DNA of 64,000 bases, from positions 1 through 64,000 of the forward strand of contig JANDLT010000018.1 in NCBI GenBank assembly GCA_024330265.1, given 5' to 3'. This document shows positions 1 to 64,000 of this stretch, piece after piece. A program made the position numbers and the translations under genes. The DNA is from Pyrinomonadaceae bacterium MAG19_C2-C3. GTDB taxonomy: Bacteria; Acidobacteriota; Blastocatellia; Pyrinomonadales; Pyrinomonadaceae. A model generated the notes under the pieces. That model made no database searches, had not been told where the DNA came from, and was given only the letters and a program-made list of their open reading frames with translations. Positions within the stretch are counted from its first letter, which is position 1; each line of letters opens with the position of its first letter.

Positions 1-79
1 ATCTAATGTCAGCGTGGCTCTCCGCTATTGCATAGTCTAGTATTGGAAAGCGTATGAATAGTGAAAACCCGATGTCTTA

Positions 80-114
80 AACTATCCACTATCCACTATC
101 CGTTATCCACTATT
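80..114. repeat. Reiterated ACTATCC/GTTATCC word repeat
   Basis: Just 3' of the first minus-strand gene, the words ACTATCCACT and ATCCGTTATCC are reiterated. The same words, together with the GATGTCTTAAACTATCC junction, reappear in the array at 7796-7903, so this is a dispersed intergenic family. Here only one arm is present; the partner arm may lie outside the window or be missing. The first 79 bases hold nothing else I can recognise. Confidence 0.6.
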
Positions 115-115
115 T

Positions 116-1897
116 TTACCAGTTGACAGGAATCAAGTCAGGTCCGATTAAGCGGTTCTCGCCTTCATGCGCGGCGTTGACGGGCGATTTCGCGGCGTCG
201 CCGTGTGTGTCCTGCGTGTGTATGAAGTGCGCGCCGTACCATACTACGAGGTCTTGGTTGATGATAGATTCGCCGCCCACATAACTGTCAAGTCCAATCT
301 CGGTCGGGCTGGTCGTGGAGACTCTGCCGTCGTCAATTTCGCTGTTGGCTTTGTAGCGCAAAAACCACATATCGCCGCGCCCGTATTCATCCGCGATGCC
401 GTCCGCCGCGCCGGGGCGAATCATATAACTGCGGTTAGTCACGGTGTTTGAAACGTACCACTGCCGCGTGTCGAACGGGGTGCGAAGCATCTTGCGTTCA
501 CTGCTCACAATCGCACTATCGAACGCGGTTCTGCCGAAGCGGTTAAGCGACGGGCGACGTTTGAGTGATTGCCGGACGATGTTGTTTTCCGGCGTGTCAA
601 TGTCGAAATCGAACCGCCAATAAACGTGATGGTTGTGCGCGGTGCAGACGCAAGAATTGGCGACCGAACCGAAGCCGAAGCGCGGCTCAATCGTGCCGTC
701 GGCGTGAAATCGCCACAGGCTGACATAGCGATACCAACTGGCTTCGAGTTCGCTGATAAGTACGACATCCGTACCGTCCATATAAGCCGCGACGCCTTGA
801 AAGTTACCCGTGTCGTTGCCCGTATCGAGTATCGTGCGCGGCATCGCGGTCGTGACGCGAAAGCCGTTGGCGACATCAGTTCCGTTGGCTTCAAATGTTC
901 CTTCGTCCCACTGCCAATCACGATAAGGACCGCAAACATTGTTCTCGTATTGGACGTTGAGAATCGGGACGTGCGCGCGCTTTAAGACCGACTTGCCACG
1001 ATAACGCACGTCTCGCAGTTCGACACCGGACGCCCGCCCGCCGGATGAATTAGTCGGGCGCACGACAATCATGTCCCACAACGGAGTCTCGTTTTGTGAA
1101 ACGGTCAAACGATACTGACCCGTCGTGTTCGCGCCGGAGTTGATTGCGCCGCGTCCCGAAGCGCGTTGCGAAGGGTCATCCGGCAAGCCGCACGATTCGG
1201 CGTTGGCAATGGCTTCGGGCGGCGCACCGCCCGCGAAGCGCACGATGCTTTCACGAATCATATTGACGCCGACGATTTCATTCGTCGCGCCGTCAGAGGA
1301 ACGCAAGCCGACGAACAACGTGCGCTCAACCGGAGTCTCGCCCGCTTTGTATTCAAGCACGGGCGGCATCGGTGCGTAAGGCGTGAGTTGGTTCGACGTG
1401 AACCCTGCGGCGAATTCGGGAGTGCGCGCGATGACACTTACCGCATCTTGAAATTCTTCATCGTTCGGAAGCGGTTGATAATCGAGTTCGGTAAGCTTGG
1501 CGTCGTCGGGACGGCGCGCATCGCCTTCAAGCGTGAATGCCCGATTGCGTTCGTAATCGTAATAAGTCGCTTTGAACAAGCGCGGAGCTTCATCGCTTGC
1601 CTGTGCGATGTTCGTTTGTTTGTCGTCCTCTTCGATGTTTTCAAAGGCGAGCAAGCGAGGGCGTGCCGCTCCTGTTTTGCGCGCGGCGGACAGAGTGAAA
1701 CGTGAACGCAGTTTGGCGGCGAGAGCTTCCGGTATCCGGTCGTTCGATTGAATCTCAACAACGCGCAACGCGAGCGGTTTTTGCGTCGCATCGTCTTGGC
1801 GTGCTTGGGCGCGACGTGAAAAAACAGAAGCGACGGCGGCACCGCCAACGACAAGACAAACAAGGCTCAAAACTATAATTAGAAGTTTGCGATTCAT
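116..1897 (-). CDS. Copper amine oxidase-like secreted protein
   Basis: The product has 593 residues. An N-terminal hydrophobic segment (about residues 5-25) indicates a signal peptide or anchor. The C-terminal half resembles the catalytic domain of copper amine oxidases, which oxidise primary amines with a topaquinone made from an active-site tyrosine. Residues 386-410 (S-W-Y-R-Y followed by LWRFHADGTIEP) align with the family stretch around N-Y-D/E-Y, so Y389 would be the topaquinone precursor. However, the usual Asn before it is Trp. H421-x-H423 in AHNHHVYWRFDFD and H557 or H560 in VVWYGAHFIH fit the three copper ligands. The protein is shorter than typical enzymes of 640 residues or more. 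A TTG codon at 1921 overlapping the kynA stop is an alternative start; I prefer the ATG at 1897. It follows kynA closely, so it probably shares the operon. Catalytic competence is uncertain because of the altered motif. Confidence 0.62.
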   Translation of the reverse strand: MNRKLLIIVLSLVCLVVGGAAVASVFSRRAQARQDDATQKPLALRVVEIQSNDRIPEALAAKLRSRFTLSAARKTGAARPRLLAFENIEEDDKQTNIAQASDEAPRLFKATYYDYERNRAFTLEGDARRPDDAKLTELDYQPLPNDEEFQDAVSVIARTPEFAAGFTSNQLTPYAPMPPVLEYKAGETPVERTLFVGLRSSDGATNEIVGVNMIRESIVRFAGGAPPEAIANAESCGLPDDPSQRASGRGAINSGANTTGQYRLTVSQNETPLWDMIVVRPTNSSGGRASGVELRDVRYRGKSVLKRAHVPILNVQYENNVCGPYRDWQWDEGTFEANGTDVANGFRVTTAMPRTILDTGNDTGNFQGVAAYMDGTDVVLISELEASWYRYVSLWRFHADGTIEPRFGFGSVANSCVCTAHNHHVYWRFDFDIDTPENNIVRQSLKRRPSLNRFGRTAFDSAIVSSERKMLRTPFDTRQWYVSNTVTNRSYMIRPGAADGIADEYGRGDMWFLRYKANSEIDDGRVSTTSPTEIGLDSYVGGESIINQDLVVWYGAHFIHTQDTHGDAAKSPVNAAHEGENRLIGPDLIPVNW

Positions 1898-1917
1898 AAA
1901 AAAGCGTGTCTTAAAAA

Positions 1918-2796
1918 TCAAGCGAACGGGCAGCCGTGCGCGTCGTGTGTAAAAGGTTGTGAGTTTGAATCAAGGTGCGTGCGGGCTTCCCACATTTCAG
2001 GGAACATCTTTTTCTTGAGCGTTGATTGAAGGTAAGCGACGCCCGCGCTGCCGCCCGTTCCCTGTTTCGTTCCCAACATGCGCTCGACCATTGCGACGTG
2101 ATGCACGCGCCATAAAACTACCTGCTCATCGTGCGCGATAAGCATCTCGGCAAGGTTGAACAACGCCGGATGCTTCTCATATTCGCTTTGCAAACGGACG
2201 TTGGCACGCACGCGCCGCTCATAATTTTCCGGCTTTTGTTCGGTGCTTAGGTTCTCATCCGCCGTTTCAACATCGAAGCCTGCGCGGTGCATCGCGCCAT
2301 AAAACGCATCGCTCAAAGATTCATCGTCGTATCGCTTTTGCAACCGCTCACTCGCAAAAGCATCTTCATTGAAACTCTCAATCGTGCGCGTATCTTTCAT
2401 CCCCGAAGCGAACTCGATTTCACGAAACTGCATTGACTGAAAACCGCTCGCCGGATTGAGCGCGCCACGAAAGCCGAGAAAATCAACGGGCGTCATCGTC
2501 TCTAAAACGTGAATCTGTGCGACAAGGATTTTCTCGATTTCAATCACGCGCATCAACGCCCGCGACGCGGCAATCAACTTGTCCGCGTTGATAAAAACTA
2601 TCGCGGCATCTATCTCATGCAAAATTTGCTTAAACCACAATTCGTAAGTTTGATGAATCGTGATGAACAACAGTTCGTCGTGATGCGCCGGGCTTGATTG
2701 AAGGTCTTGCAACGCAATCAAATCCTGCACGCGCAAATATGAATTATAGGAAAGCCGCGTCTGCTGCCCATACTCTGTTTTTACTTCATCCCTCAT
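1918..2796 (-). CDS. kynA: Tryptophan 2,3-dioxygenase
   Basis: This haem enzyme opens the indole ring of L-tryptophan with O2 to give N-formylkynurenine, the first step of the kynurenine pathway. The 292 residues match the usual bacterial length. The family signatures are intact: HHDELLFITIHQTYELWFKQ near residues 38-57 and WRVHHVAMVERMLG followed by KQGTGGSAG at 229-252. By alignment H233 is the axial haem ligand, and the TGGSAG loop binds the substrate carboxylate and amine. It lies between a kynureninase-like gene upstream and the amine-oxidase-like gene downstream, all on the minus strand. That order supports a tryptophan-degradation operon, although a 175-bp repeat element now separates it from the kynureninase-like gene and may affect read-through. 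Confidence 0.95.
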   Translation of the reverse strand: MRDEVKTEYGQQTRLSYNSYLRVQDLIALQDLQSSPAHHDELLFITIHQTYELWFKQILHEIDAAIVFINADKLIAASRALMRVIEIEKILVAQIHVLETMTPVDFLGFRGALNPASGFQSMQFREIEFASGMKDTRTIESFNEDAFASERLQKRYDDESLSDAFYGAMHRAGFDVETADENLSTEQKPENYERRVRANVRLQSEYEKHPALFNLAEMLIAHDEQVVLWRVHHVAMVERMLGTKQGTGGSAGVAYLQSTLKKKMFPEMWEARTHLDSNSQPFTHDAHGCPFA

Positions 2797-2813
2797 CCTT
2801 CATCCTTTGCTTA

Positions 2814-2988
2814 GCTCGACTTTATCCATTTTTAGGAAGCCGAAACGCCGATGGCATAAGTCTTTTGTTTTCAACGTCAGACTTTTTGAATGTCCACTTT
2901 TTGACTGACATTCAAAAAGTCTGGCGAATAATCGTGACGCTAAGTCTTTTATTTACGTTCCCTGTTTCCAAAATGGATAAAGTCGAGC
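2814..2988 (-). mobile_element. 175-bp MITE-like element, copy 1
   Basis: The element is bounded by perfect terminal inverted repeats starting GCTCGACTTTATCC (2814-2832 and 2970-2988) and has no coding capacity. Inside is a perfect 17-bp hairpin (2878-2894 with 2907-2923). Aligned by eye, its reverse complement matches 63275-63449 with one mismatch and no gap. It is flanked by TTA on both sides (2811-2813 and 2989-2991). Read on the kynU strand, that is TAA on each side, and the near TAA is the kynU stop codon. Short terminal repeats, a 3-bp target duplication and near-identity between copies fit a recently mobile non-autonomous element, possibly moved by an IS5-like transposase with TNA targets (inference). 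Confidence 0.85.
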
Positions 2989-4176
2989 TTAGTACGCCGC
3001 CGCCGCTTCGTGTCCGGCGAAAGCTTTTGTGTCAACGATGCGCTTCATACTTTCGATGATGCGCGTCAATTCTTCATCGCTCGTATAAAAATGCGGCGAG
3101 ATGCGAACGCCCGCGCCGGGACGAAAATCTACCAGTATGTTTTCTTCCGCGAGACTTTTAACGACGTTCGCGGCGTGCGGCGCGTTGACGGTTATCGTGC
3201 CGCCGCGTTGTTTCGCGTCGCGCGGCGATGTGACATCGAAGCCCGCCGCTTCTGCAAGTTCGATTAACTTCGTCGTCTGTCTTTGATTCTTCGCGCGTAT
3301 GTTTTCGATGCCGATTTCATTGATAATTTCATAACCCGAACGCGCCGAGTAAAGCGTCGGAATCGCGGGCGAACCGTGAAGGAAACGCGCGATGCCGGAA
3401 GCATACTTTATCGCTCCCGCTTCAAACGCGAACGGTTGTTCGTGCGCCATCCAACCCGTAACTTTCGGCTCAAGCACATCGTGCCAACGCGGGTGAACAT
3501 ACAAATAACCCGCCCCCGCGCCGCCGCACAACCACTTGACCGAACCGCCCGTCGCAAAGTCAACGTCTAAATCCGTCACCGAAAACGGAACTGTTCCCGC
3601 CGATTGATAAGTATCTAAAACCACAATCGCCCCGACCTCATGCGCGCGTTCTGTTATCGCCCGCGCGTCTTGCAGGAAAGCACTCTTAAACAGAACGTGC
3701 GAGATAGGTACGAGTAAAGTTTCCTCATCAATCGCTTCCAACAAACGCTCATTGGAAACCCGTATGCCGTCATCACTCGGCACGGTCACGATGCGATAAC
3801 TTCCATCCCGCGCGTGCGCTTCATAAACATAAGTTACGCTCGGAAACTCTAAACTTGAATAGACAATCTTGTTGCGTCTCCCTCGCGGCGGAAAGCACGA
3901 CAGGATTAACGATTGACACACCGAAACATTCTGGTGCATCGCCACCGTTCGCGGCGGCGCACCGATAATCGGAGCCAACACATCGCCCACCGACAAAGGC
4001 ATCTCCCACCAACCCTCCGCCCACGCCCGTATCCCGCGCGTCGCCCAAGTTTCGGCATACTCATTCATACGCTCATACACACGTCGCGGCATCGCTCCCA
4101 AAGAATGCGAGATGAGATAAGTCGTATCTCCGAGAATCGGAAACTCATCACGCCATTTAAGAAGTTCGTCAGTCAC
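2989..4176 (-). CDS. PLP-dependent class V aminotransferase fold enzyme, probable kynureninase
   Basis: The 395-residue protein has the fold-type I class V architecture. The N-terminal YLISHSLGAMPRRV (residues 20-33) resembles the kynureninase signature YLxGNSLGxxPR. An Asp (D188 in VVLDTYQSAG) should bind the PLP ring nitrogen, and K214 in GGSVKWLCGG is the expected Schiff-base lysine. Kynureninase cleaves kynurenine to anthranilate and alanine. The assignment rests partly on the neighbouring tryptophan dioxygenase; the central region is also close to generic class V enzymes, so another lyase or desulfurase role is possible. It starts at ATG 4176. The stop codon TAA coincides with the target duplication of the 175-bp element, so the insertion left the reading frame intact. 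Confidence 0.75.
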   Translation of the reverse strand: MTDELLKWRDEFPILGDTTYLISHSLGAMPRRVYERMNEYAETWATRGIRAWAEGWWEMPLSVGDVLAPIIGAPPRTVAMHQNVSVCQSLILSCFPPRGRRNKIVYSSLEFPSVTYVYEAHARDGSYRIVTVPSDDGIRVSNERLLEAIDEETLLVPISHVLFKSAFLQDARAITERAHEVGAIVVLDTYQSAGTVPFSVTDLDVDFATGGSVKWLCGGAGAGYLYVHPRWHDVLEPKVTGWMAHEQPFAFEAGAIKYASGIARFLHGSPAIPTLYSARSGYEIINEIGIENIRAKNQRQTTKLIELAEAAGFDVTSPRDAKQRGGTITVNAPHAANVVKSLAEENILVDFRPGAGVRISPHFYTSDEELTRIIESMKRIVDTKAFAGHEAAAAY

Positions 4177-4232
4177 AATAGTTCATGTTCCTTTGAAATG
4201 ACTTTAGATGTTCCAAAGCAAATTTGAAATTC

Positions 4233-4868
4233 TTAAATCAACTTCCACTCGCGCAACACGCTGACGAGTGTTGGTAAGGGTTCGCGCCACAGCCACTCAA
4301 TCCGCAACCAGAAGCCTGTCAGAACTTCGCTACGAAAGATGCCGTCTTCAATCAAAACAGGTTGATACATTCCTTCCGCGTTCAAGCGGTAAAACTCGGC
4401 TTGCTTGCGCTTTTGGTCAAACATCCAATACTCGCGCACACCGGCTTGCTCGTACTCATAAAACTTGTCGCCCCGGTCGCGCGTTTGACTTTCGGGACTG
4501 ATAACTTCGATGGCGATGTCGGCTGCGCCCAGTAGATGCGACGACTTTAGGCGGTCAAGATTCTCTTTGGCGACAAACAACACATCGGGTTCGCGTCCGC
4601 GCCGTTCGTTGACCTTCATCGCAAACGGCGCGACGAAGACATCTCCGGCATCGTGAGCTTCGGCTAAATGTTGAAGTAAGGCGTACAGAAAACCAACCAG
4701 CTTTTGGTGTTTATTAGTCGGTGGACTCATCAGAACAACCTCTCCGTCAATCCACTCGGCGTGGATGCTTTCATAGAGCGTGAGAAATTCCTCGAATGTG
4801 AGCCGGTGTTTTTGTTGTGAAATTACCGGCGGCGGGGCGATGTTTTCGATTCCTAAATGTTGCGCCAT
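4233..4868 (-). CDS. Uma2 family (DUF820) putative restriction-like endonuclease
   Basis: The 211-residue protein matches the Uma2/DUF820 family, which adopts a PD-(D/E)XK nuclease fold. Visible family features are LTFEEFLTLYE near residue 23, the substrate-side WIDGEVVLMSPP (about 39-50), EPDVLFVAKENL near 95 and the catalytic-type AIEVISPESQTRDRGDK near 118-135. The family expands strongly in cyanobacteria, Acidobacteriota and Planctomycetota, and its cellular function is not established. A second, diverged family member lies at 29952-30581. It is upstream of the kynureninase-like gene on the same strand with a 56-base gap and could be co-transcribed. Confidence 0.85.
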   Translation of the reverse strand: MAQHLGIENIAPPPVISQQKHRLTFEEFLTLYESIHAEWIDGEVVLMSPPTNKHQKLVGFLYALLQHLAEAHDAGDVFVAPFAMKVNERRGREPDVLFVAKENLDRLKSSHLLGAADIAIEVISPESQTRDRGDKFYEYEQAGVREYWMFDQKRKQAEFYRLNAEGMYQPVLIEDGIFRSEVLTGFWLRIEWLWREPLPTLVSVLREWKLI

Positions 4869-4945
4869 AACTTTTAACTCCGTCGTTTGAATTTCGGTAT
4901 GTGCGAGCTTTGACTTCTTTGAGTGACAGGGATTGTATCAACTTG

Positions 4946-5641
4946 TCAAATTACCGTCTGCCCGTAATCGCAGTATTCGACAACGGGACAGCGTTCGCAA
5001 AGGGGAGCGCGCGGGCGGCAGAGTGTGCGCCCGTGACGTATGAGGTTGACGTGGAAGGAGAAGTGTTTGCCCTCGGGGACGCGGGCGTTCATCAGGTTGT
5101 GGGCTTTGGCGTCGGTGCATTTCGGCGGGATGAGTCCGATGCGCCGTAAGATTCTGAAGATGTGCGTGTCGAGTGGAAAGATTGGTTTGTGGAGTGCGAA
5201 CAGTAAAGTACAGGCGATGGTTTTAGGTCCTAACCCACGAAAGTTTTGCAGGTAGGCGACCGCTTCTTCCGTCGAAAGGTTGTCGAGAAAAGATAAGTCG
5301 AGTGTGCCGTGTTCGGCTTGGAGTTGGCGCAGGAAGTTTTGAATCGTCGCGGTCTTTTGTTTCGCTAAACCGCCGGAGCGAATCGTGTTCTCAACCGTCG
5401 CGGGACGTGCGCGCATGAGTTGTTCGTAAGTCGGGAAGCGTGATTTGAGGGCGGTATAAGCACGGTCACTGTTAATGTCACTGGTGGCTTGCGAGAGGAT
5501 GATGCGGACAAGCATGTCGAGCGCGTCGGACTTGTGAGAATTGACGGGCGTGCCGTAAGCCTGTTCGAGATTTTGAATGATGTAGTGAAGCGGTTTGTCG
5601 TGCGCTATGTTTTCGGCTTCAACGGGCGAGTATGCTTTCAT
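4946..5641 (-). CDS. nth: Endonuclease III-type DNA glycosylase/AP lyase
   Basis: This base-excision repair enzyme removes oxidised pyrimidines and cleaves the abasic site. In the 231 residues the helix-hairpin-helix FRGLGPKTIACTLL carries the catalytic lysine K140, and PLDTHIFRI carries the catalytic aspartate D158. The C-terminus has a complete Fe-S cluster loop, C208-x6-C215-x2-C218-x5-C224. The start ATG at 5641 overlaps the last 23 bases of bshA, so the two genes are translationally coupled. The link to bacillithiol synthesis is positional only, though both act in redox or DNA-damage protection. Confidence 0.92.
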   Translation of the reverse strand: MKAYSPVEAENIAHDKPLHYIIQNLEQAYGTPVNSHKSDALDMLVRIILSQATSDINSDRAYTALKSRFPTYEQLMRARPATVENTIRSGGLAKQKTATIQNFLRQLQAEHGTLDLSFLDNLSTEEAVAYLQNFRGLGPKTIACTLLFALHKPIFPLDTHIFRILRRIGLIPPKCTDAKAHNLMNARVPEGKHFSFHVNLIRHGRTLCRPRAPLCERCPVVEYCDYGQTVI

Positions 5642-6743
5642 AGAAATTGATGTATTGCGGGATGACGTTATCGGTGCTGTATCGTTCGAGTGCCGACGCG
5701 CGTGCGCGCACGCTCATCGTGCGATGTAAGTCGGGGTCGGAAAGCAAACGTGCCGCGTCGAGGCTCATCTTTTCAACGTCGCCGAGATTACTCAAAAATC
5801 CTGTCTCGCCGTCGGTGACGACTTCGGGGATGCCGCCGACGTTGGTGGCGATGACGGGGACTTCGCACGCCATTGCCTCTAAAGCGGCGAGTCCGAAGGA
5901 TTCATGTTCGGACGGCAAAAGCAGTATGTCCGCGATGGAAAGATAATCTGCGATGCGGGGTTGTTTGCCGACGAAGGAGCATCGCTCGAAGACATTCAAA
6001 GTGCGTGCGTGATGTTCGACGCGGGCGCGTTCGGGTCCGTCGCCAACCATGATGAGACGGGCTTTGATGTCATGTGAAAGCACGCGGGCGAAGATTTCGA
6101 CGCAATCGCACGGGCGTTTGACCGGGCGAAAGTTCGAGACGTGCATCAAGAGCGTTTCGCCTTCGGGGGCGAGGCGCGCACGCAAATCATCGTTAGGGTG
6201 GCGCGTGTATTCTTCGGGGTTGATGAAGTTCGGGATGACCGTGATGCGCTCGAAGCCGAAGGTTTCGATGGTCTGATTTTTAAGGGCGTGCGAAATCGCA
6301 GTCACGCCGTCGGACTCCCGCAAGCCGTAGCGCGTGATGCCTAAGTAAGCGCGGTCAGCACCGACGAGTGTGATGTCCGTGCCGTGAAGCGTGGTGATGA
6401 CGGGTAAGTTGCGGTTCGGTTTGAGAGATTCGCGGGCGAGAATCGCGCTGATAGAGTGCGGTATCGCGTAGTGAACGTGAAGTAAATCTAAGTTTTCCGA
6501 TTCGGCAACCGCCGCCATTTTGGTGGCGAGTGCGAGCGAGTAAGGTTGATGCTCGAACAACGGATACGACATCATCTCGACTTCGTGAAAGCGCACACGG
6601 TCGGAGAGTTCGGTGAGACGAGTTGGAAGCGAAGAAGCGATGAAGTGGACGGTGTGACCACGTGCGGCGAGTTCCTTGCCCAGTTCGCTGCCGACGATGC
6701 CGCTGCCGCCATAGGTTGGATAAACGGTGATGCCGATGTTCAT
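5619..6743 (-). CDS. bshA: N-acetyl-alpha-D-glucosaminyl L-malate synthase (bacillithiol step 1)
   Basis: This GT4 retaining glycosyltransferase joins GlcNAc from UDP-GlcNAc to L-malate, the first step of bacillithiol synthesis. The 374 residues match the family length. BshA features are the N-terminal IGITVYPTYGGSGIVGSELG (residues 3-22), LLHVHYAIPHSISA near 92-105, TLHGTDITLVG near 124 and the C-terminal nucleotide-binding EHESFGLAALEAMACEVP. A BshB1 deacetylase is encoded about 1.2 kb away; the third enzyme BshC is not in the window. The start ATG (6743) lies only 3 bases from a perfect 22-bp hairpin (6747-6834) that fills the 5' leader. No Shine-Dalgarno is visible, so that hairpin could influence translation. 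Confidence 0.92.
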   Translation of the reverse strand: MNIGITVYPTYGGSGIVGSELGKELAARGHTVHFIASSLPTRLTELSDRVRFHEVEMMSYPLFEHQPYSLALATKMAAVAESENLDLLHVHYAIPHSISAILARESLKPNRNLPVITTLHGTDITLVGADRAYLGITRYGLRESDGVTAISHALKNQTIETFGFERITVIPNFINPEEYTRHPNDDLRARLAPEGETLLMHVSNFRPVKRPCDCVEIFARVLSHDIKARLIMVGDGPERARVEHHARTLNVFERCSFVGKQPRIADYLSIADILLLPSEHESFGLAALEAMACEVPVIATNVGGIPEVVTDGETGFLSNLGDVEKMSLDAARLLSDPDLHRTMSVRARASALERYSTDNVIPQYINFYESILAR

Positions 6744-6746
6744 AAA

Positions 6747-6834
6747 AAGGAGAAATTAGAAAGGAGAAATTAGAAGGGATGAAGTGAAGAATACGATTTA
6801 ACGTGTTCTCCTTTCTCCTTTCTAATTTCTCCTT
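6747..6834. repeat. Word-built palindrome (GGAGAAATTAGAAA) in the bshA leader
   Basis: Perfect 22-bp inverted arms at 6747-6768 and 6813-6834 are made from reiterations of GGAGAAATTAGAAA and its complement. The arm nearest bshA ends 3 bases from its start codon. The word is unlike those at other palindromic loci in this window but the architecture is the same. Confidence 0.8.
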
Positions 6835-6844
6835 GAAAAAGCGA

Positions 6845-6877
6845 AGAGGCAGACGACCCTCGCTATCGTCTGCCTCT
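6845..6877 (-). terminator. Strong hairpin, terminator-like on the minus strand
   Basis: There is a perfect 12-bp stem (6845-6856 with 6866-6877) and a 9-base loop. On the minus strand the stem is followed by TCGCTTTTTC, which resembles an intrinsic terminator. It lies upstream of bshA in a divergent intergenic region with no convincing minus-strand gene feeding into it. It may therefore terminate a short leader or non-coding transcript, or shield bshA from read-through. Confidence 0.5.
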
Positions 6878-7098
6878 CGTCTCATCTAGTCTTCCCTCCG
6901 AAGAGGAACAACAGGTGAGAGGAACGCAATATACACCTAGAATTTTGAGTTGGCAATAGGTAAATGGCGAAAAATGGAAAAACTTTTTCGCTCGTATTGT
7001 AGAAATTCAAGAAAAAGCGTCCTTTGTATGTGTCATCGAACGCATAGCGAACGCAAAGACACGATGAATGGTCGGAATCGTCAAGCTTCCGACACAAA

Positions 7099-7122
7099 CG
7101 GTGACACAAAAGTGTGTCACCG
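7099..7122. other. Perfect 10-bp hairpin with AAAG loop upstream of nfu
   Basis: CGGTGACACA (7099-7108) pairs exactly with TGTGTCACCG (7113-7122) across a 4-base loop, and a smaller hairpin (GTCGGAA...TTCCGAC) lies just before it. The 6878-7239 stretch has no supported gene. These hairpins and a purine-rich ribosome site before nfu are all I can see there. It could be a transcribed leader of nfu; no known RNA family is recognised. Confidence 0.4.
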
Positions 7123-7239
7123 GCGGCGGGTTGTAAATCGTGCGTGATGGCTGCGAAGATGGCAACAGTAAATCAAGCGGGTGCATCGGGCATCTAAAAA
7201 GAACGGAACACAGACTTTAAGAGAAGGCGGAAAATTATT

Positions 7240-7797
7240 ATGCCGAAGATTGATGATATTGAAGAAACTCCAAATCCGAACGCGGTCAAGTTTATTTTGA
7301 AAGAGCCGGTCACGACGGGTGCGCCGCGTTCGTTTCACTCAAGATTGCAAGCCGAAGGCGACACGCTGGCAACGTCGCTGTTCGGGATTGGCAATGTGCA
7401 GTCCGTGTTTTACATGGACAGAATGATAACGGTTGAAAAGGACGAAGAAGTTGATTGGGACGAATTATTGCCGCGCCTCGCCGTGCCGATTCGCGCGGCG
7501 GAAGCCGTGAGCGCGAACGCACCGGACGCGGCGAAAATCGGTGGTGCGATAGGGGCGTTGATTAACGACGATGCGCGGTTGCCGCTTATCAATCAGATTT
7601 TAGACGAGCGGATTCGTCCGGCACTGGCGGGCGACGGCGGTTGGCTCGAAGTCGTGTCGCTGGAAAACGACACGTTGACGATTCGTTATCAAGGGGCGTG
7701 CGGAACGTGTCCGAGCGCAATTTCCGGGACGCTGATGGCGATTGAAGGAATGATGAAAGCGGAAGTTGACCCGGAGTTGGAAGTCGTAACAGTGTAG
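7240..7797 (+). CDS. Nfu/NifU-type iron-sulfur cluster carrier
   Basis: The 185-residue protein has an N-terminal Nfu_N domain (ETPNPNAVKFIL near residue 9, through about 90) and a C-terminal NifU-like domain. The C-terminal domain has the cluster-binding C154-x2-C157 in GACGTCPSA, preceded by the characteristic IRPALAGDGGWLEVV. Such proteins accept and deliver [4Fe-4S] clusters to apo-enzymes in the cytoplasm. It sits between bshA and bshB1; in Firmicutes bacillithiol and Nfu-type carriers cooperate in Fe-S delivery, so the linkage may be functional (inference). The start is supported by AGAAGGCGG a few bases upstream. The TAG stop lies inside a word-built palindrome. Confidence 0.92.
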   Translation: MPKIDDIEETPNPNAVKFILKEPVTTGAPRSFHSRLQAEGDTLATSLFGIGNVQSVFYMDRMITVEKDEEVDWDELLPRLAVPIRAAEAVSANAPDAAKIGGAIGALINDDARLPLINQILDERIRPALAGDGGWLEVVSLENDTLTIRYQGACGTCPSAISGTLMAIEGMMKAEVDPELEVVTV

Positions 7798-7903
7798 TGG
7801 ATAACGGATAGTTGATAGTGGATAACGGATAGTTTAAGACAAAGACATCGGCTTTGCACTATCAACTATCAACTATCCGTTATCCACTATCAACTATCCA
7901 CTA
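7796..7903. repeat. ACTATCC/GTTATCC palindrome filling a convergent gap
   Basis: Perfect 24-bp arms (7796-7819 with 7865-7888) consist of reiterated GGATA and TATCC words. The array starts within the nfu stop codon and runs into the bshB1 stop codon, so it occupies the whole gap between two convergent genes. The words are shared with 80-114. It could act as a bidirectional RNA 3'-end structure; no clear U-tract is present. Confidence 0.85.
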
Positions 7904-8674
7904 ACTATAGATGTTCATCGGGCGCGTCAATAAAGCAACGGGGTCGGGGACGTTTAGGGCTTCGCGGACGAGGTAGGGTTCACCTGCGGCGACGCCGATG
8001 AGCGAGCCGTAATAGCGTGCGCGGATTTCGATTTCGTTGAGGAATGTTTCGGCACTGATGCGCGTCGCGGGTTCTATTGAATCGGGACTGAAGAACTGTG
8101 AACTGTGGGCGCGTATCGAGTTCATCTTGCCTTCGAGGTGTTCGGAGATGTCAATGATGAACGACGGAACGGTGAGGCGCGAGTGAATCGAATAGGCGAC
8201 GACGGGGACTTTCATCGCCGAACCGTCAAGGCGTTTATTCGAGCCTTCATCATAGCGGCGCATACTTGAGAGGCGCGCGGCTTGGCGCACGATGTTGGAA
8301 ACGGCGGCGTGGTCGGGATGCGGGTCGTCCCAGTGATGCGTGAGTAGAATTTTCGGTTCGTGGGCGCGAAGGAAACGAACAAGGCGAGTGCGGGCTTCTT
8401 CCGTCGCGTGGACGTGTCCGTCAGGCAAGCCCAAGTTTTCGCGTACATCGAGTTTAAGAATTGCGGCGGCGAGGCGCGATTCTTCGGCGCGTCCTTCGAC
8501 CGTGCCGCGCGTTCCCATTTCGCCGCGTGTCATGTCGAGAACTCCCGTGCGATAGCCTTGCGCTTTGAGTTTAAGAAGCGTTCCGGCGGCGATGAGTTCC
8601 GCATCGTCGGGGTGCGTGAAGATGGCGAGAGCGTCCAGAGGTTGCGCGGGTTTGTCGTCAGGCATATTCGGCAT
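7901..8674 (-). CDS. bshB1: Bacillithiol biosynthesis deacetylase (GlcNAc-malate deacetylase)
   Basis: This LmbE-like zinc deacetylase removes the acetyl group from GlcNAc-malate, step 2 of bacillithiol synthesis. Family features in the 257 residues are the zinc motif THPDDAE near residue 15, MTRGEMGTRGT near 46, RENLGLPDGHV near 75 and a second metal/histidine segment HHWDDPHPDHAAV. The C-terminal GEPYLVREALNVPDPVALL is typical of BshB1. The frame is open further upstream, but that extension is encoded by the dispersed repeat at 8783-8942, so I take ATG 8674 (8665 is also possible). It converges on nfu. Confidence 0.92.
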   Translation of the reverse strand: MPNMPDDKPAQPLDALAIFTHPDDAELIAAGTLLKLKAQGYRTGVLDMTRGEMGTRGTVEGRAEESRLAAAILKLDVRENLGLPDGHVHATEEARTRLVRFLRAHEPKILLTHHWDDPHPDHAAVSNIVRQAARLSSMRRYDEGSNKRLDGSAMKVPVVAYSIHSRLTVPSFIIDISEHLEGKMNSIRAHSSQFFSPDSIEPATRISAETFLNEIEIRARYYGSLIGVAAGEPYLVREALNVPDPVALLTRPMNIYS

Positions 8675-8782
8675 AATGCGTGTAAGTCGGCGTATAAATT
8701 GAATGTAAATTGAAATGTGCGGCAAAAGATTTAGCTTGAACCACGCATCACGGTCAAGCGATGATAACCTTGAAATTTGGGT

Positions 8783-8942
8783 TAGTGGCACGAAGCGTGG
8801 GTGAAGGCGCGTGATCTTTGCTTTGTGGTTCTTGGCGTCTTCACTTTGCGCTCCTTTGCGATACACGAAGAAGTAACGCCAAGGAGCGCAAAGATGGGAG
8901 ACGCAAAGGAGCGCAAAGATTCTCCCGCCTTTGAGCCACTAC
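8783..8942. repeat. Dispersed AAGGAGCGCAAAG repeat, copy A
   Basis: This segment is homologous to 15536-15667. Shared blocks include GTGAAGGCGCGT, GGTTCTTGGCGTCTTC, ACACGAAGAAGTAACG and TCTCCCGCCTTTGAGCCA. It contains inverted words such as GCGCTCCTTTGCG with AAGGAGCGCAAAG, so transcripts would fold. It lies between divergent bshB1 and the lipid-kinase gene and accounts for most of the 8675-8978 gap. An extra 24 bases reiterating the same word distinguish it from copy B. Confidence 0.85.
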
Positions 8943-8978
8943 TGAAATTTGAACGACTCTCCAACACGAGGAACACAA

Positions 8979-9893
8979 ATGAAATCGCGTTTAATCGTCA
9001 ACCCCGTTTCCGGGACGGATGCCGCACCGGATTTTTTGCAAACTATCAATGAGCGTTTGCGCGCGGACATCGGTGAGATGGACATCGTGATGACGACGGC
9101 GGCGGGCGACGCGCGGGCGGCGGGCGAGAGCGCGGCGCGTGAAGGCTACGCGCGTTTGTACGTCGCGGGCGGCGACGGTACGTTGAACGAAGTCTTAAAC
9201 GGCGTCGCTTCGGTTGAGGGCGGATTAGAGCAGATGACGTTCGGATTGATTCCTCTGGGGACGGGAAACGATTTCGCCGACGCGCTCGGATTGCCTGAAG
9301 ATGTCGAAGCGGCACTCGATATTTTACTCGCAGAGCGCACGATTCAAGTTGATGTCGGGCGGCTCAACGAAAGTTATTTTATCAACGTCTCGGCGGGCGG
9401 TTTCATCGCGGAAGTCTCGGATGCGGTCAATCCCGAACTGAAAAGCATCGCCGGAAAACTCGCGTATCTCGTCGGCGGGGCGCAGGTTTTACTTGAATAT
9501 GAAGCCGTGCCGACGCATGTGCGTGAAGACGGCGGAGCGGGTGAAGAACAGTTCGACATGCAGATGTTCGCGGTGTGCAATTCGCGCATGATTGGCGGCG
9601 GGCGATTGATTGCGCCGCACGCCGTGATTGATGACGGAGCGTTCGATGTGTGTATCGTGCGTGCGATGCCGATGTTGGAATTCATCAGCTTACTGACGCG
9701 CGTTTCATCCGGCGACCACGTTGAAGACGAGCGTGTCCGGTATTTCCAAGCGCGAGAGTTGGAGATGCACTTTGGGCGAGAAATTAAAGTCAATACGGAC
9801 GGCGAAGTTCTGACGACGGATGTTTGTCGCTATGCGTTGCTGCCGCGTGCGGCGCGTTTCATCGCGGGCGAAGCACCTTTTGCCGGACAGTGA
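8979..9893 (+). CDS. YegS/DgkB-like diacylglycerol (lipid) kinase family protein
   Basis: The 304-residue protein has the DAGK catalytic fold, which phosphorylates lipid hydroxyls such as diacylglycerol using ATP. Motifs in order are the N-terminal RLIVNPVSG, the nucleotide-binding VAGGDGTLNEVLNGV near residue 64, and LGTGNDFADALG near 92. A C-terminal half ending in the family-type HFGREIKVNTDGEV follows. The start ATG at 8979 is preceded by GAGGAA at good spacing; an upstream TTG in frame at 8949 is less likely. The gene is monocistronic, divergent from bshB1, with repeat copy A in its upstream region. Confidence 0.88.
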   Translation: MKSRLIVNPVSGTDAAPDFLQTINERLRADIGEMDIVMTTAAGDARAAGESAAREGYARLYVAGGDGTLNEVLNGVASVEGGLEQMTFGLIPLGTGNDFADALGLPEDVEAALDILLAERTIQVDVGRLNESYFINVSAGGFIAEVSDAVNPELKSIAGKLAYLVGGAQVLLEYEAVPTHVREDGGAGEEQFDMQMFAVCNSRMIGGGRLIAPHAVIDDGAFDVCIVRAMPMLEFISLLTRVSSGDHVEDERVRYFQARELEMHFGREIKVNTDGEVLTTDVCRYALLPRAARFIAGEAPFAGQ

Positions 9894-10178
9894 TTGAAAG
9901 CGTACCGAACACAAACCCGATGTGATTCATCATGGCTGTACCGTTCTTGTGCTATGAGTTTGCGGTGCGCGTATCTTTTCGCAACAAGCAAAAAATGTGC
10001 ATCGCGGTTATCTGCGGTTTATTGCTTTGCTTTTCGCATCCGGTTTGACTATCGCGTAGTCGGCACATGTTTTGCTTCTTGGCTTCGGGTTAGAACAACA
10101 AACAAACAATTATCGTGCGTGTCGTCCGGCTAAATGATTTTACGGCGACGCGCCACTTTGACGAAGGAGATTAAAACA

Positions 10179-10616
10179 ATGTCACAGAATAGAGATAGAG
10201 ACGACGCGGTGAGAACCACTGGCGGTGCGGGAACGGGTGCAACGGATGCCGGTACGACGCGCGACACGACACGCGACGCGACACAGGGCATGACGACAAC
10301 GCCGCCCACCACCAGAGCATCGGGCGGTGCAGCGAGTGCGACTGCTCAAACTCAAGACCTTGCGGCGCGCGCCAAAGACCAAGCTCAAGTTTATGGTCAA
10401 AAGGCAACGGACGCGGCGCAACAAGCAAAAGACTACATTACCGATAAGGCTTCGATGGTTGGCGACAAATTGAAAGATTTGCAGAACACGGATGTGCGTC
10501 AAGTCGCGGAAGACGCGAAGCAGTACGCGCGTCAGAATCCCGGACAGGCATTGTTGGTTTCGGCAGCGGCGGGCTTCCTACTCGGCATCTTGCTTCGTGG
10601 CGGAAAGCGTCGCTAG
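10179..10616 (+). CDS. ElaB/YqjD-like membrane-anchored stress protein
   Basis: The 145-residue protein has a hydrophilic Ala/Thr/Asp-rich N-terminus and an amphipathic helical middle (about 55-115). One C-terminal transmembrane helix ends GFLLGILLRGGKRR, preceded by YARQNPGQALLVSAAAG. This layout matches the DUF883/ElaB-YqjD group, inner-membrane proteins that in enterobacteria are stress-induced and ribosome-associated. The ATG is supported by GAAGGAGA 9 bases upstream. It heads a run with the YqjE-like and DUF3618-like genes, the same type of trio seen as yqjCDE in other bacteria. The 9894-10178 upstream region holds no other gene I can support. Confidence 0.72.
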   Translation: MSQNRDRDDAVRTTGGAGTGATDAGTTRDTTRDATQGMTTTPPTTRASGGAASATAQTQDLAARAKDQAQVYGQKATDAAQQAKDYITDKASMVGDKLKDLQNTDVRQVAEDAKQYARQNPGQALLVSAAAGFLLGILLRGGKRR

Positions 10617-10749
10617 AAACCTGACGCTTCTGCTTTTCGCGTAGACCAAAACGAGTGTGCGATTGTCTGGATTCAGTTTTTAAGTTTCGATATTTCTAAG
10701 CCTCAAACGGCAATCGCGCACTTCGTTAGTACAAGAGGAAATCATAAAC

Positions 10750-10785
10750 ATGAGAACCAGAGGGGAAGACCGATGGCAGACTTAG
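10750..10785 (+). CDS. Candidate 11-codon leader peptide overlapping the holin-like gene start
   Basis: ATG AGA ACC AGA and onward encodes MRTRGEDRWQT, preceded by AGAGGAAATC at plausible spacing. It ends with a TAG 13 bases inside the next gene, in another frame. It could couple translation to the downstream start by termination-reinitiation, but it may be chance. Confidence 0.25.
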   Translation: MRTRGEDRWQT

Positions 10786-11231
10786 AAACAACAGGCTACG
10801 CACCCGTCGCGCATACTCAATCTGACATCGAGGCATTGCCGACGCTCATCGGAAAGTTGGGCGACGATACGATGCGCCTGCTTGACGCGAAACTCGGCTT
10901 GCTCAAAGTCGAAGCCGGAGAAGACGCGAAGTTTTACGGTACTAACGCGGCGTTCATCGCTGTTGGCGGAGTCATCGCGGCGATTGGTTTTGCACTTGTC
11001 AACGTCGCGGTCGCGCTTTTTATTTCATCATTTTTCGATAGCGATAGTTTTAGTCCGCCTGTCAGATATGCCCTCGGCTTTATCATTACCGGGGTTCTGT
11101 ATCTTGTCATCGGCGGCATCGTTGTTATTATATTCAAAAATCGCATGACGGCGCGTTCGCCCGTGCCGAACCGCAGCGTCGAGGAAATCAGAAAGGACAA
11201 GCAATGGCTGAAGAACGAAACACAGGGCTAA
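10773..11231 (+). CDS. Holin-X/YqjE-like membrane protein
   Basis: The 152-residue protein has an N-terminal cytoplasmic helix (ALPTLIGKLGDDTMRLLDAKLGLLKVE, about 23-50). Two transmembrane helices with a short loop follow (about 64-90 and 103-128), then a charged tail. This is the pattern of the phage-holin superfamily III / YqjE group, which is chromosomal and not a phage lysis marker. GGGGAAG precedes the ATG. Its last 28 bases overlap the next gene, so they are co-translated. The function is unknown; the neighbours suggest envelope stress. Confidence 0.72.
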   Translation: MADLETTGYAPVAHTQSDIEALPTLIGKLGDDTMRLLDAKLGLLKVEAGEDAKFYGTNAAFIAVGGVIAAIGFALVNVAVALFISSFFDSDSFSPPVRYALGFIITGVLYLVIGGIVVIIFKNRMTARSPVPNRSVEEIRKDKQWLKNETQG

Positions 11232-12037
11232 CCACAAACAGCGGCGGGACTGCCCCGACCCGCGCCAGCGAAGCAAACACTTCCGAAACCGTGACCGTTG
11301 ACACGGAAGAAACCAAAGAAGATTTGCAACGCCGCATGGACGAAGCGCGCGAATCAATTTCGCAAACGGTGTCTGAAATCAAAGACACCGTGACCACTCA
11401 ATACAACACTGTGCGCGAAACTATCAATGATTCGCTTGATTGGCGCGAACAGTTCAGGCGTCGCCCCGTGCCGTTCAGTCTTGGTGCGCTCGGTGTCGGC
11501 TTGCTCGTCGGATACAGTCTCGGCGGCGTCTTCAAAGGCGGCAGCGATGACTATTATGATTACGACGAAGACGAGACAAGCTATGAATATGACGACACAG
11601 ACTACTCGGACGATTACACGCCGACAATGGCGGCTCGTGGAGTACGCAAAGTTTCCAGTCCGGCGGTGACGGCTTCGTCGTATAGTTACGACGACAGTTC
11701 GGCAGATGCGGAAGCGAATGAACCCGCAGGTCCCGGAATCTTTGAACGGTTCAAAGGCACACAGGCTTACGATAAGTTGACTAATGAAGTGGGTACGATT
11801 GGCAATCGTCTGGTGGACGAACTTTCGCACACCGCGCAAGCCGTTGTGTTGCCGATGCTGCTTGGCAAAGTCAAAGATTTAATCGGCATAGATTTAGGTA
11901 CGCAACGTCAAGTAGCGGAGCGTAGCAAGCTTGAACAACAATCAAGCAGCGCGCAGAGCGAAGCCGTTAAAGCCGAAGGCAAACAGCAGACCGAACATGC
12001 CAAGAAGCAGGAGAACGCCGCATCGACGACGAGTTAA
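11204..12037 (+). CDS. DUF3618-like membrane protein with acidic Tyr/Asp-rich segment
   Basis: The 277-residue protein has an N-terminal coiled region (DLQRRMDEARESISQTVSEIKDT, about 42-64) resembling DUF3618. A stretch of paired basic residues comes before a single transmembrane helix VPFSLGALGVGLLVGYSLGG near 86-106. An unusual acidic Tyr/Asp tract follows (about 112-143), and the C-terminus is Gln/Ala/Glu-rich and probably disordered. The start ATG overlaps the preceding gene and has AAAGGA upstream. It is the last gene of the three-gene membrane operon and is followed by a strong hairpin at 12073. The molecular role is not known. Confidence 0.65.
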   Translation: MAEERNTGLTTNSGGTAPTRASEANTSETVTVDTEETKEDLQRRMDEARESISQTVSEIKDTVTTQYNTVRETINDSLDWREQFRRRPVPFSLGALGVGLLVGYSLGGVFKGGSDDYYDYDEDETSYEYDDTDYSDDYTPTMAARGVRKVSSPAVTASSYSYDDSSADAEANEPAGPGIFERFKGTQAYDKLTNEVGTIGNRLVDELSHTAQAVVLPMLLGKVKDLIGIDLGTQRQVAERSKLEQQSSSAQSEAVKAEGKQQTEHAKKQENAASTTS

Positions 12038-12072
12038 ATTCACCGACGCGGAATAAGATTTTTCGCAAGCTA

Positions 12073-12128
12073 AAATCAAGAACGGTGGCGAGTCTTTTAA
12101 CCAAGAGACTCGCCACCGTTCTTGATTT
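12073..12128. terminator. 23-bp perfect hairpin ending the membrane-protein operon
   Basis: Arms 12073-12095 and 12106-12128 pair perfectly around a 10-base loop. The stem begins and ends with A/T runs (AAATC and GATTT), giving a short U-rich tail on the plus strand. It is placed 35 bases after the operon's last stop codon. Confidence 0.8.
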
Positions 12129-12215
12129 GTAGAGTCGCAAAACCGATTTCCGTCCCTAAACGGTTTGCGCGGGGTTGGACTTATCACGAAAGTTTGTGCT
12201 AGTTTCTTTTTCGTG

Positions 12216-12262
12216 ACAAGCGAACGATTGCACCAAGCAATGAGTTCGCTTGTTTTATTTTG
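12216..12262 (+). terminator. Intrinsic terminator in the leader of the 3D-domain gene
   Basis: ACAAGCGAAC pairs with GTTCGCTTGT, and ATTGC with GCAAT, across a small internal loop; TTTATTTTGT follows at once. It lies after the operon terminator at 12073 and 180 bases before the next gene's start. It is therefore likely to act on a transcript initiated in between, as an attenuator. A further hairpin precedes it (CGCAAA...TTTGCG, about 12136-12172). No known riboswitch consensus was recognised. Confidence 0.6.
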
Positions 12263-12443
12263 TATGTTTTCGGTAACGGCATCCAAGTAACCCCCAAACT
12301 TGGCTACTCCGGTTGACCAGCGTCGCGTCGTCAGTCAGCCTCTCCTAGAGCCGGAGGATGAACTTTCAACTTCTCACGCGAGAAGCGAAAAGGTTCGCGT
12401 GTCGCTTGCCGAAACTTTAGACATAACTTCGGAGGGAAGTTTA

Positions 12444-12944
12444 TTGAAGACGAATGCTTTAATAGGACGTAGCATGGCTGTTGTCCTGACACTTACATTT
12501 TCATTTCTAACATTCAACGCTGCCGCCTCACTAAGAAGTGATTCACCCGGCGCACAGCGTCAAGCAAAATCCCCGACCAAGAAAGAAACCCCCACAGAAG
12601 CGGCTTCCGAAAAAGAAGCGGCTTCCGAGAAGCCACAATCCTTCACCGCGACGGCTTATGCCCTGCGCGGGCGCACGGCAAGCGGAACTCATACCCGACG
12701 CGGCATCATCGCCGCCGACCGTCGCGTGTTGCCGATGGGAACTCGCGTTCGGGTTGACGCTGGAAACGGGCATAGCGGCGAATACGTCGTTGCCGATACG
12801 GGCGGAGCAATTAAGGGGCGCAAGATTGACATCTGGGTTCCTTCAAACGGTGAAGCGATGCGTTTCGGCAAACGTCAAATTAAGCTTACCGTGATGAGCT
12901 ACCCGCGCAAGAAAGCCGCTCCCGCCGCGCGTCGCAAACGCTAA
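12444..12944 (+). CDS. Secreted 3D-domain (double-psi beta-barrel) protein
   Basis: I place the start at a TTG (12444) because GGAGGG lies 7 bases upstream. The frame is open to 12300, but that region looks like untranslated leader. The 166-residue product has a signal peptide (VVLTLTFSFLTFNAAAS), a Lys/Glu/Ala-rich linker and a C-terminal 3D domain. That domain includes FTATAYALRGRTASGTHTRRG, IIAADRRVLPMGTRVRV, the signature VADTGGAIKGRKIDIWV, and a basic tail. 3D domains occur in lytic transglycosylase-like RlpA/MltA and Rpf-type proteins. The three aspartates of the name-giving motif are largely present, suggesting cell-wall cleavage or binding in the envelope. Confidence 0.8.
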   Translation: MKTNALIGRSMAVVLTLTFSFLTFNAAASLRSDSPGAQRQAKSPTKKETPTEAASEKEAASEKPQSFTATAYALRGRTASGTHTRRGIIAADRRVLPMGTRVRVDAGNGHSGEYVVADTGGAIKGRKIDIWVPSNGEAMRFGKRQIKLTVMSYPRKKAAPAARRKR

Positions 12945-13007
12945 ACGGTGAAAATCAAATTGGATAATCTCCGACTTGTAATTTAATTTTTCAAACTCAA
13001 TCTCGAC

Positions 13008-13044
13008 GAGTCGCGGCTTATAAATGTAAGCCGCGACTCTTTTT
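13008..13044 (+). terminator. Intrinsic terminator after the 3D-domain gene
   Basis: GAGTCGCGGCTTA (13008-13020) and its exact complement (13027-13039) form a 13-bp stem with a 6-base loop, followed by TTTTT. This is a textbook Rho-independent terminator. Confidence 0.92.
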
Positions 13045-13161
13045 GTTTCCCGTGCGCCGGGTTGCCGCCTGTCGGCGGCAGCGGTTAAGATTAACTGCCA
13101 AAAGCAATTCAATTTAATTCGTCCTCTGCTCATCGCGTTCAAGGCGCGTGCCGGAAAACTC

Positions 13162-14382
13162 GTGAACTTTATCATCTTTAATCTGCTCGTCATCACGGCA
13201 TGGCTGACGCTCGTTCTGTGGTGCGGCGGAGCGTGGCTGACGTGGCGCGGCATACGGCGGCAACGCGAACTCGGCGTTATCGAAAACCCTACGCTCAAAG
13301 ATGCGGTCGCGCCACTGGTTTCGATTCTCGTTCCGGCGCGCAATGAAGCGAATCGCACGCTTGAAAATTCCATTGCTTCGATGCTCGCGCAGGATTACGA
13401 AAACTACGAAGTCATCGTCACTAATGACCGTTCGATTGATGCGACCGGAGAAATTTTGCACCGCCTCGCCCGCCGTGATGCGCGTCTTAAAATCATTGAC
13501 GGAAAAGACTTACCCGCCGGATGGCTCGGCAAGCCGCACGCGATGAATCAGGCTTTTGAAGTTGCGCGCGGTTCGTGGATTTTGGCGACCGACGCCGACA
13601 TGTTATTTGACGGGCGGGCGTTAAGCACGACACTCTTTCATGCCCAAACGAACGGTTACGATGCTTTGACGTTGTTGCCGCGCGTCGAGTGTGTGACGTT
13701 TTGGGAGCGTGTGTTTATGCCGACGTTCGGTTGGTTTATGTTGTTGGCGCGTCCTCTTGAGCGTGTCAATGACGGGACGAAAGCGGACGCGCTCGGTGTC
13801 GGCGGGTTCTTCTTGATACGGCGCGCGTGGGTTGAGCGCATCGGCGGGTGGCGTGCGGTGCGCGCCGAAGTCGCGGAAGATTTACGGCTCGCGGAAAAGT
13901 TGAAAGCGGCGGGAGCGCGTCTTCGTATTGAGTATGCGCCGCGTCTTGTGCGAACACAAATGCAGACCGACCTCGCGGAGATTTGGGAAGGCTTCACGAA
14001 AAATCTTTACGCCGGAACAAGGTTCTCGCTTGCCCGCGCCGTCTTTGGTGGGGCGGCGGTTTTCGTGTTCTCGGTTCTGCCAAGCATCGTCGCGGTCGTG
14101 TGTTTTGTGACGTGGATGTTTTCTAATTCGAGTGCGCGGTGGATGATGATGTTGGGCGTACCGCTCGCGTTGGTGTGGGCGGTACAGGCTTTGACGTTCG
14201 GGTTTGTGTATAAACAAATCGGGTTGCCGCTCCGGTTCGCGTGGCTCGTGCCGCTCGGACATTTGTTGTTCGTGATGATTCTTTTCAATTCCGCGTTTAG
14301 GATTGCGTTCGGTTCGGGCGTGATGTGGAAAGGGCGCGTGCTTTATCGGCGTGACGGCGTGCGCCCGCCGCGCGATGTTTGA
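13162..14382 (+). CDS. Membrane-bound family 2 glycosyltransferase
   Basis: The 406-residue protein has an N-terminal transmembrane helix (about 3-25) and a GT-A catalytic domain. The domain shows VSILVPARNEA near 55, a TNDRS/D motif near 91, DADMLFDG near 145 (metal-binding DxD) and an AEDLRLAEKLKAAG acceptor-side motif near 236. Two or three C-terminal transmembrane helices follow (about 293-390). This topology matches HpnB-like and carotenoid or lipid GT2 enzymes that transfer sugar from a nucleotide donor to a membrane lipid. The substrate cannot be read from sequence, and a carotenoid desaturase is 24 kb away. It starts at GTG 13162, and the plus-strand asparaginase follows 69 bases later. 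Confidence 0.82.
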   Translation: MNFIIFNLLVITAWLTLVLWCGGAWLTWRGIRRQRELGVIENPTLKDAVAPLVSILVPARNEANRTLENSIASMLAQDYENYEVIVTNDRSIDATGEILHRLARRDARLKIIDGKDLPAGWLGKPHAMNQAFEVARGSWILATDADMLFDGRALSTTLFHAQTNGYDALTLLPRVECVTFWERVFMPTFGWFMLLARPLERVNDGTKADALGVGGFFLIRRAWVERIGGWRAVRAEVAEDLRLAEKLKAAGARLRIEYAPRLVRTQMQTDLAEIWEGFTKNLYAGTRFSLARAVFGGAAVFVFSVLPSIVAVVCFVTWMFSNSSARWMMMLGVPLALVWAVQALTFGFVYKQIGLPLRFAWLVPLGHLLFVMILFNSAFRIAFGSGVMWKGRVLYRRDGVRPPRDV

Positions 14383-14451
14383 CGGTGATGATTATTTCAA
14401 GTTTGAAATTAAAACGATGAACGCTGATTTTGTACGGAGCGATTTACGAAG

Positions 14452-15552
14452 ATGGGTGAAAATTCAAACGCGGAGATTGATTCTCAAGTTATAAACCATA
14501 ACGCCACTGACGCCGTGTCGTTGGTTGAGGTGCGGCGCGGCACGATTGTCGAATCGCGGCATCGCGGGCATATCGCCGTCGTTGATGGGCAGGGCGAAAC
14601 GGTCGCCGCGCTCGGTGCGATTGAAACGGTGACTTATTTGCGTTCGTCGGCAAAGCCGTTTCAGGCTTTGCCGTTGATAACGAGCGGGGCGGCGGACGCT
14701 TTCAATTTTACCGAACGGGAAATCGCCGTCGCGTGCGGCTCGCATAGCGGCGAGACGATTCACACGCAAACCGTTCGGACGATGCTTGACCGCGCAAAGC
14801 TTTCATCGTCGCTTCTCAAGTGCGGGATACACGAACCGTTCGACCGCGAAGTCGCGCGTGGGCTGCGGCGCGATGGAGTGTCGCCCGACGTTCTGCAAAA
14901 TAATTGTTCCGGCAAACACACGGGAATGCTCGCCCTCGCGCTTAGATTGAACGCGCCAACGGATTCTTATGATGACCCTGAGCATCCCGTACAGATTGCG
15001 ATCAAGAAATGCGTCGCGCGCTTTGCGGACTTGGAAGCGAGTCGAATCGTCGTCGGTGTGGACGGGTGCGGCGTTCCGGTGTTCGGTATGTCCGTGCGGT
15101 GCATGGCGACGATGTACGCGCGGTTGATTTTACCGCCCGCCGATTTCGACGACGCGACGAGAACAGCCGCCGCCCGCATCGTTGCGGCGATGCGACGTTT
15201 CCCGGAAATGGTCGGCGGCACACGCGAACGACTCGACACGGAAATCATGCGCGCGACGGATGGGCGAGTAATTTCAAAAGTCGGGGCGGAAGGAGTTTAT
15301 ACGGCGGGCGTGATGCCGTCCGATGATTTCCCGCACGGGTTGGGCATCGCCCTCAAAATCGAAGACGGCGAAGACCGCCGCGCGCGTCCCGTCGTGGTCA
15401 TCGAAGTTCTAAGACAACTCGGTTTGTTAAGTGAAAAAGCACAAGCCGCGTTGATGCCGTATTCGCGCTTCGATGTTCGCAATCATCGCCGCGAAGTCGT
15501 CGGTGAAATCGTCCCGCGCTTTCATCTCGTCTGGGTAGTGGCTCAAGCATGA
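14452..15552 (+). CDS. Asparaginase (type II plant-unrelated family, PF06089)
   Basis: The 366-residue protein belongs to the asparaginase II family, which is distinct from E. coli AnsA/AnsB. Conserved blocks are VEVRRGTIVESRHRG near 26, TYLRSSAKPFQALPL near 62, ACGSHSGE near 95, QNNCSGKHTGMLA near 148 and the GVDGCGVPVF segment near 200. It should hydrolyse L-asparagine to aspartate and ammonia. GGAG lies upstream of the ATG. The last codons (from about 15536, WVVAQA-stop) fall within dispersed repeat copy B, so the repeat supplies the stop codon and final residues. Confidence 0.88.
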   Translation: MGENSNAEIDSQVINHNATDAVSLVEVRRGTIVESRHRGHIAVVDGQGETVAALGAIETVTYLRSSAKPFQALPLITSGAADAFNFTEREIAVACGSHSGETIHTQTVRTMLDRAKLSSSLLKCGIHEPFDREVARGLRRDGVSPDVLQNNCSGKHTGMLALALRLNAPTDSYDDPEHPVQIAIKKCVARFADLEASRIVVGVDGCGVPVFGMSVRCMATMYARLILPPADFDDATRTAAARIVAAMRRFPEMVGGTRERLDTEIMRATDGRVISKVGAEGVYTAGVMPSDDFPHGLGIALKIEDGEDRRARPVVVIEVLRQLGLLSEKAQAALMPYSRFDVRNHRREVVGEIVPRFHLVWVVAQA

Positions 15553-15667
15553 GTGAAGGCGCGTAATCTTTCCTTTGCGGTTCTTGGCGTCTTCTCTTTG
15601 CGGTTCTTTGCGGTACACGAAGAAGTAACGCAAAGGAGCGCAAAGATTCTCCCGCCTTTGAGCCATT
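15536..15667. repeat. Dispersed AAGGAGCGCAAAG repeat, copy B
   Basis: This is homologous to 8783-8942 in the same orientation. It starts inside the coding end of the asparaginase gene (GGGTAGTGGCTC versus GGGTTAGTGGCAC in copy A) and ends at TCTCCCGCCTTTGAGCCA. GCGGTTCTTTGCGG and CAAAGGAGCGCAAAG can pair. After it, 15668-15869 contains nothing I recognise. Confidence 0.85.
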
Positions 15668-15869
15668 ACCCTCGTCTGAATGTGGATGACGGTTATCAGT
15701 ACTCGATTGAACCGTTTCAGGGCAAGTGTACCTTTCAGGCGTTCTTCAATAATGCGTTTCGTTAATTTGAAACGGCTTTTCGCTTTCGCTTTAAGTCAAT
15801 CTAATTTGTACAAAACCCGCTTCGTTATTGCCTCTCACGCACTATTCTAGCTTCGCGCTCAACCATAAA

Positions 15870-16143
15870 ATTTTGTGGCACGTTCATTGCCGAACACGGA
15901 AGCAACTAAGAAAGCATTCGTGAAAATAGATTGTGGGGTTAGCTCGGAGACGGCAGTGACGGTTAGCTTTGGGGGAGGCTTTCGGTTACTACTAAAAGCT
16001 GGCGGTTCTATTGGGGAACGGAATCGTCGCTTACGGGGATGCGGTCAAGGGCTACGGTTGGCGGGTTGACGGTAAAATCTTGGCGAGATTTGGGGGAGTT
16101 TCTCAAGATAGCCGTCAACCCGCATCGTTGTTTAGAGGAGTAA
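15870..16143 (+). ncRNA. Candidate structured non-coding RNA (unknown family)
   Basis: The stretch is G-rich, has no plausible coding frame and carries nested complementarity. GCGGGTTGACGG pairs with CCGTCAACCCGC (12 bp), enclosing ATCTTG with CAAGAT. Nearby AGCTTT pairs with AAAGCT. Two hairpins present a similar TTGGGGGAG loop. Seven GGA triplets are scattered along it, which recalls CsrA-sequestering RNAs, but base composition alone predicts several. The segment is directly followed by a 21-bp terminator at 16144. I do not recognise tmRNA, RNase P, SRP or 6S signatures. The 5' end is not defined. Confidence 0.4.
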
Positions 16144-16191
16144 AAAAAGCCAATCCTGTGCGTAATGTTCTACGCACAGGATTGGCTTTTT
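16144..16191. terminator. Bidirectional 21-bp terminator
   Basis: AAAAAGCCAATCC... (16144-16164) pairs perfectly with 16171-16191 around a 6-base loop, with T runs on both strands. It can end transcripts from the candidate RNA or asparaginase on the plus strand and from beyond the minus-strand gene at 16225. Confidence 0.92.
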
Positions 16192-16224
16192 CGTGTTCGT
16201 GAAGACAAAGAAACTTTGAGTATT

Positions 16225-17430
16225 TTATCCGCGCGGTTCATCGCCGCTACCGATGAGTTTAGAGGCGGGCATCTTCGTCAGTTCATCAATGTTAAGGCGT
16301 ACCATTCCGCCCGCGTCCGTGAACATATTCGCCGCCGCGCTTTGTGAACGTCGTCGCATGAAGACCGTCCCGCCGACGATGATACCGACCAACAAACAGA
16401 ACGTGACGGCGATGCCCGTTGTTTTTATTGAGCCGATGAGAACGGAAAGTGTCATCATCGTATATTGCCTTTCGGCGCGTTCCTGCGCGAAAGGATAATC
16501 ACCCAGCCAGCGTACATCTTGTTCATAGCGCACGCGCTTCGCCAACGCCGCACCCGTTTCCGCATCTGAAACGCCGTACACGAACACGAGATAGTTTCCT
16601 GTGCGCCGGAAGTCCGAAGGCACGTTCGCACCCTGTTCGCGTCGCTGTTTGATGAGTTGGCTGACGCGATTAAAGTTATCCGTCGCCAGTTGCGGCGTCA
16701 AGTGTTCGACGATAATCAGCCGCGCGGCTTGATTGTCGGTCGCGGCGGAAGCGTTGTAATCAACAATGGCGGTTTCCGTCCCGCCCGCGAAATTGAGCGC
16801 GTCTAAAACCGTATCCTGATTGACGACATTGCGTAAGGCGGGCGCACTGACCGCGTACTTGATGCGGTTTTGGATTTGCTCCCAATCGGGAATGTGTCGC
16901 GCCAAGACCGGAACGCCGCCCGCTTCGCCGTCAATCGAAGCGGCGATGAGGCGCGCCAAGTTCGTGAGTTGTCCGGTATCAGATGTGACATCGCTTTCCG
17001 GTTTAATACGGACAAATAATTTATCTTTGACGAACATCGCTTCGTTCGCGGAAGCGAAGCCGTACCCGCCGACATCGTTCAACTCAAGCGGAGTTTGATT
17101 TGATACCGATGACTTTGCGGTCAAGAGTGAGAACGCCGCCGAACCGGAAGCGGTGCGAAAGATTTCGACGACATAAACCCCCGTATCGGGCGCGACATAA
17201 CGCCGCGTTGCGCCTTCCACGACCGCGTAATCTTGCGCGGTGAAATCGGTCGGTTGTAGTTCGCGGGCGATGTTCTCCTGCGCCCGAAAATCACCGAAGC
17301 GGGCGGGGAAAAGCTGCGCCGTCTCTTTCGAGATTGCGCCGAAAGCGGATACGGACGCGAACACACCGCAAATTATCGTCATGCAAAAAAAGCGTATGAG
17401 AAACCTTGAATCGAATTTGAAAAAACGCAC
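16225..17430 (-). CDS. Secreted or membrane protein of unknown function
   Basis: The 401-residue protein has an N-terminal signal segment (FLIRFFCMTIICGVFASVSAFGA) and a long extracytoplasmic domain beginning FPARFGDFRAQ. One C-terminal transmembrane helix (about GIAVTFCLLVGIIVGGTVFMRRR) and a short cytoplasmic tail follow. The start GTG at 17430 is chosen because AAGGAAAA sits about 9 bases upstream; a TTG at 17463 extends the frame. The LFP-FGDF opening is reminiscent of acidobacterial hypothetical proteins of the DUF6599 type, but I cannot confirm this. No catalytic motif is seen. It may share a transcript with the REC-type regulator upstream (gap 118 bases). Confidence 0.6.
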   Translation of the reverse strand: MRFFKFDSRFLIRFFCMTIICGVFASVSAFGAISKETAQLFPARFGDFRAQENIARELQPTDFTAQDYAVVEGATRRYVAPDTGVYVVEIFRTASGSAAFSLLTAKSSVSNQTPLELNDVGGYGFASANEAMFVKDKLFVRIKPESDVTSDTGQLTNLARLIAASIDGEAGGVPVLARHIPDWEQIQNRIKYAVSAPALRNVVNQDTVLDALNFAGGTETAIVDYNASAATDNQAARLIIVEHLTPQLATDNFNRVSQLIKQRREQGANVPSDFRRTGNYLVFVYGVSDAETGAALAKRVRYEQDVRWLGDYPFAQERAERQYTMMTLSVLIGSIKTTGIAVTFCLLVGIIVGGTVFMRRRSQSAAANMFTDAGGMVRLNIDELTKMPASKLIGSGDEPRG

Positions 17431-17548
17431 GATAGATTTTCCTTTGCCGGTAATGCCCGTCAAGCATGAGTTACGAATAAGTCGAAACTATGATGCCGGA
17501 ACACTCCGCGAAGTTCCCGCTCCCGTGTCGCCACGTTTTCGCGTTCAT

Positions 17549-19087
17549 TCAGGCGGGAATCAGCGAGCGCAAAGTATCGAGAAGTTCGCTTGGCATATAG
17601 GGAAATGTGATGTTGCGCGCTCCGAGTTGGGCGGCGGCGCGGTGGGCTTCCGTGTCGTCTTCCGCCGAAATCATGACGACCGGGGCGGGCGATTGCTTGC
17701 GAACTCGCAGCCGTTCTAAAACTTCGACGCCGCTCATGTCGCGCAAATCATAATCAATCACGACCAAATCGGGATTATCAATTCGCAACAAGTCGAGGGC
17801 TTGCTGCCCGTCGAACGCCGCGCGCACTTCATAACCGCCGTTTCGCAACAATGCGTTGAGGTTCGATAACCGCGTGGCATCGGAAACCGCGAGCAGCACG
17901 CGGCGCGGCAGAATGCGAACGCGCGATGACGGCGTTGGGGTTTCCGGTGGTCGCGCAATTTCGGCGCGCGAAGCGGGCGCGGACGGCGGCGCGGGCAGCG
18001 ACAATGATGAGTTTGAAAATGAAGATGCCGATGAGAACGCCGGTGACAAAGATGACAGGCTTCGGGTGTCGGATTTCTGATGATTCATCGTCGCGGCTTC
18101 CGCGTGTTGGTCATCGGATGCGAAGGGTTTGGGTATGGCGGCTTTGTTGTGTGTCGCTTGAGCGCGGCTCGGCGTCATGCGGCGTGCAAAAAGAGAGTTG
18201 GCGTGACGTGCCGATTCGAGGTCAATTTCGGCGGCGGGAATCAGTGTTTCGGGGTCGTTGCCGTCCGCCGGAAAAGACGCCATTCCGAAACGCTGATGAT
18301 GCGCGAGGCGCGTATCAATCAATTCATCGTGCAACGCGGTGAGTCGCGCGCGCGCCGCTCCCGTTCCGGTGCGCGGCAAATAGACGAGCAAAGTTGACGG
18401 ACCGTAAAAGGCGATAGTGTCGAGCCGTCGAAGATTTAATTTCAAGAAATTATAAACGACTTGCACCGGGCGTTTTCCTTTGCCCGCACCTCTCCTGCCG
18501 GAATCAACGGGCGATGCCGACGAAGCATTGACCGCTTCTTCGACGAGGACGAGCGTTCCCGTCAAACCGTGTCGCGCATCAACGCGCACCGCGTCAAGCA
18601 ACTGAATAAAGGCATCAATCTCACTTTGTTGATTGCCGGAAGATTGACTGGCGCGCCGGGCGACTTCCGCCCGCCAGAACAAGGATTCAATGCGGGCTTC
18701 GGCTTCAATCGCTAAAGTATCGAACGCGAAATAATCGTCCACGCCGATGCTTGCCGCCGCCGCGCGAAGGTGGTGCGCGTCCTGACGATAAAGCAAAACT
18801 ATCGGCACGGTATGAGTCGCCGCGTCACGCCGCAGACGACGCGCCAGAGTGATGCCCGCATCTTCCACTTCTTCCGCATGTTGAGCGGCGGAAGATACGG
18901 ATGCGGCTTGCAATTCGATTATCACGACATCCGGCGCGAGGCGCGCACAGGTGGTGGCGGCGTCCGCCAACGTTGCAACGTGCGTGTCGTAGCGCGGAGC
19001 TTCGTCAAGCCATGTTGCCGTGTGCGCGTTGTGATGCGTGATGAACAAGACACAGGGCGGCGACTCCGGCGCGGTGGCGGCGGTCAT
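17549..19087 (-). CDS. Degenerate REC - GGDEF-like - REC signalling protein
   Basis: The 512-residue multidomain protein begins with a receiver-like domain (CVLFITHHNAHT near 12 to about 130; the phospho-Asp position is not obvious). The middle resembles a diguanylate cyclase. RLDTIAFYGPSTLLVYLP occupies the place of R-x-x-D-x-x-x-R-x-G-G-D-E-F, so the active-site loop reads YGPST instead of GGDEF and catalysis is unlikely. A long Ser/Pro/Ala-rich linker follows, then a C-terminal receiver domain (RRVLLAVSDATRL). That domain keeps an Asp in LVVIDYDLRDMSG but lacks the first acidic pair and the conserved Lys. No output DNA-binding domain is present. A TTG at 19132 could extend the N-terminus by 15 residues. 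The likely role is a signalling adaptor. Confidence 0.72.
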   Translation of the reverse strand: MTAATAPESPPCVLFITHHNAHTATWLDEAPRYDTHVATLADAATTCARLAPDVVIIELQAASVSSAAQHAEEVEDAGITLARRLRRDAATHTVPIVLLYRQDAHHLRAAAASIGVDDYFAFDTLAIEAEARIESLFWRAEVARRASQSSGNQQSEIDAFIQLLDAVRVDARHGLTGTLVLVEEAVNASSASPVDSGRRGAGKGKRPVQVVYNFLKLNLRRLDTIAFYGPSTLLVYLPRTGTGAARARLTALHDELIDTRLAHHQRFGMASFPADGNDPETLIPAAEIDLESARHANSLFARRMTPSRAQATHNKAAIPKPFASDDQHAEAATMNHQKSDTRSLSSLSPAFSSASSFSNSSLSLPAPPSAPASRAEIARPPETPTPSSRVRILPRRVLLAVSDATRLSNLNALLRNGGYEVRAAFDGQQALDLLRIDNPDLVVIDYDLRDMSGVEVLERLRVRKQSPAPVVMISAEDDTEAHRAAAQLGARNITFPYMPSELLDTLRSLIPA

Positions 19088-19233
19088 GAAATGCGATTCG
19101 GCGGGCGGTGTGTCGAATGATGCGTGTGACAAAATACGTTTTTACCGATAGCGAGATGATGCCTTGCGCTGCTTAATATACAACGCAAATCGGTGCATGA
19201 ACATAAAAACATCAAAGGAAACTATTATTTATC

Positions 19234-19284
19234 TTAAAAACACAACACCGGAGCGCGCGGACGATAGCCGCTACGCGCTCCGGT
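19234..19284 (-). terminator. Terminator-like hairpin downstream of the lytic transglycosylase
   Basis: ACCGGAGCGCG pairs with CGCGCTCCGGT (11 bp, 19247-19257 with 19274-19284). On the minus strand the stem is followed by GTTGTGTTTTT. It fits an intrinsic terminator for the minus-strand transglycosylase gene. The remainder of 19088-19346 shows no gene. Confidence 0.7.
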
Positions 19285-19346
19285 ATTATACTTGGATAAA
19301 AGCCGGTTCGGTTGGTGTCGAAGATAAAAAGCGTGGGTTTAAGTTG

Positions 19347-20195
19347 TCACTGTGTCATCAAGCGCAACTTACCGTCGGGCAATCGCACCGCGAAAATGTT
19401 CTGCTCATAGACGGGCAGCGGAACGGGCTTGGCGATTTCCGCCCGCGCGATTTGCACGTTCGTCGCCACGGGCGCGCGGCGCACGGTCTGCGGGTCACGA
19501 ATCAAGTTATAACGCGCCATGATGCGGCGCACATATTCGCGCGTCTCACGATACGGCGGAATCTGTCTGCCGTACTTTATGACCGCTCCTTCGCCCGCGT
19601 TGTATCCGGCGAGGGCGAGGTCTTCGCGCCCGCCGAAATAGTTTAATAACCAGCGCATGTACTTCGTTCCGCCGTCAATGCTTTGTTGCGGGTCGTAACG
19701 GTCGCGCACGCCGAAACGCGCCGCCGTTCCCGGCATCAACTGCATCAACCCCGCCGCGCCTTTATTCGACAACGCGCGCGGTTTGAAACTCGATTCTTGG
19801 TGCATAATCGCGTACAGCAATCGCGTATCAACGCCGTGACGCGCACCCGATTCCATAATGAAACGGTCAACGCGCGCGTTACCCGTCGTGTACCCGCCAA
19901 GCGAATTAGCCGTCGCCGGAATCGCGGGCGCGACATACACCGTCGGCGTCACAAACTCACCGGACTTGTTCTTGCCGGACTTGCCGCGCGGAGAAGTCGC
20001 CAACTGTTTCTTTAACGGCGATTTAATTGGTTTGACAGGTACGACTTCGGGCTTCGGTTCGACGGTGAGACGCACGCCCGCATCGGTATCGAAATTGTCA
20101 TAGCGATAACGCGATTGATTCTGTTGCCCCGCCAGCGAAACCGCACACGCGATTCCCAAGACACACGTCGGAATAAGTTTTTTGTGAAACAACAT
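19347..20195 (-). CDS. Lytic transglycosylase (SLT domain), secreted
   Basis: The 282-residue protein has a signal peptide (LIPTCVLGIACAVSLAG), a basic Pro/Lys linker and an SLT/goose-lysozyme-like domain from about 108 to 230. The catalytic glutamate is E134 in MHQESSFKPRALS, followed by the family motifs GAAGLMQLMPGTA and LALAGYNAGEGAV. Such enzymes cleave the MurNAc-GlcNAc bond of peptidoglycan with 1,6-anhydro product formation in the periplasm. The C-terminal 50 residues lie outside the domain and are unassigned. It starts at ATG 20195, and the terminator-like hairpin at 19247 lies downstream. Confidence 0.9.
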   Translation of the reverse strand: MLFHKKLIPTCVLGIACAVSLAGQQNQSRYRYDNFDTDAGVRLTVEPKPEVVPVKPIKSPLKKQLATSPRGKSGKNKSGEFVTPTVYVAPAIPATANSLGGYTTGNARVDRFIMESGARHGVDTRLLYAIMHQESSFKPRALSNKGAAGLMQLMPGTAARFGVRDRYDPQQSIDGGTKYMRWLLNYFGGREDLALAGYNAGEGAVIKYGRQIPPYRETREYVRRIMARYNLIRDPQTVRRAPVATNVQIARAEIAKPVPLPVYEQNIFAVRLPDGKLRLMTQ

Positions 20196-20359
20196 AGCTG
20201 TATGGAATTGTTTGGAGAAACTTCAGTGGAAGAATTAAGGCTTGATAAAGCGGTGAAGTGAAAGGGGAAAGAAATCACTGCGCGCAAGACGCGCGGCGAG
20301 ACACCAAAGATACTAGCAAATCGGACGGCGTGTGTTCAACATTTTTATCAATCTTAGGC

Positions 20360-20684
20360 AGAAGACCCCGTACCTTCAGGTCGGGGAGAATGCCGTTGCC
20401 TTCGTCGTCACTCAAGCGGTAAAATATCTCCCAACACGACAGGCATTGTTTGAGCAGTTGCAAATACTCTCCAAAGTCACCTGTGCGGCTCTTTGAAACT
20501 TTAACTAGGGCGTTGCCGGAGGAAGTCTCCGACGTAAAAGTTAAAACACCTAAGTAGAGAAACAACCGAGACTCGCATTTTGAGTTTCACGGGGTCGGGC
20601 TGACCCTTCAGGAGCTAACGTAGAGGATTTAATCTCATGCGTTTCCTGAGAATCCCCGTCTCTTTAGAGCGGGGAGTGTCAACT
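20360..20684 (+). mobile_element. ORF-less IS200/IS605-like element with candidate omega-RNA
   Basis: Two hairpins with the same architecture bound about 325 bases: CCCCG-T-ACCT-TC-AGGT-CGGGG (20366-20386) and CCCCG-T-CTCT-TT-AGAG-CGGGG (20654-20674). The second sits in AATCCCCGTC...GGGGAGTGTCAA, a form familiar from the right ends of IS200/IS605 elements. Between them are more stems: CGGAG/CTCCG near 20516-20531, GGGTC/GACCC near 20592-20607, and TCAGGA/TCCTGA spanning about 20609-20649. No TnpA, TnpB or IscB is encoded on either strand. It is best explained as a non-autonomous or decayed element retaining a TnpB/IscB-associated guide-RNA scaffold (inference). Confidence 0.6.
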
Positions 20685-20804
20685 TGACAATGCGCCGAAA
20701 GCACATCACTCTAACGCCCGTAACCCTTTCCATTCAGCTTACCCTGTCAGCGTTCGTTTCAAAAACCAGTCCCGACTTTACGTTAGAAAACGGAGAACAA
20801 AACA

Positions 20805-21206
20805 ATGAAGAAATCCCTGTTACTTTTATGCTGTGCCGTGTTGTGTCTCGCCACCGGCATCGTCCCCGCACAGCAAACCGCGACGACTCCCGCAGAGGGC
20901 AATAGTGTCAATCGAAGCAGTCCCGCCGTCGAGGGTGGTATCCGCACCAGAGGAGCTACTACGGCTGCCCCGCGCAAACGCGGACCCGTTTTCCGCGCCA
21001 ATCAGGAGCAAGTCGCGCAAGCCGTCAAACTCCTGCGCGACCGTCAAATGTACACCGGCGAAGACTCGAAGAAATTAACTCCCGACATTCGCGCCGGACT
21101 CAAGAAATACCAAGAAGCCGAAGGCATCAAGCCCACCGGCACACTCAATAAAGCGACGCTCGAAAAAATGAACATCGCCTTAACCGACAAACAGAAAGCG
21201 ATGTAA
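20805..21206 (+). CDS. Secreted peptidoglycan-binding-domain protein
   Basis: The 133-residue protein has a signal peptide (LLLLCCAVLCLATGIVPAQ), a Thr/Ser/Arg linker and a C-terminal PG_binding_1-like domain. That domain runs from QVAQAVKLLRDRQMYTGEDS through IRAGLKKYQEAEGIKPTGTLNKATLEKM. It is a small cell-wall-associated protein without a visible catalytic domain. CGGAGAAC lies 10 bases before the ATG. Its promoter region abuts the IS200/IS605-like element, and it is followed by a terminator. Confidence 0.8.
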   Translation: MKKSLLLLCCAVLCLATGIVPAQQTATTPAEGNSVNRSSPAVEGGIRTRGATTAAPRKRGPVFRANQEQVAQAVKLLRDRQMYTGEDSKKLTPDIRAGLKKYQEAEGIKPTGTLNKATLEKMNIALTDKQKAM

Positions 21207-21234
21207 TTCGCACGTTCGTCCCGCTCAAAACCAA

Positions 21235-21280
21235 AAAGCCCGCGCCCGCGCAGAACATGCACGGACGCGGGCTTTCCTCT
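21235..21280. terminator. GC-rich terminator between convergent genes
   Basis: AAAGCCCGCGCCCG (21235-21248) and CGGACGCGGGCTTT (21262-21275) pair with one mismatch. A run of T/C follows on the plus strand and TTT on the minus strand. It can serve both the peptidoglycan-binding gene and the thioesterase gene. Confidence 0.8.
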
Positions 21281-21302
21281 TTATTTCAGACTTCTTTATC
21301 TC

Positions 21303-21767
21303 TCACTCAAACCGCGCACGCATCGCCGCATCAACGCGGCGCGGACGCTTCGTCTCCGCGTTCACCGGACACCACACACTGCGCGCACGAACGATAATCC
21401 TATCGTCGTCCGGGCGCACAATCTCCGTGAAGCGTTCGTAAGTCGCCGCCGTCGCCGCCCCGACCCAAGTATGCGCGGTGAGCGTGTCGCCAAGAAACGC
21501 CAGACGCAAATAATCAATTTCGTGCCGCACGACGACCCACAGGACACTCGCAATCTGTTCCACCGAAGCCTTTGCCATCCAATGTTTGACCGCCACATCC
21601 TGAATCCACTGCACATATACGACGTTATTGACATGCCCCATCACATCAATATCGCGTGCTTCAACGATGAAACCGTGCGCGAATTTGTTGACGCTTCCTT
21701 GCGCTCCGGTTGATAAAACCTGTTCGGCTGGCATCGGCATACACTTCTCAAACCCGTTCGCCCTCAT
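21303..21767 (-). CDS. Hot-dog fold acyl-CoA thioesterase (4HBT family)
   Basis: The 154-residue protein contains the 4HBT signature region VEARDIDVMGHVNNVVYVQWIQD (residues 31-53), in which the Asp of DVMGHVNN is the usual catalytic residue. A conserved hot-dog strand pattern follows (LRLAFLGDTLTAHTWV, then ATYERFTEIVRPDDDRIIVRARSVW). It should hydrolyse acyl-CoA thioesters; the chain-length preference is unknown. ATG 21767 is the first start; an internal Met at residue 10 is possible. It lies downstream of a broken FkbM methyltransferase on the same strand. Confidence 0.85.
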   Translation of the reverse strand: MRANGFEKCMPMPAEQVLSTGAQGSVNKFAHGFIVEARDIDVMGHVNNVVYVQWIQDVAVKHWMAKASVEQIASVLWVVVRHEIDYLRLAFLGDTLTAHTWVGAATAATYERFTEIVRPDDDRIIVRARSVWCPVNAETKRPRRVDAAMRARFE

Positions 21768-21779
21768 TACGCTGAAAAT

Positions 21780-22702
21780 CTAATTCATCTCTTTTAACAC
21801 ACACCAACCCGTTCGGCTCATGCGCCCTAAAGCTCTCTGTGGGTCAAGCGTCGCAAGATAGTTGGGGTCGTCGCGCGGCGACACCCCACGACGGTCTGGG
21901 CTACATAAGCGCGGGCGACGAAACGATTTTGCCAAACTAAAAAGCGTGTAGCCATGACTTTCAAGCAACCGCATCGCGGGCGTCGGATACCGCCCGTGTC
22001 TTCAAATACAATGTCTCGAATCGCTCCGCGTTCAAGCAATTTCTCGCCGCCGCTCAACACCGCCGCTTCGTGTCCTTCGACATCTATTTTAACGACTCCG
22101 AATTTTTGTCCCCCGTCAATGTCGCCAAACAGTTCATCTAAACGTCGCACCTTGACGACGATTTCACTCCGCGCGCCGTCACCGTCTTTTGCGATTGAAG
22201 CCGTGCCGCGATTCCCGTCCCAATGTGTGGGAACTTTTAAGCACGCCGATTCGCTTGTGTCCGACACCGCGATGTTGTGACTTTCAATCGTGGCGACGTT
22301 GGGCGCGCGTCGCCATGTTTCGATATTGGCGGTGAGTTCGTGGAACAGCATCGGGTGCGGCTCAAAGCAAACGACTTTGCCGTCGCCGCCGCAACGTCTC
22401 GCCATCAGACTCGCCATATAACCGACGTGCGAACCGATGTCCAAACAAGTCTCGCCCTCGTCAATCAAACGCCAAATCGTTTCGCTCGATACCACGTCGT
22501 AAATACCCTTGAACTACAACGCATTGGAAATCAACTCCGGCAACTTGATTTGCAAATCCAGTCCCCACGGCAAGCGCACCGTTTCCGCCCCCTGACGCGG
22601 TGACATCTTACGCCGCACGCGCCGCGCCACCTGTGCGGGACGCAACAAATACTCCGGCAGACAAAGTTTCCATCTCAGTTTCGACCAGAACTCTTGCGTC
22701 AA
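21780..22702 (-). pseudogene. FkbM-family methyltransferase, broken by a stop and a frameshift
   Basis: Three pieces together reconstruct a complete SAM-dependent FkbM-type methyltransferase. The N-terminal 62 residues (MTQEFWSKLRWKL... ELISNAL) end at an in-frame TAG (22514-22516). The same frame continues as FKGIYDVVSSETIWRLID and includes the SAM-binding CLDIGSHVGYMASL and CFEPHPMLF, and KIDVEGHEAAVLSG. Near 21960-21990 homology shifts to another frame, giving MRLLESHGYTLFSLAKSF through PNYLATLDPQRALGRM, and ends at 21780. A Trp is expected where TAG occurs. It is either a genuine pseudogene or has two assembly errors. Confidence 0.85.
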
Positions 22703-22774
22703 ACTTGGTCTCCTCTTTCGTTCCCTGAAAAGCTTTAACCACTCTTTAAGTGTTGGACAAGATACGCTTTTCTT

Positions 22775-25477
22775 TTAACTCAATATGCGCTCAACTACCG
22801 CATAACTTTCTTTCAAAGCATCGCCCAACTTATCAACATCACTCCCGCCGCCTTCCGCCATGTCAGCGCGTCCGCCGCCTTTGCCGCCGATGATGGGCGC
22901 GAGATGTTTGATGATGTCGCCCGCCTTGATTCGATTTTGCAAGTCAGGCGAGACGCGGACGATGAGCGATGCTTTGCCTTCGCCTTTGCGACCCAAGATG
23001 ACGATGCCGGATTTCAGACGCGCCAAGAGCGTGTCCGACAGTTGCCGCAAAGCGTTCGCGTCCAACTCGCTCGCTTCACGCGCCAAGATTTTTATGCCTT
23101 TGACTTCGCGCGCTTCCACATCATTCGCGCCGCCGGATGAAACGCCCGTCGCTAATTTAAGACGCAATTCTTCTGTCTCTTTGCGCGTGCGTTTCAATTC
23201 TTCTTGCAGGCGTTCGACGACTTGCGGCAACGCCTCGCGCGTCGTGCGAAGCTGCGCGGCAAGTTGATTTAACATTTCTTCATCTTCACTGAAACGCTTG
23301 TAAGCATCCGCGCCCGTTATCGCTTCGACTCTCCGCACGCCCGATGCCACCGCTTCATCGCGGATTAACTTAAACGCCCCGATGTCGCCCGATGCGCGAA
23401 CGTGCGTCCCGCCGCAAAGCTCTTTTGAGAACTCACCAAGCGACACGACGCGCACTTTGTCGCCGTACTTCTCACCGAACAGAGCCATCGCCCCACTCTT
23501 CATCGCTTCATCCACAGGCATCACATTCGTTTCAACGCCCGTGTTCTTCAAGACGTTTTCGTTGACGAGAGTTTCAATCTGTTCGAGTTCTTCCGCGCTC
23601 AAAGATTGAAAATGCGCGAAGTCAAAACGCAGACGATTCGGCGCGACGAGTGAACCTGCTTGCTTGACGTGCGTTCCCAGAACATCGCGCAATGCGGCGT
23701 GCAAAAGATGCGTCGCGGTGTGATTACGACGAATCGCATCACGCCTTGAAGCATCAACGAACGCATTAAGCTTCGTTCCCATTCGCAACATGCCGCGTTC
23801 GACTTTCACTTGATGCGTGTTCAAACCGCGCACCGGCGCGAACGTGTTTTCGACAATGACGAACACGCTTTCGCCTGCCTCCGCGTCACTCGAAACCAAG
23901 TGTCCCGTGTCGCCGACTTGCCCGCCCGCTTCGGCGTAAAATGGTGTGCGATTCAAGATGACTTCGCCCGCTTCTCCGGCGTTCAAACTTTCAACTTCCG
24001 CGCCGTCTTTAATCAACGCGACGACTTCGCACGCTTCCGCGCTTGTCGTCGTATAACCCAAAAACTCAACCACGCCGTCGCGCTCAAACACACGTTGATA
24101 AACCGGATTCCCTTTTGCCGTTTGGGTCGCCTTCACACTCCCGCCCGATGCTTGAAGTTCAGCCAGAGCAACGTCAAACTCGCGCATGAAATCATCTTCC
24201 GGGATATCAAAACCGCGTTCTTCCAACCCGACGCGAATCAAATCTCGCGGCGTGCCGAAGGTGTCATAAAGCCGCGCCAACTCTTTATAATCAACCGCGC
24301 TCTCGTTCTCTTGACTCGTCCCGCCAACCGCCGCGCGACTGGCAAACATCTCATCCAACTTGCCCAAACCAACGGTCAACGTCGAACCGAAACGACGTTC
24401 CTCCGCGCGCACAATCTTTTCAATCACCGCCCGCGAAGTCTCAAGCTCGGGGTACGCCCCGCGCATCATCTTGATGACTTTATCCGTGACCTTATAGAAA
24501 AACTCGCCGTCCAACTTCAGCGCGTGATGACCTTGATAAATCGCCCGCCGCATGATTTTTCGCAACACATAATTTCGCCCTTCATTGCCCGGAATTATCC
24601 CGTCGGCAATCGCAAACGCCGTACATCGCGCGTGGTCGGCGATAACCCGCATCGCAAAACCCGCTTGGCTCTCATACTCATACCCAATGCCCGATAGCTC
24701 GCCCGCATAATCCACCAGCGGCTTCAACAAATCCGTGTCGTAGTTCGTCGTCGCGTTTTGTAAAATCGCCGCCAGCCGCTCGAAGCCAAGCCCTGTATCA
24801 ACCGAAGGCGCGGGAAGCGGTGTCAATGTTCCATCAGCCGCGCGCTCGAATTGCATAAAGACGAGATTGTAAAACTCCAGCGTCATGTCCGTGCCGACAA
24901 GTCCAACGCGATTCTGCGCCGGGTCTTCCGGGTTCTCCCCGCGATAGTAATGAATCTCGCTACACGGACCGCACGGACCTGTATCGCCCATCTGCCAAAA
25001 ATTATCTTGTGCGCCGAGCCGGACAATTCTTTCCGGTGATAAACCCTGCTCAATCCACAACTGCGCCGCTTCGTCGTCTTGCTCATAAACCGAAACCCAG
25101 AGACGTTCGAGCGGCAACTTATAAACATCCAGCAACAACTCCCACGCGAACCGTATTGCCTCACGCTTGAAGTAATCGCCAAACGAAAAATTACCCAACA
25201 TCTCAAAAAACGTTTGGTGTCTGGCGGTCTTCCCGACATCATCCAAATCATTATGCTTCCCGCCCGCGCGTATGCACTTCTGCGATGAGACGGCGCGCGT
25301 ATAACTCCGCTTTTCCGCCCCCGTGAACACATCCTTAAACTGATTCATGCCCGCGTTGGCAAACAACAACGTCGGGTCATTCACAGGCAACAGCGGCGAC
25401 GACGGCACGCGCGTGTGTCCGTTCACTTCAAAGTATTTCAAAAACAGTTCTCTGATTTCGTTTCCGGTCATTTCCAT
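22775..25477 (-). CDS. alaS: Alanyl-tRNA synthetase
   Basis: This is a full-length class II aminoacyl-tRNA synthetase of 900 residues that charges tRNA-Ala. The catalytic core starts RELFLKYFEVNGHTRVPSSPL and includes FANAGMNQFKDVF. The editing domain has zinc-binding HTATHLLHAALR and CGGTHV, and the C-Ala domain shows GGKGGGRADMAEGGG near the end. It starts at ATG 25477, with an in-frame ATG two codons later. The DUF433-type gene and recX lie upstream on the same strand with short gaps; alaS next to recX is a common arrangement. Confidence 0.97.
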   Translation of the reverse strand: MEMTGNEIRELFLKYFEVNGHTRVPSSPLLPVNDPTLLFANAGMNQFKDVFTGAEKRSYTRAVSSQKCIRAGGKHNDLDDVGKTARHQTFFEMLGNFSFGDYFKREAIRFAWELLLDVYKLPLERLWVSVYEQDDEAAQLWIEQGLSPERIVRLGAQDNFWQMGDTGPCGPCSEIHYYRGENPEDPAQNRVGLVGTDMTLEFYNLVFMQFERAADGTLTPLPAPSVDTGLGFERLAAILQNATTNYDTDLLKPLVDYAGELSGIGYEYESQAGFAMRVIADHARCTAFAIADGIIPGNEGRNYVLRKIMRRAIYQGHHALKLDGEFFYKVTDKVIKMMRGAYPELETSRAVIEKIVRAEERRFGSTLTVGLGKLDEMFASRAAVGGTSQENESAVDYKELARLYDTFGTPRDLIRVGLEERGFDIPEDDFMREFDVALAELQASGGSVKATQTAKGNPVYQRVFERDGVVEFLGYTTTSAEACEVVALIKDGAEVESLNAGEAGEVILNRTPFYAEAGGQVGDTGHLVSSDAEAGESVFVIVENTFAPVRGLNTHQVKVERGMLRMGTKLNAFVDASRRDAIRRNHTATHLLHAALRDVLGTHVKQAGSLVAPNRLRFDFAHFQSLSAEELEQIETLVNENVLKNTGVETNVMPVDEAMKSGAMALFGEKYGDKVRVVSLGEFSKELCGGTHVRASGDIGAFKLIRDEAVASGVRRVEAITGADAYKRFSEDEEMLNQLAAQLRTTREALPQVVERLQEELKRTRKETEELRLKLATGVSSGGANDVEAREVKGIKILAREASELDANALRQLSDTLLARLKSGIVILGRKGEGKASLIVRVSPDLQNRIKAGDIIKHLAPIIGGKGGGRADMAEGGGSDVDKLGDALKESYAVVERILS

Positions 25478-25506
25478 AATTCACTTTCAATACTTGTTTT
25501 GATTGC

Positions 25507-26070
25507 TTAATCAAGAGTTTTCTCTGAGATTGAATCAAGCAACCGCTCACCTTCTGACTTTTGTTTTATCCATCGTAGAAACGGCTTTACTTCGCGCGGC
25601 ACTTTCGGAACTTTCCAGCCGTAATGCGTGCTGTGAAAAATGAAACCGCTTCTTATCAGAGTTTCTACTTTAGTCCATTGTTTGATATTTGTTTGCTTCG
25701 GTGCTTTGAACGCTACGCCCATCATCCACATACGGCTTCGACACTGTGGACAAAACCGCTCACGATCTAATTCTCGTGGGCGCAAATAAGGAATAGTCTG
25801 CTTATAGGTTTTGCGACAGTTGAAGCAAGCGTATTGCATCTTCCAAAACTTTTTGCGCGGATAGTCATTCATATATCTGTAATTAAGCGGTAGCTCTAAC
25901 GTAGCCATAACCGCTTCGCGTGACAAACGTGGATGCGCGTAAAGTATTTGGTCAATACTCTCACCGCGCGCCAACTTTTCTAGCACAAGTTTAACCTTGA
26001 TGCGCGTACCCGCAATTGTGGGTTTTACATCCATGATGTTCGGATTGCTTTCGACCAACTTGTTTCTCAT
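25507..26070 (-). CDS. DUF433 domain fused to a zinc-ribbon-like domain
   Basis: The 187-residue protein (start ATG 26070, with AGGA 9 bases upstream; an ATG at 26097 overlaps recX) opens with a DUF433-like segment. VKPTIAGTRIKVKLVLEKLARGESIDQIL through HPRLSREAVMATLEL covers about residues 15-62. DUF433 proteins are small winged-helix-type factors often found as antitoxins. The second half is unlike the usual toxin partner. It has two Cys pairs, CFNCRK and FCPQCRS, spaced about 25 residues apart as in a zinc ribbon, and then an unassigned basic C-terminus. The combination suggests a nucleic-acid-binding protein. No adjacent toxin is visible. It sits between recX and alaS. Confidence 0.7.
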   Translation of the reverse strand: MRNKLVESNPNIMDVKPTIAGTRIKVKLVLEKLARGESIDQILYAHPRLSREAVMATLELPLNYRYMNDYPRKKFWKMQYACFNCRKTYKQTIPYLRPRELDRERFCPQCRSRMWMMGVAFKAPKQTNIKQWTKVETLIRSGFIFHSTHYGWKVPKVPREVKPFLRWIKQKSEGERLLDSISEKTLD

Positions 26071-26080
26071 AGCCTTTATC

Positions 26081-26686
26081 CTAAACCGTTTCGTCATCTT
26101 CCGTCACTTCGTTCGCCGCCCGCACGCGATTCGCTATCAAGTCGTAAGAAAACCCGCGCCGCATCAGGTAATCGTAAAGGCGTTTCTGCGCGGCTCTGTC
26201 GGTGGGCGCGCCTTTGGTTCTCGTATAGCGCGTGATGGCTTCGTCGAGTAAATCGCTTTCCGGTGTTTCATCGAAAACTTTGTCGAGTGCTTGGGCGGCG
26301 GTTTCGCGGTCAATCTTTTTGCGAGTTAAGTCCATCGCCACGCGCGAGCGTCCCATAGGTTTTTGGCGGACGCGGGAGGCGGCGAAGCTTTCCGCAAATT
26401 GTGCATCGTCGAGATACTTGTGTTCCTTCAATTTGTCGAGCGCGGCTTCGACGGCTTCGGGCGTCGCCCATTCTTTTTCCGATAATCTGTCGCGCAGTTC
26501 GCCGATTGAGCGCGGCTTGGCGGCGAGCAGATTGACGGCGCGTTGGAGAGTGCGTTTGCGCGTTTTTTCGGGGTCAACCGTGCGGCGCGTGCGGTCTTCT
26601 TCAAGGATGATGTCGGCGTTAATCTGGCGCGTGGACTTTGGTTCGCGTCGCTTGAAGACTTTGGGTTTGCGGTGGTTCGTGTTCAT
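26081..26686 (-). CDS. recX: Regulatory protein RecX
   Basis: The 201-residue protein has a basic N-terminal extension (about 55 residues) and then RecX tandem helical repeats. These run from AVNLLAAKPRSIGELRDRLSEKE, HKYLDDAQFAESFAASRVRQ and MGRSRVAMDLTRKKIDRETAAQAL to KRLYDYLMRRGFSYDLIANRV. RecX binds RecA filaments and limits recombinase activity in the cytoplasm. recA is not in the window. It is the first gene of a minus-strand run recX, DUF433-type gene, alaS, and is divergent from truB across 91 bases. Confidence 0.9.
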   Translation of the reverse strand: MNTNHRKPKVFKRREPKSTRQINADIILEEDRTRRTVDPEKTRKRTLQRAVNLLAAKPRSIGELRDRLSEKEWATPEAVEAALDKLKEHKYLDDAQFAESFAASRVRQKPMGRSRVAMDLTRKKIDRETAAQALDKVFDETPESDLLDEAITRYTRTKGAPTDRAAQKRLYDYLMRRGFSYDLIANRVRAANEVTEDDETV

Positions 26687-26777
26687 CGGATTTCGATTTT
26701 AACCGACAACGCGAAACCGCGTCACAGGTGACAGGCAATTTGCATAGACGGCGCGGGCGTGGATAATCGAAAGCGAG

Positions 26778-27782
26778 ATGAGCAAAGCTAAACGAAACGA
26801 TTCAGGCATGAGCGGAATCCTGATTCTCGATAAACCTGCGGGCGTAACTTCGCATGATTGCGTCAGCCGTGTGCGCCGCATATACAGCACGCGGCGCGTC
26901 GGGCATACGGGGACGCTCGACCCTTTTGCGACCGGCGTACTGGTGATGCTTCTGGGACACGCGACCAGACTCGCGCAGTTCTTAGCCACCGATGTCAAAG
27001 AGTATCAAGCCGTGATTCGCTTCGGGTTTAAGACCGCGACCGGAGATTTGACGGGCGCACGAATTGACGACGGAGAGACATTGAATCTTGAAACATTGAA
27101 CATCGAACGTATCAAAGAACAGATGCTTGAGATGACGGGTGTGCAGACGCAAACGCCGCCGATGTATTCGGCGAAGAAGATTGACGGTGTGAAGTTGTAT
27201 GAACTCGCCAGACAAGGGATTGAGGTTGAGCGAAAGGCGGTTGAGATTTGTGTGAGTGAGTTTGAGTTGATGGAATATGTTGACCGCAGAGATGCGGAGG
27301 ACACAGAGGAAGCGCAAAGGTTTATTAAGTTTAATGATGATGGAACGTGCGATGCGCGTGTGCGCGTGGTGTGTTCGGCGGGAACGTATATTCGCGTGCT
27401 GGCGGAAGATTTGGGAGCGCGTCTAAACGCCGGAGCGCACCTTGTGGAACTTCGCCGGACACGCGCCGGAGCTTTCGACATTCATCAGTCTCGTGCGTTC
27501 GATGAACTCGCGCGACTCGCGGAAACGGGAGCGGAGAGTCGGGCTTTGTTGGGATTAGATGATGCGCTTCCCGAACTGCCGCGCGTGCCTCTCGGTACGG
27601 ATGATGTGCGGCGCGTTCATCACGGCGCGTCGCTTCGCGTCGAAGATTCAACGCTCGGTGACGGAGCGCATGTCCGGCTCACGGATGATAAAAACGGACT
27701 CGTCGCCGTCGGAATATATGACGGCACGCGGCAAACGATCCAGCCGCGCGTGTTGCTTGTGCCGCAGAACGATTCCGCATAG
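26778..27782 (+). CDS. truB: tRNA pseudouridine(55) synthase
   Basis: TruB converts U55 in the T-loop of tRNAs to pseudouridine. The 334 residues include ILILDKPAGVTSHD, the catalytic GHTGTLDP with D48, GFKTATGDLTG, PPMYSAKKIDGVKLYELAR and the C-terminal SAGTYIRVLAEDLG. The protein is slightly longer than usual. Residues about 169-181 (DRRDAEDTEEAQR) are encoded by a CGCAGAGATGCGGAGG-type word repeat, and residues 101-109 by a TTGAA-rich word. This suggests repeats captured in frame at surface loops. GAAAGCGAG precedes the ATG. The gene is followed by the promoter of prkA. Confidence 0.94.
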   Translation: MSKAKRNDSGMSGILILDKPAGVTSHDCVSRVRRIYSTRRVGHTGTLDPFATGVLVMLLGHATRLAQFLATDVKEYQAVIRFGFKTATGDLTGARIDDGETLNLETLNIERIKEQMLEMTGVQTQTPPMYSAKKIDGVKLYELARQGIEVERKAVEICVSEFELMEYVDRRDAEDTEEAQRFIKFNDDGTCDARVRVVCSAGTYIRVLAEDLGARLNAGAHLVELRRTRAGAFDIHQSRAFDELARLAETGAESRALLGLDDALPELPRVPLGTDDVRRVHHGASLRVEDSTLGDGAHVRLTDDKNGLVAVGIYDGTRQTIQPRVLLVPQNDSA

Positions 27783-27813
27783 ATGATTGACGAACGGGTG
27801 AAACCGCGTGTGT

Positions 27814-27819
27814 TATAAT
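27814..27819 (+). promoter_or_regulatory. Perfect -10 box (TATAAT) upstream of prkA
   Basis: A consensus TATAAT lies 172 bases before the prkA ATG. A TTGACG upstream (27788-27793) is 20-21 bases away, longer than the optimal spacing, so the -35 element is uncertain. It implies a leader of about 165 bases with no recognised RNA motif. Confidence 0.5.
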
Positions 27820-27990
27820 CGCGGTTGTTCACGCGGAATTAAGCGACGTGAGTTTTTCAAATCCAAAGCAACCCGCACACGCGCCGCCGGACATCGAACA
27901 AGCGACAGCAAGAACAAGCATGTAAGGGCGTGGCATTTCCCACACGTCGTCCATTCAAACACACAGCCGAAAGAGGTTTTAATTAAGGCT

Positions 27991-29937
27991 ATGCACCAGC
28001 AGGATGGCAACACCAACAAACCCACCTTCGACATCAGCGAACGACTCGACGCGCATCGTCGTGAGCGTGAGCGTATAAACTGGTCTGGAACTTTCCGCGA
28101 CTACTTCGAGTTGGTCACGCAAAATCCGAGACTCGCCCAACTCTCGCACGCCCGCGTCAACGACATGATTCATCATGCCGGAACGGAGAAAATCAACGAA
28201 GGCGCACGCGACGAAACCACACGCTACAACTTCTTCGCCGAAGAACTCTACGGCATCGAAGAACCCATTGCGCGCATCGTCGAATACTTCAAATCGGCAG
28301 CCCAACGCCTCGAAGTTCGCAAGCGCATTTTGCTTCTCATGGGACCCGTCGGCGGTGGCAAATCCACCATCGTCACCTTGCTCAAACGCGGGCTTGAGGA
28401 TTGGACGCGAAACGATGCGGGCGCGGTCTTTGCGATAAAAGGCTGCCCGATGCACGAAGAACCTTTGCATCTGATTCCGGCGGAACTGCGCGCGGAAATC
28501 GAAAAGCATTACGGCATCTACATCGAAGGCGACCTCTGCCCGCAGTGTCGTTACAACCTCGAACACACCTATCAAGGACGGCATGAGGATGTCGCGGTCG
28601 AACGCATCGCCTTCTCGGAAAAAGAGCGCGTCGGCATCGGCACATTCTCGCCGTCAGACCCAAAATCACAAGACGTGACCGAACTGACGGGTTCGATTGA
28701 TTTATCAACCATCGGTGAAATCGGCGTGGAGAGCGACCCGCGTGCGTATCGTTTCGATGGTGAACTCAACATCGCCAATCGCGGCGTGATGGAGTTTATC
28801 GAGATGTTGAAGGTTGATGAGAAGTTTCTTTATTCGCTTCTTACCTTGTCGCAAGAACAGAACATCAAGACCGGACGCTTTGCGATGATTTACGCCGACG
28901 AAGTTATCCTTTCACACACGAACGAAAACGAGTACGCGGCATTCGCGGGCAATCGCAAAAGTGAAGCTTTGCAAGACCGCATCATCCTTGTGCGCGTGCC
29001 TTATAACTTGCGCGCCAAACAGGAGGAAAGAATTTACGACAAGCTGCTTCATCAATCGGAGGTCTTGCGTAACGTCCACATCGCACCGAACACGTTGCGC
29101 GTCGCGGCGATGTTCGCGGTGATGACCCGGCTCGAAGAACCGAAACGCCAGAGCGTTGACATCGTAAAGAAGATGAAGCTTTATGACGGTGAAGATGTCG
29201 AAGGTTATAAATCGAAAGACGTGCGCGAACTCAAAGATGAAACGGTGCGCGAAGGTATGGACGGGATTTCGCCGCGCTACATCATCAATCGTTTGTCCGG
29301 TGCGTTGGTCAAAGACGGCGTGACGTGCATCAATCCGATTGATGCTCTGCGCGCAATTAAAGACGGCTTCGAGCAGCACACTGGGATTAACGGTGAACAG
29401 CGCGAGAAGTATCTGAATCTGATTTCGATGGCGCGCAAGGAATACGACGAGATTGCGAAAACCGAAGTCCAACGCGCGTTCGTTTATTCGTTTGAAGACA
29501 TGGCGCGCACGCTCTGCAATAACTACCTCGATAACGTCGAAGCTTACTGCAATAAAGAGCGTATCAAAGACCCTATCACGGAAGATGATTTAGAGCCGGA
29601 CGAAGGTTTGATGCGTTCTATCGAAGAACAAATCGGCGTCTCGGACAACGCGAAAAACACGTTTCGGCAAGAGATTCTGATTCGCATTTCATCCTACGCG
29701 CGCAAAGGCAAACAGTTTGAATACCTGTCGCACGAACGCTTGAAGGAAGCGATTGAGAAGAAGATTTTTGCCGACCTAAAAGACGTGGTGAAGATAACGA
29801 CCTCCGTGAAATCGCCCGACCCAGACCAACTGCGCCGCATCAACGAAGTCATTGACCGCCTTGTGCGCGACCACGGTTATTGTCCTGTATGTGCCAATGA
29901 GTTATTGAGCTATGTCGGCACGCTTCTGTCAAGGTAG
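27991..29937 (+). CDS. prkA: PrkA/YeaG family serine protein kinase (AAA+)
   Basis: The 648-residue protein has the length of E. coli YeaG and B. subtilis PrkA. An N-terminal PrkA AAA domain carries the P-loop GPVGGGKST at residues 118-126 and a metal-like CxxC segment (DLCPQCRYNLEH). The C-terminal PrkA kinase domain follows. The frame is open to 27808, but I choose ATG 27991 because homology starts there and AAGG lies just upstream. PrkA/YeaG acts with YeaH and SpoVR-type proteins in stationary-phase and nitrogen-starvation responses; both partners are encoded downstream. It probably heads the operon from the -10 box at 27814. Confidence 0.94.
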   Translation: MHQQDGNTNKPTFDISERLDAHRRERERINWSGTFRDYFELVTQNPRLAQLSHARVNDMIHHAGTEKINEGARDETTRYNFFAEELYGIEEPIARIVEYFKSAAQRLEVRKRILLLMGPVGGGKSTIVTLLKRGLEDWTRNDAGAVFAIKGCPMHEEPLHLIPAELRAEIEKHYGIYIEGDLCPQCRYNLEHTYQGRHEDVAVERIAFSEKERVGIGTFSPSDPKSQDVTELTGSIDLSTIGEIGVESDPRAYRFDGELNIANRGVMEFIEMLKVDEKFLYSLLTLSQEQNIKTGRFAMIYADEVILSHTNENEYAAFAGNRKSEALQDRIILVRVPYNLRAKQEERIYDKLLHQSEVLRNVHIAPNTLRVAAMFAVMTRLEEPKRQSVDIVKKMKLYDGEDVEGYKSKDVRELKDETVREGMDGISPRYIINRLSGALVKDGVTCINPIDALRAIKDGFEQHTGINGEQREKYLNLISMARKEYDEIAKTEVQRAFVYSFEDMARTLCNNYLDNVEAYCNKERIKDPITEDDLEPDEGLMRSIEEQIGVSDNAKNTFRQEILIRISSYARKGKQFEYLSHERLKEAIEKKIFADLKDVVKITTSVKSPDPDQLRRINEVIDRLVRDHGYCPVCANELLSYVGTLLSR

Positions 29938-29951
29938 AGGAATAAACAATT

Positions 29952-30581
29952 ATGTCGGCACAACTCGAAACAACTTACATCACGGCGGAAGAATACTTGG
30001 CTCTGGAGCGCAAAGCGGAAACCAAAAGCAAGTATTACAACGGCGTGATATATGCGATGTCGGGCGCGCGTCGAAAGCACGTTCGCGTCGCCGGAAACAT
30101 TTCGCGCGAACTTGGTAACAAACTGATTGACCGCGATTGCGATGTTTATCAAAGTGATTTGCGCGTGTGCGTCAACCCACAAAGGGGTTTATACACTTAC
30201 CCCGATGTGATTGTGACGTGCGGTGAAGAAAGGTTTTTGGATAACGAGTTCGATACTTTGCTCAATCCAATCATTGTTTTTGAAGTCTTGTCGAAGCCAA
30301 CTGCAAGTTATGACCGCAACCAAAAGTTTGAACTCTATGGAGCAATCGAATCGCTGAAAGAGTATGTGCTGGTCGCGCAAGACCGCGCGAAGATTGAGCA
30401 TTTCGCACGCCAACCGAGCGGGCAATGGTTGATGACAATCGCGCAAGGTTTGGACGCGACCATCAAACTCGATGCGGTTGAGTGTGAGTTGTCGGCGCGT
30501 GAAGTTTATCGGCGCGTCGGTGTCAAAGAAGAACTGGCGAGTTTGAAAGACGAAGCCGACACGGAAGAACCGACAAGCTAA
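29952..30581 (+). CDS. Uma2 family (DUF820) putative endonuclease
   Basis: This is a 209-residue member of the Uma2 family, diverged from the one at 4233-4868. It starts with ITAEEYLALERKAETKSKYYNGVIYAMSG, followed by the core strands VYQSDLRVCVNPQRGLYTYPDVIVTCG and PIIVFEVLSKPTASYDRNQKFELY, which hold the presumed PD-(D/E)XK acidic residues. The C-terminus is acidic. It begins 14 bases after prkA and is probably co-transcribed. The insertion between prkA and yeaH is unusual. The biological role of Uma2 proteins is not established. Confidence 0.85.
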   Translation: MSAQLETTYITAEEYLALERKAETKSKYYNGVIYAMSGARRKHVRVAGNISRELGNKLIDRDCDVYQSDLRVCVNPQRGLYTYPDVIVTCGEERFLDNEFDTLLNPIIVFEVLSKPTASYDRNQKFELYGAIESLKEYVLVAQDRAKIEHFARQPSGQWLMTIAQGLDATIKLDAVECELSAREVYRRVGVKEELASLKDEADTEEPTS

Positions 30582-30591
30582 AAGTGTGCGA

Positions 30592-31644
30592 ATGAAGAAA
30601 CGATATTTGATTGCGGGTAGCTATGTGAGTTTGGGCGCGGCGTTGTGGTGGAAATTGAGCCGCCGCGATGAAGACGTGGCGTTCGACGAGTATAAGGATG
30701 TCCTTCATCACGTCGAACACTCGAAGTTTGCGACCATTGACGGCGTGCGCGTTCATTATCAGGAAGCGGGAGATGTGAACGCGCCGACGATTGTTTTAAT
30801 TCACGGCTTTACGGCTTCCAACTTTGTGTGGCGCGATGTGTTTCTGCCTCTGGCTGATGCTGGCTATCGGGTCATCGCACCGGACATCATCGGCTTCGGT
30901 TTCACCGAAAAACCGCGTGGGCATGAATACACGATTGACGCGCAAGCCCGCATGATAATCGGCTTGCTTGACGAATTAAAAATTGACCGCGCCACACTTG
31001 TCGGCAGTTCCTACGGTGGTGCGATTGCTTGTGTTTGCGCGTTGGACTTTGCGGAACGAATCGAGAAATTGGTGTTGGTCAGTCCCGTGACTAACGACGC
31101 GGTGAAGAATCAAAAGCTGTTGCGACTCGCGCGCGTACCGTTGATGGGTGATGCTTTGTCGCCTTTGATGTTGGGTTCAAAGACATTGATGCGCTTTCGC
31201 ATGAAGAAAGTTTATGCGCGCGGCGCGGGACCACTCCACAGCGTCGAACGAATGGAAGCCCATCACAGACCTTTGCGAACGGCGGCGGCGCAACGCGCGT
31301 TTATGAAAATCCTCAGACGTTGGAGCGCGAATCGAATTGAAGAACAAGCCGCGAATATCACGCATCCGACGCTTCTCGTGTGGGGTGAAAAGGATTTAGA
31401 TGTGCCGCTGAAAAACGCCGCACCGATGTTGGAGCGAATGCCGAACGCGCGTCTCGTCGTCTTCAAAAACTGCGGACACTTACCGCAAGAAGAATTTGCA
31501 CCTGACTTTGCGAAGTTGGTTGTCGAGTACTGTGAGGATAGATTGAACGTCCCGCTTGCGCCGGATGAATCGTTCAATGTTCCAAGTTCAATGTTCAACA
31601 TCGCGCCCGCGACTTCGCCGTTGAATCTTGAACTCGGAACATAA
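30592..31644 (+). CDS. Alpha/beta-fold hydrolase
   Basis: The 350-residue protein has an N-terminal hydrophobic segment (YLIAGSYVSLGAALWW) that may anchor it. The alpha/beta hydrolase core contains the oxyanion HGFTASNFVWRD, the nucleophile elbow GSSYGG, an acidic residue in WGEKDLDVPL and the catalytic His in NCGHLPQEE. The substrate is unknown. The last 23 or so residues (from SFNVPSSMFNIAP) are encoded by TTCAATGTTC/TTGAATCTTGAAC word repeats that continue past the stop codon to about 31676, so the C-terminus appears repeat-derived. It starts at ATG 30592; a GTG two codons earlier is possible. Confidence 0.85.
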   Translation: MKKRYLIAGSYVSLGAALWWKLSRRDEDVAFDEYKDVLHHVEHSKFATIDGVRVHYQEAGDVNAPTIVLIHGFTASNFVWRDVFLPLADAGYRVIAPDIIGFGFTEKPRGHEYTIDAQARMIIGLLDELKIDRATLVGSSYGGAIACVCALDFAERIEKLVLVSPVTNDAVKNQKLLRLARVPLMGDALSPLMLGSKTLMRFRMKKVYARGAGPLHSVERMEAHHRPLRTAAAQRAFMKILRRWSANRIEEQAANITHPTLLVWGEKDLDVPLKNAAPMLERMPNARLVVFKNCGHLPQEEFAPDFAKLVVEYCEDRLNVPLAPDESFNVPSSMFNIAPATSPLNLELGT

Positions 31645-31707
31645 AGCGTCAAACATTGAACATCAAATCTTGAACCCGTTTCACCACACAAAGGACGCCG
31701 AAGCATT

Positions 31708-32880
31708 ATGTCCATCACGCGCCAAGATTGGTCTTTGCAACGCAAGGGAATCGTTGACCAAGAGCGTCACAAAGAGCGCGTCCGCGAAGCGATAAAAAAG
31801 AACTTGGGTTCGATTGTTTCCGACGAAGCCATCATCATGTCCGACGGGCGGCGTTCGGTTAAAGTTCCGATTAAATCCCTCGATGAATACAAGTTTCGCT
31901 TCGACCACACGAAGCGCAAACACGTCGGACAGGGCGACGGCAAATCACAAGTCGGCGATGTCATCGCCCGCGAAGGGCAACCACAAGGACAAGGGGCGGG
32001 ACGCGGCGCGGGACAGCCCGGACACGACGCGGGCGGCGAATACTACGAAGCCGACGTGCAGATTGACGAACTCGCCGCCCTCATATTTGAAGATTTAAGT
32101 CTTCCGTTTTTAGAGGAAAAAGCCAAGCAAGCCGTTCCCGCAACAACGACGCGCTTCAATGAAATCCGGCGCACGGGCGTGATGTCGAACCTCGACAAAC
32201 GCCGCATGATTTTAGAAAACATCAAACGCAATGCCCGCGAAAATCAAGGCGCGGCGCGCTTCGGCAACGTCAAAAAAGAAGACCTTAGATTTAAGTCGTG
32301 GGAAGAAGATGTACGTCTCGAATCAAACGCCGTCGTCCTCGCCGTAATGGATGTTTCCGGTTCAATGGGCGAATTTAAGAAGTACATTGCGCGCTCGTTC
32401 TACTTCTGGATGGTCAGGTTTCTTCGCACCAAGTACGACAACGTGGCGATACGCTTCATCTCGCACCACACCGAAGCCCGCGAAGTCACGGAAGAACAAT
32501 TCTTCACGCAGGGCGAATCCGGCGGCACAGTCGTATCAAGCGCGTATGAACTCGCGCTCAACATCATCCGCGAAGATTACAAAGCCGCCGATTGGAACAT
32601 CTACCCGTTCCACTTCTCCGACGGCGACAACTATTACTCGGACAACGAAGAAGCCGTGCGCCTTGCCGATGAACTTATCCAAACCTGCAATCTGTTCGGC
32701 TACGGCGAAATCGGTGAAGAAGGCACGAGCGCGTATCGTCGTTCATCCGGCGCGCTGCTCTCGATTTTCACCGACCGTTTAAAACGTAAAGACCGCTTCG
32801 TCGGCGTGCGGATTGATGCGAAGGAAGATGTTTATCCCGCGCTCAAAAAGTTTTTCGGCACAACGCCGGAAACGAAATAA
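31708..32880 (+). CDS. yeaH: YeaH/YhbH (DUF444) family protein with VWA-like domain
   Basis: The 390-residue protein starts with the family opening RQDWSLQRKGIVDQERHKER. It continues through a Gly/Gln-rich low-complexity segment (about 82-112) to a von Willebrand A-like domain with the metal-site motif DVSGS (D215). GGTVVSSAYELAL and the FHFSDGDNYYSDNEEAVRLADEL segment follow. YeaH homologues are partners of the PrkA/YeaG kinase and are often linked to spoVR. Here prkA lies upstream and spoVR downstream on the same strand, supporting that module. Confidence 0.93.
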   Translation: MSITRQDWSLQRKGIVDQERHKERVREAIKKNLGSIVSDEAIIMSDGRRSVKVPIKSLDEYKFRFDHTKRKHVGQGDGKSQVGDVIAREGQPQGQGAGRGAGQPGHDAGGEYYEADVQIDELAALIFEDLSLPFLEEKAKQAVPATTTRFNEIRRTGVMSNLDKRRMILENIKRNARENQGAARFGNVKKEDLRFKSWEEDVRLESNAVVLAVMDVSGSMGEFKKYIARSFYFWMVRFLRTKYDNVAIRFISHHTEAREVTEEQFFTQGESGGTVVSSAYELALNIIREDYKAADWNIYPFHFSDGDNYYSDNEEAVRLADELIQTCNLFGYGEIGEEGTSAYRRSSGALLSIFTDRLKRKDRFVGVRIDAKEDVYPALKKFFGTTPETK

Positions 32881-32906
32881 GCATTGAGATTGAAAGGAAC
32901 AAACCA

Positions 32907-33725
32907 ATGAAGAAACAACTCACGATGTTATCTCTCGCGGCGTGTTGCTTATTCGCGGCGACCACAACCATCACCGCGCAAGTCTCGAAATCAAAACGCG
33001 CGCAATCGTCCGCCCCGATGTTTTACGGCGGAAGCACAGGCAGTCATTATCATTCGAGTTTCGCTTCAATGGAGTTCGCCTTCGGCGGTCAAGTCGTCAA
33101 AGGCGCACCCTACTCGGCACTCGCCGTTAAAGAGACTTTTGAAATCACACCTGACGGGAAACGCATTACGCGCCGCGATGCAGCACAGCTTTACCGCGAC
33201 GGCGAAGGACGCACGCGAATCGAACGCGGGTTCAACGGCAATGCCGCGTCTCCGCTTAATGCAAATTCTTCGCGTGCGGCTTTCATTACCGATGCGGACG
33301 GCTTCTATTTTCTCGACCCGCGCGGACGCACGGCACTTAAATTTTCTTCAAGAGGTAAGGCGAGCATTTCCGGCACGGGCGCAAGCGTGACGACGCAAGC
33401 CGACCCGCGAAGCGTCGCGGGTGATATGACCGAAGCACTTGGCACGCAAATCATCGAAGGCGTGACGGCACAAGGCTTTCGCACGACGACCAACATCGCG
33501 GCGGGCGAAGCGCGAAACGCCGCCCCCGTCCGCATCGTGTACGAACGATGGTATGCGCCTGAACTGCGGCGCGACGTTCTTATCAAATGCACCGATACTC
33601 GCTTTGGCGAAGCCATCTTTCGCTTGACCGACATCTCACGCGCCGAACCCGCGAGCGTGCTTTTCGCCATCCCCGCCGATTTCAAAATCGAAGAACTGGG
33701 ATTCGGCACACGGACGCGCAAATAA
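32907..33725 (+). CDS. Secreted protein of unknown function
   Basis: The 272-residue protein has a clear signal peptide (LSLAACCLFAATTTITAQ). The mature part contains APYSALAVKETFEITPDGKRI and LYRDGEGRTRIERGF, a pattern of beta strands with a repeated acidic-Gly motif that I associate with uncharacterised acidobacterial secreted proteins. No catalytic motif or lipobox is seen. AAAGGAAC precedes the ATG. It lies 26 bases after yeaH and ahead of spoVR, so it may be co-transcribed with a stress-response module, but its role there is unknown. Confidence 0.65.
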   Translation: MKKQLTMLSLAACCLFAATTTITAQVSKSKRAQSSAPMFYGGSTGSHYHSSFASMEFAFGGQVVKGAPYSALAVKETFEITPDGKRITRRDAAQLYRDGEGRTRIERGFNGNAASPLNANSSRAAFITDADGFYFLDPRGRTALKFSSRGKASISGTGASVTTQADPRSVAGDMTEALGTQIIEGVTAQGFRTTTNIAAGEARNAAPVRIVYERWYAPELRRDVLIKCTDTRFGEAIFRLTDISRAEPASVLFAIPADFKIEELGFGTRTRK

Positions 33726-33727
33726 AG

Positions 33728-33805
33728 CAGATGCTAGATGTCAGATGTTTGATGTTGGTGCGCGCCCGGACACTGACATCTAGCATCTGACATCTGACAT
33801 CCGCC
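33728..33805. repeat. AGATGTCAGATG word palindrome upstream of spoVR
   Basis: CAGATGCTAGATGTCAG (33728-33744) and its exact complement (33773-33789) form a 17-bp stem. The arms are extended by more GACATCTGACATC words and then by a related CTGACTTC... series up to the spoVR start. The palindrome starts 3 bases after the preceding stop codon. Confidence 0.8.
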
Positions 33806-33849
33806 TTTTCATTCTGACTTCCGACTCCTGACTTCTGGCTTCTGATTTT

Positions 33850-35274
33850 ATGAACGACAAAGAAGTTAAAGAACTCGAAAAAGCTTTAGAGCAGATTTGG
33901 GACATCGCCGTTAAGTTCGGGCTTGACCCGTTTCCGACGAAGTTCGAGATTGTTCCGGCGACCGTTATGTATGAGGTCGGAAGTTATGCCTTGCCCGGAA
34001 GGTATTCGCATTGGACGTTCGGCAAGGCGTATCACAAGATGAAGATGATGTATGACTTCGGGTTGTCGAAGATTTACGAAGTCGTCATCAACACGAATCC
34101 GTCTTACGGGTTTTTGATGGAAACCAACTCGCCGCTTCAAAACAAACTCGTCATCGCGCACGTCCTCGGTCACACCGATTTCTTCAAAAACAACATCTAT
34201 TTTTCGCGCACGAATCGCCGCATGGTCGAAAGCGTTTCATCGCACGCGGGACGCATGACCGGATACGAATTTAAGTACGGGCGCAAAACCGTCGAGCGTT
34301 TTCTTGACGCCGTGTTGTCAATCGAAGAACACATTGACCCGGATTTGTTTATCAAACGCGAGAAGCGCGGGCGCGACGCGGAAGGTGCGAAGAAGCCGAA
34401 AGAAGGACGTTTTGACGATTTGATGACGGCGGGCGAACGCGAAGCCAAACAGGTTTTCACGTCGCTTGACGATGAACGAATTGATGAGCGGCGAAGGGAT
34501 GAACAACTGCCCGCGAAGGATTTGCTTCACTACATCGCCACCTATTCGCCGACGCTCACCGATTGGCAACGCGATGTCGTGACGATGATTCGTGAGGAGA
34601 TGCAATACTTCGTGCCGCAGATGCAAACTAAGACGATTAACGAAGGATGGGCGTCGCTGATTCACTCGCGCATCATGCGTGAACTGGATTTGCCCGACAA
34701 AGAGCATCTCGAATTTTCTGAGCTTCACGCGGGCGTCGTCTCTCCGCACAAAGGCGCGCTTAATCCGTACTACGTCGGATATAAAATTCTCGAAGACATC
34801 GAACGACGTTGGAATAATCCGACACGCGAAGAACAGGAAAAGTTTGGGCGCGCGGTGGGCGGCGGATGGGCAAAGCTTCTCGAAGTGCGCGAACTGGATA
34901 ACGACGTTTCATTTCTGCGTAATTACTTAACCGAAGATTTATGCGAAGAACTCGACTTGTTCGTCTATGAACTCGTGGACGATGAAGAATGGACGGTGAC
35001 GGAAAAGCGTTGGAAACGTGTGCGCGATACGCTGGTCGGGAATATGACCAATTTCGGCTTCCCGTACATCGTCGTGATGGACGGAGATTACAATCGCAAC
35101 CGTGAGTTGTACTTGAAGCATGAATACGAAGGCAGCGAGTTGGACGCGAAGTATGCGCGTAAAGTCTTGGAACACGTCTTCACACTCTGGGGACGCACGG
35201 TGCATCTCGAAACCATAATGGATGATGAAAGCACCGTCCTGAGTTTTGACGGTAGAGAACACGATGAGCGTTGA
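33850..35274 (+). CDS. spoVR: SpoVR family protein
   Basis: The 474-residue protein matches the SpoVR/YcgB family in length and content. It has an N-terminal helical segment, [26 protein letters not shown], the [21 protein letters not shown] block near residue 257-277, and a C-terminal [14 protein letters not shown] segment. The name comes from a B. subtilis gene needed for spore cortex, but the family is widespread in non-sporulating bacteria beside PrkA and YeaH, as here. Its stop codon is the first base pair of a perfect 29-bp hairpin. Confidence 0.94.
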
Positions 35275-35340
35275 GGAATTGATTCATTGTTTCATTCAGT
35301 CACTGACTCAATGACTGAATGAAACAATGAATCAATTCCT
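35274..35340. repeat. Perfect 29-bp hairpin of ATTCATTG words after spoVR
   Basis: Arms 35274-35302 and 35312-35340 are perfectly complementary with a 9-base loop. The words ATTCATTG and AATGACTGAATG are reiterated and recur at 39204-39283. The first arm starts in the spoVR stop codon. TTCTT follows the second arm, so it might also terminate transcription. Confidence 0.88.
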
Positions 35341-35402
35341 TCTTAAATAGCGGACATCCGACACGGCTTTGTGATGTAGTGCGGCGATAAGGTAAATCTA
35401 CA

Positions 35403-35879
35403 ATGAAGTTCGTTAAGGAGAGCGTGGTGCGGGCGACGCCGGAGCGTGTGTGGGCGTTCCATGAACTGCCCGACGCACTCGAAAGATTGACGCCGCCATG
35501 GGAACACGCGCGCATCATCAAACAGGCACAAAGCTTGCAAGTGGGGCAGGAAGCAATCATTGAAACGAAGATTTTTGGATTGATTCCGGTCAAGTGGGTG
35601 GCGCGACATACGCTTTACCGTCCGCCATATCAATTTGAAGACGTGCAGGTTTCGGGTCCATTCAAGAGTTGGCGACATCGCCATATCATCGAACCGCACG
35701 CGACGGGAAGCGTTTTGCGTGACGAAATCGAATACGTTCCGCTGCTTGGATTGTTAGGAGCATTCGCCGCACCGATGGTGATAATTCCGAAGTTAAAACG
35801 AATGTTCGATTATCGCCATGATGCGACCAGACGTTGGTGTGAAGCAGAAGGAAGTAGAAGCCAACCGATAAATGAATAA
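35403..35879 (+). CDS. SRPBCC (START-like) family protein
   Basis: The 158-residue protein begins MKFVKESVVRATPERVWAFHELPDALERLTPP, typical of the cyclase/dehydrase-like SRPBCC fold, a hydrophobic-ligand-binding helix-grip. Central strands FGLIPVKWVARHTLYRPPYQFEDVQVSGPFKSWRH and the long C-terminal helix are present. The ligand is unknown. It is the first of three short overlapping or closely spaced genes; its stop overlaps the next start. Confidence 0.85.
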   Translation: MKFVKESVVRATPERVWAFHELPDALERLTPPWEHARIIKQAQSLQVGQEAIIETKIFGLIPVKWVARHTLYRPPYQFEDVQVSGPFKSWRHRHIIEPHATGSVLRDEIEYVPLLGLLGAFAAPMVIIPKLKRMFDYRHDATRRWCEAEGSRSQPINE

Positions 35880-36081
35880 GCCAAAGCTAAACAAACGAAA
35901 ATCAAATCAATGCCGGACAAACCAAAATCAGGCGGCGACGCGAACGACTAAGAAGAAATCATCCGCGCAAGGATTTTTGATTGCCGGAACATCACTCGCA
36001 CTACTTTTCGGCATCGCCTTTCTCAAAGGGCGCGCCGACGAACCACAAGGGAAAAAAGAACAAGCTCACGAAGGAGAATAA
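35872..36081 (+). CDS. Small single-span membrane protein
   Basis: The 69-residue protein has a very basic, Asn/Lys/Thr-rich N-terminus (about 30 residues), one hydrophobic helix (FLIAGTSLALLFGIAFL) and a charged tail rich in Glu and Lys. The ATG overlaps the preceding stop region, with AAGGAAG upstream inside the SRPBCC gene, so coupling is likely. No family is recognised. Confidence is moderate because of size, but spacing with both neighbours supports a real gene. Confidence 0.55.
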   Translation: MNKPKLNKRKSNQCRTNQNQAATRTTKKKSSAQGFLIAGTSLALLFGIAFLKGRADEPQGKKEQAHEGE

Positions 36082-36087
36082 AACACT

Positions 36088-36360
36088 ATGTCAACACCAA
36101 CCCAGATTCGCGCCGACCAGGGCTTTACCAGAACACAGGGTGCAGACGGCGACGTTGCCGAAAACTTTTTGCGCCAGATGGACGGCTCAACCAAAGAAGC
36201 CACCGGCGTCAGTCTTCTACATATTTTGACGCTCGCCAGCATCGGTGCTTCCGTCGCGTTATTTTTTTCGGGTAAGAGAATGGCGGGCATCTTCGTCGGT
36301 TTATGGCCCCCGACGTTCCAAGCCTTGAAAGCTGCCGCCGACAATAAGTCCAAGCAGTAA
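36088..36360 (+). CDS. Small two-helix membrane protein
   Basis: The 90-residue protein has a hydrophilic N-terminus and two hydrophobic stretches (LLHILTLASIGASVALFFSG, about 43-62, and MAGIFVGLWPPTFQAL). A perfect GAAGGAGA lies 11 bases before the ATG. No conserved domain is recognised. It is the last gene of the SRPBCC run and is followed by a terminator. Confidence 0.65.
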   Translation: MSTPTQIRADQGFTRTQGADGDVAENFLRQMDGSTKEATGVSLLHILTLASIGASVALFFSGKRMAGIFVGLWPPTFQALKAAADNKSKQ

Positions 36361-36385
36361 AATCTAATTGCATTACAAGAACATG

Positions 36386-36424
36386 AGCCGCGCGCATATT
36401 TGAAAATCATGCGCGCGGCTTATT
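36386..36424 (+). terminator. 12-bp stem terminator-like hairpin
   Basis: AGCCGCGCGCAT (36386-36397) pairs exactly with ATGCGCGCGGCT (36409-36420); TATT follows. It lies 25 bases after the small membrane protein gene. Confidence 0.75.
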
Positions 36425-36473
36425 GCTTGCCCATAACGAATGACAGGCAAAGCAATTTTCGGTGTGCTGCTTC

Positions 36474-36734
36474 TTACGTCAACCGCCCGAATACGTTGTG
36501 CATCAGCGTCGCAAAAACCAGACTCAAACACAAAATTGCGACCCACTGCCAGAATTTTAATTGACCTTCAAACTGCGAGCGAACAATCGGAAACAGTATC
36601 AGCAACGCGGGCAGCAATCCGACGCTAACGGTGGTGAACTGTTCCGCGCCCGTGCGGATTGAGAGACTTACGCCAATCACAAAAACAAGAATCGCCGCTC
36701 CGACAAGCCCGACGATTTTCAACTTATCCGACAT
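36474..36734 (-). CDS. Small three-helix membrane protein
   Basis: The 86-residue protein starts at ATG 36734, chosen because GGAAGGA lies 6-7 bases upstream. Three hydrophobic segments are visible (IVGLVGAAILVFVIGVSL, VSVGLLPALLILFPIV and FWQWVAILCLSLVFATLM). It is isolated on the minus strand, between a terminator and the divergent pyrophosphatase gene. No family is recognised. Confidence 0.6.
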   Translation of the reverse strand: MSDKLKIVGLVGAAILVFVIGVSLSIRTGAEQFTTVSVGLLPALLILFPIVRSQFEGQLKFWQWVAILCLSLVFATLMHNVFGRLT

Positions 36735-36792
36735 ATTTTCATCCTTCCTTATAAAGGATTTTAACACCGTCTCAATTTTATGCGTTTGTGAT

Positions 36793-36819
36793 TTGACATC
36801 ACAGTTGTCAAGCTATGAT
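36793..36819 (+). promoter_or_regulatory. Candidate sigma-70-type promoter for ppa
   Basis: TTGACA (36793-36798) and TATGAT (36814-36819) are separated by 15 bases, shorter than the ideal 17. An inverted repeat TTGACA...TGTCAA overlaps it and could be an operator. It is 124 bases before the ppa start. Confidence 0.4.
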
Positions 36820-36942
36820 GCGAATAGACACGAACCAACCGGACGAATGATAATTAAGACACTGAAAATCAAACGCATCATCATATTCAAAACATACGCC
36901 TCGCAACATCGGTGGCGGCACACGACGGGAGCATCACATTAA

Positions 36943-37683
36943 ATGGTAAGCAATCAACGTCTGACAGAATTATTCGCCATACTTTTTCGCGCGCATCCAT
37001 GGCACGGTGTATCGCCCGGCGCGTTCGCTGAAACCGTGCCGACCTCGCTCAACACATACATCGAAATCGTTCCGGCGGATGCCGTCAAGTACGAACTCGA
37101 TAAAGAGAGCGGACACTTACGGCTTGACCGCCCGCAGCGTTATTCGAGTTTCTGCCCGACGCTCTACGGCTTTGTGCCGCAGACTTACTGCGGCGAATCC
37201 GTCGCCGAACTTTGCCAGCAACGCATCGGCTCGAAGGTTAAAATCAAAGGCGACGCCGACCCGCTCGACATCTGCGTGTTGACCGAAAAGGGGTTCACGC
37301 ACGGCAACTTTCTCATTCGTTCGCGTCCCGTCGGCGGCTTGCGTTTGATAGACGGCAATGAAGCCGACGACAAGATAATCGCGGTGCTGGAAAACGACAT
37401 CACTTACGGCGACATCACGGACATCACGGAAGTTCCGCGCGGACTCTTAGACCGTTTGACGCACTACTTTTTGACTTACAAACAACTGCCTTCCGAAGCC
37501 CTGCGACGCATCGAAATCACGGACACATACAACCGCGAAGAAGCCCACGAAGTCATACGCCGCAGCCTCGCGGACTACCGCGCGGTGTTCGGCGCGCCCG
37601 AAGACCGGATAGGCGAACTGCGGCGTCTGCTCGTCGAAGACGTGACCGAAAAAATTGAAGACACGCTGCCCGTCAATAATTGA
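36943..37683 (+). CDS. ppa: Inorganic pyrophosphatase (family I)
   Basis: The 246-residue protein has the family I metal-binding core GDADPLDICVLTEKG, followed by GGLRLIDGNEADDKIIAVL and, upstream, VPADAVKYELDKESGHLRLDRPQRYSSFCPTLYGFVP-type substrate residues. It hydrolyses pyrophosphate to two phosphates and drives biosynthetic reactions in the cytoplasm. It is longer at both ends than the E. coli enzyme. The stop TGA overlaps the start of the desaturase gene (TGATG), so the two are coupled. Confidence 0.93.
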   Translation: MVSNQRLTELFAILFRAHPWHGVSPGAFAETVPTSLNTYIEIVPADAVKYELDKESGHLRLDRPQRYSSFCPTLYGFVPQTYCGESVAELCQQRIGSKVKIKGDADPLDICVLTEKGFTHGNFLIRSRPVGGLRLIDGNEADDKIIAVLENDITYGDITDITEVPRGLLDRLTHYFLTYKQLPSEALRRIEITDTYNREEAHEVIRRSLADYRAVFGAPEDRIGELRRLLVEDVTEKIEDTLPVNN

Positions 37684-39227
37684 TGATGCCGACTCCGGCT
37701 ATAACTGGGACGCGAAACGTCCATATCATCGGCGCAGGGATAGGCGGCTTGAGCGCGGGTGTGAGACTCGCGGCGAGCGGCGTGCGGGTCAAGATTACAG
37801 AAAAGAACTCAACGCCGGGCGGCAAAGTCAATCTTCATCTGGTAAACGGTTATTCCTTCGATACCGGAGCGTCGCTGCTGACGATGCGGCACGTCGTCGA
37901 AGATTTATTTGCGAGTGTCAACCGGCGGTTGGAAGATTATTTAACCATCGAACCGCTCGAACCGCTTTGTCGTTACAAGTGGCAGGACGGCGCGACGCTC
38001 GACGCTTCGACTTACATCGAACAAATGGAAACGGAAATCAGGCGGCTCGCTCCCTGTGACGTGTCGGCGTTTCGTCGTTATTTGTCAGACGCGCGCCGCA
38101 AGTACGAAGTCGCGGAGCGGACGTTTCTCGCGCACAGTTTGAACGATTTGCCGAAGCTTTTGCGCCCGCGATACGCGCGCGACCTCGCCGCCATATCTTC
38201 ATGGCGGACGCTCGCCGCGCACAACGCGAGTTACTTTCGTTCGCCGCACATACGTCAATTATTCAATCGCTTTGCGACTTACAACGGTTCGTCGCCGTAC
38301 CGCGCACCTGCGACCTTCGCCCTGATTCCGTTTGTCGAGTTCGGGCTTGGCGCGTGGTATGTGCGCGGCGGGATGTACGAATTGCCGCGCGCACTCGTTC
38401 GTCTGGCAGGTGAGTTTGGTGTGGAAATCGAAACGAATACGGAAGTCTCACGCATCATCGTCGAAGGCGGAACGGCGCGCGGCGTCGCTTTCAAACGCGA
38501 CGGCGAAAATCAAATTATCGAAGAACGATGCGATGCCGTCATCGCCAACTCCGATGCGATTGAAACTTACCGCCGTCTCATACCGCCGGAAAATCGCCGC
38601 ATCTACACGGACAAGAAACTCGCGCGCATCGAACCGTCATGCAGCGGCTTCGTTCTGCTCTTGGGTGTCAATCGTAAATACGATTCGCTCGCGCATCACA
38701 ACATTTTCTTCTCAAAAGATTACGCGGCGGAGTTTCGCTCAATCTTCGATGAACTGCGTCCCGCCCATGACCCGACGATTTACGTTTGCGCCACATCGCG
38801 CACCGACGCCACGCAAGCCCCTTCGGGTCACGAAAACCTGTTCGTCCTCGTCAACGCTCCGGCGACGAGTGAACATACATGCTGGGGGCGCGAAGAAGCC
38901 GACGCTTACCGCGACCTTATCATCTCGAAACTCGAAGCCTTCGGTTTGAAAGGCTTGAAGGCGGCGATTGATTATCAACGCATCATCACGCCCGAAGATT
39001 TTGAGAACATATATCACGCGCATCGCGGTTCGATTTACGGCGTTTCGTCGAACAGTATGATGAGTGCTTTTATGCGCGTCCCGAACCGGGCGCGCGACAT
39101 ACAAAATCTTTATTTTGCGGGCGGCGCGACGCATCCCGGCGGCGGCATCCCGCTCGTTATGCTGTCGGGGAAATTCGCGGCGGAGATGATGTTGAAGAAT
39201 TGGTTCATTGAATCATCGGCTCATTGA
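37683..39227 (+). CDS. Phytoene desaturase-family carotenoid oxidoreductase (CrtI/CrtD-like)
   Basis: The 514-residue FAD enzyme has the dinucleotide-binding N-terminus HIIGAGIGGLSAGVRLAASG, then EKNSTPGGKVN and FDTGASLLTM. The C-terminal carotenoid desaturase signature is NLYFAGGATHPGGGIPLVMLSG. It should introduce or rearrange double bonds in carotenes; the exact member (CrtI, CrtN, CrtD) cannot be told. Pyrophosphate released by carotenoid synthesis would be removed by the coupled ppa product (inference). The final residues NWFIESSAH are encoded by an ATTCATTGAATC word repeat that continues after the stop. The ATG at 37683 overlaps the ppa stop; 37686 is also possible. Confidence 0.88.
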   Translation: MMPTPAITGTRNVHIIGAGIGGLSAGVRLAASGVRVKITEKNSTPGGKVNLHLVNGYSFDTGASLLTMRHVVEDLFASVNRRLEDYLTIEPLEPLCRYKWQDGATLDASTYIEQMETEIRRLAPCDVSAFRRYLSDARRKYEVAERTFLAHSLNDLPKLLRPRYARDLAAISSWRTLAAHNASYFRSPHIRQLFNRFATYNGSSPYRAPATFALIPFVEFGLGAWYVRGGMYELPRALVRLAGEFGVEIETNTEVSRIIVEGGTARGVAFKRDGENQIIEERCDAVIANSDAIETYRRLIPPENRRIYTDKKLARIEPSCSGFVLLLGVNRKYDSLAHHNIFFSKDYAAEFRSIFDELRPAHDPTIYVCATSRTDATQAPSGHENLFVLVNAPATSEHTCWGREEADAYRDLIISKLEAFGLKGLKAAIDYQRIITPEDFENIYHAHRGSIYGVSSNSMMSAFMRVPNRARDIQNLYFAGGATHPGGGIPLVMLSGKFAAEMMLKNWFIESSAH

Positions 39228-39283
39228 TTCAATGAAAGGCGGAACGTCCTCAATGATTCAATGACTCAATGAGCCGATGAAAC
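39204..39283. repeat. ATTCAATGA word palindrome between crtI-like and membrane synthase genes
   Basis: TCATCGGCTCATTGA (39213-39227) pairs exactly with 39266-39280; flanking words TTCATTG/CAATGA extend the stem imperfectly. It begins inside the coding end of the desaturase gene and ends one base before the next ATG. It shares words with 35274-35340. Confidence 0.8.
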
Positions 39284-39284
39284 A

Positions 39285-41645
39285 ATGAGAAAATTGCTTC
39301 CCGTTCTTTTTGCCGCGACGCTTTTCCTAAGCGCGTTTATGCTGTTCTGGATTGAACCGCTGACCGGCAAGATGTTTCTTCCGCTGCTCGGCGGCACGCC
39401 CGCCGTCTGGAATACCTGTCTGCTTTTTTTTCAAACCGGACTGCTCGCGGGTTATCTCTACGCGCTCATCCTGTCGCGCGCACTGTCTTTGCGAAAGCAA
39501 ATCACGACGCATGTTGTGATGTTGATAATCGCCGCTCTGATTAACCTGCCGATTGGGTTGACGACCGGAGTTATCCAGAGCGTGCCGCGCGATACGCTCA
39601 ATCCGGCGTGGTGGTTGTTCGGGCGTTTAACGATGACGGTCGGCGCGGTGTTCTTCGTCATCTCGGCAACCAACACGCTGCTTCAACAATGGTTCGCGGG
39701 TGCGCGTCAAGACACAAAGCGCGACCCGTATTTTCTGTTCGCCGCGAGTAACGCGGGCAGTCTCATCGCGCTTCTCGCGTTCCCACTCATACTCGAACCG
39801 CGCTTTGCTTCGACCGTTCAACACAAGGCGTGGAGCGCGGCTTACCTTCTACTCTTGACGCTCATCATCACTTGCGCGGCGACGGTGTGGCGGGTGGCGA
39901 AACCGAATGCAAAGCCTTCGATTGAGAAGTCGGATACCAATGATGATGACGCATCTTCGCTTCAGTATGAGACGCCCAACGACGAGGCGATGCCGCCCGA
40001 TTTCAGGCGACGCGCGTGGTGGGTGTTGCTTGCCTTTGCGCCGTCAAGCTTGATGCTCGGCGTCACGACTTATATTTCGATTGACATCGCCGCGTTGCCG
40101 CTGCTGTGGATTGTGCCGCTCACGCTCTACTTGATGACGTTCGTCATCGCCTTCGCCGCGCGTGATGTAAGACGCACCGCGCGACTCGCACGTCTCGTGT
40201 CGCGCGGGCTTCCCGGCGCGGGACTGATACTTGTTCTCGTTTATCTTTCGGGAGCGCAAGAACCGGCGTGGTTTCTCATCGGCGTGCATCTGGTGTTCTT
40301 TTTCGTCGCCGCTCTCGCCGCTCACGCGCGACTCGCGGCGACGCGCCCCGCCGCCTTCCACCTTGCGGAGTTTTACCTGTGGCTGTCCGTCGGCGGCGCG
40401 CTCGGCGGTGTGTTCAATGCCATTATCGCACCACAGATTTTCGGTGACGTGTATGAGTATCCGTTGGCGATTGTGCTGGCGTGCGCGTTGCGGTTCGCAT
40501 CATCGAATGAGAGAACGGATGCGGCGCACGGTGAATCACAGGCAACAAAGCGAAAGTTTTTACATGGTGTTTTATCCCGTGATGTTTTACGAAGTGATAT
40601 TTTGCCGTCCGTTGTCATCGGAACATTGACGGTGGTGCTGGCGTTCGTCGCCACTTACTTTCGCATCGGGATGATTGAAGGCTTGGGACTCGTTCTCGGC
40701 GTTCCGTTGTTGATAAGTTATGTGTGGCTGCGCGGGCGCGTCGTCGGTTTCGCGCTCGCGCTCGGCGGTGTGATGCTCGGCAGTTCGTTTTACATGTCGG
40801 ATAGAACGCGCACGCTGGCAAGCGAACGCAACTTCTTCGGCGTCCTGCGCGTGAGTCAAACGCGCGGTGGAAACGTGCGCCGCCTGTATCACGGCACGAC
40901 GCTTCACGGACGGCAATACACGGACATCGTTCGCAACTGTGACCCGCTTTCTTACTATCATCGGGCGAGTCCGCTCGGTGCAATCTTCGCGGCTTTTCAT
41001 GCTTCGCGGCGTGGCGATAACGATTCGACGAACCCGGAAACCAACGATGATGCCGCGCGTGTCGCCGTCGTCGGACTCGGTACAGGAGCGATGATTATGC
41101 ACGCGCGTCAAGAGGAACAATGGACGTTTTATGAAATCAACCCGACGATTGAACGTCTCGCGCGTGACCCGCAATACTTCACCTACCTTGAAGTCTGCGC
41201 CCCCGTCAGGGCGGACACCGTGCTTGGCGACGCACGTTTGCGATTGCGTGAAGCGGCGGACAAATCGTTCGATATGATTTTCTTGGACGCCTTCAGTTCC
41301 GATGCGATACCCGTGCATCTACTGACAAAGGAAGCGATGAGTCTGTATTTGTCGAAGCTTAAACCCGATGGACTGCTCGCCTTTCACATCTCGAACCGCA
41401 ACCTCGATTTGCGTTTCGTGTTGGCGAACGCGGCGTCGGAATACGGTTTGACGGCGATAAATTTTGAAGACTCGAACGCGGAAAAGAACCCCGACAAAGA
41501 TGCATCGGAATGGATGGCGATGACACGCAATCAGGCAATCGCCCAAAACTTGCTCGAAGACAAACGCGCCGAACGCATCGCCGCACGACCCCGTGCGCGT
41601 GTGTGGAGCGACGACTTCACCAACATTTTTGAAGTCTTAAAGTGA
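39285..41645 (+). CDS. Polytopic membrane protein fused to a spermidine-synthase-like domain
   Basis: The 786-residue protein has an N-terminal half with about ten hydrophobic helices (LPVLFAATLFLSAFMLFWIEPL onward to about residue 500). A C-terminal Rossmann domain resembles polyamine aminopropyltransferases: AVVGLGTGAMIMHARQ, FYEINPTIERLARDP, GDARLRLREAADKSFDMIFLDAFSSDAIPVHLLTKEA. Whether it transfers aminopropyl groups is unknown; many such membrane-fused homologues lack the polyamine-site residues. The ATG follows a word palindrome directly. It could be co-transcribed with the carotenoid gene. Confidence 0.85.
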   Translation: MRKLLPVLFAATLFLSAFMLFWIEPLTGKMFLPLLGGTPAVWNTCLLFFQTGLLAGYLYALILSRALSLRKQITTHVVMLIIAALINLPIGLTTGVIQSVPRDTLNPAWWLFGRLTMTVGAVFFVISATNTLLQQWFAGARQDTKRDPYFLFAASNAGSLIALLAFPLILEPRFASTVQHKAWSAAYLLLLTLIITCAATVWRVAKPNAKPSIEKSDTNDDDASSLQYETPNDEAMPPDFRRRAWWVLLAFAPSSLMLGVTTYISIDIAALPLLWIVPLTLYLMTFVIAFAARDVRRTARLARLVSRGLPGAGLILVLVYLSGAQEPAWFLIGVHLVFFFVAALAAHARLAATRPAAFHLAEFYLWLSVGGALGGVFNAIIAPQIFGDVYEYPLAIVLACALRFASSNERTDAAHGESQATKRKFLHGVLSRDVLRSDILPSVVIGTLTVVLAFVATYFRIGMIEGLGLVLGVPLLISYVWLRGRVVGFALALGGVMLGSSFYMSDRTRTLASERNFFGVLRVSQTRGGNVRRLYHGTTLHGRQYTDIVRNCDPLSYYHRASPLGAIFAAFHASRRGDNDSTNPETNDDAARVAVVGLGTGAMIMHARQEEQWTFYEINPTIERLARDPQYFTYLEVCAPVRADTVLGDARLRLREAADKSFDMIFLDAFSSDAIPVHLLTKEAMSLYLSKLKPDGLLAFHISNRNLDLRFVLANAASEYGLTAINFEDSNAEKNPDKDASEWMAMTRNQAIAQNLLEDKRAERIAARPRARVWSDDFTNIFEVLK

Positions 41646-41809
41646 ACACAGTCGGTGAAACCCGACGGATATTTGTTCGATGATGACGGGCGCGTTTGAC
41701 AAGACGGGCGAATAGTCAATACGGTGTGACGGCAATTCAAACTTTCGTCATCGGTGAATGATTCATAAGCGATGACAACAACAATACCCACGACGAAGGA
41801 GATTCGATT

Positions 41810-41995
41810 ATGGCTGACGCGCGAAATATCGCACACGATAAAACGGTGATGGACGAGAAAAAAGATGACGGTGAAGAAGCCGTCGAAGGCGCGACGGTGA
41901 CACCACAACCCGGCAAGAAACCCCCGCTTGAAAAGGATGACGACGGGCAAGAAGACAAGCCGCGCGAAGTCAACGAAGGCGAACGCGAAAATTGA
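41810..41995 (+). CDS. Small, highly charged, probably disordered protein
   Basis: The 61-residue protein is dominated by Asp, Glu and Lys with Pro and Gly and no hydrophobic core, so intrinsic disorder is likely. GAAGGAG lies 8 bases before the ATG, which makes translation credible. It lies 36 bases upstream of folA on the same strand. No family is recognised; similar small acidic proteins are often stress- or desiccation-related, but nothing here shows that. Confidence 0.6.
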   Translation: MADARNIAHDKTVMDEKKDDGEEAVEGATVTPQPGKKPPLEKDDDGQEDKPREVNEGEREN

Positions 41996-42031
41996 ATGAG
42001 TTAATCATCGCCGTTTTATAAATCTTCACCT

Positions 42032-42511
42032 ATGGCAATCATCGGTATCGTCGCTTTGGACAGGCAAGGTGCTATCGGAAAGGAAGGCAAACTGCCATGG
42101 CACTTCAAAGCGGATTTGCGATTTTTCCGCGAGCAAACCACCGGACACGCCTGCGTCATGGGCTATCGAACATGGCTATCGTTGCGCGAAGTTCCGTTGC
42201 CGAAACGCCTAAATCTGGTGTTGAGTCGAAGGGCGCACATCACACGTTTGCCGCCCGTCATCTTCTTAACGCAAGAACTCACGGCAATCGAACTCAATGA
42301 TTATTTGCAATGCGACTTATTCGTTATCGGCGGAGCGAGCATCTACGAAGCGTTTCGGGAGCATATCGAATGCTGGATTGTGACCGAGATTCCTTTGACT
42401 ATCGAAGACGCCGACACGTTTATGCCCGCCGATTTTCTCGAAGGCTTTACGCGCACCGCGACGCGAAACTTGGGCGATGATTTAACGGTTAATTTTTACG
42501 AACGCGGTTAG
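42032..42511 (+). CDS. folA: Dihydrofolate reductase
   Basis: The 159-residue enzyme reduces dihydrofolate to tetrahydrofolate with NADPH. Conserved parts are IGIVALDRQGAIGKEGKLPWHFKADLRFF with the active-site acidic residue, CVMGYRTWLSL, LPKRLNLVLSR, LFVIGGASIYEAF and the C-terminal strand. The usual Arg/Lys after MG in MGRKTW is Tyr here (MGYRTW), near the NADPH site, so some divergence exists. The gene is followed by a strong terminator. Confidence 0.9.
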   Translation: MAIIGIVALDRQGAIGKEGKLPWHFKADLRFFREQTTGHACVMGYRTWLSLREVPLPKRLNLVLSRRAHITRLPPVIFLTQELTAIELNDYLQCDLFVIGGASIYEAFREHIECWIVTEIPLTIEDADTFMPADFLEGFTRTATRNLGDDLTVNFYERG

Positions 42512-42563
42512 CCTCCGACCTTGACACTTATCGAAGCGGTAAGTTTTTGTCTTGTCAAAGCCA

Positions 42564-42603
42564 AGAAGCCGCGTGCATCAATCAAGTGATGCACGCGGCT
42601 TCT
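42564..42603. terminator. 17-bp bidirectional terminator hairpin
   Basis: AGAAGCCGCGTGCATCA (42564-42580) and its exact complement (42587-42603) form a stem with a 6-base loop between the convergent folA and tetrahaem cytochrome genes. Short U-rich flanks (CAAGTTT on plus, GGCTTTGAC on minus) are present. Confidence 0.85.
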
Positions 42604-42624
42604 CAAGTTTATATGAACGAAACT

Positions 42625-43182
42625 TTAAGCTTTCTTGACGTGGCAAGTGTCGCATGTCGCGGGGGCGTTTGCCGCCGGACGTTTGGCTTTGACGGCTTCG
42701 TGACAGGTGTTGCAGTTGCGGTGATAGGCTTCGGTGTTGGTCAATTCCGTCGGGTCTGATTCGCCTTCGTAAGTGAGGGTCGGTTGTTTCTTGCCGCTGT
42801 CTTCTTGGAAGTGGCAGGTGCGGCACGACTTGACGACTTCGCTTCCGGCTTCGAGCGATGCGGTGGTCAAAGCGACTTTGCGCTCGAATGTTTTATACGG
42901 CGGCTTCGGTCCCGGCTGGTCTGTGTGGTGACACTCGATGCACGCGATGACGCCCGTGCCTTCGATGTTGTAGTTCTTCAGTGAGTGGGTTTCGTGGTTG
43001 AACGCGACTTCTCCCCACGTTTCATGTTTGCTGTCTTTGGCGAGTTTGATTTCGCCTTTCGGTTGAACTTTGCTGTCAACGATGGGCGCGGCGACAGGCG
43101 AGACATTGAAACTCGAAGCGAAGCCGGTGAGGTGGATTGCTCCGTAGGCGACAAAGGCGATGAGGACGATGAGTGTTTTCAT
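42625..43182 (-). CDS. Tetrahaem c-type cytochrome (c3/c7-like)
   Basis: The 185-residue exported protein has a signal peptide (LIVLIAFVAYGAIHLTGFAS). Four CXXCH haem-attachment motifs are at about residues 81-85 (CIECH, followed by another His), 120-124, 157-161 and 177-181. Isolated His residues (FNHETH, HRN) are available as distal ligands. It should carry electrons in the periplasm or at the cell surface. The start at ATG 43182 avoids a non-homologous extension. The 43183-43433 region upstream shows no gene. Its maturation would depend on the system II genes at 46828-50165. Confidence 0.88.
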   Translation of the reverse strand: MKTLIVLIAFVAYGAIHLTGFASSFNVSPVAAPIVDSKVQPKGEIKLAKDSKHETWGEVAFNHETHSLKNYNIEGTGVIACIECHHTDQPGPKPPYKTFERKVALTTASLEAGSEVVKSCRTCHFQEDSGKKQPTLTYEGESDPTELTNTEAYHRNCNTCHEAVKAKRPAANAPATCDTCHVKKA

Positions 43183-43433
43183 GATGACAAATTCTTTCTG
43201 CGAACGTGAACGACAAAAAGTTTCAGGGAAGAGCCAACAACCGAAGCGACTAAGTTTCAATCCGCACCAAGCTTGAAATGCCCGGTGATTAACGAGGTGT
43301 GAGAATTTCTACGACTTCTGAAATCGAATCGGCAGCGCGAGGAGAGCCGTCAAGGGATGAGAATAAAATCTGTGCGGGTATATTGTCAACGCTTTTCCGT
43401 CACACTTGTTTAAGCTTGCCGCTGACAAGTGAT

Positions 43434-44309
43434 TTATGACGGCATCGCAAACGAACTTCCGGTATGACATCGTTTGCAATCCGCGAAGTTCGTATCACCG
43501 AACGCGCGTCGCCCGTTGTGACAGGTGGCGCAGCTTTGCGCGCGTGAGTTCAAGATATGTTGTTGCGCGACGGTCGCGCTGACTTGGCGCGATTGCGGAA
43601 GTCCGGGACGCAAATCGTGGCAATCCGCGCAGTTTAGATTCTGATTTGTGCCGTGGTCGGCGTGGCTGAAATTGACTTGAAAAGCCTTCGCGGTCGTCGG
43701 CGTGCGGCGATAGGAATTGGCTTGCTTGTGGCACACGCCGCACGATGAAATGTCGCGCCCGTTGGCGGTCGCGCCGGGTGTGTGGCAGACATAACATTGC
43801 GTGTGTCCGCCGTTCGTGCCACCGAATCCCGCCGGAATCGTGCGCGCGACGCCGCGCCGCAAAGGTGCATGACAGGCGACGCAACCGTTAGCCGGACGCG
43901 CCGCGCCTCTGTCGTGTTGGGCGTGGTCAAAGGAGACATTGAAGCTGGCGATGCCGGGAAAGTTTTTAACTGGCGGGTTGCCGGAATTGAGTCCCGTGTG
44001 ACAGATGGCGCACATCGGAATGTTGACCGAAACGAATTGTTGAAGGTGGCATCCGGTGCAATCTCTGTGTTCGGGAAGCGTCGGGACAAGGCGATTGTCC
44101 GTGCGACGGTGACAGTCATTGCACGAGCGCGAAGCGTGCGAAGCGAGACGATGCGAGAAGCGGCTAAAGTCGCCGCTCATCTGCGTGACCTGTTGTGATG
44201 GTGTCGTCGAATGAGCCGCGACGACGGTTAAGAACGACGACGCGGAAACGGTCGAAGCGGTCGAGACGCAAATCGAAATGAGGATGAGCGCGAACAGAAA
44301 AGCTTTCAT
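43434..44309 (-). CDS. Nonahaem c-type cytochrome
   Basis: The 291-residue protein has a signal peptide (FLFALILISICVSTASTVSAS) and nine CXXCH motifs: CNDCH, CTGCH, CAICH, CVACH, CYVCH, CGVCH, CADCH, CATCH and CKRCH. The haem density (about one per 29 residues) and paired FSH/FDHAQH histidines upstream of motifs resemble the cytochrome c7/c3-type families. It is predicted to be periplasmic or surface-located for multi-electron transfer. The start is taken as ATG 44309 at the signal peptide. It follows another nonahaem gene with a 111-base gap. Confidence 0.88.
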   Translation of the reverse strand: MKAFLFALILISICVSTASTVSASSFLTVVAAHSTTPSQQVTQMSGDFSRFSHRLASHASRSCNDCHRRTDNRLVPTLPEHRDCTGCHLQQFVSVNIPMCAICHTGLNSGNPPVKNFPGIASFNVSFDHAQHDRGAARPANGCVACHAPLRRGVARTIPAGFGGTNGGHTQCYVCHTPGATANGRDISSCGVCHKQANSYRRTPTTAKAFQVNFSHADHGTNQNLNCADCHDLRPGLPQSRQVSATVAQQHILNSRAQSCATCHNGRRAFGDTNFADCKRCHTGSSFAMPS

Positions 44310-44420
44310 CACCGGAGTCCGGGACACCGGAACGTGAGATGAGCGCGCGGAATAAAATTCTTGCGCGCGAAGCGTGTGGTAGTGGTGACGTGCCGTGTAA
44401 TTCATTTGCTTTTGATTAAA

Positions 44421-45797
44421 CTACTCGGATTTTGGAGCATTGCTTTTCTGACGTTCGCGGCGTGGCGCATCGGGCGCGCGTCCGACGATAAGATAATGAC
44501 TATCGGGAGCGTCACGGTTGCCGACGTTGGGAAGATGGCAATAAGTGCAGCTGAAACTCGCATCGGCTTTAAGCTTCGTGAGTTCGTTCTGAAGGTCTTT
44601 GCGCGTCACGGCGTGACAGAAGTTGCAGGTCGCAATCGGGACTTCGGCGGCGAGATTTTGGAGCGACGCGGCTTCGAGAATGTTTGTGTGACACGTCGTG
44701 CATCCGTACTCACGATGGTTCGCGCGGTCATGGCGAAACTTCGCGGAAACGCGCTCAAGCCAGACTTCGGGTGAATGTGACGCGGTGATTTTTAAGTTGG
44801 TATCGGCGTTCGCGGTTTGACCGGACGACGGGTTGCGCCCGCGTGCGCGTCGTCGGGTTTGCAATGATGCGTTGATTGTCATCGCATCTTCATCCGGCAT
44901 AAAGGCGGCGCGTGTGGCGGCGTTCGTGTTTCTGCCGGGAGCGACGATGCCGTGACATCCGGCGCAATCGGAAGCGATGGGTTTTTGTTCTTGCCAGTGG
45001 CAATTAAAACACGAAGCGTGTCCGGTCGGGGAAGTCTTGAATGTTCCGGCGGTCGGCGTATCTTTTATCCATTCGGCGGGTGCATCGCGCTCCGTGCGGT
45101 CGGTCGCGTGGCAGGTCGCGCAACTGTCAAGAATCTCGTTCGGGTCGGGTGGCGGCGTCGCGGTTTGTGACTTGGTTTGTGATGCGGTCTGGTTCGCCGT
45201 CTGGTCTATGATGAAAGACGCATTCACGAACTGCGTGTTGTTCACTTGGTTTCGTTGCGGATGCGCGGGGACGACGCGGGCGATGACGTATTGATGTTTG
45301 TCATGCGGGAAAATCCCTTTGAAGTCGGAAGCGACGGCAGGTTTTGGGAACTCGAAGCGCGCGTCGCTTCGCGGCGAGACGACGGTGTGACAGACGGTGC
45401 AGATTTGCGGGCGCGCTCCGGCAGCGAAGAACTGTGTGCGGTGACAACTGATGCACGCATCATGGTCGGGAAAATCCGTGACATTGATGCGCGAAACGGA
45501 TTCGATTTTGTGGCATGAGGCGCAATCAAGGGCGAGGTGCGAACGGCTCGCGTGTTCAAAATCGGAATATCGAAGGCGCGCTGGCGGGCGGCGTTGTTGG
45601 CGGCGTGAGGATGAGCGTTGAACTTGAAGCGCGAGTGGTTCGACGGCTTCGTGCTCGTCCGTCACGGAAACAACGGGGCGCGGTGCGGCGTAAGACGGCG
45701 CGGCGACGATTGCCATAATACTCGCCATAAAGCACGCGATGATGCACGCGGTAGCGCGCATCGAAAACGGCGCAAGGATGAGGGGGAAACGGCGCAT
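44421..45797 (-). CDS. Nonahaem c-type cytochrome with linker insert
   Basis: The 458-residue exported protein (signal around ACIIACFMASIMAIVAAPSYA) has nine CXXCH motifs: CASCH, CISCH, CTVCH, CATCH, CFNCH, CAGCH, CTTCH, CNFCH and CTYCH. A Gln/Thr-rich low-complexity linker (TANQTASQTKSQTA, about 200-215) separates the first three haems from the rest, and a second disordered stretch precedes the last three. DFEHASRSH, FPHDKH and FRHDRANH provide candidate distal His ligands. The start ATG 45797 is preferred over an upstream TTG. It probably shares an electron-transfer chain with the other two cytochromes. Confidence 0.87.
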   Translation of the reverse strand: MRRFPLILAPFSMRATACIIACFMASIMAIVAAPSYAAPRPVVSVTDEHEAVEPLALQVQRSSSRRQQRRPPARLRYSDFEHASRSHLALDCASCHKIESVSRINVTDFPDHDACISCHRTQFFAAGARPQICTVCHTVVSPRSDARFEFPKPAVASDFKGIFPHDKHQYVIARVVPAHPQRNQVNNTQFVNASFIIDQTANQTASQTKSQTATPPPDPNEILDSCATCHATDRTERDAPAEWIKDTPTAGTFKTSPTGHASCFNCHWQEQKPIASDCAGCHGIVAPGRNTNAATRAAFMPDEDAMTINASLQTRRRARGRNPSSGQTANADTNLKITASHSPEVWLERVSAKFRHDRANHREYGCTTCHTNILEAASLQNLAAEVPIATCNFCHAVTRKDLQNELTKLKADASFSCTYCHLPNVGNRDAPDSHYLIVGRAPDAPRRERQKSNAPKSE

Positions 45798-45848
45798 ACA
45801 AACTTTAGCGGACTTAGGCAAGCTTCGGACGCAAGGGCGAAAAGCGAT

Positions 45849-46814
45849 TTAGTTTTGCGTGACGGGCGAGGTGACAAAAGCTGTGGTCGGGGTGCGAGGC
45901 GCGGACGCATCACAGTTTATCCGCTTCGCGTTGTTATCGCCAAGCGTGACGGTTACCGTTGCTTCTTTGCCGGTCTTACCCGGCGGCACGGTGACTTTAT
46001 AATTCCAGATAACACAGGTAAGTGAAGACATACTTGCCGGACTCGTGTTTCCGGCGGCTTGCGGCGTGGCGAGCGCGCCGACGATTTCTACCGGCATGAT
46101 GTTCGAGACGTAATAATCTCCGGGCGTGATGTTGGGCAAGTAAGCGACGCCTTTTTCGTTGGTGACGACGACGGCGGCGAGTCCGGCTTGGCGCGCTAAG
46201 GCTTCGGTGCGAGGTGCTTTCAGATTGTAATAACCGACGCGAATCGAATCGGGCAGATTTACGGTCAGCCACTTGAGAGCTTGGGCTTCGTCCTTTTTGT
46301 AACGGGTGAGACCGCGCTTATAGGCGAGGAGAAATTCGGGGACGGTTAAATCATCGGGATTAAGTTCGCGGCAGTACGGCGTATCGCAATCATTTTTTTG
46401 CAGCCATGCGATGAACTGCGGACTTGCTCCGACGCGCGTGTAATAAGCGGTGCGCGAGAGTGCCGCACCTGTGAACAAGAGGCTTTGATCCGTTCCGGTG
46501 CTTACCCTCTGGACATCTTTCCGCAAAAGAAAGAAGCGTTTGAGTTTGACTGGAGTCTTCTTTCCGTCAACGGTTAATGCCACAACCAGTTTGACCATCG
46601 CGGGACGCGGTGAAGCTTGCGGCGATGGGGATGCTTGGGGTGACGGTGAAGCGTCGGCAGGCGGTGTTTCTTGCGGCGACGCTTGTGGTGACGGAGATGC
46701 GGCGGGCGTGGCGGGTGTGGTTTGTTGTGCGTTCGCAAAGCTTGACGATAACCCGGACGCGCCGCAGAGCATCAGGATTATCGCCAAGCCGAAGCGGTGT
46801 GTGTGCTTGAACAT
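45849..46814 (-). CDS. Secreted protein with PSPQASP repeats and a beta-sandwich-like tail
   Basis: The 321-residue protein has a signal peptide (FGLAIILMLCGASGLSSSFANA) and a disordered segment of reiterated SPSPQASP units (about 32-70). A folded region starts MVKLVVALTVDGKKTPVKLKRFFLLRKD. The part EKGVAYLPNITPGDYYVSNIMP resembles carboxypeptidase regulatory-like or SpaA-type surface domains. No haem motif is present. The start ATG 46814 lies 13 bases after the ccsA stop, so it is likely co-transcribed with the cytochrome maturation genes. The function is unknown. Confidence 0.65.
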   Translation of the reverse strand: MFKHTHRFGLAIILMLCGASGLSSSFANAQQTTPATPAASPSPQASPQETPPADASPSPQASPSPQASPRPAMVKLVVALTVDGKKTPVKLKRFFLLRKDVQRVSTGTDQSLLFTGAALSRTAYYTRVGASPQFIAWLQKNDCDTPYCRELNPDDLTVPEFLLAYKRGLTRYKKDEAQALKWLTVNLPDSIRVGYYNLKAPRTEALARQAGLAAVVVTNEKGVAYLPNITPGDYYVSNIMPVEIVGALATPQAAGNTSPASMSSLTCVIWNYKVTVPPGKTGKEATVTVTLGDNNAKRINCDASAPRTPTTAFVTSPVTQN

Positions 46815-46827
46815 GATTTCGATTAAA

Positions 46828-48459
46828 TCAGGCGTAAGAGTGTAAGCCGGGCAGTAAATAACTGACGCCGAGATAGGTAAAGAGGATGAACAGGAATCCG
46901 GCGAGGGCGAAGTAAGCACTGCGCCGCCCTGTCCAACCGCGCGAGATGCGCGAGTGAAGGAAGCCCGCGTAGGTGAGCCACGCGACGAACGCGCCGGTCT
47001 CCTTTGAGTCCCACGCCCAGTATCTTCCCCATGATTCGTTCGCCCAAATCGCGCCCGTGATAAGCAACATTGCCAGCAACGCAAATGTGATGCTCGCGGT
47101 TTTGTACATCATGTTGTCAATGCGTTCTAAGGACGGAAGCGCGGCGCGCACGCGGTCTGTGCGGAAGCTGAACAATAAGACGAACAGCGTTCCCGCTGCC
47201 GCCGTGATGAGGGCGGCGAGTTCGACCGGATTCGCGTTGAGGCTAAGTTTAAGAAGCGGGGCGTTCTGCGTCACGAAGCCCGCGCCGTAAGCGTAAGTTT
47301 GAGCGGGCGGAAGCGAGTTGGCTTCCAAAGCGGGCATTCCCATCGCTTTCTCGGCAACCCATTTCCCGAATTGCGTGAATTGCGAAGGGTCAACGCGGGC
47401 GGCGATGTCGGTGATGGATTTGATTTGCGTGACGAGTAAAGCAATCGCGCTGGCTTGGGCGACAAGGGCGAGACGCAGGAAATTGTGTCCCCATGCGCGT
47501 GCTTTTTCATCATTCTTCGCAAGGTAAATTCCGAAGGCGATGATTGTGCCGACGAGCAGAAGACCGGCGATGAGAAGCACTATGCCGACGTAAGGGAGTT
47601 CGACGCGGAGCGGAATCGCCATCCGGCTTGAGCCGTTGATGAGGAATGATGAGGCGGAATACTGCGCGCCCATGAACACCGTGCCGCGACTAACGGTCGC
47701 AAACACGCCGACCGCAAACAGGCTCGACCAAATCGCCATCGCTTCGGTTTTCACACCGTCTTTCAAAAGATAGACGACGCCGAGTGCGAAACAGACAAGG
47801 GCGACACCGTAAGACAGGGACGCGATGCCGACGTGAATCGGTCGCCAGTAAGAATCGAGAATCGGCGGCAGATTGATGAACTCATTGCCGATAAACACGG
47901 CGAGTAAAATGATGAGCGACGCGAGCGGCAAAGAGAGCGCGCCTAAGAAACGAAAGCTTTTGCGACGGGCGATAAAGAGCGTCGTAATCGCCGCCCCGAA
48001 CGCGAACGCGATACTATAATCATAAAGGTTCGCAAGCGGAATATAGCGAAAGAACCAAGGCATTTCCGTGAGCGGGCGGGCTTGCGAAAGCAGTGTTTCC
48101 ATTTCGCGGTCACGCGCCGCAATCCAGCGCACGCCCCAACTTCCCAAGTTGAGAAACGCCCCGATACTCGTCAACCACAAGCCGAGACGCGACGCGGTTG
48201 ATGACGGTGCGTAAATGTTTGTCAGATAGAAAATCGCGGCGGACAGATATGCCGCGAGTGCCATAATCAAAAGCGCGCCGTCGGAGATGAAGCGTTTGCT
48301 TCCCGTCTGAAAACACCACACGGTCAGAAGCACCGCGCCGATGATGGGAAGCAACGCGGGCAGGTAAGCGCGCAGGGTTGATAGTAAATTAGACGCCGAT
48401 GATGGTTCGGTGTTTGGCGTCGAAGCGGTAAGAGTCGGGGATGCTAAAACTTCACTCAT
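46828..48459 (-). CDS. ccsA: System II cytochrome c maturation protein CcsA/ResC
   Basis: The 543-residue polytopic membrane protein has about 14 hydrophobic segments. The haem-handling WWD-type motif is WGRYWAWDSKETGAFVAW near residue 468. Conserved His residues occur in the flanking helices, including the last LHS/HSR region (FLHSRISRGWTGRR). With ResB it exports haem and attaches it to CXXCH apocytochromes outside the membrane. It is longer than many ResC proteins, with an extended N-terminal membrane part. The clustering with 22 CXXCH motifs downstream is consistent with its role. Confidence 0.92.
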   Translation of the reverse strand: MSEVLASPTLTASTPNTEPSSASNLLSTLRAYLPALLPIIGAVLLTVWCFQTGSKRFISDGALLIMALAAYLSAAIFYLTNIYAPSSTASRLGLWLTSIGAFLNLGSWGVRWIAARDREMETLLSQARPLTEMPWFFRYIPLANLYDYSIAFAFGAAITTLFIARRKSFRFLGALSLPLASLIILLAVFIGNEFINLPPILDSYWRPIHVGIASLSYGVALVCFALGVVYLLKDGVKTEAMAIWSSLFAVGVFATVSRGTVFMGAQYSASSFLINGSSRMAIPLRVELPYVGIVLLIAGLLLVGTIIAFGIYLAKNDEKARAWGHNFLRLALVAQASAIALLVTQIKSITDIAARVDPSQFTQFGKWVAEKAMGMPALEANSLPPAQTYAYGAGFVTQNAPLLKLSLNANPVELAALITAAAGTLFVLLFSFRTDRVRAALPSLERIDNMMYKTASITFALLAMLLITGAIWANESWGRYWAWDSKETGAFVAWLTYAGFLHSRISRGWTGRRSAYFALAGFLFILFTYLGVSYLLPGLHSYA

Positions 48460-48581
48460 GATTTCTTGTTCCTGTGAAAGCTTAGTGCTGTGTAGTTGAG
48501 GGTTCTGTTTTTAATTCAAATTTCAAATTTCAAATCCAAAAGCGGAAAGCAGAGATTATGAAAACCGAAATTTCAAAATAC

Positions 48582-50165
48582 TTAGTCGTCATCGTCGCGT
48601 GGTGTCGTCGGGGCGATGCCGCGCATCCTGTTTGTCAAACGGGCGAAGCGGTCTTCGAGTCCCTGTTGATTGCGATTCGTATTCGCGCCGATGGTGACTT
48701 CGTAAATGCCCGTGTTGTTGGCTTCGGGAATTGAGACCCAGAAGCGTTGATGCGAGAAGAAGAAGACGGCGCACAGCGTCAAGATAAGTATGCTCGAACC
48801 GACGTAGAACACGGTCGAGCCGGGGTCGCGTTGGACGGATAAAATATGGTCTGTGCCGACTTTCTCAAAATCTGTGATGCGAAGTTTGTACCCGGCGACG
48901 GGTGCGCTGACGGGCGCACTATCCGGCAAGTCGGAAGCGAACGCGAAGCCGCGAACCGGGGCGGCATTCGGCGGCGTGATGATGAGTTGCGCCGCAGGGT
49001 TGTTGTATTCGGTCGAGCGCGTATCGGGGCGGCTGCCGTTTAAGAAAAAGTCGGGAAAGAAGTCGGCGTACTGTATGCGCGTACCGTCGCTTAAAATTGT
49101 TTCACCATCACGCGGAATCGTGACTTGTTGGACAGGTCGCCCGTCCTGCGGAGTTAGGCGAAGCATGATGTTGCGCGCATTTCCGGTCGGGTTATAACTC
49201 GCTTGAAAAAGGCGATAGCCGCGATAATCGTAGGGATTGTTCAGGCTCACGACGCCTTCGCGTGTGCCGTATTCGTCGGTGATACGGATGTCGGTTGACC
49301 AGTCGAGCGTGTTTCCGGCGTCAATCCCGCCGTTGTTTTCAATCAAGGTTTGCTTGATGTCGAGACATTCGACGGCGAACGGGAGTTGAACCTTCACCTG
49401 TCCAAGTTGGTCAAGATTGAAGACGGTTTGCGACATCGTGTTGGCGCGTTTGCGCGGCGAGTTGGCTTCCGGTGAAAGCGGCATCTGTCCGGTGCGCCCG
49501 ATGTACGACGTGAGAAAGCCGCCCGTGAAAATCGTCAAAAGCCCGACGTGAACGGCGTAAGCACCAAGCCGATTCCACGTTCCGCGTTGGGCGAAAACAA
49601 ACGTCCGTCCGCCCTTCTCAGAGACGCGCGCCCGTAAGCCTTCGGCGCGGGCGGCAGTCGTGATGCGCTTGACGAGTTCGTCATGGTCTGTGGCGCGCAT
49701 CTCGAAGGTTGCGCTCGGTTTCTGCCCGCGCAGCCACGCTAGTCCGGCATCGAGTTTCGGGGATTTGATGAACGTCCACGCACGCGGGAAGCGGTCAATC
49801 GAAGCCAAGATGATGTTGACCGACAGCACCAACAACAGCAAACGGAAGTACCAGACGTGGTAAATATCAAAGAGTCCGAGCGAGCCGTAGAGCGAGCGTT
49901 GCGCGGGCGTGAGCAAGGCGTAATACGCAGCGAAGCCTTCGACTTCTTGTTGCATGATGAGCATTCCGGTCATGCTCAAAATGATAAGGGTGATTAACAG
50001 CACGACACCGAGACGAACCGAACTAAGCACATCGAGAACTTGATTGACGATGTTTCGCGGTGGCGACTTCGCGGCATTCTTAGCAGCATTCGCGTCCGGC
50101 TTGGATGTGGTATTTGAAAGTGGCGACGCAGGAGCGTCGAGCGTGGTTTGGGGTGCGGCAGACAT
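48582..50165 (-). CDS. resB: System II cytochrome c maturation protein ResB (Ccs1)
   Basis: The 527-residue protein has the ResB layout. It has a disordered Ala/Pro/Lys N-terminus, then transmembrane helices around VLDVLSSVRLGVVLLITLIILSMTGM, VWYFRLLLLVLSVNIILASIDR and LGAYAVHVGLLTIFTGGFL. A large extracytoplasmic domain and a final helix (VFYVGSSILILTLCAVFFFSH) follow. It partners CcsA/ResC in the haem lyase complex. The 122-base gap to ccsA carries AAATTTCAAATTTC-type words. It starts at ATG 50165. Confidence 0.92.
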   Translation of the reverse strand: MSAAPQTTLDAPASPLSNTTSKPDANAAKNAAKSPPRNIVNQVLDVLSSVRLGVVLLITLIILSMTGMLIMQQEVEGFAAYYALLTPAQRSLYGSLGLFDIYHVWYFRLLLLVLSVNIILASIDRFPRAWTFIKSPKLDAGLAWLRGQKPSATFEMRATDHDELVKRITTAARAEGLRARVSEKGGRTFVFAQRGTWNRLGAYAVHVGLLTIFTGGFLTSYIGRTGQMPLSPEANSPRKRANTMSQTVFNLDQLGQVKVQLPFAVECLDIKQTLIENNGGIDAGNTLDWSTDIRITDEYGTREGVVSLNNPYDYRGYRLFQASYNPTGNARNIMLRLTPQDGRPVQQVTIPRDGETILSDGTRIQYADFFPDFFLNGSRPDTRSTEYNNPAAQLIITPPNAAPVRGFAFASDLPDSAPVSAPVAGYKLRITDFEKVGTDHILSVQRDPGSTVFYVGSSILILTLCAVFFFSHQRFWVSIPEANNTGIYEVTIGANTNRNQQGLEDRFARLTNRMRGIAPTTPRDDDD

Positions 50166-50556
50166 GTTTATAAATCTATAAAAGCGAAACTGTGTAAAAG
50201 TATAGTTGTTGTGAAAGCGTTTTGTTTAAGCGACGGGCGAGGCTACAAGGTTCGCAAATTAAAACGCTCGAACGATTGACTAACAAGAGGCAGCGGCATT
50301 ATCGGCGGTACGCTTGTGTATCGTCAACCCGTAAGGCTTGAGTCGCACACAAACCGCGCAATAGTGGCTTGGCTCACCGTTTTGGATGCGGCGCGAGAAT
50401 GAGAAACTGCCCGCCGAAAGCAAATCAAATCGTGGGCATCGTGAAGCATCAAACCTCATCGAAGATAGGTTGTGATACTTGAGAAGGAGCAGCGAACGAT
50501 GTGGTATTATGCCGCGCAAATATCAAGCCTTCAGCGTGCAATATACTAAAAACGAT
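50166..50556. other. Intergenic region between resB and TPR gene
   Basis: This divergent promoter region holds no structured RNA or tRNA that I can recognise. The only supported content is a possible short leader reading frame near its end, annotated separately, and a TATACT hexamer at 50542-50547 close to the TPR start. Confidence 0.5.
50499..50549 (+). CDS. Candidate 16-residue leader peptide (MWYYAAQISSLQRAIY)
   Basis: GAGAAGGAGC lies 9 bases before an ATG that opens a 16-codon frame rich in aromatic residues, ending 7 bases before the TPR gene's ATG. An ATG at 50509 in the frame of the TPR gene lies within it. It may be a regulatory leader or an artefact of a purine-rich stretch. Confidence 0.3.
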   Translation: MWYYAAQISSLQRAIY

Positions 50557-51330
50557 ATGTTAAAAAATAGTGTCTCCGCGATTGTCGGAATTGTTCTCGG
50601 CTTCATCGTCGGTTTTCTTTTAACCAATAACATCGCTCCCGCAACCGCCAATGCGCCGCTTGCACCGAACGCTTCGACGATGGCGAGCAGTGGCAGTGGC
50701 GTCGCACCGCCGCTTGACCCGACGCAAGTCGGCGGAGCTTTGCCGCCGAATCATCCGAGCGTCGGAAGCGGCACGGCGGCGACATCAAGCGGCGCGACGA
50801 CGAACATGGCGACGAGTGCGGCGGCGAGTTCCGCCGACGCGCAACGCACGATGGCAGCCGCCGACGGTGCGCCCAAAGATTTCGATAAACAGATGGAAGC
50901 CGCGATTGCTTTTTATCAAGCGGGCGATTACGCGAAAGCGACTTTCTATCTTGAGCGCGCAATCAAGATAAACCCGCGCGATGTGGACGCGCTCGTCGCT
51001 CTCGGCAACACGCGCTATGACGCGGAAGACTTCACCCGCGCCGCCGAAATTTACGAACGCGCCCTTGCCCTCAACCCTTCAAACGCCGATGTGCGAACCG
51101 ACTTAGGTAACACCTTTTTCATACGCCAACCGCCCGATTATCAGCGCGCGATTGCCGAATATCGTCGCTCGCTTCAGGTTGACGCGCGTCACGAAAAGAC
51201 CTTACAAAATCTCGCCCTCGCCTTGATACGCACCGGAGACAAGACAGCCGCCCGCCAGACCATAGACCAACTCGCCGCTATCAACGGGCAAAATCCGGCA
51301 ATCGCTTCATTGCGAAGTCAGGCAAACTAA
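50557..51330 (+). CDS. Membrane-anchored TPR protein
   Basis: The 257-residue protein has one N-terminal transmembrane anchor (VSAIVGIVLGFIVGFLL) and a long Ala/Ser/Thr/Pro linker (about 30-120). A TPR array follows: AIAFYQAGDYAKATFYLERAIKINPRDVDALVALG, then DFTRAAEIYERALALNPSNADVRTDLG and the YQRAIAEYRRSLQVDARHEKTLQNLA unit. It is predicted as an extracytoplasmic or cytoplasmic scaffold. ATG 50509 would add 16 residues. It converges on the secreted gene at 51361 across a shared terminator. Confidence 0.8.
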   Translation: MLKNSVSAIVGIVLGFIVGFLLTNNIAPATANAPLAPNASTMASSGSGVAPPLDPTQVGGALPPNHPSVGSGTAATSSGATTNMATSAAASSADAQRTMAAADGAPKDFDKQMEAAIAFYQAGDYAKATFYLERAIKINPRDVDALVALGNTRYDAEDFTRAAEIYERALALNPSNADVRTDLGNTFFIRQPPDYQRAIAEYRRSLQVDARHEKTLQNLALALIRTGDKTAARQTIDQLAAINGQNPAIASLRSQAN

Positions 51331-51344
51331 CCACAAAGCGATTG

Positions 51345-51383
51345 AGGATGCTTCCGCCGGTTATTTATCGGCGGGGGCATCCT
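51345..51383. terminator. Convergent terminator overlapping the minus-strand gene end
   Basis: AGGATGCTTCCGCCG (51345-51359) pairs with CGGCGGGGGCATCCT (51369-51383), including two G-U pairs, around TTATTTAT. It overlaps the last codons of the minus-strand gene and can serve both convergent transcripts. Confidence 0.7.
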
Positions 51384-51945
51384 TGTCGTTGTCCTTGCAA
51401 ATATATGAGTTGAGAAACTGTTCATCTCCGTGACGCGAGTTCTCGGCAGGGTTTCCGTCGCGGCACTTCATCGGGGCAAGCGATACGTCAAGCGTGCGCG
51501 GTGAATCTATCTTGATGGTCATGCCCGTCGGAATGTTTTCGAGACGTTCAAGCGTGACGCGATAGACGGCTTTGCGTTCTGCCCTGTTGCCAATTTCGGT
51601 GAGTGGGACGACGAAATCTACGCGGCGCGACAAGCCTTCGCCACGCAGGGCGACGCTCATCGTTTGCTTTGGCATCGTCGCAGCATCGCTTCCATTCGCG
51701 GCAGGAAGCTTTTCGAGTGTGATGACGGCGGTCACGATTTCGGGCGGAACATCCGACGAGTTGGCTACCGACACATACAACGTCAATAAACCGCTTGATG
51801 AAGTGGTGGGCTTGACGAACACTGAACCGCCAAGAAGAGAGAACGCCGGAGAATCGGAAACCGTTTGTCCATACAAGATAGTTCCCGATGTTGACATGGC
51901 AAAGATAATGGCGGCTAAAGAGAAGCATCGGGTTTTAAGGGTCAC
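51361..51945 (-). CDS. Secreted protein of unknown function, last gene of the DUF4331 run
   Basis: The 194-residue protein starts at GTG 51945, chosen because GGAG lies 8 bases upstream and the codon overlaps the upstream stop as GTGA, a coupling signature. It has a signal peptide (CFSLAAIIFAMSTSGTILYG). The mature part has regular beta-strand character (SVFVKPTTSSSGLLTLYVSVANSSDVPPEIVTAVITLEKLP), like an immunoglobulin or CARDB-type fold (inference). Two Cys occur near the C-terminus. It is co-translated with the TPR lipoprotein and downstream of four DUF4331 genes. Confidence 0.65.
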   Translation of the reverse strand: MTLKTRCFSLAAIIFAMSTSGTILYGQTVSDSPAFSLLGGSVFVKPTTSSSGLLTLYVSVANSSDVPPEIVTAVITLEKLPAANGSDAATMPKQTMSVALRGEGLSRRVDFVVPLTEIGNRAERKAVYRVTLERLENIPTGMTIKIDSPRTLDVSLAPMKCRDGNPAENSRHGDEQFLNSYICKDNDKDAPADK

Positions 51946-53330
51946 TGGTTTTTCTCCGGCTCTAAAGATTCGAGCGTCGTGCGGGCGATGGAAGATTGCA
52001 TCATATCGAAGTGCGGATTGAGTTTGAGAGCGCGTGAAAGGTACGCGCGTCCGGCATCCGTGTCGCCCGCACGCAGGGCAATCATTCCGGCGTGATAGAA
52101 AAGGCGTGCGTCCTGCGTATTGAGTTTTAAGGCTTGCCGGATGGCGGTTTGGGCTTCCGCAATTTTGCCCGCTTTGAGTGCTGTCCACGCGAGGGCGTCC
52201 GCGCCGTAGATGTCTTGACGGGCTTCGTATTCGCGGGCGGCAAGCTTGTATGCTTCGTCAGGTTTTAGGTTATGGTCGGCGTAGAACAGGGCGAGTTGGC
52301 GATTATAAAGTCCGGCGTTTGATTCGTTGCCTTGTTGAGTGTCCGGTTGACCGAGACGCGCGATTTGTTCGACGAGTTTGTATTGCGCCTGTGCTTCTCG
52401 TTCGCGTCCTGTGAGTTGATACAAGTCACCGAGTCCGGCGATGGCTGACGGGTCGGGGAAGCGGCGTGTCGCCTGTTCGTATAAACCAATCGCGGCGGGT
52501 ATGTCGCCTTGCGCGGCGCGTGTGCGGGCAAGGGCGGCGGTCGCTTGAAAGTAGTCGAAGATTTTAAGTGCTTCGCGGTGGTGGCGTTCCGCCGTCGCGT
52601 AGTCGCCGCGCGCAAACGCGATTTCACCGAGTTGCCAGTAAGCCCACGCGCGCGGTTCGGGCGTTGAAGACGGCGAACGGGCGAGGCGCGTGACGGCGGT
52701 TGAAAGGTACTCCTGCGCCGCGTCGAGATTGCCGCGCAGGAAAGCTTGACGGGCAAGGCGCGTGACGGCGGTGGCACTGTCGTCGCCGGTAAGTTGTTCC
52801 ATGCGGGCGTAGGCGCGGGCGGCTTCCGTGTAGTCACCGAGTTCGAGTAAGGCATCACCGAGTAAGGCGAACGATTCGCTTTTGTCAGGCTTGAGCGCGA
52901 CTAACTCGCGTGCGTGGTCGCGTGCCTGTGTGAAGTCATGCGTCGCATTCTCAAAGCGGATGAGTGCGGCGAGTCCTTCGGTGTTTATTTCGGCGGGCAG
53001 AATGTCGAGCGAAGCTTGGGCGGCGCGTCCGGCGAGGTCTATGTAGTTCGCTTCTCCAGTTTCGCGTGCGCGTTGGAGGTAATAGACGGCGAGTTTGTTA
53101 TGGGCGATGAAGTCTTCGGGGTTACGCCGGATTTGCGCTTCGAGATAGCGAATTGAAATCTCGCCCGCGTCGGCGTTGGCGGGCGAATCGGACGAGGCGG
53201 GAGCGGCGGCAATAGTTTCATCCGGTGACGGTGCGGATGAAGTTGGGGCGGAATTATTGCAAGCCGTGAAGCCGAGTGCGGCAAACAGAACGAGTGCCAT
53301 GAGATGCGGGGTTGGTTGTCGCCTCATCAT
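51942..53330 (-). CDS. TPR lipoprotein associated with DUF4331 genes
   Basis: The 462-residue protein has a lipoprotein signal (LMALVLFAALGFTAC-N), so Cys in LGFTAC is the expected lipidation site. A Ser/Pro/Ala/Asp linker comes next, then about eight TPR-like helix pairs (YLEAQIRRNPEDFIAHNKLAVYYLQ, KPDKSESFALLGDALLELGDYTEAARAYARM, GDYATAERHHREALKIFDYF, and a last KLNPHF unit). It starts at ATG 53330; earlier in-frame ATGs at 53390 and beyond run into the DUF4331 gene. The gap to that gene is 40 bases. It is probably an outer-membrane-facing scaffold for the DUF4331 system. Confidence 0.8.
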   Translation of the reverse strand: MMRRQPTPHLMALVLFAALGFTACNNSAPTSSAPSPDETIAAAPASSDSPANADAGEISIRYLEAQIRRNPEDFIAHNKLAVYYLQRARETGEANYIDLAGRAAQASLDILPAEINTEGLAALIRFENATHDFTQARDHARELVALKPDKSESFALLGDALLELGDYTEAARAYARMEQLTGDDSATAVTRLARQAFLRGNLDAAQEYLSTAVTRLARSPSSTPEPRAWAYWQLGEIAFARGDYATAERHHREALKIFDYFQATAALARTRAAQGDIPAAIGLYEQATRRFPDPSAIAGLGDLYQLTGREREAQAQYKLVEQIARLGQPDTQQGNESNAGLYNRQLALFYADHNLKPDEAYKLAAREYEARQDIYGADALAWTALKAGKIAEAQTAIRQALKLNTQDARLFYHAGMIALRAGDTDAGRAYLSRALKLNPHFDMMQSSIARTTLESLEPEKNQ

Positions 53331-53370
53331 GGCACTCGTGCTTATTTCAGGTAGTTTATGTGAATGAAAA

Positions 53371-54603
53371 TCAGTTGCGCGTTTGGTCATCGGCAACTCC
53401 CGCATCGCGCGGTTGATGTGGTAATCCGAAGTACGGAAACGTGTTGGTGAGCGGCACGTCGAGCGTGTTGGCGTTGTCGGTGGTGACGAAGCCGTTGGTG
53501 ATGACAGTGAGAAGCGTATCAACGACATCGTCGCTCATGCGCCGTCCGTTGGGAAACGCCGCTCCCGCGCTGGTGCCGTCGCCCGGACCCGTGTTCGGTG
53601 CGTTTAGGTTGAGGCGTATGAAGTCGCCGCGCGCGGTGGTAAGTCGCAGCATCGTGCTGACGTTCTGTTCGCTCGTGCCGAGTTCGCGGAGATTTGAGGC
53701 GATGGAATTATCGAATCTGCCCGCCGCATACTCCTCCGGGGTGGCGAGATTGTGCTCGTTTTTGCGCGGGAACGGAATCAGTACGACGTTGACCGCCGGA
53801 TTACCGGCGCGGTCAACTATGCTCATGGTGGGTGTCGGGATGCCGCGCACGAAACGACTCGAACGGGGGATATTGACGACGCGCGAGGTGATGGCATCAA
53901 TTCCGATTTCATTGTTAACCGTTGGTTGAAGCGCGCCTATAGGAAAACTAAAGGCGATGGCGAGCGTGTTGTAACCGGCGAAGGAGTCGCGTCCGCGTTT
54001 GAGGAGGTTGGCGTTTATATTGTCGAGGTTTCCATTGGCAGCGCGCGCCGAGGCGATGAAACGGTTGACCCCCGCAATATCGAAGAGAAACGCATCATCG
54101 GCGAGACCGGCGAAGAACTGCACGCCGCTCGCCGGGTCTGTCGTCACGACGCGCGGCGGCGCGGTCGGGTCGAGGTTAGGAACGGTGGTCGGGGCGGTGA
54201 ATGTCCTGCCGTCGGGCAATATGACGGTGGCGATTTGCGCCTGTGTCGGCGATTGTGTCTTCGCCGAGAATCTGATGTCAATGAACTTATCGGGGGTCGC
54301 ATCGCCGGTCATCTCAAGTTCAAAGCGATAAGTGATGCTCGGATCGAAGATGCCGAAGTTGACCGCTTCGGCGGGAACGATGAAGCCTTGCGAGGTCATC
54401 GCCAGAAAGACGCGCGTATTGTCATTCGGGTCAAGCAGCGCATAAACATCGTTGAGGTCGGCACTACGGTCGAGTGAAGCGATTGGAGCATCGCCATGAT
54501 CGGCGGCTTCGATTGGAACATGAGCCGTGAAATACAGCGCGACGACAATGATTACCGCGAGCGAGACGATCATCGCTAACTGGCGGCGCGTAAAGCTAAA
54601 CAT
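53371..54603 (-). CDS. DUF4331 family protein, copy 1
   Basis: The 410-residue protein has an N-terminal signal/anchor (LAMIVSLAVIIVVALYFTAHVPIEA). It is followed at once by the family hallmark ADHGDAPI, then DLNDVYALLDPNDNTRVFLAMT. A beta-rich body leads to the C-terminal NTFPYFGLPHQPRDAGVADDQTRN. DUF4331 proteins are secreted and of unknown function. AAAGG lies 9 bases before the ATG. The N-terminal part of the gene plus leader is identical in DNA to copy 2, showing recent duplication or conversion, while the C-terminal halves have diverged. Confidence 0.88.
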   Translation of the reverse strand: MFSFTRRQLAMIVSLAVIIVVALYFTAHVPIEAADHGDAPIASLDRSADLNDVYALLDPNDNTRVFLAMTSQGFIVPAEAVNFGIFDPSITYRFELEMTGDATPDKFIDIRFSAKTQSPTQAQIATVILPDGRTFTAPTTVPNLDPTAPPRVVTTDPASGVQFFAGLADDAFLFDIAGVNRFIASARAANGNLDNINANLLKRGRDSFAGYNTLAIAFSFPIGALQPTVNNEIGIDAITSRVVNIPRSSRFVRGIPTPTMSIVDRAGNPAVNVVLIPFPRKNEHNLATPEEYAAGRFDNSIASNLRELGTSEQNVSTMLRLTTARGDFIRLNLNAPNTGPGDGTSAGAAFPNGRRMSDDVVDTLLTVITNGFVTTDNANTLDVPLTNTFPYFGLPHQPRDAGVADDQTRN

Positions 54604-54640
54604 AAAAAAACACCTTTCGTAATTGGGGGTCGGGAGGTTA
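54189..54640. repeat. 452-bp direct repeat, unit 1 (DUF4331 copy 1 5' half)
   Basis: I found no difference by eye between this segment and 55443-55894. It covers the leader (AAAGGTG ribosome site) and the first 140 or so codons of DUF4331 copy 1. Confidence 0.92.
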
Positions 54641-54642
54641 GG

Positions 54643-55857
54643 TTAGTTGCGCGTTTGGTCATCCATTCCGGTGTCGCGCGGTTGATGTGGTAACCCGAAG
54701 AATGGAAAAGTATTGATGAACGGTACGTCATTGGTGTTGGCGTTGTCGGTCGTGATAGCCCCGTTGGTGATGACGGTGAGCAGCGTATCAACGACATCGT
54801 CGCCGGGGCGGCGCCCGTTCGGGAATCCCGCTCCCGGATTGTTGCCGCCGCCGGGTCCTTCATTCCGAATGTCAAATTTGAGACGTAAGAAATCACCACG
54901 TACAACCGCAATCTGCGCGAGCGTGTTGATGTTCTCTAGGCGCGTGCCGAGTGCGGTGAGTGTGGCGACGATGGAATCGGTGAATCTGCCCGCCGCATCA
55001 TCCATTGTCGTCGAAATATTGTGTTCATTTTTGCGCGGGAACGGAACCAGCACCACGTTGACTGTCGGATTGGCGGCGCGGTCAACCTGGGTTGTCAGCG
55101 TTTTCGATGCTCCGCGTTGGAAGCGCGTGGGTCTGCGTAACGCAACATTGCGGATAGTGACGGCATTAACTCCGATTTCGCTGTTGGCAGTGGGTTGCAG
55201 CAGTGCGATGGGAAGGCTAAGGGCTATCGCAAGCGTGTTGTAACCGGCGAAGGTGTCGCGCCCGCGATTGAGGAAGCTGGCGTTCGGCGCACCGGCGCGC
55301 ACGGAGGCAATGAAACGATTGACACCCGGAATATCGAAGAGGAACGCATCGTCAACCAGCCCGGAGAAGAACTGTACGCCGCTCGCTTGATGCGTCGTGA
55401 TGACGCGCGGCGGTGCGGTCGCAGCGAGGCTCGGAATGGTGTTCGGGGCGGTGAATGTCCTGCCGTCGGGCAATATGACGGTGGCGATTTGCGCCTGTGT
55501 CGGCGATTGTGTCTTCGCCGAGAATCTGATGTCAATGAACTTATCGGGGGTCGCATCGCCGGTCATCTCAAGTTCAAAGCGATAAGTGATGCTCGGATCG
55601 AAGATGCCGAAGTTGACCGCTTCGGCGGGAACGATGAAGCCTTGCGAGGTCATCGCCAGAAAGACGCGCGTATTGTCATTCGGGTCAAGCAGCGCATAAA
55701 CATCGTTGAGGTCGGCACTACGGTCGAGTGAAGCGATTGGAGCATCGCCATGATCGGCGGCTTCGATTGGAACATGAGCCGTGAAATACAGCGCGACGAC
55801 AATGATTACCGCGAGCGAGACGATCATCGCTAACTGGCGGCGCGTAAAGCTAAACAT
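54643..55857 (-). CDS. DUF4331 family protein, copy 2
   Basis: The 404-residue protein has the same signal segment and ADHGDAPI hallmark as copy 1. The first 140 or so residues are identical. The rest diverges, including ANPTVNVVLVPFPRKNEHNIS, but keeps the family pattern and the PHQPRDTG...DDQTRN end. The start ATG 55857 is preceded by AAAGGTG; the open frame upstream to 55962 is not homologous and overlaps a GlcG remnant. It lies 39 bases upstream of copy 1, so both are on one transcript. Confidence 0.88.
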   Translation of the reverse strand: MFSFTRRQLAMIVSLAVIIVVALYFTAHVPIEAADHGDAPIASLDRSADLNDVYALLDPNDNTRVFLAMTSQGFIVPAEAVNFGIFDPSITYRFELEMTGDATPDKFIDIRFSAKTQSPTQAQIATVILPDGRTFTAPNTIPSLAATAPPRVITTHQASGVQFFSGLVDDAFLFDIPGVNRFIASVRAGAPNASFLNRGRDTFAGYNTLAIALSLPIALLQPTANSEIGVNAVTIRNVALRRPTRFQRGASKTLTTQVDRAANPTVNVVLVPFPRKNEHNISTTMDDAAGRFTDSIVATLTALGTRLENINTLAQIAVVRGDFLRLKFDIRNEGPGGGNNPGAGFPNGRRPGDDVVDTLLTVITNGAITTDNANTNDVPFINTFPFFGLPHQPRDTGMDDQTRN

Positions 55858-55894
55858 AAAAAAACACCTTTCGTAATTGGGGGTCGGGAGGTTA
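55443..55894. repeat. 452-bp direct repeat, unit 2 (DUF4331 copy 2 5' half)
   Basis: This is the partner of 54189-54640, without visible mismatch or gap. The right boundary (GGGAGGTTA) coincides with the stop codon of the GlcG-like remnant (TTA at 55892-55894). Recombination therefore probably joined at that point and removed a remnant between copies 1 and 2. Confidence 0.92.
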
Positions 55895-56020
55895 GAGGTT
55901 AGGGTTGCGTGGGAATTTGACGAACGGCAATCGCGTGTCGCAGACGATGAGTTGGTCGGCATAACGCTCCACCGAGTTCACCGTTTTGAACAACGGCACG
56001 CTGCCCACAAATATTATCAT
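55892..56020 (-). pseudogene. GlcG/HbpS-like gene remnant 1
   Basis: Forty-two codons read MIIFVGSVPLFKTVNSV then ERYADQLIVCDTRLPFVKF and PRNPNL-stop. They match the C-terminus of the intact GlcG-like protein at 58808 (FAGSVPLFKNG and RRADQIIVRDTRLPFVKFPRNPNL), with an internal deletion of about 30 codons. Only the 3' end survives, between DUF4331 copies 3 and 2. Confidence 0.88.
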
Positions 56021-56051
56021 GATACTTACTTTATTTTCGTCTAGAACAAGG

Positions 56052-57296
56052 TTAATTGCGCGTTTGGTCGTTGACGACTCCCGGTTCGCGCGGTTGGTGG
56101 GCTTCGCCGAAGAACGGGAAAGTATTGGTGAACGGAACGTCGTTATCGTTAGCGTTGTCGGTGGTGATGAAACCGTTAGTGATGACGGTCAGATTCGTGT
56201 CAACTACGTCATCAATAAGGCGTCGTCCGTTCGGGAATCCCGTCGCTCCGTTGTTGCCGCCCATGGGTCCGCTGTTCGGTGCAGTCATATCAAGGCGCAC
56301 GAAATCGCCGCGTGTGATGGCGAGTCTCCTGATCAGATTGATGCCGTTCTCGTTGGTGCCGAGCGAGCGCAGTTGTTCCACGATGGTGTTGGCGAATTTG
56401 CCCGACGCATCATCGCGCGTGGTAGCTAGGTTATGGTCGTCCTTGAGCGGAAACGGAATTAGCGCGACGTTCACCGCCGGGTTCGCACAGCGATCAATTT
56501 GCGTGGTGATACTGTTGACGGAATTGCGCGATAATCTACCACCTCTGCGGATAGTAGTCGTTCGACTCGTCACGACCTCAACGCCAAACTCGTTGTTGGC
56601 GGCGGATTGAAACATCGAAATTGGAAAGCTAAATGCGATGGCGTGGATATTATATCCGGCGAAGGTGTCGCGTCCGCGCTTGAGAGTATTGCCGTCAATC
56701 CTTTCGAGGTTACCTTCGGCGGCGATGGCTGAGGCTCTGAAGCGGCTAAATCCGGGGATGTCAAACCGGAACGGGTCATCAACGATACCGGCGAAGAACT
56801 GCACGCCCGTTGCCTGATCCGTTGTGATGACGCGCGGCGGGGCGGTCTGATTGAGCGTCGGCACGGTGGTCGGGGCGGTGAATGTCCTACCGTCCATCAG
56901 TTTGATGGTCGCGGTTTGGGCTTGTGAAGATGATTGTGTCTTGGGGCTGAACCGGACATCAATTGTTTTGTCAACGACGGCATCGCCCGTCATCTCCAAG
57001 TTGAAGCGGTAGAGTATGCCCGGATCGAACAGACCGAAGTTGACGGCTTCTCCGGGAACGATGAAGCCGGTGATGGTGACCATCAAGACGACGCGCGAGT
57101 TATCGTTCGGGTCAAGAAACGCATAAACATCGGCTAAGTCTCCGGCGCGGTCGTTCGATGCTATGGGAGAATCTCCGTGGTCAGCCGCCAGAGTAGATGG
57201 AACTGTCGGCGCGGGCGCGAAGTAAAAACCGGAGACGACGATTATCGTCATCAAAATTGCGGCAATCGCAAGTCGTAAAAACCTTGGGGATGTCAT
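56052..57296 (-). CDS. DUF4331 family protein, copy 3
   Basis: The 414-residue protein starts at ATG 57296, because AAAGGCG lies at the same distance as AAAGGTG in copies 1 and 2; an earlier start at 57314 is less likely. It has a signal/anchor LAIAAILMTIIVVSGFYFAP, then AADHGDSPIASNDRAGDLADVYAFLDPNDNSRVVLMVT. The body keeps the DTFAGYNIHAIAFSFPISMFQ block and ends PHQPREPGVVNDQTRN. It is closer to copy 4 than to copies 1 and 2 in several blocks (NEFGVEVVTSRTTT). Its own transcript could include remnant 2 as leader. Confidence 0.88.
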   Translation of the reverse strand: MTSPRFLRLAIAAILMTIIVVSGFYFAPAPTVPSTLAADHGDSPIASNDRAGDLADVYAFLDPNDNSRVVLMVTITGFIVPGEAVNFGLFDPGILYRFNLEMTGDAVVDKTIDVRFSPKTQSSSQAQTATIKLMDGRTFTAPTTVPTLNQTAPPRVITTDQATGVQFFAGIVDDPFRFDIPGFSRFRASAIAAEGNLERIDGNTLKRGRDTFAGYNIHAIAFSFPISMFQSAANNEFGVEVVTSRTTTIRRGGRLSRNSVNSITTQIDRCANPAVNVALIPFPLKDDHNLATTRDDASGKFANTIVEQLRSLGTNENGINLIRRLAITRGDFVRLDMTAPNSGPMGGNNGATGFPNGRRLIDDVVDTNLTVITNGFITTDNANDNDVPFTNTFPFFGEAHQPREPGVVNDQTRN

Positions 57297-57339
57297 AACT
57301 AAAACGCCTTTCATCACTTTCTTAAATCAGGGAAGGTCA

Positions 57340-57470
57340 TCAGATATTTGGGTCACGCGCGGTATTTTGATTCAACGGCAAGCGCGTAGTCACGAACGAT
57401 GTTTGGTCGGCACGTCACACTGCCGGAGCAATATAGCCGCGATTTTCGGCGGAAGCGACCAAGACTACTT
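57340..57470 (-). pseudogene. GlcG/HbpS-like gene remnant 2
   Basis: The minus-strand translation reads VLVASAENRGYIAPAV-stop-RADQTSFVTTRLPLNQN then TARDPNI-stop. It aligns with LIASAGSRGYVAPAERRADQIIVRDTRLPFVKF and PRNPNL at the end of the intact GlcG-like protein. An internal TGA and altered residues show decay. It sits between DUF4331 copies 4 and 3, the same relative place as remnant 1. Confidence 0.82.
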
Positions 57471-57484
57471 GAGTCGCTTCCGCC
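57448..57484. other. 12-bp hairpin after DUF4331 copy 4
   Basis: GGCGGAAGCGAC (57448-57459) pairs exactly with GTCGCTTCCGCC (57473-57484), 5 bases past the copy 4 stop codon. There is no U-run, so it may be an mRNA 3'-end or processing hairpin rather than a terminator. Confidence 0.6.
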
Positions 57485-57488
57485 GCTC

Positions 57489-58712
57489 CTAGTTGCGCGT
57501 TTGGTCGTCTACAACTCCGGGTTCGCGCGGTTGGTGCGATAAGCCGAAGAACGGGAACGTATTGGTGAACGGAACGTCGTTAGCGTTGGCGTTGTCGGTG
57601 GTGACGGCTCCATTAGTAATGACGGTCAGCAATGTATCAACCACGTCGTCGCCAAGTCGTCGCCCGTTCGGAAAGGCAGCTTGTGCATTACTACCACCGC
57701 CGTCGCCTTGATTCGGAATGCCGAGATTAAGGCGGACGAAATCACCGCGTGTGACGGCGATGGACGCGAGCAAGTTGATATTAGCGTCAGGCGTGCCGAG
57801 CGCGCGAAGCGTCCCCACGATGGAATTGGCAAACCTGCCCGCCGCGTCGTCTCGCGTGGCAGCCAAGTTGTGTTCGTCTTTGCGGTTAAACGGGATGAGC
57901 GCGACGTTCACCGCCGGAGTCGCAACGCGATCAACTTGGTTGGTAATACTACTAACAGCACCGCGCAACGTTTTCCGACCTTTAGGAAAAGTCGTTGTTC
58001 GACTCGTCACGACTTCAACGCCGAACTCGTTGTTGGCGGTGGGTTGAAACATCGAAATCGGAAAGCTGAAAGCGATGGCGAGAACGTTGTATCCGGCGAA
58101 GGTGTCGCGTCCGCGATTGAGGGCGGCAGGATTAGGCGCACCAGAGGTGACCGAATCAACGAACCGCCGAAAGCCCGGAATGTCGAAGCGGAAGGGGTCG
58201 TCAACGAGTCCGGCGTAGAACCGTACACCCGTCGCCTGATCCATTGTGATGACGCGCTGGGGTGCGGTTGTATCCAGTGATGCCGGAGTGGTCGGAGCGG
58301 TGAAGGTCGTGCCGTCCATCAAGGTCACGGTCGCGGTTTGCGGCGTCGAGGTCGCTGTCGCTCCCACCTTACGACTAAATCTGACATCAATAAATTTGTC
58401 AGGCGTGGCATCGCCCGTCATCTCCAGATTGAAGCGATAGCGCAAGCCCGGATCGAAGATGCCGAAGTTGACGGCTTCTCCGGGAACGATGAAACCATTG
58501 ACGGTCACCATCAAGATGACGCGGGTATTGTCGTTCGGGTCGAGGAAAGAATATACGTCAGCCAAATCTCCGGCGCGGTCAAGCGACGGTATCGGTGAAT
58601 CGCCGTGGTCGGCGGCTTCAATCGGAACATGGGTCGTGAAAAACAAAGTGATGGCGACAATCACCGCGAGCGAGATAGTCATCGCAAAGTGGCGGCGGGT
58701 AAAGCGAGACAT
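57489..58712 (-). CDS. DUF4331 family protein, copy 4
   Basis: The 407-residue protein starts at ATG 58712, where AAAGG has proper spacing; an ATG two codons earlier is too close. It has a signal/anchor FAMTISLAVIVAITLFFTTHVPIEA, the hallmark ADHGDSPIPSLDRAGDLADVYSFLDPNDNTRVILMVT and an RDTFAGYNVLAIAFSFPISMFQ block. The usual C-terminus PHQPREPGVVDDQTRN is missing only the first residue (SHQPREP). It is the copy nearest the intact GlcG-like gene and separated from it by a 25-bp hairpin. Confidence 0.88.
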   Translation of the reverse strand: MSRFTRRHFAMTISLAVIVAITLFFTTHVPIEAADHGDSPIPSLDRAGDLADVYSFLDPNDNTRVILMVTVNGFIVPGEAVNFGIFDPGLRYRFNLEMTGDATPDKFIDVRFSRKVGATATSTPQTATVTLMDGTTFTAPTTPASLDTTAPQRVITMDQATGVRFYAGLVDDPFRFDIPGFRRFVDSVTSGAPNPAALNRGRDTFAGYNVLAIAFSFPISMFQPTANNEFGVEVVTSRTTTFPKGRKTLRGAVSSITNQVDRVATPAVNVALIPFNRKDEHNLAATRDDAAGRFANSIVGTLRALGTPDANINLLASIAVTRGDFVRLNLGIPNQGDGGGSNAQAAFPNGRRLGDDVVDTLLTVITNGAVTTDNANANDVPFTNTFPFFGLSHQPREPGVVDDQTRN

Positions 58713-58736
58713 AAACATTACCTTTCTGTTGTAGAA

Positions 58737-58800
58737 CGTAAATCGTGCTGAACGGTGATTAAAGGAATGTTCTTCTAATCACCGTTCAGCACGATTTACG
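58737..58800. other. Perfect 25-bp hairpin between GlcG-like gene and DUF4331 copy 4
   Basis: Arms 58737-58761 and 58776-58800 are perfectly complementary with a 14-base loop. There is no flanking U-run on either strand. It lies 7 bases after the GlcG-like stop codon and 24 bases before the DUF4331 ATG. It could partially terminate, stabilise or separate expression of the two genes. Confidence 0.8.
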
Positions 58801-58807
58801 CACGGCT

Positions 58808-60724
58808 CTATAAATTAGGATTGCGCGGAAACTTAACAAACGGCAAGCGTGTGTCGCGGACGATGATCTGGTCGGCACGACGCTCTGCCGGAGCGACATA
58901 GCCGCGACTTCCGGCGGAAGCAATCAGGTCGTCTTGATCAATCCCGTCGCCCGAAATGCCGATAGCTCCGACGAGTTCGCCGTTCTTGAACAGCGGCACA
59001 CTGCCTGCGAAGATTTGCAAACCGCCCGGTGCGATGTCAGAGCAACGGACGTTCTGCCCGGCGATGGCGCGCTCAAGATTGCGCTTGATTAAATCGAGTT
59101 GTAAGCCGACGTTGAACACGCTCCATTCACCGAACGGCGTGCTTAAAGGTCCGGGCGCGATGGGAAGCTCGTCGCTGACATCAATACCGTCTGGATAAAA
59201 CGGGCGATGAAGAAAGCCTATCGCGCGGTCGCTGAAAACAAAGCTGCCGTCGAACATAACACCGTCGGCGGCGGAGCGGTCAATGTATGAACCGAGTCCG
59301 GCAGCACGCACTCTGCTTCCGGCGTTGGCGGTGGAAAAGAAAGCGGCGGTGCGGGCTTTTTGAACCGAAACATCGAAGCCGAAAACGGGCGCGTCCGCCG
59401 TGCGGAAGATGCCAAGCACGCGCCCTTCCGTATCAACGACGGAGATTGAGACGCGCGCCGAACTTCCCAACGGTCGTCGAATCGCGGCGCGTGTGCGCGA
59501 AGCCTGTTCCGCCCCTTGCCTGAGAATCGTCGTCACATCGCTTGCCGTCAAACTGTTGGCGGTGACGGTGGGACTCGCGCGGATGGCAAAGCGATTACTG
59601 AATTGCCCTTGCACAGTGCCGAGTGTCGCGGGTGAGAAATCCGATACTTGCGCTCCGCGAATCGGAAACAACGGATTGATGTTGCCCGCGAGCGAGCCGA
59701 AGGGTTGCGGCGTGGGCGTCGGCGGGTTGGTGACATTGATGTAGGGAAGGCGCACGCCGTCAACGAGAATCGTGTCGCCGCGAATCTGCGGCGGCGGTTC
59801 AAATCCGCGCACCGCACCGGCGGCGATGATTTCTTCAGGCGGTAGTTCTTCATCAATCGAGTTGCGGTCAACCGTGTAAAGCCCGTCGCCTTCGACCGCG
59901 ATGCCGCCGACCGCGACGCCGTTTTTATACAACGGCAAGCCGCCCGGATCGCCCGCGATGCCGAGCGGCAGGGCAGGACGTTTGATGTCGGTGCATGGCA
60001 GGGATGAGAACTGCACGCCGAAGAGCGGACCGCCGGGACGATTCTCGCCGACCGGGCCCATCGGGATGTGTTCCTGAATAATGAATCCGGCGGTGCGCGA
60101 CGTGAAGGCATTGCCGGTCGTCGAGAAGAAAGCCGCCGTGCCAGCTTTGGAAATCGCGGCAAACGACGACGGAGCAATCGTGCCGTTCAAACCGATGTCA
60201 ACTAGCCCAAGCGAATTGGTCGGGCGAATCTCTCCCGTACCGCCATTGAGTTGTGTCATCGGCGGCGCGCCGGGCATCGCAAACACGCCGAGCGGGTTGC
60301 CTTCGCGGTCAACGACGGCGATGGTCACGGGCAAGTTTTGCGTGAGCGCGACCGAGTAAGCCTGCGCGATGACAAGCCGCACATCATCGGCGGTCAATGT
60401 TCCGGCGGTCATCGTCACGCCGCCCGTCGGCATCACTTCCGCGTCGCCCAAATCGTTCACTACCAGACTGTCCATGCGCGTCGTCGGAGTCGCCTGACGG
60501 CTTCGCAAAGCGCGCCCTTTGCGGCGCGACGTTGATGTTGGAGCGGAAGGTGAGGAGGGCGGCGTCGCGTTGGCGTAAAGGCGTGTTTGCGCCCGGACGG
60601 TTGAAACGTGAATCGGCATGATGCCGCTTAACGCGAAGGTCAAACAACCGACGACACAAGCGAAGCGGCGCATCTGTATTTTCATGAAACTTTTCATAGC
60701 GACATCAAACATCGAATTATTCAT
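58808..60724 (-). CDS. Secreted protein with two GlcG/HbpS-like (haem-degrading-like) domains
   Basis: The 638-residue protein has a signal peptide (CVVGCLTFALSGIMPIHVSTVRAQ; start ATG 60724 with CCGGAAAA upstream, although ATG 60685 also fits). Two GlcG/HbpS-type domains follow. The first begins LTADDVRLVIAQAYSVAL with VTIAVVDREGNPLGVFAMPGAP. The second begins LTASDVTTILRQGAEQAS with VSISVVDTEGRVLGIFRTADAP and KARTAAFFSTANAG. Each ends with a PLFKNGxxVGxIxxxGDG segment. HbpS binds haem and senses redox stress in Streptomyces; haem binding here is inference. It is the first gene of the DUF4331 run. Confidence 0.85.
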   Translation of the reverse strand: MNNSMFDVAMKSFMKIQMRRFACVVGCLTFALSGIMPIHVSTVRAQTRLYANATPPSSPSAPTSTSRRKGRALRSRQATPTTRMDSLVVNDLGDAEVMPTGGVTMTAGTLTADDVRLVIAQAYSVALTQNLPVTIAVVDREGNPLGVFAMPGAPPMTQLNGGTGEIRPTNSLGLVDIGLNGTIAPSSFAAISKAGTAAFFSTTGNAFTSRTAGFIIQEHIPMGPVGENRPGGPLFGVQFSSLPCTDIKRPALPLGIAGDPGGLPLYKNGVAVGGIAVEGDGLYTVDRNSIDEELPPEEIIAAGAVRGFEPPPQIRGDTILVDGVRLPYINVTNPPTPTPQPFGSLAGNINPLFPIRGAQVSDFSPATLGTVQGQFSNRFAIRASPTVTANSLTASDVTTILRQGAEQASRTRAAIRRPLGSSARVSISVVDTEGRVLGIFRTADAPVFGFDVSVQKARTAAFFSTANAGSRVRAAGLGSYIDRSAADGVMFDGSFVFSDRAIGFLHRPFYPDGIDVSDELPIAPGPLSTPFGEWSVFNVGLQLDLIKRNLERAIAGQNVRCSDIAPGGLQIFAGSVPLFKNGELVGAIGISGDGIDQDDLIASAGSRGYVAPAERRADQIIVRDTRLPFVKFPRNPNL

Positions 60725-61081
60725 CGAATTATTTTCCGGTTTCGAGGTTGAGAAGTAATCGGTTGTGCATGTATGTGGCGAGGACATGCGGGAAGCGCGA
60801 AGCACAACAAGCATTCAAACTGTGGAGTGAGAATGTAATCACCAATCGGCTTACGGTCAAGTACCCGTGCATCGTTTGTCAAACTTTCCGGCGACCACTA
60901 ATGCGAAGCTTAATCGCACCCGCATAAATTGTTTGGCGAAGCGGTTGCGACAGGTCATCATCTTATGGTAAAAGGCATCTCACTCTGAAGACATTCCTCA
61001 CTAAATTCAGAGTGCTGCTTGGCAATCATCACCTCGTCGCTTCAAGCTTTTCAGATAAACTTCGCTGACGGTACTTGCTCA
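60725..61081. other. Divergent promoter region with a 9-bp hairpin
   Basis: This stretch of about 360 bases separates the GlcG-like gene from the plus-strand surface protein gene. CACTCTGAA (60981-60989) pairs with TTCAGAGTG (61006-61014) in the plus-strand leader. No RNA gene or ORF with support is visible. Confidence 0.5.
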
Positions 61082-63274
61082 ATGCAATCAGTGATTTCCC
61101 CCCGATTCGTCGCGTCGCTGGCGATAGTGTTCACGCTTACCGCCGCACCCGTTGTGCGTCCGCGTACCCACTCGTCGCACACCACCACATCATCATCACT
61201 CACAAGCTTGATGTTCGCCGACGTTCGCGGACAACTGATGGGCGTTATTCGTGACGTGAAAACCAATCCGGTAGCAAACATCGAAGTCATGGCTACCAAT
61301 CAGGTGACGGGCGAGAAAACGCGCACCACAACCGACGGGCAAGGTCGTTATACTTTGCGACTCGATCCGGGTGCGTATCGCATCAACGTCGAACTCTTTA
61401 ACGCTTCCAACCCGGAAGCCGAACGCCTTCAAGTTTTTGAGCAAGAACAGGTCATCGTCGGGAAGACCGGCGGCGACATGCCGCTTGACATCACGCTCAG
61501 ACGGCGTGCGCTTCCCGCCAACTCGCCGCTCATAAACAGTGAATTGCCGCGCGGTCAAGGCTTCGAGCCGTTGGGGGCGGCGGGTGATGAATCCGTCGAG
61601 TCGCGCCCGCAAACCGAACCCGACCGCCGCGAAGTCCGCGACCGCTTCCGCATAGGCTTTCCCGAATACGACCGTTACGGCGACCGTGGGCGGCGCGGGC
61701 GCGACATTCCGTTTCGCAAAGGTCGCTTTATTGACCCGTACAATCAGAGCGTCATCAAAGGCGATTTCCCGTTTATCGGCAATAACTACTTTATGATTCT
61801 CGGCGGTTCGTCAGCCGCGACCGTCGAACTGCGCCGCACGCCGACGCCTTCCGGTGCCAGCGCGGATGAACCGGGAAGTGCCGAGTTCTTCGGTCAACCC
61901 GAAGCCCTCGCCGTGATTCATACTGTGCAACTCAACTTCGAGTTTTTCAAAGGCGATACGGTGTTTCGCCCGCGTTCGTTCGCGTTCAAATTCTCACCGA
62001 CGTTCTCTATACCGAACTTCGTCAACGCCCGCGAGCGCGGCGTCCTCAACATTGACCCGCGACGCGGCACGAACCGCACCGATTTACACGCTTCGTTTGA
62101 AGAAGCTTTCGGTGAAGTCAAGTTAATGGATGTCAACGAGAATTATGACTTCGTGTCGGTGCGCGCCGGAATCCAACCGTTCGTTTCCGATTTTCGCGGG
62201 TTTATCTTTTCCGATAATAATCTCGCCGCGCGTCTGTTCGGTGGTTTCGACAACAACCGTTACCAGTTTAACGCCGCCGCCTTCACGATGCTTGAGAAGG
62301 ATACCAACAGCGGATTGAATAGTTTCAAAGGACGCCGCCAGAACGTCTATATCGCCAACCTGTTTCGTCAGGACACGTTCCGCAAAGGCTATGCGATTCA
62401 GGGCAGCCTGCTTTACAACGACGACCGCGGCGGAGTCGAGTTCGATAAGAACGGCTTTCTCGTGCGCCCGAACCCGCTCGGTGATTTCCAGCTTAATCGC
62501 GTTCAAGTCGGCTACGTCGGTTTCAACGGCGACGGTCACTTAGGGATTTTGAATCTCACCAATTCTTACTATTTCGCGTTCGGCAACGAAACGCATAACC
62601 CGATTGCCGGGCGCGGCGTCAAAGTGCGTTCGCATATGGCGGCGGTCGAGGCTTCGATTGACCGCGACTATCTACGCTTTCGCGCGTCGGCGTTCTTTAC
62701 TTCCGGCGACAAAGACCCGACCGATGACCGTGCGACCGGCTTCGACGCGATTTTCGACGACCCGAATTTTATCGGCGGTCAATTCTCATACTGGAATCGC
62801 AACGGCATACGCCTCACGCAAACCGGCGTCGGTTTAGTTCAACCCAACAGCCTGATTCCTTCTTTGCGCTCAAGCAAATCGCAGGGACAGTCGAACGCCG
62901 TCAACCCCGGCATCACGATTCTAAATCTCGGACTCGATGCCGAAATCACACAGAAAATCAAAGCCATCGCCAACGTCAGTTACTTGCGCTTCAATCAAAC
63001 CGAAGCCTTGAAGCTTGTGCTGTTTCAACCGCAGGTTCGCAAAGACATCGGCTTCGATTACTCAATCGGCGTCGCGTATCGCCCGTTTTTGAACAACAAC
63101 GTCACGTTCAATTTCGGTGCGGCGACGCTCACCAACGGGCGCGGTTTGCGCGACATCTTCACCGACCAATCGCGTAACTGCCCGGTTGAAGTCACGGACT
63201 ATTGCGCGCCGCAAGTCATCAACCCGCGCAAGCCGATGTACACCCTTTTCGTCAACACGAGGTTTCTTTTCTAA
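61082..63274 (+). CDS. Outer-membrane-type protein with N-terminal carboxypeptidase-regulatory-like domain
   Basis: The 730-residue protein has a signal peptide (FVASLAIVFTLTAAPVV). A CarboxypepD_reg-like beta domain follows (VRGQLMGVIRDVKTNPVANIEVMATN, then TTDGQGRYTLRLDPGAYRI). A long region rich in alternating aromatic/polar residues and Arg/Asn-rich loops is typical of beta-barrels, ending YTLFVNTRFLF with a terminal Phe. A canonical TonB box or plug is not evident, so it differs from most SusC/TonB receptors. The start ATG 61082 is at the signal peptide; a TTG at 61019 extends the frame. The TAA stop is the target duplication of the 175-bp element. It is divergent from the DUF4331 run. 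Confidence 0.7.
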   Translation: MQSVISPRFVASLAIVFTLTAAPVVRPRTHSSHTTTSSSLTSLMFADVRGQLMGVIRDVKTNPVANIEVMATNQVTGEKTRTTTDGQGRYTLRLDPGAYRINVELFNASNPEAERLQVFEQEQVIVGKTGGDMPLDITLRRRALPANSPLINSELPRGQGFEPLGAAGDESVESRPQTEPDRREVRDRFRIGFPEYDRYGDRGRRGRDIPFRKGRFIDPYNQSVIKGDFPFIGNNYFMILGGSSAATVELRRTPTPSGASADEPGSAEFFGQPEALAVIHTVQLNFEFFKGDTVFRPRSFAFKFSPTFSIPNFVNARERGVLNIDPRRGTNRTDLHASFEEAFGEVKLMDVNENYDFVSVRAGIQPFVSDFRGFIFSDNNLAARLFGGFDNNRYQFNAAAFTMLEKDTNSGLNSFKGRRQNVYIANLFRQDTFRKGYAIQGSLLYNDDRGGVEFDKNGFLVRPNPLGDFQLNRVQVGYVGFNGDGHLGILNLTNSYYFAFGNETHNPIAGRGVKVRSHMAAVEASIDRDYLRFRASAFFTSGDKDPTDDRATGFDAIFDDPNFIGGQFSYWNRNGIRLTQTGVGLVQPNSLIPSLRSSKSQGQSNAVNPGITILNLGLDAEITQKIKAIANVSYLRFNQTEALKLVLFQPQVRKDIGFDYSIGVAYRPFLNNNVTFNFGAATLTNGRGLRDIFTDQSRNCPVEVTDYCAPQVINPRKPMYTLFVNTRFLF

Positions 63275-63449
63275 GCTCGACTTTATCCATTTTGGAAACA
63301 GGGAACGTAAATAAAAGACTTAGCGTCACGATTATTCGCCAGACTTTTTGAATGTCAGTCAAAAAGTGGACATTCAAAAAGTCTGACGTTGAAAACAAAA
63401 GACTTATGCCATCGGTGTTTCGGCTTCCTAAAAATGGATAAAGTCGAGC
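63275..63449 (+). mobile_element. 175-bp MITE-like element, copy 2
   Basis: This is the reverse complement of 2814-2988 with one visible mismatch. Terminal repeats start GCTCGACTTTATCC, and TAA lies on both flanks (63272-63274, the upstream gene's stop codon, and 63450-63452). Relative to the upstream gene the orientation is the same as copy 1 relative to kynU. The rest of 63453-63531 is the leader of the RDD gene with no other feature. Confidence 0.85.
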
Positions 63450-63531
63450 TAAAGACGTTGACGTTCAATTTATCGCCACGCGCGATTTGCTTCGTGACTA
63501 CTTCATCACGGATTCATTACGGGACTTGCAA

Positions 63532-64000
63532 ATGAGTCATAACCTCGAATCGGAAACCACGCCGCCGGACCCGAATCATGGGGAAAATTTCGGTTACAGC
63601 GCGACCGGGTATGCCAACTCGGAAACCGCGCCCGCCGAGTACGCGACGTTCGGGCAACGACTTCTCGCCCTGATTGTGGATAGTCTTATTATTGCGTTTG
63701 CCTACTACGCTATCGTCGGCATCTTGAGTGTTTTTGGTTTTGCATCTTTCTCACAAGAAGATACTTATAGCTTAACTGCGAGGGATGTTGAAGGTTTGCT
63801 CATCGGCTGGCTCTACGAAGCCGTGATGATGAGTTCGCATCGTCAGGGGACTTTCGGCAAAATGGCGTTCGGTATCAAAGTCACGGATATGAACGGCAAC
63901 CGCATCTCGTTCGGCAGGGCGACGGCGCGCCACTTCGCCAAATACATTTCCGGCGTCATCTGTCTCGCAGGCTATTTCGTCGCGCTCTTTACACAGCGCA
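63532..64000 (+). CDS. RDD family membrane protein (runs off the window)
   Basis: The first 156 residues are visible, starting MSHNLESETTPPDPNHG. The RDD hallmark ATFGQRLLALIVDSLIIAF has the Arg and Asp that name the family (R in GQRLLA, D in VDSL). A first transmembrane helix (IIAFAYYAIVGILSVFGF) and the conserved QGTFGKMAFGIKVTDMNGNRISFGRATARHF block follow, and then a second helix (YISGVICLAGYFVALF). RDD proteins are small membrane proteins, some linked to ion transport. The end lies beyond base 64000. The start is at ATG 63532; no strong ribosome site is visible. Confidence 0.88.
   Translation, partial: MSHNLESETTPPDPNHGENFGYSATGYANSETAPAEYATFGQRLLALIVDSLIIAFAYYAIVGILSVFGFASFSQEDTYSLTARDVEGLLIGWLYEAVMMSSHRQGTFGKMAFGIKVTDMNGNRISFGRATARHFAKYISGVICLAGYFVALFTQR

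Follow-up and report, generated by a model that had tools for sequence, protein, structure and literature searches.

The window, by which we mean the whole 64,000-nucleotide stretch analysed here, carries two copies of a short non-coding MITE. It is very probable that this MITE is a non-autonomous derivative of an IS701-family insertion sequence (IS), that it is moved in trans with a preference for the tips of IS5-type elements, and that its central dyad is a retained cis site. According to this explanation, an IS701 DDE transposase would act in trans on the MITE through common 18-bp ends and would prefer CTWAG sites with an IS5-type tip (GACTTTTCaaACAtCCT) 16 bp upstream, so that both MITE and IS would come to abut IS5-type boundaries. 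The dyad would serve as a subterminal site. Its likeness to the core of the terminal inverted repeat (TIR) as well as to the target motif makes the transposase its most likely binding partner, and its retention would account for the common centre and almost constant length of elements that have otherwise diverged.

The element, its copies and an empty site

Copy 1 is a 173-bp non-coding element at 2815–2987 (CTCGAC...GTCGAG), bounded by perfect 18-bp TIRs. A preliminary description had given a 175-bp unit with 19-bp termini; the matching ends hold, and the size and TIR length are corrected here, since the 19th terminal base is a G common to the target duplication. The near-identical second copy that it placed 60 kb away was recovered in inverted orientation at 63276–63448, with 1 of 173 positions unlike copy 1. 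The 14-mer GCTCGACTTTATCC, allowing up to two mismatches, occurs four times in the window, all at MITE ends, against 0.46 occurrences expected by chance. The central 17-bp perfect hairpin was found as described (2878–2894 paired with 2907–2923), and the whole element folds 8.5–8.6 standard deviations better than shuffled sequences, as RNA or DNA. Consistent with the reported lack of an ORF, no element-specific reading frame was found in the MITE, the longest frame crossing it being a chance frame of 121 aa. The features are as follows.

2815–2987, plus strand: MITE copy 1, 173 bp
2815–2832, plus strand: left TIR CTCGACTTTATCCATTTT, 18 bp
2970–2987, minus strand: right TIR, perfect inverted copy of the left TIR
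2810–2814, unstranded: left target-site duplication, CTTAG
2988–2992, unstranded: right target-site duplication, CTTAG, holding the TAA stop of the minus-strand gene at 2989–4176
2878–2894, plus strand: left arm of the central dyad CAGACTTTTTGAATGTC, with a TIR-like and target-like core, GACTTTT
2907–2923, minus strand: right arm of the central dyad
2857–2870, plus strand: first copy of a direct repeat, TAAGTCTTTTGTTT, seen in acidobacterial members only
2941–2954, plus strand: second copy of the direct repeat, TAAGTCTTTTATTT
63276–63448, minus strand: MITE copy 2, inverted, one substitution
63271–63275 and 63449–63453: target duplications of copy 2, CTAAG and CTAAA
63340–63356, unstranded: dyad arm of copy 2
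63369–63385, unstranded: dyad arm of copy 2
2989–4176, minus strand: kynureninase-like gene (aminotransferase class V), stop codon within the target duplication
1918–2796, minus strand: tryptophan 2,3-dioxygenase gene, neighbour of copy 1

Copy 1 thus has a kynurenine-pathway gene on either side, the two in the same orientation. The start of the gene for tryptophan 2,3-dioxygenase (TDO) lies some 18 bp downstream of it, and an influence on expression of that gene is possible. A pyrimidine-rich stretch (TCATCCCTCATCCTTCATCC) lies at about 2775–2807 of the window and is 94–97% identical at several sites in the relatives G001, G011 and G025.

The host genome (G000; 4.8 Mb, 144 contigs) holds 12 full MITE copies on 11 contigs at unrelated sites. 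All are exactly 173 bp long; nine are at least 98% identical and three are at 76–77%. Perfect 5-bp target duplications of the CTWAG type flank 9 of the 12. Where the fifth base departs from this pattern, it is itself duplicated (CTTAT/CTTAT, ATAAG/ATAAG, CTTAA/CTTAA), so the duplication length is 5 bp. Across all phyla, the duplication was exact at 40 of 73 sites and carried one mismatch at 18 others (58 of the 73 in total with one mismatch or none). In the relative G010, one CCTAG occupies the place of the MITE in the kynureninase-TDO intergenic region and the alignment with the host runs through it unbroken, which makes this locus an orthologous empty site; the same neighbourhood in G019, G006 and G152 also aligns better without the MITE. 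The element is therefore not confined to two copies at fixed positions, and the recent mobility proposed in the preliminary description is borne out. The CTWAG target often includes the stop codon of the gene next to it (TAA or TAG; 8 of 44 loci), as it does for both window copies, at 2988–2992 and 63271–63275. Insertion therefore regenerates the stop, and the gene stays whole.

A probable IS701-type parent and the spread of the family

The parent transposase, correctly described as absent from the window, was located elsewhere in the genome. On contig C119, one sequence matching the MITE at an end only pointed to an IS of 1453 bp. This IS has MITE-type ends (TIR CTCGACTTTATCCATT) and the duplication CTAAG, and is the sole copy in the host genome. 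Its 450-aa transposase matches the NCBIfam IS701 model NF049999 (E = 2e-105, 353 bits against a cut-off of 170) and Pfam DDE_5 (PF13546, 2.6e-34). By eye, the catalytic pattern reads LDDT, VADS and FVRRWQVE, with Phe in place of the YREK Tyr. When the IS end CTCGACTTTATCC was compared with the IS701 consensus ---YACT-Y--YR, ACT, Y9 and Y12 matched and Y4 and R13 did not. We consider this IS the likely parent of the MITE on the basis of its sequence, and we infer with high confidence that an IS701 transposase mobilises the MITE in trans through the ends they have in common. A transposase homologue (E < 1e-60) was detected in 11 of 30 MITE-bearing genomes versus none of 20 MITE-free cyanobacterial genomes, in a survey where one MITE-bearing genome was counted under two handles and the 20 controls were unmatched for genome size. 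The majority of MITE-bearing genomes thus have no intact transposase at this cut-off, perhaps owing to draft assembly or loss.

Elements with the same TIR were found in Pyrinomonadaceae and other Acidobacteriota, in Cyanobacteriota, in Burkholderiales and in Verrucomicrobiota. The genomes surveyed were drafts and MAGs, with the phylum assigned for loci carrying record titles, and over this sample it is one recognisable MITE family across at least four bacterial phyla. A sequence-only model detected the family in 43 cyanobacterial genomes out of 390, and multiple copies per genome were common. Element length is mostly 171–176 bp, and burkholderial and verrucomicrobial members range from 155 to 175 bp. 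A viral or plasmid origin was considered and rejected: the MITE had no exact match in viral contigs, only three weak partial matches to cyanobacterial plasmids were obtained, and the two examined bracket MITEs. No annotated or published MITE of the same type was found in a literature search of incomplete coverage, with subscription journals and ISfinder outside its scope.

Target choice at IS5-type tips

We examined both flanks of 73 distinct insertion sites from all phyla (146 flanks). In 25 of the 146 flanks, representing 24 sites, the motif ACTTTT (at most one mismatch) began exactly 16 bp ahead of the duplicated pentamer; every other offset had 0 to 4 such flanks. The full target motif of Acidobacteria is (G/A)ACTTTTCARACAYSCT-CTWAG, and that of Cyanobacteria is ACTTTTCAAACATCCT-CTWAG. 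Several insertions in the host genome adjoin a second repeat with ends GAGCGTGTCTGAAAAGTC and its own 3-bp TNA duplication, and the intact partner ends of such abutted TIR elements were found at L006, L008, L011 and L012. Among cyanobacterial loci with long flanks, an inverted partner end lies near four of seven tip motifs (L134, L135, L144 and L148). In every case with a partner end, the ACTTTT motif proved to be the tip of a terminal-repeat element of IS5-like type.

The autonomous elements behave alike. Acidobacterial parent-type ISs sit at the same tips as the MITEs, and parent-type ISs in Roseomonas and Rhizobium (plasmids) adjoin annotated IS5-family elements, both IS5 ends being located in three cases. 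The two transposases of these abutted elements that were tested are IS5 (NF033580, E = 1.5e-60 and 4e-82). The short TIR elements targeted in the host genome have IS5-like tips and 3-bp TNA duplications; no transposase with their ends was found among the loci examined. This second repeat family (G000:C101:9548-9790, C73:24060-24300, C3:73481-73709, C57:4701-4883 and C77:42619-42801; L034–L053) comes in forms of about 177 bp and of 221–237 bp, the longer being packed with nested palindromes such as CCCAGCGATTCATCGCTGGG.

The association could also arise if the element were an ordinary MITE without special target choice and the tip motif merely reflected the CTWAG that IS5-type insertions create, by setting a TWA duplication beside a terminal C or G. 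IS5-type tips do generate CTWAG in this way (TWA beside GAG.../...CTC), and about 60–67% of insertions lack the tip motif. Against this, 6 of 13 insertions in the host genome lie at tip-motif sites, of which there are 38 matches genome-wide, compared with roughly 2,700–4,600 CTWAG sites (extrapolated); binomial arithmetic puts the probability of such a result by chance at about 1e-8 or less. The motif also keeps strictly to offset 16 and is seen again in different phyla. We therefore regard ordinary, unselective insertion as unlikely and favour a preference for IS5-type tips.

The central dyad and relation to known systems

The dyad consists of GACTTTTT..ATGTC and its inverse. In most members its midpoint is no more than about one base away from that of the element, with most arms lying 20–22 bp to either side of the exact element centre, and the dyad is retained in the exact centre of elements whose own arms have diverged. 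Of 70 elements, 46 have their best internal match to the TIR core GACTTTATCCAT within the dyad. The central motif was also considered as a separate repeat and rejected, its exact form in the host genome being confined to MITEs.

When twelve IS 3' ends were aligned, the segment 66–111 bp from the end, within the transposase gene, read GACTTTTTC..ACATC...AAAGT. A profile of these ends matched the MITE centres at more than 6 bits in 26 instances among 73 elements, compared with one among 730 shuffled elements, and the spacing from dyad to end is equal in IS and MITE; the window's own MITE type matched weakly, at 3.8 bits. At the level of sequence comparison, these data showed that the MITE centre derives from the IS 3' end, from a 45-bp segment inside the transposase gene. 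The cyanobacterial element L157 (G437:C54:3725-3933; 209 bp) scores 97 bits against the IS profile and reads plainly as an IS with its middle deleted, an internal-deletion intermediate. L157 and L188 (G174:C7) are longer elements that resemble recent internal-deletion derivatives of the IS, and would stand between IS and MITE. In the cyanobacterial ISs L206 and L209, an internal site lies about 110 bp from the 3' end; in L206 it is CTCGACTTTTTCCATTC, almost a full left TIR within the transposase gene, and, in principle, pairing of such a site with the right TIR could move a mini-element some 115 bp long.

The dyad might instead be a leftover from the end of the transposase gene, passively carried along, with MITEs arising repeatedly from local ISs at similar break points. 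L157 exemplifies such fresh formation, and the homologous IS segment is coding and conserved (F-x-[TMI]-S ... KVP, by eye), so dyad conservation could in part be protein constraint inherited by the MITE. However, outside the dyad the arms no longer bear a recognisable likeness to the IS, whereas the dyad persists, still exactly centred, and element length is maintained; the inverse arm has only a weak AAAGT match in the IS. GACTTTT is kept across ISs despite a difference in frame (CGA CTT TTT versus CGG ACT TTT, by eye), which hints at a constraint at the DNA level. On balance, a passive origin is a secondary possibility, to be taken seriously but doubtful, and retention of a cis site is the reading we prefer.

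Selection of the hairpin as RNA, in a structured RNA gene or regulatory element spreading as a repeat, would fit the strong single-copy fold (z of -8.5). The dyad pairs in 72.7% of cells versus 33–52% when slid, with 18 both-side changes versus 9.6 in shuffles, but this moderate conservation of pairing is equally compatible with a DNA dyad and with a hairpin. RNAalifold recovered TIR pairing only, the dyad is broken in several members (e.g., L011 and L080), no Rfam family reached its gathering score, and the target duplications, the empty site and insertion beside other elements indicate DNA transposition. An RNA role is thus very improbable, and where the preliminary description offered mobility or structural selection as alternatives, the former stood and RNA-structure selection is weakly supported at best. 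Tethering of the MITE to IS5 ends through a host factor, or the IS5 transposase, bound at the dyad is also unlikely. The dyad arm does resemble IS5-type tips in its GACTTTT core, and MITE interiors score 10.96 of 16 against the cyanobacterial tip (shuffles, 9.56); the acidobacterial tip gives no excess (9.5 versus 9.33), however, and autonomous ISs without the symmetric MITE-type dyad insert at the same tips.

Returning to the retained cis site, the dyad may be a transposase-binding site, with the same domain reading dyad and target; that one protein surface recognises all three of TIR, dyad and IS5 tip is speculative. A single DNA-recognition module of this IS701 subgroup might read variants of one word in all three, which would make the IS and its MITEs dedicated hitch-hikers on IS5 boundaries and the MITE centre a conserved cis-acting mimic of self and target across phyla; we regard this broad form as possible but doubtful.

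These results assign a concrete transposase to what was an orphan repeat, and describe a MITE family common to several phyla with a conserved interior. They provide a testable case of an insertion sequence parasitising the borders of another insertion-sequence family, for which IS5-tip targeting makes the insertion site predictable and places it mostly between genes, and suggest that a single recognition sequence may serve a transposase's ends, internal site and target.

The C119 IS resembles the IS701 family in its DDE transposase of about 450 aa (NF049999, PF13546), in its 1453-bp length, inside the range of 1400–1550 bp (PMC2266710), in its short target duplication, and in the YREK Tyr, which is usually absent in the family and is Phe here. 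The published end consensus fits its ends in part only. The IS and the MITEs duplicate 5 bp; the IS701 duplication is given as 4 bp for almost all members (PMC2266710) and as 4 or 5 bp (cited in PMC8024623). No description of IS5-tip targeting by this family was found in the literature. Like MITEs in general, the element is short, non-coding and multicopy, with the TIRs of a resident IS, target-site duplications and empty sites; it differs in its spread over at least four phyla, its conserved central dyad and its nearly constant length. Insertion beside terminal repeats already in the genome is known for IS30 and IS911 (PMC9333248). IS30, however, targets its own ends via IR-IR junctions, whereas the ends targeted here belong to the IS5-type family and a 5-bp duplication is made. 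REP-targeting insertion sequences (PMC1525189) have a similarly high selectivity for a repeated extragenic target, but the target of the MITE is the tip of a TIR element rather than REP palindromes.
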